Of a stretch of 33,408 bases of DNA, positions 1-33,408 are shown one piece after another. This DNA is from an uncultured Pelagibacteraceae bacterium (GTDB lineage: Bacteria > Pseudomonadota > Alphaproteobacteria > Pelagibacterales > Pelagibacteraceae), in NCBI GenBank assembly GCA_902573585.1, contig CACGKH010000008.1, positions 1-33,408 on the forward strand, given 5' to 3'. How positions within the stretch are numbered: the first letter of the stretch is position 1; each line of letters begins with the position of its first letter. A model generated the notes under the pieces. It searched no databases, was not told the origin of the DNA, and worked only from the letters and a program-made list of their open reading frames with translations. A program made the translations under genes and the position numbers.

Positions 1-920
1 ATTTCTTTTTTCAATTTAGGAAGAGCATTTTTTAATTTAAAATCACTTAAAGCTGTTAGATTATTTACTTTCAATTCTGATGATAACTTAAGATTATTTA
101 TCTTGAATTTTTTATTAATATTAAATGAAAATTGATTATTTGAACTAAAATCAACTCTTTGAAATTTTAAATTTGGTAGATTAATTTTAATGAGGTTGTT
201 AATTACATCTTCTTTTAAAGAAATATTTTTACTTTCTAATATCCCTTCTATTAAATATTCACTTTTTAAATCTTTAACAGTTATTTTTTTAGATTGGACT
301 GGGATATTATTTAAAGATAATTTAAGATCTTCAAATTTAAAATTATTTGAGTCAAAAGCAAATGTAAAATTTATATTATTCAATATATTTTTTTTGAATA
401 AACTTATTTTTGTATCTTTTATAAAACCCTTAATTTTATAATTTTCTTTTATTTTTCCTTTATCATCAAACTCTAAAGCTATGTTTGAAATCAAATATCC
501 TTTTTTAATAACTTTTTCTAAAATATATAGTTCAGGTATATTGTGTAAATTTCGTGAAAATGAAATTAAATTTTTTATTTCTAATGATCTTGTTGTAATA
601 TCTAAATTTTTTATAGAAAAATCATTATTAATTAATGAATTAATTGATATTTGTGTCTTGATGTTTTCTATATCAATAGTTTTATCTTTAAGTCTGAATT
701 TAGGTCCAACTGTTTTTGCTTTTATTTGAAATTTAAATGGATCAAGAATTATTTTAATTTCTTTTAATTCAATTTTTAAGTTTTTATTAATATTTTTAAC
801 GACATCACCTATTTGATTATTCAATTTTGTGGTTGTTATGCCAAAAACGCTGAAATAAATTATAAATATGAATATAATTAAAAATATTACTATAAATAAT
901 CTATAAATTATTTTTTTCAT
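1..920 (-). CDS. AsmA-like membrane-anchored protein (partial, C-terminus off window)
   Basis: Reading leftward from an ATG at 920, an open frame runs off the left edge, giving about 306 residues of N-terminal sequence. It opens MKKIIYRLF and continues into a single very hydrophobic segment (about residues 4-27), followed by a long Asn/Lys/Ile-rich part made of repeating short beta-type units with alternating IKNL/LKL patterns. That plan (one inner-membrane anchor plus a long repetitive periplasmic beta domain) is what AsmA/TamB/YhdP-type envelope lipid-transport proteins look like; the family call is inference from architecture and the N-terminal pattern, not from a catalytic motif. The start overlaps the prfB stop as ATGA, so it is translationally coupled as the third gene of mrcA-prfB-asmA. 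Open frames on the opposite strand here are shadows. Confidence 0.6.
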   Translation of the reverse strand, partial: MKKIIYRLFIVIFLIIFIFIIYFSVFGITTTKLNNQIGDVVKNINKNLKIELKEIKIILDPFKFQIKAKTVGPKFRLKDKTIDIENIKTQISINSLINNDFSIKNLDITTRSLEIKNLISFSRNLHNIPELYILEKVIKKGYLISNIALEFDDKGKIKENYKIKGFIKDTKISLFKKNILNNINFTFAFDSNNFKFEDLKLSLNNIPVQSKKITVKDLKSEYLIEGILESKNISLKEDVINNLIKINLPNLKFQRVDFSSNNQFSFNINKKFKINNLKLSSELKVNNLTALSDFKLKNALPKLKKE

Positions 921-2012
921 TTAATTTGATACAAAGATTGTTCTAAAAACTCATCAATTTCACCATTTAATATTTTGTCTGGATTGGTGCTTTCAAAATT
1001 TGTTCTATTATCTTTTACAAGTCTGTAGGGCTGCAAAACATAAGATCTTATTTGATGTCCCCATCCAATTTCTGATTTTAATGCTTCATCGTTACTGGTC
1101 TCTTTTTCTTTTTTTTTGATTTCAAAATCATATAGTCTGGCTCTTAACATATTCATACAAGTTTCTTTATTTTTATGTTGAGACCTTTCATTTTGACATT
1201 GTACAACAATTTTAGACGGGATATGGGTTATTCTAACTGCACTATCAGTTGTATTAACATGTTGTCCCCCTGCACCACTAGATCTGTATGTATCTATTCT
1301 TAAATCTTTATCTGAAATTTCAATATTAATATTCTCATCAACTACTGGATAGACCCAAATACTCGCAAAACTTGTATGTCTCCTTGAACCAGAATCAAAT
1401 GGTGAAATTCTGACTAATCGATGTATTCCAGACTCTTTTTTTAACCATCCATAAACATAATCTCCTTCAATTTTTATAGTTGAAGATTTTATACCAGCCT
1501 CATCTCCTTTATGTTCACTGATAAGATTAAACTTAAAATTTTTATTTTCAGACCACTTTAAATACATTCGTCTTAGCATATCAGCCCAATCCTGACTTTC
1601 CGTACCTCCTGCACCAGCATGTATTTCAATATATGAATCTAGATGATCTTCACTTTTAGACAAAAAGCATTTTATTTCGTTTTTTTTTACCAATTCCCTT
1701 AAATCTTTTATGTTTGACAATATTTCATTTTGTACATTTAGATTATTCTCTTCTAAAGCCATTTGATTAAGATCACTAAGATCTTTGATTTTTTCAACTG
1801 AGGTTTCAAATGAGTTAACTAAATCTTCTAAAAGATTCTTTTTTTTTACTATTTTTTTTGAATTTGATTTATCTTGCCAAAAATTTGCTTCAAGCATTTT
1901 TTTGTTAAGATAATCTAAATCAGAATAAATATTATTTTTTTCAAAGATACTCCTTAACTCTTTGATTTACTTTTTCTATCTCTTTTTTATAAATTATAAA
2001 TTTATCATCCAT
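917..2012 (-). CDS. prfB: Peptide chain release factor 2 (RF2), programmed +1 frameshift
   Basis: RF2 ends translation at UGA and UAA codons. The gene starts at ATG 2012, overlapping the mrcA stop by one base (TAATG). Frame 0 encodes 23 residues ending KEYL and meets an in-frame TGA at 1943-1941. A +1 shift there (CTT, skip T, then GAA) continues for 341 residues, for a total of 364 residues; E. coli RF2 has 365. In that numbering the stop-codon-reading SPF tripeptide is at about 203-205 and the peptidyl-hydrolysis GGQ loop at about 248-250, within two residues of the E. coli positions, which supports the shifted product as the real one. Taking only the uninterrupted frame would start falsely at 1897 and lose about 38 residues. 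The gene is second in the mrcA-prfB-asmA unit. Confidence 0.96.
1941..1955 (-). promoter_or_regulatory. prfB: prfB autoregulatory +1 frameshift site
   Basis: On the minus strand the site reads AAGGAG TAT CTT TGA. It holds a Shine-Dalgarno-like AAGGAG (1955-1950), three bases, the slippery CTT (1946-1944) and the in-frame stop TGA (1943-1941). The spacing is the same as in the E. coli prfB site (AGGGGG TAT CTT TGA). In that known mechanism low RF2 slows termination at UGA and lets the ribosome shift +1 on CUU/UUU, so RF2 controls its own level. The base after the stop is A rather than the C of E. coli. Confidence 0.95.
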
Positions 2013-4348
2013 TAATAAAACCTTAGTATATTATTTGAGTCTAATCTATTACTATTTGAATATAAAACTTTTCCATCAACAATATTTTGATTTTTGTAGG
2101 CCTCCATTATTGTTTTATTTGTTGATAGATCTGCTTTTTTTCCATTTGAAGGATCTATTACCATCATAGTAATGCCATCAGAAACTTTAAATGGTCTCGC
2201 ATCAGATTTTTTTACTGAATCTTTTATAAAATTTTCAAAAATAGGAAGTGCAGTTTTTGAACCAGTCTCAAATTTTCCAAGAGGTGCTGGGTTATCCATG
2301 CCAACATATACACCAACCACTAAATTTGATGTAAATCCTATAAACCAAGCATCTGTATTTTCATTAGTAGTTCCAGTTTTACCAGCTAAATTTAAATTCA
2401 ACTTTCTCAGTTTTTTACCAGTGCCTCTTTGAATTACACCTTCAAGTAAAGAAGTAACTTGATAAGCAGTTTGAGGTGAAAAAACTTTTTTATATTTATC
2501 ATCAATTTTTGGATATTTTTCACTAGTAAATGAAATCTGACTACAATCCTTACAAGATCTTTTTTCATTATTAACAATAGTATTTCCTTCACTATCTTGA
2601 ACTCTATCAATTAATATTGGTTCAACTAATTTTCCACCATTAACAAAAGCAGCATAAGCTGAAACTAATTTTAACAATGTTGTCTCTGTAGAACCTAAAG
2701 ATATGGATAACAATTCCTCAGGATTTTCATATATTCCTAACTCTTTAGAAAAATTTACAATTTTTTTAATACCTAAATTTTGTGCAATTCTGACTGTCAT
2801 AAGATTTCTTGATTTTTCAAGCCCAGTTCTCAATGTTGAAAGACCATAAAACTTTTTACCATAATTTTCTGGTTTCCACATTTTAAGATCAGAACCTTGA
2901 TCTAAAACTAATGGTGCATCAAGAACTAGTGATGATGGGGTATAATTATTTTCTAATGCAAGTGCGTATACAAATGGTTTAAAGGCTGATCCTGGCTGTC
3001 TTAATGCCTGAGTGGCTCTGTTAAATTCACTATTCTTAAAACTAAATCCACCACTTAAAGCCAAAACTCTACCTGTATAGGGATCCATAACAACTATCCC
3101 ACCATTAATTTTAGGTATTTGCTTTAAGCTAAATTTATTATTTTTTTCATTTTTAACATAAATTATGTCGCCAACTTTAAAAAGTTCCTTAAACTCCTTT
3201 TTTGTCCAAGAAATTTCTTTGTATTCTATTATTCCTTTTACATTATCTTTAGTTTCTATTTCTGCTGAAAATTTTTTCAAATTTTTTATTATTGCAACTT
3301 TCCAGTCCAAAGAATTTTCTAATTCAAATTTTTCCATTCCTTTATACCAGTTTTGATTATATTTCTTATTTGTTATTACTCCTCTCCATCCTTTTCTTTT
3401 ATCATAACTTACTAACCCATTTCTTAAGGAATTTGTTGCAATCTTTTGTAAATCTAAATTTATAGGGGTATTAATATTAAATCCTTGTTTATATACTTTT
3501 TCGTAAGAAAGCTTTGAAATAATATTTTTTCTCACATCCTCTATATAATATTGAGCATCCTCTAAAAAGATTTTCTCTTTTTTTTTTAAAAAAATATTTT
3601 TTTCCTTTAGTTCTTGGAATTGTTTTGATGTTATAAATTTATTATCTAATAAATTTTTTAAAACTAAATTTCTTCTAAATTTAGCTAATTCAATATTTCT
3701 ATATGGATTATATTTACTTGGTGCTTTTGGCAAAGCAGCGAGTAAGGCTGCTTCTTCATAATTTAACTCTTTAATAGATTTATCAAAATATTCTAAACTA
3801 GCAGCCGCAACTCCATAGGCACCACTACCAAGATAAATTTGGTTTAGATAAAGCTCTAAAATTCTTTCTTTGGATAAGGCTCTCTCAATTCTAAAAGCAA
3901 GAATAGCTTCTTTAATTTTTCTGTTTAAGCTAACCTCATTAGTTAATAAAAAATTTTTAGCTACTTGCTGTGTGATTGTAGAAGCACCCTCTAATCTTTT
4001 TGAAGTCATAATATTTTTGATATTATTCATAGTAGCTCTAAGCACTCCTCGTGCGTCTACACCAGGATGTGAAAAAAAATTCTTATCCTCTGCTGACAAA
4101 AAAGCATTAATTACGTTTGATGGTATTGACCTATATGGAACAAAAATTCTTTTTTCTTTTGAAAAGTCCGCCACTAAATCACCGTTTCCTGAATAAACTT
4201 TACTTGAAACTGGAGGTTTATAATTATTCAAAAACTTATAATCAGGTATATTGTTAGAGAAATTCCATAATATTCCCAATAATATAATCGAAAATAGCAA
4301 TGAAAAGCTCAATAAAACTATAAATATATTTTTAATAATTTTGTTCAT
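2012..4348 (-). CDS. mrcA: Penicillin-binding protein 1A (bifunctional peptidoglycan synthase)
   Basis: Class A PBP that polymerises glycan strands from lipid II and crosslinks the peptides on the periplasmic side of the inner membrane. One N-terminal membrane anchor spans about residues 6-29. The GT51 glycosyltransferase domain follows, with catalytic Glu87 in the AEDKNFF motif and Glu120 in EGASTITQQ. After an OB-like insert comes the transpeptidase with nucleophile Ser454 in SAFK (454-457), SRN at 513-515 and KTGT at 657-660, so all catalytic motifs are present. At 778 residues it has a usual length. It is first in the unit with prfB and the AsmA-like gene; its stop shares a base with the prfB start. 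It diverges from the RNase gene across 102 bp. Confidence 0.97.
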   Translation of the reverse strand: MNKIIKNIFIVLLSFSLLFSIILLGILWNFSNNIPDYKFLNNYKPPVSSKVYSGNGDLVADFSKEKRIFVPYRSIPSNVINAFLSAEDKNFFSHPGVDARGVLRATMNNIKNIMTSKRLEGASTITQQVAKNFLLTNEVSLNRKIKEAILAFRIERALSKERILELYLNQIYLGSGAYGVAAASLEYFDKSIKELNYEEAALLAALPKAPSKYNPYRNIELAKFRRNLVLKNLLDNKFITSKQFQELKEKNIFLKKKEKIFLEDAQYYIEDVRKNIISKLSYEKVYKQGFNINTPINLDLQKIATNSLRNGLVSYDKRKGWRGVITNKKYNQNWYKGMEKFELENSLDWKVAIIKNLKKFSAEIETKDNVKGIIEYKEISWTKKEFKELFKVGDIIYVKNEKNNKFSLKQIPKINGGIVVMDPYTGRVLALSGGFSFKNSEFNRATQALRQPGSAFKPFVYALALENNYTPSSLVLDAPLVLDQGSDLKMWKPENYGKKFYGLSTLRTGLEKSRNLMTVRIAQNLGIKKIVNFSKELGIYENPEELLSISLGSTETTLLKLVSAYAAFVNGGKLVEPILIDRVQDSEGNTIVNNEKRSCKDCSQISFTSEKYPKIDDKYKKVFSPQTAYQVTSLLEGVIQRGTGKKLRKLNLNLAGKTGTTNENTDAWFIGFTSNLVVGVYVGMDNPAPLGKFETGSKTALPIFENFIKDSVKKSDARPFKVSDGITMMVIDPSNGKKADLSTNKTIMEAYKNQNIVDGKVLYSNSNRLDSNNILRFY

Positions 4349-4352
4349 TTTG

Positions 4353-4372
4353 ATTCCATTATATATGGGAAT
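4353..4372. repeat. Imperfect inverted repeat between mrcA and the RNase E/G gene
   Basis: Arms ATTCCAT (4353-4359) and ATGGGAAT (4365-4372) are complementary apart from one extra base and flank an AT-only core. The repeat covers a minus-strand TATAAT (4363-4358) just 10 bp before the mrcA start. It sits in the 102-bp divergent spacer, so it could be an operator or simply AT-rich coincidence. No good -35 element is seen on either strand. Confidence 0.25.
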
Positions 4373-4450
4373 TTGTTAAAGATAAGGCATTAGAATAAAC
4401 AAAATTTTAAATATAAGTAATTAAAATATGAAACAATCAAAAACTACAAT

Positions 4451-6229
4451 ATGGAAAAAAATTTATACATTGATGCCTCGCATCCTGACGAAACTAGAGT
4501 TGTACTTAAATCAGACAATAATCTTGAAGACTACGAATACGAAGGTTTAAAAAATAATCTAATAAAAAATAATATTTACTTAGGTAAAGTAAGTAGAATA
4601 GAACCATCTCTACAAGCAGCATTTGTTGATTTTGGTAGAGACAGACATGGTTTTTTATCATTTAATGATATCCAATCTGATTATTATCAAATACCTAAAA
4701 GTGATTTAGAGATTATAAAGCAAGAGGAAGAAAGAGTTAGAGAAGAACTTTCTAAAGAAGTTGAGGCAAAAGAAAATGAAAATCTAGCTGAGGGAAAACT
4801 TGAGATCGATGATCCTATTAATAAAGAGGATAACGATGAAAAAGAAATTGTTTACGACGATAAAGAAAAAAAAATTGAAAATAAACCCAAATTTAAAAGA
4901 TATAAGATTCAAGAAGTGATAAAACCTAATCAAGTAATACTTGTGCAGGTTATTAAAGATGAGCGTGGTCAAAAAGGTGCCGCATTAAGTACATTTATTT
5001 CTATCGCAGGTAAATATATTGTTTTAATGCCAAATACACCAAAAGGTGGCGGTATATCTAGAAAAATTTTTAATCCAGCTGATAGAAAAAAAATTAGAAC
5101 AATATTAAATGAAATTGAGATACCAAAAGAAATGGGTCTGATTGTAAGAACGGCTGGAAGTAATAAAACTAAAAATGAGATTAATCGTGATTTAACTACT
5201 TTAATTAATACATGGAATCAAATTAAAGATAATGCTCTTAATTCTATTGCTCCATCACTGATACATCGGGAAAGTGAAATAATTAAAAGAACATTAAGAG
5301 ATATATATGACGAAGATACTAAGAATGTGTTTGTAGAGGGAAATGAAGGTTACAAAAAAGCACAAAATTTTATGAAAATGATGATGCCTTCGCAGGTAAA
5401 AAAAATTAAAAAATACAGAGGAAAAATACCATTGTTTATTCAAGAAGGAATTGAAGAAAAATTAAATCAAATATTTGATTCTGAAATCAAATTAAGCTCT
5501 GGTGGATATTTAGTTGTAAATCCAACCGAAGCTTTAGTATCAATCGATATTAACTCTGGTAGTTCGATTAAACAAAAGAATGTTGAAAATACTGCTTTAG
5601 ATACAAATCTCGAAGCCGCAGATGAAATTGCTAGACAAATCAAAATTAGAGATTTGTCGGGTTTAATAATTATAGACTTTATCGATATGTTAAGTTACAG
5701 CAATAGAAAAACAGTTGAAAGAAGATTGAAGGAAAAATGCAGAACAGACAGAGCTCGTATTCAAATTGGGAGGATTAGTAATTTTGGTTTATTGGAAATG
5801 TCCAGGCAAAGACTTAGGGAGAGTGCAGTAAAATGGAAAGTAAATCTTACAGACGAATCTTTTGCTCTTAAGCTTCTTAAATTAGTTGAATTAAAAGCTG
5901 TGGTCAATAAAGCTAAATTTGTAGATTTAAAAGTTTGTGAAAAAATTTCTGATTTCCTAAAAGAAAATTTTGTTAATGATTTACTATATTTTGAAAAAAA
6001 GAATAAAATGAAAATAAATATTACTACAGACAACACACTTGTAATTCCTGAATATGTTATAGATATGAAAAATAAATCAAACAAAACTATTCAATTATTA
6101 GAACATTATGAAAAATTGAAAAACTTAGATCAACAAAAAAAAGAGAATAATATAATTAATATTAAAGATAATAAAAAATTTAAAAAGAAACCTTATCGAA
6201 AAAAAAAATATTTTAAAAAAGTTAAATAA
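4451..6229 (+). CDS. rng: Ribonuclease E/G, short form without zinc-link
   Basis: Endoribonuclease that starts mRNA decay and processes rRNA/tRNA precursors. The N-terminus (IDASHPDETRVV, about 7-18) and the S1-type domain (LGKVSRIEPSLQAAFVDFG, about 44-62) are typical. The S1 region is interrupted by a charged insert (about 84-148) rich in Glu, Asp and Lys. The catalytic metal ligands are visible as Asp366 in SIDINSG and Asp409 in IIDFIDM. After MSRQRL (about 450-455) the usual CPxC zinc-link that dimerises RNase E/G is missing and the segment is about 12 residues shorter. The protein is 592 residues and ends in a Lys-rich tail, with no long degradosome scaffold. It is monocistronic and converges on thiG with an 8-bp overlap. 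Whether to call it rne or rng is a matter of naming. Confidence 0.93.
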   Translation: MEKNLYIDASHPDETRVVLKSDNNLEDYEYEGLKNNLIKNNIYLGKVSRIEPSLQAAFVDFGRDRHGFLSFNDIQSDYYQIPKSDLEIIKQEEERVREELSKEVEAKENENLAEGKLEIDDPINKEDNDEKEIVYDDKEKKIENKPKFKRYKIQEVIKPNQVILVQVIKDERGQKGAALSTFISIAGKYIVLMPNTPKGGGISRKIFNPADRKKIRTILNEIEIPKEMGLIVRTAGSNKTKNEINRDLTTLINTWNQIKDNALNSIAPSLIHRESEIIKRTLRDIYDEDTKNVFVEGNEGYKKAQNFMKMMMPSQVKKIKKYRGKIPLFIQEGIEEKLNQIFDSEIKLSSGGYLVVNPTEALVSIDINSGSSIKQKNVENTALDTNLEAADEIARQIKIRDLSGLIIIDFIDMLSYSNRKTVERRLKEKCRTDRARIQIGRISNFGLLEMSRQRLRESAVKWKVNLTDESFALKLLKLVELKAVVNKAKFVDLKVCEKISDFLKENFVNDLLYFEKKNKMKINITTDNTLVIPEYVIDMKNKSNKTIQLLEHYEKLKNLDQQKKENNIINIKDNKKFKKKPYRKKKYFKKVK

Positions 6230-6995
6230 GTCCTTTTTTAGGAGACGAAGGGTTTCCCATTAGTTTCTTCTCTATCCGTCCAGAGGTATATGATTGTCTT
6301 CCAGCAATTACAGCATTTTTAAATGCTAAAGCCATATTAAATGGTTTTTTTGCTTTAGCTATAGCTGTATTAACTAAAACTCCATCACACCCTAGTTCCA
6401 TTGCTATAGTTGCATCAGATGCTTGGCCTAAACCCGCGTCAATAATTAAAGGTAACTTTGTTTGGTTTCTTATTATCTTTACATTTACTTTATTTAAAAT
6501 TCCTAACCCAGAGCCTATTGGTGCTGCAAGAGGCATGATTGCACATGCGCCTGCGCTTTCTAATCTTTTTGCCATCAAAGGATCATCATTACAATAAACC
6601 ATTACTTCAAATCCTTCCTTTGCAAGAACTTCTGTTGATTTGAGAGTTTCAATCATCTCAGGAAACAGATTTTTTTTATCACCTAACACTTCAAGTTTTA
6701 CTAATTTCCAACCACCTATTTCTCTTGCCAATCTTAAAGTTCTCAATGCTTCTACTGAATTAAAACAACCTGCAGTATTTGGTAAATATGTAATTTTTTT
6801 AGGGTTAATAAAATCCATTAATAATGGTTTTTTTTTATCTGTGATATTAACTCTCCTAACGGCGACAGTTACTATATCTGCTTCAGACAATTCTATGGCT
6901 TTTGCACATTCTTGCATACTTTTATATTTGCCAGTGCCCACAATTAGCCTAGAATTAAATTTCTTATTTGCAATAATTAATTTGTCTTTTACCAA
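6222..6995 (-). CDS. thiG: Thiazole synthase
   Basis: ThiG builds the thiazole phosphate half of thiamine from deoxyxylulose phosphate, dehydroglycine and the sulfur carried on ThiS thiocarboxylate. The 257-residue protein shows the expected barrel motifs: LIVGTGKY near 17-24, catalytic Lys100 in KLEVLGD, the phosphate-binding stretch PLAAPIGSGLG, and the ending IDAGLGQASDA...DGVLVNTAIA. The start codon is TTG at 6995, two bases after the thiS stop, with an AGGAGG ribosome binding site formed by the last thiS codons. The gene overlaps the convergent RNase gene by 8 bp. SAR11 bacteria are known to make thiazole but to need an external pyrimidine precursor, and no thiC lies nearby, which fits. 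Confidence 0.96.
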   Translation of the reverse strand: MVKDKLIIANKKFNSRLIVGTGKYKSMQECAKAIELSEADIVTVAVRRVNITDKKKPLLMDFINPKKITYLPNTAGCFNSVEALRTLRLAREIGGWKLVKLEVLGDKKNLFPEMIETLKSTEVLAKEGFEVMVYCNDDPLMAKRLESAGACAIMPLAAPIGSGLGILNKVNVKIIRNQTKLPLIIDAGLGQASDATIAMELGCDGVLVNTAIAKAKKPFNMALAFKNAVIAGRQSYTSGRIEKKLMGNPSSPKKGLI

Positions 6996-6997
6996 CT

Positions 6998-7216
6998 TTA
7001 GCCACCTCCTATAAAATGGACTATTTCCATCTTATCATTTTTTTTAAGTTTAATCTTATTTAACTTTTTTTTATCTAATATTTCTTTATTTAATTCAATT
7101 GCTACTTTGTTAATAGGTATATTTAAATTATTAATAAGAGATTGAACTTTGCAATTTTCATCAATTAATTTTATTTTACCATTTAATCTAATTTTTATTT
7201 TTTTTATTTTTTTCAT
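6998..7216 (-). CDS. thiS: Sulfur carrier protein ThiS
   Basis: Small ubiquitin-like carrier that is adenylated and thiocarboxylated on its C-terminal glycine and donates sulfur to ThiG. From ATG 7216 it has 72 residues, starting MKKIKKIKIRLNGK and ending IVHFIGGG, so the required C-terminal Gly-Gly is present with one extra Gly. The frame is open further upstream to 7342, but that would run through the start of aroQ on the other strand and add a spurious hydrophobic leader, so 7216 is preferred. It is first in thiS-thiG. Only 16 bp separate its start from that of aroQ, so there is no room for a TPP riboswitch and any promoter lies within aroQ. Confidence 0.9.
   Translation of the reverse strand: MKKIKKIKIRLNGKIKLIDENCKVQSLINNLNIPINKVAIELNKEILDKKKLNKIKLKKNDKMEIVHFIGGG
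7004..7010 (-). promoter_or_regulatory. thiG ribosome binding site encoded in the thiS Gly-Gly tail
   Basis: The minus strand reads AGGAGGT across the last thiS codons (ATA GGA GGT GGC TAA). AGGAGG is a perfect anti-16S match and stands 9 bases before the TTG start of thiG. It decides that weak start codon and couples ThiG to ThiS translation. Confidence 0.85.
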
Positions 7217-7232
7217 CGTATATAAGAGGTAT

Positions 7233-7679
7233 ATGAGTAATAAAATTATTATTATTAATGGTCCAAATCTTAATCTATTAGGAGAAAGAGAACAATCACA
7301 ATATGGGTCAATTACTTTTAATGAGCTAAAAGCAAGTTGCATTAAAAAATCAAAAGAATTAGGTATAACTATTGAATTTTGTCAATCAAACGTGGAAGGT
7401 GAAATAGTAAATTTAATTCAAGATTCAATAAAAAAATTCGACGGAATAATAATTAATGCAGCTGCATTTACCCATACCTCTGTAGCAATAAGAGATGCTT
7501 TAAGTATTTTTAAAAAACCTTCAATCGAATTACACATATCAAATATATATAAAAGGGAGGAATTTAGACAAAAATCTCTCATAAGTGATATTGTAACAGG
7601 AGGTATTTTTGGTTTAGGTAGTGACGGTTATATTTTAGCCATAATTGCAATGCAAAAGCTTTTAAAAAATGAAAATTGA
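7233..7679 (+). CDS. aroQ: 3-dehydroquinate dehydratase, type II
   Basis: Third step of the shikimate pathway: removes water from 3-dehydroquinate. The 148-residue length is typical of the small dodecameric type II enzyme. Visible motifs are INGPNLNLLGERE (8-20) with the active-site Tyr24 in QYG, INAAAFTHTSVAI with the substrate-binding Asn and His, and the catalytic His in ELHISNIYKREEFR. The start at 7233 follows AGAGGT with good spacing; a longer open frame from 7149 would place a hydrophobic run ahead of the conserved N-terminus and run antisense through thiS. It overlaps accB by 11 bases, forming aroQ-accB-accC, an order common in Alphaproteobacteria. Confidence 0.96.
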   Translation: MSNKIIIINGPNLNLLGEREQSQYGSITFNELKASCIKKSKELGITIEFCQSNVEGEIVNLIQDSIKKFDGIIINAAAFTHTSVAIRDALSIFKKPSIELHISNIYKREEFRQKSLISDIVTGGIFGLGSDGYILAIIAMQKLLKNEN

Positions 7680-8100
7680 TAAAAAAATAATAAAAGAATT
7701 AAGTGATTATTTGGATGAATTCAATCTCACAGAATTAGAGTACACAGAAAAAGACACAAAAATAAAAGTTTCTAAAAATAACGTTTCAATAAATAATCAG
7801 TCCTCTACTCATAATAATAATTTAGCCCCTTCTACTGAAATTTTAAAAAATCCAATTAAAAAAAGTGGTATCGAAGTAACTTCACCAATAATTGGTACAG
7901 CTTATCATTCACCTGAACCAGGAGCAAAAAAATTTGTTGAAGTAGGTAAAAAAATTAAAAAAGGCGATACTGTGATGATAGTCGAAGCTATGAAAACAAT
8001 GAATCACGTACCATCAACTTCTGATGGAGTAGTTAAAGAAATTTGTGTTGAGGATGGTCAGCCAGTTGAATTTGGACAGACAATAATTATTCTAGAATAA
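7669..8100 (+). CDS. accB: Biotin carboxyl carrier protein of acetyl-CoA carboxylase
   Basis: Carries biotin between the biotin carboxylase and carboxyltransferase parts of acetyl-CoA carboxylase, the first committed step of fatty acid synthesis. The 143-residue protein has an N-terminal helical part (1-45), a low-complexity Asn/Ser linker (about 41-60) and a biotinyl domain (about 69-143) with the target Lys109 in VEAMKTMNHV. The start overlaps the end of aroQ by 11 bases, and the stop shares one base with the accC start (TAATG). The carboxyltransferase genes accA and accD are not in this window. Confidence 0.97.
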   Translation: MKIDKKIIKELSDYLDEFNLTELEYTEKDTKIKVSKNNVSINNQSSTHNNNLAPSTEILKNPIKKSGIEVTSPIIGTAYHSPEPGAKKFVEVGKKIKKGDTVMIVEAMKTMNHVPSTSDGVVKEICVEDGQPVEFGQTIIILE

Positions 8101-9437
8101 TGTTTAAGAAAATCTTAATTGCAAACCGTGGGGAAATTGCAGTCAGAGTTATTAGGGCTTGTAAAGAATGGGGCATTTCAACAGTTGCTGTTCATTCTGA
8201 TGTAGATAGAGACAGTATGCATGTTAGGCTTGCTGATGAAAGTATTTGTATAGGTTCACATCAACCTTCAAATAGTTATTTGAATATTCCAGCATTATTA
8301 TCTGCTGTTGATTTAACTGGTGCTGAAGCAGTTCATCCTGGTTATGGATTTTTATCTGAAAATGCAAACTTCGCAAAAGTTCTGGAAGATAACAACATTA
8401 AATTTATTGGAGCCTCTTCTAAACATATAAAAATGATGGGAGATAAAATTCAGGCTAAAAAAATTGCAAAAGAAAATGGTTTGCCAGTAATTGAAGGTTC
8501 CGAGGGAGGTGTAAAAGATATTTCACAAGCAAAAGAACTTTGCAAAAAAATTGGTTTTCCTATTTTGATTAAAGCATCTGGTGGAGGCGGAGGAAAAGGG
8601 ATGAAAATTGTATACAAAGAAGAGGAATTTGAAACTTTATTTTCTACTGCTAAATCTGAAGCGATGAAATATTTTGGAAATGACGAAGTTTATATAGAAA
8701 AATTTTTTCAAAATCCTAGACATATTGAAGTTCAAATATTAGCTGGGAAAAATAGAACTGTTCATTTGCATGAAAGAGATTGTTCTGTACAAAGAAGACA
8801 TCAAAAATTAATAGAAGAAACTCCAAGTCCTGTTTTAAATGATGAAATTAGAAAGAACTTGTTTGAAAAAACAGTCAATATGGTTAGTAAAATTGGTTAC
8901 GAGGGTGCAGGGACAGTGGAATTTATATATGAGGATGGAAAATTTTATTTTTTAGAAATGAATACAAGAGTTCAAGTTGAACATCCTGTATCCGAGATGG
9001 TAACTGGTATTGATATCATTAAAGAACAAATACATATCGCATTTACAGGAGAAACAGCATTAACACAGGCTGATATAAAACCTAGGGGTCATGCTATTGA
9101 ATGTAGAATAAATGCAGAAGATGCCAGTAAAAATTTTCAACCATCCCCAGGAATAATTGGAATGTGTCATCAACCATCTGGATTTAGGACAAGAGTAGAT
9201 GGAGCCATATTTCAAGGATATAAAGTAACACCATATTATGACAGCATGATATGTAAACTTATATGCCATGGAAGAAACAGGGTTGAGGCAATACAAAGAA
9301 TGAATAGATCCTTGGATGAGTTTGTTATAGAAGGAATTACAACTACTATACCACTCCATAAAAAACTTTTAAATCATAAAAAATTTTTAAGTTCTGATTT
9401 TAATGTAAGCTGGCTTGATAAAGAAAAGATTATTTAA
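8100..9437 (+). CDS. accC: Biotin carboxylase subunit of acetyl-CoA carboxylase
   Basis: Uses ATP and bicarbonate to carboxylate the biotin on AccB. The 445 residues show the full family plan: KILIANRGEIAVRVIRAC (4-21), the ATP-grasp glycine loop GGGGGKG (161-167), RDCSVQRRHQK (226-236) and the metal/bicarbonate-binding EMNTRVQVEHP (286-296), then the C-terminal biotin carboxylase domain. The start is coupled to accB by TAATG. It converges on the DUF2155 gene with a 4-bp stop overlap and no visible terminator. Confidence 0.98.
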   Translation: MFKKILIANRGEIAVRVIRACKEWGISTVAVHSDVDRDSMHVRLADESICIGSHQPSNSYLNIPALLSAVDLTGAEAVHPGYGFLSENANFAKVLEDNNIKFIGASSKHIKMMGDKIQAKKIAKENGLPVIEGSEGGVKDISQAKELCKKIGFPILIKASGGGGGKGMKIVYKEEEFETLFSTAKSEAMKYFGNDEVYIEKFFQNPRHIEVQILAGKNRTVHLHERDCSVQRRHQKLIEETPSPVLNDEIRKNLFEKTVNMVSKIGYEGAGTVEFIYEDGKFYFLEMNTRVQVEHPVSEMVTGIDIIKEQIHIAFTGETALTQADIKPRGHAIECRINAEDASKNFQPSPGIIGMCHQPSGFRTRVDGAIFQGYKVTPYYDSMICKLICHGRNRVEAIQRMNRSLDEFVIEGITTTIPLHKKLLNHKKFLSSDFNVSWLDKEKII

Positions 9438-9841
9438 TAACAACCAACTAACCAAATATCATAAACTGGATGATCAAATGGGGTTATGGATGGACTTGAG
9501 GAAAAAATCCAACCATTAAAAACATATACATCATCATTGTTTTTATTTGTTAAATCTTGAACTTGAATATAAGCAGTAATTTCTGGATTATCATCAAATT
9601 CTGAATTTCGACATTTTATACTTTTAATTAAGAGATCTTTATATCTTCTTTCTTTACCATTTTTGAGTTCAATTAAAGTATTTTTTGAACTTATTTTGTC
9701 TAATACTTTAATACTTGTATTTTGACCATCGAGTTCACTAGCAAAAACTGCATTTTCTAAAGAGTAATTAAAGAAAATTAGGAAAAAAATAAAAAAAAAA
9801 AATTTATTCTTTCCAGCTCTTATATTTTTTTTCAATAACAT
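9434..9841 (-). CDS. Secreted DUF2155 family protein
   Basis: A small exported protein of unknown function, conserved in Alphaproteobacteria. It has a basic N-terminus, a Phe-rich hydrophobic signal segment (FFFFIFFLIFF) and a probable cleavage after VFA. The mature domain ends with the family pattern: a Cys-containing strand (KCRNSEF), then FNGWIFSSSPSITPFDHPVYDIWLVGC. The two cysteines could form a disulfide. I chose the ATG at 9841 because it gives a normal signal peptide; the frame also opens at an ATG at 9871 preceded by AGGAA, so the start is uncertain. With the 9841 start it overlaps the upstream NDUFA12 gene by 38 bases. The signal segment is encoded by a run of 12 T on the coding strand. 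Confidence 0.82.
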   Translation of the reverse strand: MLLKKNIRAGKNKFFFFIFFLIFFNYSLENAVFASELDGQNTSIKVLDKISSKNTLIELKNGKERRYKDLLIKSIKCRNSEFDDNPEITAYIQVQDLTNKNNDDVYVFNGWIFSSSPSITPFDHPVYDIWLVGCY

Positions 9842-10163
9842 TTTTGTTTTTATTTGGATAATAGGCAGCATCAGTTCCTGTTAAATTTGGTTGATGAGGT
9901 TTTTGCCATTCGTACTTTTCTAAATCATGATTTTTTTCAATTTTATTTGGTGTAAAATGTATCCATGAATACCACTCTACTGGAATTTTTGAGGCGTCAA
10001 TTTCATTTGCGTAAATAACCCACCTTTTCCCTTTTTTACTCTCATAGTATTTGTTTCCTAGAGAATCTGTGCCTACAAATTTTCCAAAAAAAATAGTTTT
10101 TATTCTTGTTCCAAAAGTATCCTGATTCCACCAAGTGAAAATTTTTTTTAATATTGTCAACAT
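9804..10163 (-). CDS. NDUFA12-type NADH:ubiquinone oxidoreductase accessory subunit
   Basis: A 119-residue homologue of the mitochondrial complex I accessory subunit NDUFA12 (B17.2), one of the few such subunits already present in alphaproteobacterial complex I. Motifs: FTWWNQDTFGTRIKT near the N-terminus, FVGTDSLGNKYYES, RWVIYANEIDASKIPVEWYSWIH and the Pro-rich NLTGTDAAYYPN end. No signal peptide is seen, as expected for a peripheral matrix-side (cytoplasmic) subunit. It is first in a two-gene unit with the DUF2155 gene; the core nuo genes are not in this window. Confidence 0.9.
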   Translation of the reverse strand: MLTILKKIFTWWNQDTFGTRIKTIFFGKFVGTDSLGNKYYESKKGKRWVIYANEIDASKIPVEWYSWIHFTPNKIEKNHDLEKYEWQKPHQPNLTGTDAAYYPNKNKNVIEKKYKSWKE

Positions 10164-10234
10164 ATAAAATTAATAAAGTTTCAATTTAAAATTGTATAAA
10201 TTAAATTAGACTAAAATATTAATTTGTATATAAA

Positions 10235-10258
10235 TAATTTGAATCATTATTCAAATTA
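10235..10258. repeat. Perfect 9-bp inverted repeat upstream of the NrdJ-tail gene
   Basis: TAATTTGAA (10235-10243) and TTCAAATTA (10250-10258) are exact reverse complements separated by TCATTA. The dyad lies 23 bp before the ATG at 10282 in the longest intergenic spacer (118 bp), directly after a plausible -10 hexamer TATAAA (10229-10234). That placement fits an operator over a transcription start; it could also be a weak RNA hairpin. The rest of the spacer is AT-rich without other clear elements. Confidence 0.5.
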
Positions 10259-10281
10259 ATTTTAAAATATATTGGGGTCAA

Positions 10282-11091
10282 ATGGCAAAATATCTAGTTG
10301 AAACATATTACACATGCACATTCAAAGTTAATCACTATTTAGATGATATTAATGAAACAGAGCTTAAAAATCTTGAGAAGAGAGACGACGGAAAATTTGA
10401 AGTTTTGGATGTAAAACTTGATAATCGTAAAACAAAAAATCTTGATCCAAAAAATAACAAAGTCATTGAAAATAAAAAAATTGATGTAGTTTCAAATGAT
10501 AAAACTAACACTTCAAATAATTTAAAAGATATAATCAAAAATAAGGAATCAATTTCAGATTCAAGCGGTAAAAGATTTAGTATGCCTGATAGACGGAAAG
10601 GCTATATCCAAAAAGCAACAATTGGAGATCATAAAGTTTATCTTCATACTGGTGAATATGAAGATGGTAAAATTGGCGAAATATTTATTGATACAAGTAA
10701 AGAAGGTGAATTAGTAAAAGCTTTAATGAATAACTTTGCAATAGCTATTTCATTAGGTCTGCAATATGGAGTACCTTTAGATGAATTTATAAGCGCATTC
10801 GTAGGGACAAAATTTGAACCATCAGGTAAAGTTCATGGTAATGATAGAATTCTTAGTGCATCTTCTATTTTAGATTATATTTTTAGAGAATTAGCTATTT
10901 CTTATCAAAACAGAGAAGATCTAGCACATACACCCTCAATTGGAGCAAATGATAATTCTAATTTAGATGATCAAAATCAGTTATTGAAAATTGTTAAAGA
11001 TATCACAAGTAAAGGTTTTGTCAGAAATAATTATAAAAAAAATTTGGTTGATTTATCAGATGTCAAAATTAATTTAAAAGGGAAAAAATAA
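10282..11091 (+). CDS. Orphan protein with NrdJ C-terminal (TSCPD-type) domain
   Basis: A 269-residue protein whose residues about 101-217 ([73 protein letters not shown]) match the C-terminal region of vitamin B12-dependent ribonucleotide reductase NrdJ, the TSCPD-type domain. The catalytic barrel and its active-site cysteines are absent, and the only Cys is Cys12, so it cannot be a reductase alone. The first 52 residues ([16 protein letters not shown]...[10 protein letters not shown]) look like a separate conserved module; residues about 53-98 are a low-complexity linker. It stands alone between divergent and convergent neighbours. GGGG precedes the ATG by 4 bases. Pseudomonas has a split NrdJa/NrdJb reductase in which NrdJb carries this tail, but no catalytic partner is in view. 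The function is unknown. Confidence 0.85.
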
Positions 11092-11092
11092 A

Positions 11093-12877
11093 TTATTTTT
11101 TTGTTTTTAAAGACAAACCTAATTCTTTTAATTGTTTCTCATCAACATCTGATGGTGCACTCATCATTAAATCTTGAGCATTTTGGTTCATTGGAAACAT
11201 TGTTACTTCTCTTATATTTTTTTCATTTGCTAAAAGCATCACTATCCTATCTATACCCGGTGCTATTCCCCCATGAGGAGGTGCACCATAACTTAATGCA
11301 TTTATCATACCGCTAAATTTCTCATCAACTTGTTTTTTATTATAACCAGCTATTGAAAATAGTTTATACATTAGATCAGGTTTGTGATTTCTAATAGCTC
11401 CAGAAGAAAGCTCGATGCCATTGCAAACGATATCGTATTGATAAGCAAGTATATTAAGGGGATTTTTTAATTCATTTTCAGTTAAATTTCCCTGAGGCAT
11501 AGAAAAAGGATTATGACTAAATTTAATCTTATTTGTATCTTCATCTTTCTCAAACATTGGATAGTCAACAATCCAACAGAAAGCAAAAGTATTATCATCT
11601 ACCAAATTTAAATCTTTTGCAATTTTATCTCTTGCTTGAGAAGTAATTTTTTCTAATTCATTTTGTTTTCCACATGCAAAAAATAAACTATCTCCTACAG
11701 CTGAGTTAGTTTTTTCCATTATTTCAATTAAAGCTTCTTTTGAAAAAAATTTTCCAATAGGTCCTTTTGCTGAGAGATCACCATCTTTTTCTAAAGTAAA
11801 ATATGCCAATCCTGAGGCACCTTGCTCTTTTGCCCATTTATCAATTCCATCAAAAAAACTTCTGGGTTTATCTTTTGTATTTTTAGTTGTTATACATCTA
11901 ACTTTACTGCCTGATTTGACTAATTTTTTAAATATTTCAAATGTTACATCATCACGGTCGAAAATTTCGGTTATATCATTTATAATTAATGGATTTCTTA
12001 GATCTGGCTTATCTGTTCCATATTTTAGCATAGTATCAACATAAGAAATTTTTGGAAATTTATCATACATCAGTTTTTTGTTAGAAAATTTAGTGAATGT
12101 GTTTACTAAAAGTTTTTCAACTACATTAAAAACATCCTCTTGTTCTACAAAAGACATTTCTAAGTCTAATTGATAAAATTCTCCAGGGCTTCTATCAGCT
12201 CTTGCATCTTCATCTCTAAAACATGGGGCAATTTGAAAATACTTATCAAAACCAGAGACCATAATTAATTGCTTAAATTGCTGAGGTGCCTGAGGTAAAG
12301 CGTAAAATTTACCTGGGTTTAGTCTACTTGGAACTAAAAAATCTCTAGCACCCTCTGGACTAGACGATGTTAAGATGGGTGTTTGAAATTCTAAAAATTC
12401 AGCCTTGATCATTTCATCACGAATAAATGAAATTACTTTAGATCTTAAGATTATATTCTCATGTATTTTCTTTCTTCTTAAATCTAAAAATCTATATTTT
12501 AATCTTATATCTTCAGCATATTCTTGATCACTAAATACTGGCATAGGTAATTCATTGCAAGATCCTAGAACTTCGAAACTTTCAATTGAAATTTCTATTT
12601 CTCCTGTTTCAATTTCTTTATTTACAGTATCATCTGAACGACTAACAACCTTTCCTTCAATTTTGATAACAGTCTCTAATTGAGTTTTTTCTAACTTTGA
12701 AAAATTTTCGTTATCTTTGTCAATTATACATTGGGTAATCCCATAATTATCTCTAAGGTCAACAAATAAAAGATTACCATGATCTCTTTTTTTATTAATC
12801 CACCCAGAAAGAATAATTTTTTTATCTATGTCTTTTTTTCTAAGTTGATTACAATTATGGGTTCTATATTTATTCAA
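11093..12877 (-). CDS. aspS: Aspartyl-tRNA synthetase
   Basis: Class IIb synthetase that charges tRNA-Asp. Its 594 residues follow the bacterial plan: an N-terminal OB anticodon-binding fold (about 1-105), catalytic motif 2 in FRDEDARADRSPGEFYQLD, a bacterial GAD insertion in the middle, and motif 3 in GGIAPGIDRIVMLL near the end. The start is a TTG at 12877, immediately after the hdaA stop, with AGGAG inside the last hdaA codons as ribosome binding site. It is last in DUF2066-hdaA-aspS and converges on the NrdJ-tail gene with only one base between the stops. Confidence 0.98.
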   Translation of the reverse strand: MNKYRTHNCNQLRKKDIDKKIILSGWINKKRDHGNLLFVDLRDNYGITQCIIDKDNENFSKLEKTQLETVIKIEGKVVSRSDDTVNKEIETGEIEISIESFEVLGSCNELPMPVFSDQEYAEDIRLKYRFLDLRRKKIHENIILRSKVISFIRDEMIKAEFLEFQTPILTSSSPEGARDFLVPSRLNPGKFYALPQAPQQFKQLIMVSGFDKYFQIAPCFRDEDARADRSPGEFYQLDLEMSFVEQEDVFNVVEKLLVNTFTKFSNKKLMYDKFPKISYVDTMLKYGTDKPDLRNPLIINDITEIFDRDDVTFEIFKKLVKSGSKVRCITTKNTKDKPRSFFDGIDKWAKEQGASGLAYFTLEKDGDLSAKGPIGKFFSKEALIEIMEKTNSAVGDSLFFACGKQNELEKITSQARDKIAKDLNLVDDNTFAFCWIVDYPMFEKDEDTNKIKFSHNPFSMPQGNLTENELKNPLNILAYQYDIVCNGIELSSGAIRNHKPDLMYKLFSIAGYNKKQVDEKFSGMINALSYGAPPHGGIAPGIDRIVMLLANEKNIREVTMFPMNQNAQDLMMSAPSDVDEKQLKELGLSLKTKK

Positions 12878-13540
12878 TTATTCTCCTAAAACTTCTTTAA
12901 TCAATTTAAAATCTATTGATTTTTTTTTTTTTAAACTAACCTCATCAATTTTATATATAAAATCAAATATTTTGCCATAAGATCTATCAATTCTTTTAAT
13001 TATATAATCAATTAGTTTTTTATCTAAAGAAATTTGACGATCTGAGAGATTTTTTAAAATTAAAGCAAACATCAGGTCATCATCTGGTTTTTCTATGTTT
13101 TGTAAAAGGAAATTTTTAGTTCTTGATTTTAAATCATTCAAATTAAAATCAAATTCTACAATCGGTTTAGGTGTTGTTACTATTAAATATTTATTATCCT
13201 GTTCAATGGTATTAATCAAAGTGTAAAATAATCTTTCATCAATATTTTTATCTAAATTTTCTAAAATTATATTTTGATGAATTTTTATTTCTTTAAGAGA
13301 ATCATTATTTATTAAATTTGATTCAAATTTTATTCCTTTAAATTTTTTTAAAAAAATATTAATGAGATGAGTTTTGCCAGAAAATTTTTCTCCACTAATA
13401 TTTAAAAAATTTTTTTCCCATTGTGGCCATTTATCAATTAAATCGTAAATATGTTTATTACTTTTTGAAACATAAAAGTCATCATTTTTAAAATTTTGAT
13501 CATAATTAAATTTAATTATTTTTTGATTATAATCATTCAT
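12878..13540 (-). CDS. hdaA: DnaA-like replication regulator HdaA
   Basis: A DnaA-type AAA+ protein without the DNA-binding domain, the plan of Hda/HdaA, which with the sliding clamp promotes ATP hydrolysis by DnaA after replication starts. The 220 residues show the Walker A motif GEKFSGKTH (about 50-58), a Walker B-like NIILENLD, and the C-terminal lid region. The start ATG at 13540 overlaps the upstream stop as ATGA and is preferred over the ATG at 13552, four codons earlier. The sequence is divergent, so the family call rests on length, P-loop and gene context (DUF2066-hdaA is a common alphaproteobacterial pair). An N-terminal clamp-binding motif is not obvious. Confidence 0.85.
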   Translation of the reverse strand: MNDYNQKIIKFNYDQNFKNDDFYVSKSNKHIYDLIDKWPQWEKNFLNISGEKFSGKTHLINIFLKKFKGIKFESNLINNDSLKEIKIHQNIILENLDKNIDERLFYTLINTIEQDNKYLIVTTPKPIVEFDFNLNDLKSRTKNFLLQNIEKPDDDLMFALILKNLSDRQISLDKKLIDYIIKRIDRSYGKIFDFIYKIDEVSLKKKKSIDFKLIKEVLGE

Positions 13541-14616
13541 TCCAAAACCCAAATTTTATTTTGTGTATTAAATTTATAATTATTATAATTCATTGTCTTT
13601 AAAAAATTGTTTGGTGTTCCATTAAAAATTACTTGATAGTAAGTATAATTTTTATCAAATTTTGTAATATTAAAATCGTAAATTAAGTCAGCTTGATTCA
13701 AAACTTTTTCGAAATTTGATATTTTCAAATTATCGGAATTTTTAACTTTTATATTTAGAGTCAATCTAATCGAAGTATTAATTTGATTAAAATTTTTCCA
13801 ATAATCCTCATATATAATTTTAAGATCGTTTATAATATTTTCGACATTATCAATATTATCGAAATCTATATTTGAAAATGTTTGATTTTTAAGAATTACA
13901 TTATCTGATATAGTTATTCTTGATAAAACTCTTATCTCTTTTTTGTTTTTATAGAATAATGCAATAATAGAATCTTTTAAATCATACTTGTTTGTTATTT
14001 CAATAAAATCATATTGTTCAATATTTTCATAATTACTTTTAATTAAATTAATATCTTCAAGATCTTCTGCAGGTAATATGTAATTTAAAAGATGAAAGGT
14101 TTGAGATAAATCATTCCAGTTATTAAAAATTTCATTATTAGAAAATAAAAGTAAATCTTTTTTATTTTCATCAATTATTATAGGAACAAATAAAAGTTTT
14201 TTTTCTACAGGTATTGATGGAAAAATATTTTTTTTTTCTAAATAATTAAAAACTTTTTTTTTATTGAAAGAAACTCCCAAATTCACAAAATAAGTTTCGT
14301 TAATAAATTTTTCCTCTCTTATAGAAAAAGTATCTACCATTCCTTTAATTTCATTTAATTTTGTTAAAGAAATTTTTTCTTGATCTGATGAATTAACAAT
14401 TAAGGATATTAATTCTGAAAATGCCTCTTTAAACCCTTCGTCAATAACCTTATTTTTATTAAAGTTAATCTCAAAAGGCTTAGAAATTTCAATGTTATTG
14501 ATTTCAAAAGCTTTTCCCTCAACTTTATTTGTGGAAAAGAAAAATATATTTAGAGATAGAAATACAAAAAAAATATATAAGAATTTTTTATGAAATATTT
14601 TATATTTACTAATCAT
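13537..14616 (-). CDS. DUF2066 family exported protein
   Basis: A 359-residue protein with a basic N-terminus, a hydrophobic segment (about 12-29) and a likely signal cleavage after the VEGKA region, followed by a long Asn/Lys/Ile-rich body without catalytic motifs I can name. A recurring pattern near residues 58-120 (FKEAFSELISLIV...FINETYFVNLGVSFNKKKV) and the placement directly before hdaA and divergent from purM match the DUF2066 family of Proteobacteria. Its function is not known. It is first in the unit with hdaA and aspS. Only 11 bp separate its start from the purM start, so its promoter must lie inside purM. Confidence 0.75.
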   Translation of the reverse strand: MISKYKIFHKKFLYIFFVFLSLNIFFFSTNKVEGKAFEINNIEISKPFEINFNKNKVIDEGFKEAFSELISLIVNSSDQEKISLTKLNEIKGMVDTFSIREEKFINETYFVNLGVSFNKKKVFNYLEKKNIFPSIPVEKKLLFVPIIIDENKKDLLLFSNNEIFNNWNDLSQTFHLLNYILPAEDLEDINLIKSNYENIEQYDFIEITNKYDLKDSIIALFYKNKKEIRVLSRITISDNVILKNQTFSNIDFDNIDNVENIINDLKIIYEDYWKNFNQINTSIRLTLNIKVKNSDNLKISNFEKVLNQADLIYDFNITKFDKNYTYYQVIFNGTPNNFLKTMNYNNYKFNTQNKIWVLE

Positions 14617-14627
14617 ACTTTATAATA

Positions 14628-15659
14628 ATGAATAAAAACTTGTTTACCTATAAAAAAAGTGGTGTAGATATCCGTGCTGCTGATAAATTTGTAAATTTCA
14701 TATCTAAAATTTCATCAGAAAAAAAAGGTAAAAAAAAATTTGATAATATTGGTGGTTTTGGTTCAATTTCTAATATCCCTCAGAATATCAAAGATCCTAA
14801 AATAGTTGCTTGTACTGATGGGGTCGGGACTAAAATAGAAATTGCAAATATGATCAATAAGTATGATACAATTGGGATAGATCTTGTAGCAATGAGTGTT
14901 AACGATCTTATTGTGCAAGGAGCTAAACCTCTTTTCTTTTTAGATTATATTTCAATTAACAAAATTGATTTACCAAAATTGAAATCTATTATCAAAGGTA
15001 TAATTAAGGGATGTAAGATTTCTGATTGTGACTTAGTTGGTGGTGAAACAGCAGAAATGCCAGGCACATATACTAAAGGTAAATTTGATATAGCTGGATT
15101 TGCAGTTGGAATTGTAGATAAAAAAAAAATTTTACATAAAAAAAGAATAAAAAAAAATGATTTAATATTAGCCATTCCTTCAAGTGGTTTACATTCAAAT
15201 GGGTACTCATTAGTAAGACATTTAATAGAAAAGAAAAAAATAAATATATCGAAAAATAATTTCTTAAAAAAAGAATTAATTAGACCTACTAAAATATATG
15301 TTAATGAAATTCTTAAATTAATTAACAAAGATTTGATACGTGGATGTGCAAATATAACTGGTGGAGGTTTGGCAGATAATATCAAAAGAATAATACCTAA
15401 TAATCTTTGTGCAGAAATAGATTTAAGTAAAATAAAAACTTTAGAAATTTTTCGTTGGCTAAAAAAAAATGGTATAAAGGATAATGAAATGCTTAAAACA
15501 TTTAATTGTGGGGTTGGCTTTTGTATAGTAATTAATCCAAAAAGTTTAAATGATGTCATCAAATATTTCCCTAAAGAATTTAAGCCATATGTTATTGGTG
15601 AAATTATAAATAAAAAAATTAAAGTAAAATTAAATGATAAAATTTCATGGTTCCAATAA
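14628..15659 (+). CDS. purM: Phosphoribosylformylglycinamidine cyclo-ligase (AIR synthetase)
   Basis: Fifth step of purine synthesis: closes FGAM to aminoimidazole ribotide with ATP. The 343 residues match the family length. Motifs: YKKSGVDIRAADKFV (8-22), CTDGVGTKIEIA (62-73), VNDLIVQGAKPLFFLDY (91-107) and DLVGGETAEMPG. The start aligns with the usual PurM N-terminus, so the short 11-bp gap to the divergent DUF2066 gene is real. It overlaps purN by 26 bases. The long open frame on the opposite strand at 14945-15562 is a shadow. Confidence 0.98.
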   Translation: MNKNLFTYKKSGVDIRAADKFVNFISKISSEKKGKKKFDNIGGFGSISNIPQNIKDPKIVACTDGVGTKIEIANMINKYDTIGIDLVAMSVNDLIVQGAKPLFFLDYISINKIDLPKLKSIIKGIIKGCKISDCDLVGGETAEMPGTYTKGKFDIAGFAVGIVDKKKILHKKRIKKNDLILAIPSSGLHSNGYSLVRHLIEKKKINISKNNFLKKELIRPTKIYVNEILKLINKDLIRGCANITGGGLADNIKRIIPNNLCAEIDLSKIKTLEIFRWLKKNGIKDNEMLKTFNCGVGFCIVINPKSLNDVIKYFPKEFKPYVIGEIINKKIKVKLNDKISWFQ

Positions 15660-16218
15660 ATTAAAAACTGCTGTTTTTATTTCTGGTACTGGAAGTAATT
15701 TTAAAAATCTTGTTAAATTTTCCAATTCAAAAATTTCCCCTATAGAAATTACTTTTTTGATATCAAATAATTCCAAAGCTAAAGGCCTTATTTATGCCAG
15801 GGGTAAAAAAATAAAACAAAAAATCTTCAAATTTAAAAATAAGATTAAAGATGAAAATATGATTCTTAACCAGCTTAATAAAGAAAATATAAAATTAATA
15901 TGTCTTGCTGGATTTATGGTAATTTTATCAAAAAATTTTATTAAAAAATTTAAAGGAAAAATTTTAAATATACATCCATCACTTCTTCCAAAATTTAAAG
16001 GTTTAAATACTCATAAAAGAGCTATAGAAAATAATGAAAAATTTTCGGGGTGTACTGTCCATCTAGTTACTTCAAAATTAGACTCTGGAAAAATAATTTT
16101 ACAAAAAAAAGTTAAGATAAGTAAAAATGATAACCCAAAAACTTTAGCAAAAAAAATACTAAAGCAAGAACATATACTTTATCCAAAAGCTATTAAAAAA
16201 ATATTTTCTAATCTTTAA
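15634..16218 (+). CDS. purN: Phosphoribosylglycinamide formyltransferase
   Basis: Third step of purine synthesis: transfers a formyl group from 10-formyl-THF to GAR. The catalytic triad is visible as Asn112 and His114 in LNIHPSLLPKFKGLNTHKRA and Asp150 in TSKLDSGKII. The N-terminal phosphate-binding FISGTGSNFKNLV (15-27) is present. The ATG at 15634 lies inside purM (26-base overlap, different frame); no in-frame start nearer the conserved core is better. At 194 residues it is slightly short but complete. It converges on ndk with an 11-bp overlap. Confidence 0.96.
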   Translation: MIKFHGSNKLKTAVFISGTGSNFKNLVKFSNSKISPIEITFLISNNSKAKGLIYARGKKIKQKIFKFKNKIKDENMILNQLNKENIKLICLAGFMVILSKNFIKKFKGKILNIHPSLLPKFKGLNTHKRAIENNEKFSGCTVHLVTSKLDSGKIILQKKVKISKNDNPKTLAKKILKQEHILYPKAIKKIFSNL

Positions 16219-16618
16219 AGAAAAAATTAATTTCTATGTTTGCGTTTTCGATACTATCTGAGCCATGTACTGAATTTTTATCTATAGAAATACCATATTT
16301 TTTTCTAATAGTTCCATCAGAGGCATCTTTTGGGTTGGTTGCACCCATCAATTCTCTATTGGCAGAAACTGCATTCTCTTTTTCAAGAACCATCACAACT
16401 ATTGGACCTGATGATAAGTATGCACATAAATCACTATAAAAAGGCTTTGTTTCGTGAACCTTATAAAAAACTTCAGCTTCAGATTTTTCAATCTGGATTT
16501 TTTTTTCTTTCAAAATTTTAAATCCCGTACTTAAAAACATTTCTTTAATTTCACTATCTAGATTTCTTTCGACTGCATCTGGTTTAATTATCGATAATGT
16601 TTGTTCTGTATTACTCAT
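16208..16618 (-). CDS. ndk: Nucleoside diphosphate kinase
   Basis: Moves the gamma phosphate of ATP onto other NDPs through a phosphohistidine. The 136 residues include SIIKPDAVERN (9-19), the nucleotide-binding NRELMGATNPKDASDGTIR and the active-site His118 in KNSVHGSDSIENA. I start at ATG 16618, which has GAGG six bases upstream; an ATG two codons earlier (16624) has GAGG directly against it and is less likely. The start overlaps the end of pepA by 8 bases. Confidence 0.97.
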   Translation of the reverse strand: MSNTEQTLSIIKPDAVERNLDSEIKEMFLSTGFKILKEKKIQIEKSEAEVFYKVHETKPFYSDLCAYLSSGPIVVMVLEKENAVSANRELMGATNPKDASDGTIRKKYGISIDKNSVHGSDSIENANIEINFFFKD

Positions 16619-18062
16619 AATCATCCTCTATTAGTTTATTTAATAATCTTACTCCAAAACCTGTAGCTCCCCCTGAATTAAGGGCTCCTCCATATTTTGA
16701 AAAAGCCATACCAGCTATATCTAAATGGGCCCATGGTGTTTTATTTAAAATAAATCTTTGTAAAAATTGAGCAGCAGTTGTTGATCCCGCTCCTCCTACA
16801 TAATTAATATTTTGCATATCAGCATTTTTTGAATTTATTAATTTATCATAATTTTTATGTAACGGCATTCGCCATAATTTTTCCTCTACTTTTTCACCTG
16901 CATTCAATAGTTGCTTAGATAATTTGTCGTCATTAGAAAATAATCCTGCGTACTCCGATCCTAAAGAAACTATAATAGCACCTGTTAAAGTTGCTAAATC
17001 CACTATGAATTTAGGTTTAAATTTTTTTTCAGTGAACGTAAGAGCGTCAGCTAAAACTAATCTACCTTCTGCATCTGTGTTTAATATTTCTATTGTTTTA
17101 CCACTATATGATTTTACGATATCTCCAGGTCTTTGAGCATTTCCACTGACCATATTTTCTACTAGCCCAACAACACCAACTACATTCACTTTAGCTTTTC
17201 TTAAAGCAAGATTTTTCATTAAACCAACTACTACGGCAGAGCCAGCCATATCATAAGTCATATCCTCCATAAATTTTGCTGGTTTCAACGAATAACCACC
17301 AGTATCAAAACAAACACCTTTGCCAACAAATGCTAATGGTTTTGTGCTATTTTTTAATCCATTCCATTCTATCGTTACAAGGTAAGATCCTCTAATGCTT
17401 CCTTGGCCTACACCAAGTAAAGCGTTCATGCCTAATTTCTTTAATTTTTTGTCATCATAAATGTTTACTTTTAATCCATGTTTTCTTAAGGAGTTTAATC
17501 TTTTTGCATACTCATCTGGATGTAAAACATTTCCTGGTTCAGAAACAAGGTCTCTAGTATAAAAAGTTCCCTCTTCTAGAGCATTAAATTTTAATTGATC
17601 TTGAACCGAATTTTTATTTCCAAAAACATTAATAGAAATAAGCCGAGTTTCTTTTTTTGTTTTATATTTTTTAAATTCATAAGATTTTAGTTTTAATCCA
17701 TGAAGAAAGTGGCCTACAAAATTCTTGTGATTACTAACTATACTTTCTGAGTTAATAAAATATTCACTATTTTTTCCATAGTTAATACGTCCATAAAATT
17801 CCGCCCCTAAATTTTCTATTTCAAAAGTTTTAAGATTTTTCTTTATTGAAACTAAAAGAACTCTTTTTTTTGAATTGAGCTCAAAAACTAATAAATTTTT
17901 ATTCAAATCACTAGTTTTTAGCAAATCAGTTATGTAATGGAATTCAGTGTTAGAAGTATATTTTTTTAAGGGCTTAGTATTAAATTTTTCGTCAGTAAAT
18001 AAGACTAAATTTGCGGAAGTTCCTTTAGACAGATTATTTTTAAAGTTTATTTTTATAGACAT
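16611..18062 (-). CDS. pepA: Leucyl aminopeptidase (M17 family)
   Basis: Cytosolic two-metal aminopeptidase that removes N-terminal residues from peptides. The 483 residues comprise a divergent N-terminal macro-like domain (about 1-160) and a well-conserved catalytic domain. Metal and catalytic residues are visible: Lys248 and Asp253 in GKGVCFDTGG, Lys260, Asp271 in YDMAG, and Asp330, Glu332 and Arg334 in NTDAEGRLVLADAL. It is first in a pepA-ndk unit and diverges from lptF across 61 bp, an arrangement common in Proteobacteria. Some PepA proteins also bind DNA; nothing here shows that. Confidence 0.97.
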   Translation of the reverse strand: MSIKINFKNNLSKGTSANLVLFTDEKFNTKPLKKYTSNTEFHYITDLLKTSDLNKNLLVFELNSKKRVLLVSIKKNLKTFEIENLGAEFYGRINYGKNSEYFINSESIVSNHKNFVGHFLHGLKLKSYEFKKYKTKKETRLISINVFGNKNSVQDQLKFNALEEGTFYTRDLVSEPGNVLHPDEYAKRLNSLRKHGLKVNIYDDKKLKKLGMNALLGVGQGSIRGSYLVTIEWNGLKNSTKPLAFVGKGVCFDTGGYSLKPAKFMEDMTYDMAGSAVVVGLMKNLALRKAKVNVVGVVGLVENMVSGNAQRPGDIVKSYSGKTIEILNTDAEGRLVLADALTFTEKKFKPKFIVDLATLTGAIIVSLGSEYAGLFSNDDKLSKQLLNAGEKVEEKLWRMPLHKNYDKLINSKNADMQNINYVGGAGSTTAAQFLQRFILNKTPWAHLDIAGMAFSKYGGALNSGGATGFGVRLLNKLIEDDYE

Positions 18063-18073
18063 AAATTTTTAAA

Positions 18074-18102
18074 TTCAAAGAATTATAAATGAATGGTATA
18101 TA
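18074..18102 (+). promoter_or_regulatory. Candidate promoter of the lptF operon
   Basis: TTCAAA (18074-18079), a 17-bp spacer and TATATA (18097-18102) preceded by TGG, which gives an extended -10. The predicted start lies near 18109, about 15 bases before the lptF ATG. The hexamers are imperfect and the region is AT-rich. Confidence 0.35.
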
Positions 18103-18123
18103 TTTGGAAATTTAATATTTTCA

Positions 18124-19239
18124 ATGAAAAAATTAATATTCAAAAAATTTGCTAAAGATACATTGTTTTTTTTCATAATAATGTGTTTAACGGTAGGATT
18201 GATTGTATGGACCTTGCAAGCAGTTAATTATTTTGACTTTGTGACCCAAGATGGTCATGGATTGAAAACTTATTTTTCATATATTTTTTTTAATTTTCCA
18301 AAAATTATTCACAGGATTATTCCTTTTATTTTTTTTATTTCTTTATTTTATATGCTGAACAATTATGAATTAAGGAATGAGTTATCAATTTTCTGGATTA
18401 ATGGAATAAGTAAAGTTGAATTTGCTAATAAAATTATAATCTTATCTATATTTCTTTGTATATTTCAAATTTTGATGGGAAGTTTTTTTTCGCCTTTGTC
18501 TCAGTACAAAAGTCGTGAGTTTTTAAAAAATTCAAATATTGATTTTTTTACCTCGTTAATTAAGGAAGGAAAATTTATTAATGCGGTTGAAGGATTAACA
18601 ATTTTCATAAAAACAAAAAATGATGATGGGAGTTTTTCTAATATTTTTTTAGATGACTCAACAAAAAATAAGTCAAGAATGATTTATGCAAAAAATGGAG
18701 TTTTAATTGATGATAATCAAACTAAAATATTTAAGCTTTTTGATGGAAGAGTAATAAACAAAGAAAAAAAGAAAATTAATGTTTTTCAATTTGATCAGAT
18801 AGATTTTAATCTTGCAGATTATTCTTCAAATACAATTTTAGTTCCAAAAATTCAAGAATTATCATCTCAAGAACTTATTCAATGTGTTTATAATGTAAAT
18901 AAAAATGATGTTGATTATGTTAATAAAAACTTTTCATGTAGTCGATCTTTAGTTGATGATATAATTCAAGAGTTATTTAAAAGATTTTATAAACCTTTGT
19001 ATATTCCTTTAATTGCAATTTTATGTTGTTTTTTAGTTATTATGTCAAAAAATAATATTAAGTATGAAAAAAATAAAAAAATTATTTTTCTCATAACTTT
19101 TTTTATTTTGATCATATCTGAAGCGTCATTAAGATATTCAACCATTTCAGTACTTGCTACTTTTCTTTATCTTTTAATTCCTTGGGTAAGCTTTTTTTGT
19201 GTTTACACTCTTTTTTATAAAAGGACACAAAATGTTTAA
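18124..19239 (+). CDS. lptF: LPS export ABC transporter permease LptF
   Basis: One of the two inner-membrane permeases that, with the LptB ATPase, pull LPS out of the membrane onto the Lpt bridge. The 371 residues have the YjgP/YjgQ plan: about three N-terminal membrane helices (residues about 12-110), a periplasmic beta-jellyroll domain (about 125-280) and three C-terminal helices (about 290-365). The conserved early loop NYELRNELSIFWINGIS (about 80-96) is the cytoplasmic coupling region. It overlaps lptG by 8 bases and opens the six-gene lptF-lptG-lptD-surA-pdxA-rsmA unit. Confidence 0.93.
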   Translation: MKKLIFKKFAKDTLFFFIIMCLTVGLIVWTLQAVNYFDFVTQDGHGLKTYFSYIFFNFPKIIHRIIPFIFFISLFYMLNNYELRNELSIFWINGISKVEFANKIIILSIFLCIFQILMGSFFSPLSQYKSREFLKNSNIDFFTSLIKEGKFINAVEGLTIFIKTKNDDGSFSNIFLDDSTKNKSRMIYAKNGVLIDDNQTKIFKLFDGRVINKEKKKINVFQFDQIDFNLADYSSNTILVPKIQELSSQELIQCVYNVNKNDVDYVNKNFSCSRSLVDDIIQELFKRFYKPLYIPLIAILCCFLVIMSKNNIKYEKNKKIIFLITFFILIISEASLRYSTISVLATFLYLLIPWVSFFCVYTLFYKRTQNV

Positions 19240-20311
19240 GACTTATCAAAAATATATTATTCGAAGTTTTATCAATAAGTTTATTACTATTAGTTTAATA
19301 TTTTTTAGTTTAACAGTTGTATTAAGTATTTTAGAAGAAATTTCATTTTTTAAAGATCTGAATGTAAACTTTTTATATCCATATTTTTTAACTTTTCTTG
19401 GTGCTCCAATAACTTTATTTGAAATTTTTCCTTTTATATTTTTGATTTCAACACAATTTTTATTTTATGACCTCTTTAAAAAAGAAGAATTAAATCTTCT
19501 TAAAAGCAATGGTTTAAGCAATCTTAAAATTATAAAGATTCTTTTTTTTACATCAATTGTAATTGGAATTTTTACTGTCGTAATATATTATAATACAGCC
19601 TCTAAATTAAAATTTTTTTACACTGATATAAAGAATACCTTTTCAAATGATAATAAGTATTTAGCTGTTGTCACAGATAGTGGATTATGGCTAAAAGATG
19701 AAATCAATAATGAAACAATTATTGTAAAAGCTAATTATATCAAAGAAAACTTTTTGATTAGCGTTATAATTAATAAATTCGATAATAATTTTAATTTAAT
19801 AAATACTATTCAATCAGAAAAAGTAAATATTGATAATAAAAAATGGATTTTAGATGATCCTCTAATAACTAATAATAATATATCAAAAAAATTTAATGAT
19901 AAGTTTGAATTTGAAACAAACTTTGACAAACAAAAAATTAATAATCTTTTTTCAAATATTTCAACTTTAAATATAATAGAGTTGTTTGATCTTAAAAGAG
20001 ATTATCAAAAACTAGGGTATTCATCCGATGAAATTACTATTCATTTATTAAAGCTGTTCTCAACCCCATTTTTCTATGGTGTACTTACTATTTTGTCTTC
20101 GATTATAATGTTTCGTTTTAAAAAGGATAAATCTCTTCTTTTTCATGTTTTATTGGGGATTTTGATGTCTGTAATTATATATTATATAAATTTTATGTTC
20201 AGTTCCCTTGGAAATAGTGGAAAAATACCAATAGTTACCTCAATATTTTTACCTATATTATTCATTTCACTAATTTCAATCATAGGTTTAATAAGTATTA
20301 ATGAAAAATAA
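19232..20311 (+). CDS. lptG: LPS export ABC transporter permease LptG
   Basis: Partner permease of LptF with the same 3 + 3 membrane helix plan and a central periplasmic domain. The start at ATG 19232 (MFKTYQKYIIRSFINKF) overlaps the lptF stop as ATGTTTAA and has GGAC upstream; an open extension to 19199 lies inside lptF and is not preferred. The protein is 359 residues. The coupling loop DLFKKEELNLLKSNGLSNLKI follows the third helix. The end overlaps lptD by 11 bases. Confidence 0.93.
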   Translation: MFKTYQKYIIRSFINKFITISLIFFSLTVVLSILEEISFFKDLNVNFLYPYFLTFLGAPITLFEIFPFIFLISTQFLFYDLFKKEELNLLKSNGLSNLKIIKILFFTSIVIGIFTVVIYYNTASKLKFFYTDIKNTFSNDNKYLAVVTDSGLWLKDEINNETIIVKANYIKENFLISVIINKFDNNFNLINTIQSEKVNIDNKKWILDDPLITNNNISKKFNDKFEFETNFDKQKINNLFSNISTLNIIELFDLKRDYQKLGYSSDEITIHLLKLFSTPFFYGVLTILSSIIMFRFKKDKSLLFHVLLGILMSVIIYYINFMFSSLGNSGKIPIVTSIFLPILFISLISIIGLISINEK

Positions 20312-22682
20312 TATTTTTTTTATTACAATCATAATTCTTTTATTTTTTTTCAAAAATGCTCACTCTGAACAATTTGAGTTTGAAACATCAGATATTGAAA
20401 TAGTAGATGGTGGAAATATTGTTTATGCTTCAAATGGTAAAGCAATTTCAATCAAAAATAATCTAGAAATACAAGCACAAAAGTTTGAATATTTTAGAGA
20501 GAAAGAATTACTAATAGCATTTGACGGTACAGCTACATTAAAATTAGAAAATTTAAAAATTGAATTTAATAAAATAACGATTGATCAAAAAAAATTTTTA
20601 ATTATAGCAAAAAATAATGTCAAAATAATTGATATTGATAAAAAAATTACTTTTGAGTCAAATAGTATTATATTTGATCAAAAATCAAAAATTTTAACCT
20701 CAAAAACTGATTCAATTTTAAAAGATAAATATAAGAATAATTTTCTCACTAAAAGCTTCGAGTATAATCTAAACGATAATATTCTCAAAATTGCAAAAGC
20801 TAAATTTTTTGATCAAGAAAAAAATAAATTTGAAATAGATCTTGCTTATATAAATACTGTTTCAAATAAACTGTTTGGTAAGGATGTAACTTTAAACTTA
20901 AATAATAAATCATTTAATAAAGACAATGAGCCAAGACTTAAAGGAAGATCTATTACTCACGATAATAATATAACTGAAATCAGTAAAGGAGTTTTTACGA
21001 CATGTAAAAAAAGAGACAAATGTCCCCCATGGGAACTTTCAGCTGAAAAAATAAAACATGATAAAAAAAATCAAGAAATAAAATATAAAAATGCTTGGCT
21101 CAAAGTTTATGATATCCCCGTAGTTTATTTTCCAAAATTTTTTCACCCTGATCCAACTGTTGATAGAAAATCGGGATTTTTAATTCCTTCTTTAAAAAAT
21201 AGTCCAAATTCTTCTGGATATTTAAGCTTACCATATTATAAAGTTATAAGTGAAAATAAAGATTTTACTTTTACACCTCGTTTATTTTTAGAAGATAAAT
21301 TATTATTACAAACAGAGTATAGACAAAAAAATAAAAATAGTTCGCACATAGGAGATTTAGGTTATTTTTTTGAAAAAGACAAAGATTCAAAAAGTCATTT
21401 ATTTTATAAATTAAATAAACAAATAGATTTACTAAATTTTGATAATAGTACTTTTGATCTAAAAGTAGAAAGAACGTCTAATGATACGTATTTAAAAAGA
21501 AATAAGTTAAACTCACCTTTAATATCTAATACTGACGTTTTAGAAAATTCACTAAATTTTAATATGTCAAGAGATGACTTGTCAATTAATACTGAATTGA
21601 GATCTTATGAAAGTTTAGATAAAGAAAAAAGTGATAGATATGAATTTATACTTCCTAAAATTGATATCATAAAAAAATTTACTAGCAATGACCTTAATGG
21701 AGATTTGTATTTAAGTTCAAGTAATTTTATTACAAATTATGAAACTAATATATTTGAAAAAGTAAACATAAATAATCTTGTGTACAACTCAGATCCTAAA
21801 ATTTCTAATTTAGGTTTTTATAATAATTTTGATTTTCTTGTCAAAAATGTAAATTCAGATACACAAAATTCATCAAACTACAAAAAAAATACTAATAATT
21901 ATATATCAAGTCTGTTTCAACTTAATTCAAATATGCCATTAATTAAAGAGAGTAATAGTTTTCAAAATATTCTTAAACCAAAACTTTCATTAAAAATTAG
22001 TCCTAATAACACTAAAGATATAAGTTCAAATGAAACTAGATTGGATGTTAATAATCTTTTTAATTTAGAGAGAACAACTCCTAATGATACCGTTGAAGGT
22101 GGTATTTCTTTAGCTTATGGAAACGACTTCAGCATTTTTGACAAAAGAAGTAGCATTGAGATATTTAGCTTAAAATTAGCGAATAATTTAAGATTTGAAG
22201 ATAATGAAGATTTACCATCCACCAGTCAAATAGATCAAAAAACATCTAATTTCTTTGGAGAAATCGCTTATACACCAAATACAAAATTTAACACCAAATA
22301 TAGTTTCTCAAGAAAAAACAATTTAACTGAAATTTCGCATGAAAACTTTCAAACAGAGATAAGTTTAAATAATTTTGTTACAACTTTTGATTATCTTAAT
22401 GAAAATAATACTTTTGAAAAAAACTCATATCTAAAAAATACAACAAAATATAATTTTGATAACAGTAATAATATTTCATTCTCAACAAGAAGAAATAAAA
22501 AGACAAACCTAACAGAATACTATAATTTGATATATCAATATAAAAATGATTGTTTAGCTGCATCAATAGAATACAATAAAGATTATTATAACGATCGTGA
22601 TATAAAACCCGAAGAATCAGTTTTCTTTAAATTAACAATTATTCCATTTGGTGAAACTAGTACTCCAAATTTAAAAAATTAA
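20301..22682 (+). CDS. lptD: LPS assembly outer-membrane protein LptD
   Basis: Outer-membrane beta-barrel that receives LPS from LptA and places it in the outer leaflet with LptE. A signal peptide (about 1-22, cleaved near AHS) precedes an OstA/LptA-like N-terminal domain (about 23-200) and then a long barrel of Asn-rich strands. The conserved segment TTCKKRDKCPPWELSAEKI (about 233-251) holds Cys235 and Cys241; the only other cysteine seen is Cys751 near the C-terminus. The E. coli protein uses four cysteines in two non-consecutive disulfides, so that pattern cannot form here. 793 residues is a normal length. The stop is coupled to surA (TAATG). Confidence 0.94.
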   Translation: MKNNIFFITIIILLFFFKNAHSEQFEFETSDIEIVDGGNIVYASNGKAISIKNNLEIQAQKFEYFREKELLIAFDGTATLKLENLKIEFNKITIDQKKFLIIAKNNVKIIDIDKKITFESNSIIFDQKSKILTSKTDSILKDKYKNNFLTKSFEYNLNDNILKIAKAKFFDQEKNKFEIDLAYINTVSNKLFGKDVTLNLNNKSFNKDNEPRLKGRSITHDNNITEISKGVFTTCKKRDKCPPWELSAEKIKHDKKNQEIKYKNAWLKVYDIPVVYFPKFFHPDPTVDRKSGFLIPSLKNSPNSSGYLSLPYYKVISENKDFTFTPRLFLEDKLLLQTEYRQKNKNSSHIGDLGYFFEKDKDSKSHLFYKLNKQIDLLNFDNSTFDLKVERTSNDTYLKRNKLNSPLISNTDVLENSLNFNMSRDDLSINTELRSYESLDKEKSDRYEFILPKIDIIKKFTSNDLNGDLYLSSSNFITNYETNIFEKVNINNLVYNSDPKISNLGFYNNFDFLVKNVNSDTQNSSNYKKNTNNYISSLFQLNSNMPLIKESNSFQNILKPKLSLKISPNNTKDISSNETRLDVNNLFNLERTTPNDTVEGGISLAYGNDFSIFDKRSSIEIFSLKLANNLRFEDNEDLPSTSQIDQKTSNFFGEIAYTPNTKFNTKYSFSRKNNLTEISHENFQTEISLNNFVTTFDYLNENNTFEKNSYLKNTTKYNFDNSNNISFSTRRNKKTNLTEYYNLIYQYKNDCLAASIEYNKDYYNDRDIKPEESVFFKLTIIPFGETSTPNLKN

Positions 22683-23608
22683 TGAAAAAAAAAATTCTTT
22701 TTATTTGCTTAAGTTTAATTATAATTTTGACAACTAAAATACAAGCAAATAATATTTTTATAAAGACAACTGTTAATGATCAAATAATAACCAATTATGA
22801 TATAAAAAAAGAAAGTGAATATTTAAAAATTTTAAATCCAAATTTATCAAATCTTGATGAAAATCAAATTTTATCACTTGCAAAGAATTCATTAATAAAT
22901 GAGATAATAAAAAAAAAAGAATTTGAAAGAATTTTTGATATTAAGGAAGAAAATACCCTCGTTGATGAATATCTTAAAAATCTTTATACAAAATTAAATT
23001 TTGACAATGAATTGGATTTTAAAAATTCATTAAGTGATAAGAATAATTATAGTTTGGATGAAATTAAAGAAAAAATAAAAATAGAAATATTATGGAATGA
23101 ATTCATTTTTCTAAAATATAGAAATCAAGTAAAAATAAATAAAACTGTTTTTATAAAAAAGATTGAAGATATGAGTAACGTAGAGAGAATTGAGTATCTT
23201 TTATCTGAAATAGTTTTCAAAAAAAAAAATGAAGATATAAACTTGCTTATTAAAGAAATAGAAACTAGCATAAATGAAATTGGGTTTAACAATACAGCAA
23301 ATATTTATAGTATTTCTGAAAGTTCAAAATTTGGTGGTAAAATTGGATGGATTAGTGAGTCAAACTTATCTGAAATTATTTTCAATAGCTTAAAAAAAAT
23401 TGATGAAGGTCAACTTACAAATGTTTTACAAATTGGTAATAACTTTATTATCTTAAAAATTGAGGAGAAAAGATCGAAAAAAGTTTCTATTAATAAAAAT
23501 GAAGAATTGAATAAGATGATCAAATTTGAGACTAATAAACAATTAAATCAATATTCTCAAATATATTTTAATAAAGCAAAACTAAATTATTCTATTAATG
23601 AAAAATAA
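22682..23608 (+). CDS. surA: SurA-like periplasmic chaperone / peptidyl-prolyl isomerase
   Basis: Periplasmic chaperone for outer-membrane proteins such as LptD, which it follows directly. A signal peptide (about 1-22, cleaved after IQA) is followed by the SurA-type N-terminal module (VNDQIITNYDIKKESEYL, about 31-48) and a single parvulin domain (about 175-285) with the recognisable SSKFGGKIGWISESNLSEII and FIILKIEEKR strands. At 308 residues it is shorter than E. coli SurA, which has two parvulin domains. It is coupled to lptD by TAATG and overlaps pdxA by 11 bases. Confidence 0.88.
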   Translation: MKKKILFICLSLIIILTTKIQANNIFIKTTVNDQIITNYDIKKESEYLKILNPNLSNLDENQILSLAKNSLINEIIKKKEFERIFDIKEENTLVDEYLKNLYTKLNFDNELDFKNSLSDKNNYSLDEIKEKIKIEILWNEFIFLKYRNQVKINKTVFIKKIEDMSNVERIEYLLSEIVFKKKNEDINLLIKEIETSINEIGFNNTANIYSISESSKFGGKIGWISESNLSEIIFNSLKKIDEGQLTNVLQIGNNFIILKIEEKRSKKVSINKNEELNKMIKFETNKQLNQYSQIYFNKAKLNYSINEK

Positions 23609-24554
23609 ACCAATCCTAATCGTACCAGGTCAATTAAATAGTATTTTTTTTGAAATTTTTTTTAAGACTTTAAGATTAAAGAAATTTAAAAGTCCATTAA
23701 TTTTAATTTATTCAGAAAAAATTTTGAAAGATCAATTAAAAAAATTCCGATTTAATAAGAATATAAAAATTATTGATCCAAATCTATTAAAAAAATATAA
23801 ACTAAATAATAATAAAATTAATTTAATCAATATTCCATTTGTGGAAAGCAAAGACAGAATTTCCTATCAAAATATTTTTTTAGAAAGATGTTTTGATAAA
23901 GCTTTTTCTATCCTAAGCTCAGGATTTACAAAAAAATTTATAAATGGTCCTATAAATAAAAAAGATTTTCTTAATAAAAAGTACCTTGGTATAACAGAAT
24001 ATATATCAAAAAAATTCAAATTAGATGATGTTGCAATGCTTATTTATAATAAAAAATTATCTGTTTGCCCTGTAACGACACATTTACCTTTAAAACTAGT
24101 GTCAAAAAGAATTACTAGCAAATCAATTCGAAAAAAAACAACTTTAATTAAATCATTTTATAAAAAAAATTTTGGTTTTAACCCAAAAATCGCCGTGACT
24201 GGATTAAACCCACACTGTGAAAGCATTCATAAGTATAATGAAGATGACAAAATTTTAAGACCAGTAATCAAATCACTATATAAATCAAAGTTTAAAATAT
24301 ACGGTCCATATCCTGCTGACACAGTGTTTCTTAAAAAAAATAGAGTTAAGTTTGATGTGATAATTGGTATGTATCACGATCAAGTTTTGTCTCCGATGAA
24401 AACAATTTTTGAACACGATGCAATAAATATTACACTTGGACTACCGTTCTTAAGAATTTCTCCTGACCATGGACCTAATGAGTCAATGGTAGGTAAAAAT
24501 CTTTCAAACCCTATCAGTTTAATTAATGCTATAACTTTTTTAGATAAAAGGTGA
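23598..24554 (+). CDS. pdxA: 4-hydroxythreonine-4-phosphate dehydrogenase
   Basis: Pyridoxal phosphate synthesis (DXP-dependent route): oxidises 4-phosphohydroxy-threonine before PdxJ. The 318 residues show the family motifs FINGPINKKDF, the metal/substrate His in TTHLPLKL, GLNPHCES (usually GLNPHAGE), GPYPADTVF, GMYHDQVLSPMK and LPFLRISPDHG. The surA-pdxA-rsmA order is the classical proteobacterial one. The end overlaps the rsmA start as GTGA. Confidence 0.96.
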   Translation: MKNKPILIVPGQLNSIFFEIFFKTLRLKKFKSPLILIYSEKILKDQLKKFRFNKNIKIIDPNLLKKYKLNNNKINLINIPFVESKDRISYQNIFLERCFDKAFSILSSGFTKKFINGPINKKDFLNKKYLGITEYISKKFKLDDVAMLIYNKKLSVCPVTTHLPLKLVSKRITSKSIRKKTTLIKSFYKKNFGFNPKIAVTGLNPHCESIHKYNEDDKILRPVIKSLYKSKFKIYGPYPADTVFLKKNRVKFDVIIGMYHDQVLSPMKTIFEHDAINITLGLPFLRISPDHGPNESMVGKNLSNPISLINAITFLDKR

Positions 24555-25340
24555 TTAAAGCAAAGAAAAGTTTAGGACAAAATTTTCTTATTGATAAAAA
24601 TATCATCAATAAAATTACAAATGTTATTAATATTGAAAGTAAGATAATTTTAGAGATAGGTCCAGGCACTGGTAATTTAACATCATCTATTTTAGAAAAA
24701 AATCCTAAGAAATTATATGTAATAGAAAAAGATGATAATTTGGTTAAATTATTGAAAGAAAATTTCGCTAATAAAATAGACATAATTAATGATGATGTTT
24801 TAAATATAAATGAAAACAAAATTTGCGATGATAAATTGATTGTTTTTGGAAACCTTCCTTATAATATTTCTACAGAAATTTTGTGTAAATGGATTTTAAA
24901 TCTAAATGATAAAAATATATGGTTTTCTAATTTAATATTGATGTTTCAAAAAGAAGTGGCTGAGAGAATAATTTCAAAACATAATTCGTCAAATTATGGG
25001 AGGCTTTCAATACTTGCTAATTGGAAATTAGATATCAGAAAAATTATTGATATTAAACCAAATTGTTTTTATCCAAAACCAAAAATAGAAAGTACGCTAT
25101 TATTTTTTTCAATTAAGAAAAAATTTCATAAAATAAAGGACCCTTATAATTTAGAAAAAATAACGAGAATTTTTTTTAGACATCGAAGAAAGATGATCAA
25201 AAAAACCTTTTAATCAAATGTTTTTAGGTAATTTAAATATATTAGATAAACTGAAAATTAGTTTGAATTTAAGACCACAAAATTTAGATTTTGAAACTTA
25301 CTATAAATTAGCGAGTGAATATGAAAAATTAAGATGTTAA
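24551..25340 (+). pseudogene. rsmA: 16S rRNA dimethyltransferase RsmA (KsgA), frameshifted near the 3' end
   Basis: Dimethylates two adjacent adenines in the 3' hairpin of 16S rRNA. From the GTG at 24551 (GTGA overlap with pdxA) frame 0 runs 220 residues with SLGQNFLID, SAM motif EIGPGTGN (35-42) and NLPY (101-104), then stops at TAA 25211-25213 right after RRKMIKKTF. The next frame carries on without a break with NQMFLGNLNILDKL, SLNLRPQNLDFETYYKLASE and ends at 25340; this is the normal RsmA C-terminus (RPxNL, then Y..LA). Removing one base, most simply an A from the run of seven at 25199-25205, restores a 262-residue protein reading RRKMIKKPFNQMF. The corrected end overlaps the convergent gmk gene by 12 bp. 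It may be a sequencing or assembly error, a real mutation, or slippage; the methyltransferase core itself is intact. Confidence 0.85.
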
Positions 25341-25961
25341 TTTTTCAATATGTTTTCTAATATATTCTGGATCGTAATCTTTTGATCCATTATTAATTTC
25401 AGCTTGAATTAAGTTTTTAATTTTTGAATAACATGTGTCTAAATTTTCATTTATAACTACATAATCATAATTAATCCAATGTAATACATCTCGGCCAAAT
25501 TGTTTCATTCTTTCTTCAGCAATTAATTTATCTTTCATATCTCTATTAGATAGTCTTTCAAATAAAACCTCTTTACTTGGAGGTAAAATAAAAAATGTTA
25601 TTAGTTTATAATCAAGCTTTTTATTTTTTATTTGATCTGCTCCTTGCCAATCAATATCAAAGAGAACATTTTTGCCTTTATTTAATTTATCAATTACCGG
25701 TGTTCTTGTAGTACCATAGAAATTATCAAAAACTTTTGCATACTCTAAAAATTCTTCATTTTTTATTAATCTTTGAAATTTTTCTTCAGAAACAAAATAA
25801 TAGTCTTTGTCTTGAGTTTCATTAGGCCTTGGTTCTCGGGTAGTGTGTGAGACAGAAATTTCAAAGTTGTTTAATTTTGAGAGAAGATTTACTAATGTGG
25901 TTTTACCAGCTCCCGAAGGAGATGACAAAATTATCATTACCCCATCATTTTCTGTGGGCAT
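25329..25961 (-). CDS. gmk: Guanylate kinase
   Basis: Phosphorylates GMP to GDP with ATP. P-loop SPSGAGKTT (14-22), the GMP-binding [11 protein letters not shown] and the lid segment with EYAKVF...FYGTTR are present, and 210 residues is the usual length. The start at 25961 lies 9 bases after the acpP stop, so it appears to be the last gene of fabD-fabG-acpP-gmk; an internal ATG at codon 9 is possible but would trim the strand before the P-loop. It is convergent with rsmA. Confidence 0.96.
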
Positions 25962-25970
25962 TAAAATAAG

Positions 25971-26210
25971 TTAGTTTGCTTTTCCTTCAATAAACTTAAC
26001 AGCGTCACCTACCGTTAAAATTTTCTCAGCTTCACTATCAGAAATCTCTGATCCAAATTCTTCTTCGAAAGCCATTACTAATTCAACTGTATCTAAGCTA
26101 TCCGCACCTAAATCATCTATGAAACTAGATTCTTCTGTTACCTTTGCTTCATCTATACCAAGGTGATCTGCAACTATCTTCTTTACTTTACTTGAAACAT
26201 CTTCTGACAT
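25971..26210 (-). CDS. acpP: Acyl carrier protein
   Basis: Carries growing fatty acyl chains on a 4'-phosphopantetheine arm attached to Ser38 in [19 protein letters not shown]. The 79-residue acidic four-helix protein is typical. AAGGA stands six bases before the ATG. A 48-base gap from fabG, the largest inside this unit, may leave room for extra acpP expression; no clear promoter hexamers are seen in it. Confidence 0.98.
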
Positions 26211-26258
26211 ATTGATCCTTTTTGTTTTAAATTCTTAATAGTTTAATTACTTGTTTTG

Positions 26259-26996
26259 TCAAGCCATATACATCCCCCCATTAACATGTAATGTCTCGCC
26301 ATTGATATAATCAGATTGATTAGAAGCTAAAAAAAGAACAGCATTTGCAATGTCTTCTGGCTCTCCTAACTTGCCAGAGGGTATCTTTGAAATAATAATT
26401 TCTTTAAATTTATCATCTATTTTATTAGTCATAGCAGTTTTTATGAAACCAGGCGAAATACAATTAACATTGATATTTTTTTTTGCATATTCAATAGCCA
26501 AGCTTTTAGACATTGCAATAATTCCTGCTTTTGAAGCTGTGTAGTTTGCTTGGCCTAAATTCCCAGTATGACCTACAACTGATGTAATGTTAATAATTTT
26601 TCCAGATTTATTTTTTAACATTTTTTTAATGGCAAATTTACTTAATAAAAATGTTGAGGTTAAATTAATATTTATAACTTTTTCCCACTCATCTAAGCTC
26701 ATTCTAATTGCTAAATTATCTTGAGTTATGCCTGCATTATTCACAATACAATCTAAGCTACCGCCAAGTTCTGTTGAAGCATTTTCAATGAATTCTTCAA
26801 TTTTATCTTTTTGTGAAATATCAAACTTTAAAATTTTTATATCTTTAAACTTTGATTTTAATTCTTCCAATTTTTCAATTCTAGTACCTGAGGCTAATAT
26901 ATTTGCACCACATTCGTTTAGTTTTTGAATTATAGAGTTACCTATTCCTCCTGAAGCACCAGTCACAATTATGTTTTTAGTTTTAAGATTATTCAT
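26259..26996 (-). CDS. fabG: 3-oxoacyl-ACP reductase
   Basis: NADPH-dependent short-chain dehydrogenase for the first reduction in fatty acid elongation. The cofactor loop TGASGGIG (12-19), NNAG (86-89), and the catalytic Ser139, Tyr152 and Lys156 (SVVGHTGNLGQANYTASK) are all present, and 245 residues is the standard size. The start overlaps the fabD stop as ATGA. The place between fabD and acpP supports FabG over other short-chain dehydrogenases. Confidence 0.97.
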   Translation of the reverse strand: MNNLKTKNIIVTGASGGIGNSIIQKLNECGANILASGTRIEKLEELKSKFKDIKILKFDISQKDKIEEFIENASTELGGSLDCIVNNAGITQDNLAIRMSLDEWEKVININLTSTFLLSKFAIKKMLKNKSGKIINITSVVGHTGNLGQANYTASKAGIIAMSKSLAIEYAKKNINVNCISPGFIKTAMTNKIDDKFKEIIISKIPSGKLGEPEDIANAVLFLASNQSDYINGETLHVNGGMYMA

Positions 26997-27919
26997 ATTT
27001 TTAAATCTTTTATATCACTCTCAATATTAATTGTATTAATTTTTACACTTTTATTTATTCTTTTTACTAATCCTGATAATACTTTTCCAGGGCCGATTTC
27101 AATAAATTGATTAATTCCTTTATCAATCATCTTTAGAACACTTTCTCTCCATCTTACTCTATTTTCAATCTGATTGACTAATAATCTTTTTAATTCTTCT
27201 TTATTCAAAATTTCATCTGCAGTAACGTTAGAAATTAGTATATTTTTTCCATCATCAAAATTTATATTTTCAAATTCTTTTTTCATTATATCTGTGGCTT
27301 TACTCATAAGTTGGCAATGGAATGGAGCACTAACAGGCAGTTTAATATTTTTAATATTATTTGATTTTAAAATTTCGATTAATTTAGTTAAATCTACATT
27401 TTTACCGCTTATCACTATCTGTCCTTCTGAGTTATCATTCGCTATCTGTGCTACAAAATCATTTTTATTTTCTTGTAAAATTTTTTCAATAATCTCAACC
27501 GTTGATCCTAATACCGCTACCATTCCACCCTCTCCTTTTGGAACAGCATTTTGCATTGCATCTCCTCTTGCTCTTAAAAGTTTTATTGTATTTGAAAAAT
27601 TTAGATAACCAGCACAAGACAATGCCGAATACTCTCCTAAAGAATGTCCAGCAAAATATTTTGCTTGGTTTAAATCAATATTGAATTCTTTTTTAACAAC
27701 ATTAAATATTGAGTAACTAACTAAGAATATTGCTGGTTGTGTATTAACTGTAAGATCTAAATTTTCTTTTGGACCTTCTAAAATAGTCTTAGATAAGGGT
27801 ACACCTAAGATTTCATCTGCTTCTTTAAACAACTTCTTAACTAAATCGTATTTTTCAAAAAACTCTTTTCCCATACCTATTATTTGGGAACCTTGGCCTG
27901 GAAATATTACTGAAAACAT
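26993..27919 (-). CDS. fabD: Malonyl-CoA:ACP transacylase
   Basis: Loads malonyl units onto AcpP. The 308 residues show FPGQGSQIIGMG (6-17), the nucleophile Ser93 in GHSLGEYSAL, and catalytic His201 in SAPFHCQLM, followed by the C-terminal IEIGPGKVLSGLVKR. AGGT precedes the ATG. It is first in fabD-fabG-acpP-gmk and diverges from rpsF across 87 bp. Confidence 0.97.
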   Translation of the reverse strand: MFSVIFPGQGSQIIGMGKEFFEKYDLVKKLFKEADEILGVPLSKTILEGPKENLDLTVNTQPAIFLVSYSIFNVVKKEFNIDLNQAKYFAGHSLGEYSALSCAGYLNFSNTIKLLRARGDAMQNAVPKGEGGMVAVLGSTVEIIEKILQENKNDFVAQIANDNSEGQIVISGKNVDLTKLIEILKSNNIKNIKLPVSAPFHCQLMSKATDIMKKEFENINFDDGKNILISNVTADEILNKEELKRLLVNQIENRVRWRESVLKMIDKGINQFIEIGPGKVLSGLVKRINKSVKINTINIESDIKDLKI

Positions 27920-27947
27920 CTAAAAAAACCTATTTTTTTAATCCTTT

Positions 27948-27974
27948 TTGCTATTGTAATTAAAGATTTATAAT
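27948..27974 (+). promoter_or_regulatory. Candidate promoter of the rpsF operon
   Basis: A perfect -10 hexamer TATAAT at 27969-27974 lies 32 bp before the rpsF ATG. TTGCTA at 27948-27953 could be the -35 but at a short 15-bp spacing, so the -35 assignment is weak. No S6:S18-binding leader structure was recognised in the short 5' leader. Confidence 0.4.
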
Positions 27975-28006
27975 AGTATATCCTCATTTTTTATTAAAGA
28001 ACTTAA

Positions 28007-28360
28007 ATGAATTTATACGAGCATACTATAATAGCTAGACAAGACACTTCACCAAGTGAAATCAAACAATTAACTGAAAAATATTCAAAAATTGTTGAAA
28101 AAAATGATGGTGAAATTATAAAAACAGAAAATTGGGGACTGTTGAATCTTTCATACTTAATTAAGAAAAATAGAAAAGGAAGCTATATCCATTTTAAAAT
28201 AAAAGGTAAGGGAAATATTATTGAAGAATTAGAAAAAAATGAGTCATTAGACAAAAAATTAATAAGATTTTTAACTGTGAAAGTTAAAAAATTTGATTTA
28301 GAGACTAATTATTTTAATAAAAAACCTGAAAATGATAAAAAGGAAATTGTAAAAAACTAA
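28007..28360 (+). CDS. rpsF: 30S ribosomal protein S6
   Basis: Binds S18 in the platform of the small subunit. [19 protein letters not shown] at the N-terminus and the [26 protein letters not shown] core (about 42-67) are typical S6, followed by a Lys/Glu/Asn-rich tail, total 117 residues. First in rpsF-rpsR-rplI-dnaB, two bases before rpsR. Confidence 0.98.
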
Positions 28361-28362
28361 TT

Positions 28363-28635
28363 ATGCCTAAAAGACAAAGTGGTAACAAAAAAAATAGACA
28401 AAGCAATTTTGCAAAATTAAGTATATTTCAACCAAATAAATACAAATTTAAAAAAAGTTGTCCACTTTCAGCAAAAGGTGCTCCAAAAGTTGATTATAAA
28501 AATATTAAGCTTTTAAAAAAATATATTTCTGAGAATGGCAAGATTTTACCATCACGAATTACAAACGTATGTCAAAAAAAACAAAGAGAATTATCGTTGT
28601 CAATTAAAAGAGCTCGAAACCTAGCACTGTTATAA
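28363..28635 (+). CDS. rpsR: 30S ribosomal protein S18
   Basis: Partner of S6. After a basic extension (about 1-30) the core reads [44 protein letters not shown] and [10 protein letters not shown]. The CPLS form with a single Cys is the usual non-zinc type. The C-terminus stops right after LALL, a few residues short of many homologues. The stop abuts the rplI start with no spacer. 90 residues. Confidence 0.98.
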
Positions 28636-29094
28636 ATGAAAGTAATTTTATTAGAAAACTTAAAAAAGATTGGCTCGATTGGCGATGTAATAGATGTTAA
28701 GAGAGGCTTTGCTAGAAATTTTTTGATTGCAAATAAAAAAGCTCTTTACGCTTCAAAAGAAAATATTTCACAAGTTGAAAAGATAAAATCTGAACTTTCA
28801 AAAAAAGACAATGAGAAAAAAAGTTTTGCTAAAGAAATATATGAAAAAATAAATAAGAAAGTTTATCAAGTTAAAAAACTCAGTACTGAAAATAATGAAC
28901 TTTATGGGTCAGTAAAACCAACTGAAATATCAAAATTAATTAAACAAACTGACAATATTGATATTAAACCCTCAATGATTCAGCCTATACATGAAATTAA
29001 AACTTTAGGAAAATTTAAAGTAAAGATCACATTACACTCTGAAGTTGATGCCGATATCAACATAGATGTTTCTTCTGCTGAAACAATCCAATAA
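28636..29094 (+). CDS. rplI: 50S ribosomal protein L9
   Basis: Two-domain protein: the N-terminal rRNA-binding domain (MKVILLENLKKIGSIGDVIDVKRGFARNFL pattern, about 1-50), a long Lys/Glu-rich connecting helix (about 45-78), and a C-terminal domain with the conserved LYGSVKPTEI (about 94-103) and KVKITLHSEVDADI. 152 residues, normal. The 68-base spacer to dnaB holds no clear terminator. Confidence 0.98.
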   Translation: MKVILLENLKKIGSIGDVIDVKRGFARNFLIANKKALYASKENISQVEKIKSELSKKDNEKKSFAKEIYEKINKKVYQVKKLSTENNELYGSVKPTEISKLIKQTDNIDIKPSMIQPIHEIKTLGKFKVKITLHSEVDADINIDVSSAETIQ

Positions 29095-29162
29095 TTATAC
29101 AATTTTTTCCCCAAGATTTTTTTGAAATTTAAATTAGTAAAAATTTCGTGTATTTTTGATTA

Positions 29163-30581
29163 ATGGAAAATCAATTAAGTATTGTTAAAGATCAATTCAA
29201 GGAATTACCAAATAATATTGAAGCCGAACAAGCTGTGATTGGTTCTATTTTAGTAACCAATGAAATATTTGATGAAATCAATATGATAATTTCAAGTTCT
29301 AATTTTTATGATCCCATGCATCAAAAAATTTTTAGTGCGATCGAAAGCCTAATATATAAAGGAATGCTTGCCAATCCAATTACATTGAAGAATTATTTTG
29401 AAGATGAGAAAGACGATTTAGATGTTCCAGAATATCTAGTTAAGATTACAAAATTCTCAACTGCAACTAGACAAGCTACAGAATATTCCAAAATTATATA
29501 TGATATGTTTGTAAGAAGGGAACTTATAAAAATTTCTGAACAAACTATAGATACTGCAAAACTAAATGACTTAAAAACTAGCGGTCAAAATATAATTGAA
29601 AATTCAGAAAGATTATTATTTGATTTAGCTGAAAAAGGTTCTTTCAACTCATCTTTAGTAAAATTTGATGAAGCCATGAAACAAACAATTGATATGGCTT
29701 CAGCGGCTTATAAAAACGAAGAAGGTATAGTTGGTGTTCCAACTGGATTAAGAGATTTAGACGATAGACTAGGTGGTCTTCACAAATCTGATCTAATCAT
29801 AATTGCTGGTAGACCTGGAATGGGTAAAACTGCACTAGCAACAAATATAGCATTTAACGCTGCTCAAAAATTGCAGGATAGTGGAAGAAAATCTTGTATA
29901 GCTTTTTTTTCATTGGAAATGTCCTCTGAACAATTATCAACAAGAATTCTTGCAGAACAATCAAGAATTAAATCAAACGATATTAGACGTGGAAGAATAT
30001 CTGACGAGCAATTTGACAAATTTTTAGAAACCTCAAAAAATATTTCTGAATTACCTTTATTTATAGACGAGACCCCTGCAATAACAATTGCAGCAATGAG
30101 CAATCGAGCAAGAAGAATAAAAAGAATACATGGTCTTGATATGATTATTGTCGATTATATTCAATTAATGAGAGGTACTTTAAATTATAAAGATGGACGA
30201 GTACAAGAGGTTTCAGAAATAACACAGGGATTAAAAGCTATAGCTAAAGAGCTGTCTATACCTGTGGTGGCTCTTTCCCAGCTATCAAGGCAAGTTGAAC
30301 AAAGAGATAATAAGAAGCCTCAATTATCTGACTTAAGAGAATCTGGCTCGATAGAGCAAGATGCTGATGTAGTTATGTTTGTGTATAGAGAGTCGTATTA
30401 TTTAGAAAACAAAGAACCAAAACCTGCAACTGTAGAGCATGCAGAATGGCAAGCAAAAATGAACGAAGTTTCAAATTTAGCAGAGTTAATCATTGGTAAG
30501 CAAAGACATGGACCAACTGGAAATGTTTTTCTTGAGTTTGAGGCAATGTTCACTAAATTTAAAGATACTCAAAATAGCTAA
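29163..30581 (+). CDS. dnaB: Replicative DNA helicase DnaB
   Basis: Hexameric helicase that unwinds the replication fork. The N-terminal domain starts NIEAEQAVIGSILVTNE (about 18-34); the RecA-type domain has Walker A GRPGMGKT (216-223), Walker B in MIIVDYIQLM and the SGSIEQDADVVMFVYR segment with the arginine finger region. The 472 residues contain no intein. It follows rplI as in many Proteobacteria. 21 bp separate it from the RND gene. Confidence 0.98.
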   Translation: MENQLSIVKDQFKELPNNIEAEQAVIGSILVTNEIFDEINMIISSSNFYDPMHQKIFSAIESLIYKGMLANPITLKNYFEDEKDDLDVPEYLVKITKFSTATRQATEYSKIIYDMFVRRELIKISEQTIDTAKLNDLKTSGQNIIENSERLLFDLAEKGSFNSSLVKFDEAMKQTIDMASAAYKNEEGIVGVPTGLRDLDDRLGGLHKSDLIIIAGRPGMGKTALATNIAFNAAQKLQDSGRKSCIAFFSLEMSSEQLSTRILAEQSRIKSNDIRRGRISDEQFDKFLETSKNISELPLFIDETPAITIAAMSNRARRIKRIHGLDMIIVDYIQLMRGTLNYKDGRVQEVSEITQGLKAIAKELSIPVVALSQLSRQVEQRDNKKPQLSDLRESGSIEQDADVVMFVYRESYYLENKEPKPATVEHAEWQAKMNEVSNLAELIIGKQRHGPTGNVFLEFEAMFTKFKDTQNS

Positions 30582-30602
30582 ATTTTTATATAAAAGATGT
30601 AG

Positions 30603-32990
30603 ATGTTTAGCCAGTTATATCAAAATACAATACTTCGAAACCCAAAGTCCATTTTTGTAATATTACTTATTGCTTTAATGAGTTTTGGATATCATTCAAA
30701 AGATTTTAGATTAGATGCTTCATCTGAAACTTTATTAATTGAAGGTGATCCTGATCTTAAATATTTACAGGAAATATCAAAAAGATACGGTTCAAAAGAA
30801 TTTCTTATTTTAACATATACTCCAAATGAAGGTATGGTTTCTGACATATCTATAAATAACCTTTTAAGTTTAAAATATAAAATACAAAGCTTAGACTGGG
30901 TACATAGTGTAATTACTCTTTTAGACATTCCACTTTTAAATAGTTCTGATGCCCCTCTACAAGAACGACTCACAAAATTTAAAACACTTAAAGACGAAGA
31001 TATCAATAGAAATAGAGGGTTTGATGAAATTTTAAGTAGTCCAGTATTTAGAAATTTTGTAATCAGCGAAGATGGTAAAACAAGCGGTATTATAGTCAAT
31101 ATAAAAAAAAACGAAGATTTAAAAAATTTAAAAGATAAGTCAAAAATTGAAATTGAAGAATATAAAGACCAAATTAAAAAAAAAAATCATCAAAATATTC
31201 TTGAAATGAGAGACGTCATTGAAAGTTATGAAGATATTGGAAAAATACATTTAGGAGGTATTCCAATGATAGCAGATGACATGATGTCTTTCATTAAAAG
31301 TGACATCATTGTTTTTGGAATAGGTGTTTTTTTATTTATTGTTGCAACCCTATGGTTTGTTTTTCGAAAGCTAATTTGGATTATAGTTCCTATAAGTAGT
31401 TGTTTTTTTTCAGTATTGATAATGATGGGCATACTTGGTTTACTTGGTTGGAAAGTAACTGTCATTTCATCAAACTTCATTGCTCTAATGTTAATTTTAA
31501 CTATGGCAATGAATATTCATATGAGTACAAGATTTTTACAACTCAAAGAAAATCATCCTAGTAAAGATATTCTTGAATTGATTTCTCTAACTACTAATAA
31601 AATGTTTTGGCCAATTTTATATACTGTTTTGACTACAGTAATTGCATTTCTATCTTTGGTTTTTAGTGAAATAAAACCAATTATTGATTTTGGTTGGATG
31701 ATGACCTTTGGATTAATAACTTCGTTTGTCATAACATTTACATTGCTTCCTACTCTGATCAATTTTGTGTCAAATGAAAATATATCTTTAAAAAAATATG
31801 AAGACTCCATAATTACATCTTTTTTTGCAAAGATATCTCAGAATAATCACAAAATAATTTTTACATTGACTGGAGTCATTATCATTTTTAGTTTAATTGG
31901 CATTAGCCGTCTTGAAGTTGAAAATAGTTTTATAAACTATTTTAGTAAAAAAACTGAAATTTATAAAGGAATGAAGCTGATCGATGAAAAACTAGGAGGT
32001 ACTACTCCATTGGAAGTTATTTTAAAATTTCCAAAAAAAGAAAATGTAAAAACTGATGATAGCGATGAATTTGAAGATTGGGGAGATGAGGGAGATCAAA
32101 ACGATGAAAAATATTGGTTTACAAAAGACAAAATAGATAAAATTTCTGCAGTACACAACTATCTTGATAACTTACCACAAGTTGGAAAAGTTTTGTCATT
32201 CTCATCTATAATTGACGTAGCTACATTACTAAATAATAATAAACCTTTAGGTACATTAGAAATGGGAGTTTTATATTCTAAGATACCTGAAAGTATAAAA
32301 ACAGAAATTATTGATCCATATATTTCAATTGAGGACAATGAAGCACGAATTAATCTTCGAATAATTGACTCTCAAGAAAATTTAAGAAGAAATGAATTAA
32401 TTGAAAAAATAAATAACGACTTAAAAAATAAAATTGGATTGAAAGAAAATGAATTTAAACTTGCTGGTGTTTTAATTTTATTTAATAATTTATTACAAAG
32501 TCTTTTTAAATCGCAAATTTTAACTTTAGGTTTAGTAATGATTGGGATATTTGGTATGTTTTTAGTTCTTTTCAAAAATATTAAATTATCATTTATCGGA
32601 GTAATACCAAACTTTATAGCAGCTTTTTTTATATTAGGAATAATAGGTCTAATCGGAATTCCATTAGACATGATGACAATTACTATTGCGGCAATCACAA
32701 TTGGTATAGCTGTCGATAACAGCATCCATTATATCTATAGATTTAAAGAAGAATTTAATAATTTAAATGATTACAAAAAAACTATAAATTTATGTCATTC
32801 TACAGTAGGAAGAGCAATTTTAAACACTTCTATTACAATTGTATTTGGTTTTTCAATTTTGGTACTTTCTAAATTTATCCCTACAATTTATTTTGGAATT
32901 TTTACAGGACTAGCAATGTTATTAGCAATGATTTCTGTTTTAACTTTACTTCCCTCTCTAATTTTATTGATTAAACCATTTGGAAAATAA
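30603..32990 (+). CDS. RND/MMPL family transporter
   Basis: A 795-residue inner-membrane protein with the duplicated MMPL/HpnN-like plan: one N-terminal helix, a periplasmic loop (about 35-235), a cluster of about five helices (about 235-395), a second helix near 420, a second periplasmic loop (about 430-635) and a final helix cluster (about 640-790) including the charged GIAVDNSIHYIYRF segment. The second loop holds a strongly acidic stretch (about 484-500, DSDEFEDWGDEGDQNDE) just before KYWFTKDKIDKI. Proteins of this kind move hydrophobic lipids or drugs; the substrate cannot be told from sequence. No membrane-fusion or outer-membrane partner gene is adjacent. Confidence 0.88.
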   Translation: MFSQLYQNTILRNPKSIFVILLIALMSFGYHSKDFRLDASSETLLIEGDPDLKYLQEISKRYGSKEFLILTYTPNEGMVSDISINNLLSLKYKIQSLDWVHSVITLLDIPLLNSSDAPLQERLTKFKTLKDEDINRNRGFDEILSSPVFRNFVISEDGKTSGIIVNIKKNEDLKNLKDKSKIEIEEYKDQIKKKNHQNILEMRDVIESYEDIGKIHLGGIPMIADDMMSFIKSDIIVFGIGVFLFIVATLWFVFRKLIWIIVPISSCFFSVLIMMGILGLLGWKVTVISSNFIALMLILTMAMNIHMSTRFLQLKENHPSKDILELISLTTNKMFWPILYTVLTTVIAFLSLVFSEIKPIIDFGWMMTFGLITSFVITFTLLPTLINFVSNENISLKKYEDSIITSFFAKISQNNHKIIFTLTGVIIIFSLIGISRLEVENSFINYFSKKTEIYKGMKLIDEKLGGTTPLEVILKFPKKENVKTDDSDEFEDWGDEGDQNDEKYWFTKDKIDKISAVHNYLDNLPQVGKVLSFSSIIDVATLLNNNKPLGTLEMGVLYSKIPESIKTEIIDPYISIEDNEARINLRIIDSQENLRRNELIEKINNDLKNKIGLKENEFKLAGVLILFNNLLQSLFKSQILTLGLVMIGIFGMFLVLFKNIKLSFIGVIPNFIAAFFILGIIGLIGIPLDMMTITIAAITIGIAVDNSIHYIYRFKEEFNNLNDYKKTINLCHSTVGRAILNTSITIVFGFSILVLSKFIPTIYFGIFTGLAMLLAMISVLTLLPSLILLIKPFGK

Positions 32991-32994
32991 TTTA

Positions 32995-33408
32995 GTGCCC
33001 AATTTAATTTCAAATCTTTATGAAGCCTCTTCAGTCATTGATATAATCTATTTAATTCTTACTATTCTTTCTTTGATTAAATGTTACAGAAAAGGTTTTG
33101 TTTTAAGCATTTTATCAATGGCCAAATGGTTATTAGCATACGTAATTACATTAATATTATTTCCAAAAGTGAAACCTTTTTTAAAAGATGTAATTGATAA
33201 TGAGTATGTCCTAGATATTGGACTTGGAATTGCAATCTTTATTATTGTAATATTCCTAATATTAATGATTAATAAAGGAATAGGTAGAGCTGTAAGTTAT
33301 TCAGGAATCGGCAGTTTGGATACGATGTTTGGATTCTTTTTTGGATTTATTAGAGCCTATATTATCTCTATATGCATATTTTCTGGTGTACATATTGTGT
33401 ATAATCAT
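32995..33408 (+). CDS. CvpA family membrane protein (partial, C-terminus off window)
   Basis: From GTG 32995 an open frame runs to the right edge (138 codons). It opens with a hydrophobic helix (ASSVIDIIYLILTILSLI), then the family-typical KCYRKGFVLSILSMAKWLLAYVITLIL, a further helix (GLGIAIFIIVIFLILMI), a short loop with SLDTMFGFFFGFIRAYI and another helix. The DxxxGxxxGxxRA pattern is the conserved CvpA core. CvpA proteins affect colicin V export and envelope tolerance; the exact role is unclear. An in-frame TTG at 32980 is an alternative start overlapping the RND gene; GTG has GGA about 10 bases upstream. Confidence 0.85.
   Translation, partial: MPNLISNLYEASSVIDIIYLILTILSLIKCYRKGFVLSILSMAKWLLAYVITLILFPKVKPFLKDVIDNEYVLDIGLGIAIFIIVIFLILMINKGIGRAVSYSGIGSLDTMFGFFFGFIRAYIISICIFSGVHIVYNH

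Follow-up and report, generated by a model that had tools for sequence, protein, structure and literature searches.

A stand-alone remnant of the class II ribonucleotide reductase NrdJ, without catalytic barrel or zinc ribbon, is conserved in Pelagibacteraceae

The protein described here is related to the C-terminal region of the dimeric class II ribonucleotide reductases (NrdJ). The cysteine-rich domain of NrdJ holds six conserved cysteines that serve electron transfer, and this domain is also required for oligomers, in which the NrdJ tail takes part (PMC5704485). For the IscU-like domain that class II reductases contain, no role is reported and dimerisation has been suggested (PMC9669993). 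The NrdJb protein of Pseudomonas acts by dithiol exchange via C-terminal cysteines (PMC4520616). In the open-licence literature, titles and the opening lines of abstracts yielded nothing on an NrdJ tail retained without its enzyme, and comparable excerpts on SAR11 and NrdJ contained no mention of the gene that we describe.

SAR11 bacteria are abundant in the ocean, and the family Pelagibacteraceae includes Candidatus Pelagibacter. The window, by which we mean the whole stretch of 33,408 nucleotides that was analysed, comes from an uncultured member of this family. It contains a 269-residue open reading frame (ATG to TAA) that an initial annotation had described as an orphan NrdJ C-terminal protein without a reductase, and the frame was recovered exactly as drawn there. 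The features of the locus are collected in Table 1.

Table 1. Features of the tail-gene locus, its neighbours and the NrdJ-derived proteins of family f28. Positions are those of the window unless a locus is named.
Feature	Position	Strand	Basis or remark
Stand-alone NrdJ-tail gene, 269 aa	10282..11091	+	ORF call; Pfam and NCBIfam matches; internal stops absent from family match rows
N-terminal module, residues 1-54, predicted strand-helix-strand	10282..10443	+	dN/dS 0.02; seen only in Pelagibacteraceae among genomes searched
Variable linker, low model confidence, residues 55-97	10444..10572	+	34.3% mean identity in genus; dN/dS 0.285; pLDDT <50 at 58-97
TSCPD / IscU-like domain of NrdJ (core), residues 98-217	10573..10932	+	95.7% mean identity in genus; dN/dS 0.011
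Conserved C-terminal block, residues 234-269	10981..11088	+	91.7% mean identity; dN/dS 0.022; pLDDT <50 at 236-269
NDUFA12-like gene, divergent neighbour, marks ancestral nrdJ slot	9804..10163	-	adjoins full-length nrdJ in sister family f2 too
DUF2155-like gene, second neighbour	9434..9871	-	read in locus comparison
aspS, convergent neighbour across slot	11093..12877	-	adjoins full-length nrdJ in sister family f2 too
NrdJ-derived proteins of family f28, ~500-580 aa	L223:397-1986, L224:289-1983, L241-L259		TSCPD kept

Scanning against Pfam placed the TSCPD family PF12637 at residues 110–205 (E 1.9e-13; 51 bits against a curated cut-off of 22.8), and the NCBIfam NrdJ model NF005736 aligned residues 63–258 with its positions 929–1133 of 1222 (E 4.8e-64), which upholds the assignment of residues ~101–217 to the tail of NrdJ. 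When the window protein is aligned with 21 orthologues from the family and 21 NrdJ tails, 52 columns are invariant, the first at R98 and the last at R248; relatedness to NrdJ extends to about residue 248, with S243, G245 and R248 invariant in all 43 rows. Neither the barrel family PF02867 nor the class II N-terminal domain PF08471 was matched in the 269-residue protein, and both were matched in a scanned NrdJ of the sister family f2, which belongs to the same order. The annotation had noted the missing barrel and a single cysteine, Cys12, and the latter observation extends to the orthologues: 143 of 144 (136 rows, 123 of them different, plus 8 rows from other genera) have one cysteine, always at position 12, and the remaining one has none. 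The NxCxE finger-loop motif occurs in none of the 144 and takes the form NPCSE in 18 of 18 full f2 NrdJ frames. No zinc ribbon, with its redox cysteines, was found in the tail protein.

The N-terminal module contains 12 invariant residues among 23 family rows and evolves slowly (Table 1), in agreement with the suggestion that the protein carries a conserved N-terminal part of its own; the 21 NrdJ tails of the 43-row alignment stop short of it. Profile comparison (hhalign) of the module with any part of f2 NrdJ and with the f28 proteins showed no relation (probability 0.1%), nothing in Pfam or NCBIfam matched it, and a match in PHROGs reached merely E 0.026. A search of 385 genomes of the class gave seven matches at E ≤0.01, five of them within Pelagibacteraceae; the other two were set aside as chance after inspection of their ORFs (one an unrelated ORF), and one of these chance matches lies in what we take to be ribosomal protein L4. 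A search with the module confirmed 404 loci, of which the 80 kept all belong to Pelagibacteraceae, Pelagibacterales or Candidatus Pelagibacter, and it is from the lineage of these loci that genome family f1 was equated with Pelagibacteraceae. The tail itself matches TSCPD and NrdJ, and the family call stands.

Of 148 Pelagibacteraceae genomes (family f1 at a completeness of at least 85%, plus the window's own assembly), 139 carry the gene, and they represent 8 of the 9 genera; one of the 139 has it split across two contig ends. Among 12 genomes without it (9 of the 148 together with G002, G018 and G020), the neighbouring NDUFA12 gene was unmatched in 11, and in G460, which lacks the tail gene, the contig begins inside NDUFA12. 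As a control, the NDUFA12 query was run on 13 loci with the tail gene, including 10 of other genera, and it matched in all 13 with E values no higher than 3e-26. Since the query works and this neighbour is not intact either, the locus itself appears to be missing from those 12 assemblies, and the absences of the gene look like assembly gaps. The 11 single-contig genomes of the family (G012, G138, G247, G337, G415, G428, G438, G444, G448, G450 and G458) each gave one match to the tail profile A1, with frames counted stop to stop. Because only tails of this family went into the profile, it may overlook distant TSCPD proteins; it found no match in 137 of 385 class genomes. Class-wide, the frames were mostly of ~1200 residues, the length of a full NrdJ, among the best matches listed, and 18 further class genomes, mostly those with the weakest matches, were re-examined for their frames.

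Comparison of loci revealed that the gene sits where the sister family has a complete nrdJ. All 16 f2 genomes have a single tail match, located inside a frame of 1196–1216 residues, and in the two f2 loci that were fully read the order is accC–DUF2155–NDUFA12–nrdJ–aspS, with an nrdJ of 1203 residues that ends in a cysteine-rich ribbon. (From their sequences, we take the flanking genes to be NDUFA12-like, DUF2155-like and aspS.) All 8 loci read from other Pelagibacteraceae genera have the tail gene flanked by NDUFA12 and aspS, and beyond NDUFA12 the genes DUF2155 and accC come next in most of the eight. A tree built from 121 columns of 60 tail domains, and rooted only at its midpoint, unites the 22 Pelagibacteraceae rows in one group (100/99), which joins the four f2 rows (95/88); in the part that can be aligned, the tail protein is 55–58% identical to four tails of f2. 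The shared slot and the tree together indicate that the gene is the remainder of nrdJ in its old place, and that both the catalytic barrel and the zinc-ribbon end of nrdJ were lost there, in the ancestor of Pelagibacteraceae. The annotation had taken the fact that SAR11 bacteria are not known to make B12 to suggest a different job for a retained tail; the tail is indeed kept without its reductase, but the remark needs a limit, as f2, of the same order, keeps a B12-dependent enzyme. As a separate observation, residues 289–362 of an f2 NrdJ (L205:2781-6359), inside the barrel region, matched the TACO1/YebC N-terminal family at a score under the cut-off.

As for the reductase, the Pelagibacteraceae genomes show a class I NrdA/NrdB. 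PF02867 was matched in 130 of 148 Pelagibacteraceae genomes and unmatched in 18, some of them at 95–96% completeness; it occurs together with the tail gene in 123 of 148 genomes and in all 11 that consist of a single contig. Each of these 11 yields two PF02867 pieces, the best of which lies in a frame of 646–664 residues (in G012, G138, G415 and G428 both rows lie inside one frame). In the Pelagibacteraceae loci that were read, the reductase is a class I NrdA of ~650 residues with NrdB adjoining, and two NrdA proteins that were checked have NLCSE as their finger-loop motif and ECLSCQ at their end. The absence of a separate catalytic NrdJ fragment, on which the description as an orphan depended, is therefore confirmed in the single-contig genomes, where PF02867 appears only in that 646–664-residue frame, which is not class II. 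The window's own assembly has no PF02867 match at all; being only 71% complete, it is uninformative on this point, and its relatives decide.

The annotation had proposed an accessory or regulatory subunit of another reductase, which here would be NrdA/NrdB; such a subunit might, for example, provide the activity control missing from a cone-less NrdA, and in G012 NrdA matched the all-alpha and barrel families only, without an ATP-cone family (Pfam). NrdA accompanies the tail gene in 11 of 11 single-contig genomes and is also present in 3 of 3 f28 genomes checked, yet such co-occurrence is weak evidence, because every cell needs some reductase. Beyond the family the association loosens: of the 168 class genomes in which a related NrdA was identified (E below 1e-100), 74 were without a tail-profile match. 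The tail gene is also far from nrdAB, at 296 kb against 405 kb in G012.

The upstream regions bear on the same question. A palindrome taken from two nrdA loci, ACAACATATAGTTGT, resembles an NrdR box. Among 20 nrdA loci from 19 genomes (L038–L040, L186–L196, L207, L208 and L260–L263) it is exact in 17 (16 of the 19 genomes) and has at most two mismatches in all 20, starting 46–49 bases upstream of the first Met of nrdA. It is not found at a fixed site before the tail gene, where the most similar sequence has 3–6 mismatches in 58 of 58 upstream regions, at scattered positions. Four mismatches were reached in 29 of these 58 regions against 115 of 1160 shuffles, so the sites are nearer to the nrdA palindrome than expected by chance, yet they do not converge on one position. 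The tail gene has instead a different palindrome, ACAATT...AATTGT, located 79–106 bases before it in several genera (for example in L044, L197–L199 and L201) and adjoining a conserved promoter-like block; the window's version is tcaatttaaaattgt, at about 10178–10195. This distinct element suggests that the gene may have its own regulator, and it also leaves room for regulation shared with nrdA. A scan for promoters and terminators showed no excess over chance. Rfam, at gathering scores, gave no match in the window and L205–L208, so no cobalamin riboswitch was found there. An accessory role beside NrdA/NrdB is thus possible but not favoured, and we give it a minority chance; an obligatory one is unlikely on these genomic comparisons.

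The full-length predicted model has a mean pLDDT of 64 and a pTM of 0.46, with blocks of pLDDT 82–91 for residues 111–210. Its best structural match (Z 5.8) is to an unrelated chain and falls within the range that the tool calls unspecific, and IscU, SufU and CsdE chains follow at Z 3.6–4.9 (rmsd 2.8–5.4 over 82–95 residues); the model therefore agrees only loosely with an IscU-like fold. For the N-terminal module, the model (pLDDT 84.6, pTM 0.42) had no useful fold match, which is no proof of a new fold, and the PDB contained no sequence relative of the tail. The appearance of SufU, IscU and CsdE among the best matches could point to an iron-sulfur or sulfur carrier like IscU or SufE/CsdE, but unrelated chains match equally well or better and the domain is free of cysteine in all 144 orthologues. 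We consider such a carrier very unlikely, and an iron-sulfur scaffold is rejected since the domain lacks its cysteine ligands.

That the protein might be an NrdJb-type subunit of a split class II enzyme, the parallel that the annotation drew with NrdJa/NrdJb of Pseudomonas, is in our judgment extremely unlikely. NrdJb works through dithiol exchange (PMC4520616), and the parallel fails on function, as the cysteines for that exchange are gone here: the zinc ribbon is missing, and the orthologues have at most the one cysteine at position 12. Nor is there a partner, since searching with PF02867 revealed in none of the 11 single-contig genomes a class II barrel frame that could serve as NrdJa. To judge from its sequence, a redox role like that of NrdJb is excluded for the tail protein, and the barrel that would bind adenosylcobalamin is absent from it.

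The tail gene is under strong purifying selection. Identity and dN/dS were computed from 34 of 58 loci of the genus, those in which all three genes were recognised. Beside the values given in Table 1, mean pairwise identity over these 34 loci is 89.4% in the N-terminal module and 53.8% in a short second linker, against 85.7% for the C-terminal part of the neighbouring AspRS and 74.7% for NDUFA12. The 150 closest pairs gave dN/dS of 0.020 in the module and 0.257 in the second linker, with the other segments as tabulated. For the whole gene the value is 0.067, above the AspRS C-terminal part (0.045) and below NDUFA12 (0.094), with dS near 1; it is raised by the two loose linkers. The core and both ends thus matter and the linkers little, and since the conserved blocks evolve at a lower rate than the neighbouring AspRS segment, the cell probably has an important use for the protein. 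A pseudogene decaying after the loss of nrdJ, which the position in the old slot without most of nrdJ might suggest, has a negligible probability and is refuted by dN/dS of 0.011–0.022 in three blocks and 0.067 overall, by family match rows free of internal stops, by presence in 139 of 148 genomes and by an upstream region that is partly conserved as well.

The 18 re-examined class genomes included two of family f28, with frames of 530 and 565 residues that have TSCPD and no PF02867. The tail profile matched in 110 of 120 f28 genomes (99 of the 104 good ones), with 108 of 113 match rows in frames of at most 700 residues, some of them cut by contig ends; one f28 genome additionally has a 1212-residue frame. 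As 5 of the 104 good genomes have no match, the domain is at times dispensable in this family. None of 17 aligned f28 proteins has the NxCxE motif or the zinc-ribbon pattern, both of which are present in 18 of 18 f2 NrdJ frames. An f28 protein matched full-length NrdJ in hhalign at E 1.5e-54 with the tail domain and at E 7.5e-11 over 155 columns when that domain was removed, indicating that these proteins derive from NrdJ. Their rows fall outside the group of Pelagibacteraceae and f2 in the tail tree, so f28 looks like a separate event. On the same strand after the f28 protein, 15 of 19 loci have a gene that we take, by recognition, to be RidA-like; the same was seen in 6 of 30 NrdJ loci, many of them with a flank too short to show such a gene.

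Other carriers of the domain were also observed. In G140 (family f101), whose assembly is 10% contaminated, an NrdJ-like frame (L225:1477-3366) has a partial, weak barrel match with TSCPD, in a genome with a normal NrdA as well, and it may represent a third case, in which part of the barrel has gone. A search of phages matched seven records, none over 80% of the query; in Bradyrhizobium phage BDU-MI-1 (KY940711.1:31162-31626) a tail domain is 51% identical to residues 56–218 of the window protein, in a gene annotated as class II reductase. A plasmid search with an f28 protein matched 16 records, in the 15 listed of which the tail domain alone was matched, and the annotated matches are B12-dependent reductases.

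We suggest the following account. After the barrel and zinc ribbon of nrdJ were lost in place in the Pelagibacteraceae ancestor, with class I NrdA/NrdB as the reductase found now, the TSCPD domain stayed, acquired a new N-terminal module and has since been held by strong purifying selection. The tail protein would be a non-catalytic scaffold, in which the IscU-like domain may provide a surface for self-association and docking, the role proposed for it in NrdJ oligomers, and in which the N-terminal module and the C-terminal block, on variable linker tethers, may bind conserved partners. Such a scaffold role would be separable from ribonucleotide reduction by the B12-dependent enzyme, and it was probably present already in the full-length form of that enzyme. 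Self-association and docking are proposed from a weak model (pTM 0.46, best match unspecific at Z 5.8) and from literature about full-length enzymes. We lean, by a modest degree, towards this account as a whole: an in-place remnant, kept by selection, that acts as a non-catalytic scaffold with a docking domain.

The two families carry the argument for a separate function. The domain is retained without a class II enzyme in Pelagibacteraceae and within a dead shell of that enzyme in f28, and its job is therefore probably separable from B12 catalysis; because f28, a second alphaproteobacterial family, preserves this domain in NrdJ-derived proteins that lack the catalytic motif, the role probably predates the loss of the barrel. 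More tentatively, and at somewhat less than even chances, the IscU-like tail of alphaproteobacterial NrdJ may have a second, often indispensable function unrelated to ribonucleotide reduction, such that a move to the B12-free class I enzyme shed the catalytic part and not the tail, which would persist as a stand-alone gene in Pelagibacteraceae and as a dead-enzyme shell in f28. Whatever the domain does in two families that keep it without a working class II enzyme has to be separable from catalysis, which makes them a clean test of the domain's role; the tail gene also illustrates how a domain can persist when a change of cofactor has made its enzyme disappear. Of the initial annotation's overall reading, the NrdJ tail without a reductase and with its own N-terminal module stands, the idea of a subunit is weakened, and the parallel with NrdJb fails on function; origin in place, conservation across the family and the separate second case in f28 go beyond it.

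Compared with known systems, the tail gene most resembles the C-terminal region of dimeric class II NrdJ (PMC9669993, PMC5704485), with which it shares a homologous TSCPD/IscU-like domain and, in f2, the genomic slot. Unlike NrdJ, it is a separate protein without barrel, zinc ribbon or redox cysteines and has a new N-terminal module. Like NrdJb of Pseudomonas (PMC4520616), it is an NrdJ tail encoded by its own gene; unlike NrdJb, it has neither an NrdJa partner nor the dithiol-exchange cysteines. It matches the TSCPD family PF12637 above the curated cut-off as a member would, but members lie mostly in frames of ~1200 residues, among the class matches listed with frames. The f28 proteins resemble the tail gene in having kept TSCPD, in having lost both the catalytic motif and the zinc ribbon, and in having NrdA alongside (three genomes checked). 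They differ from it in their part-barrel remnants and in an N-terminus that is different, with no match to the Pelagibacteraceae module.
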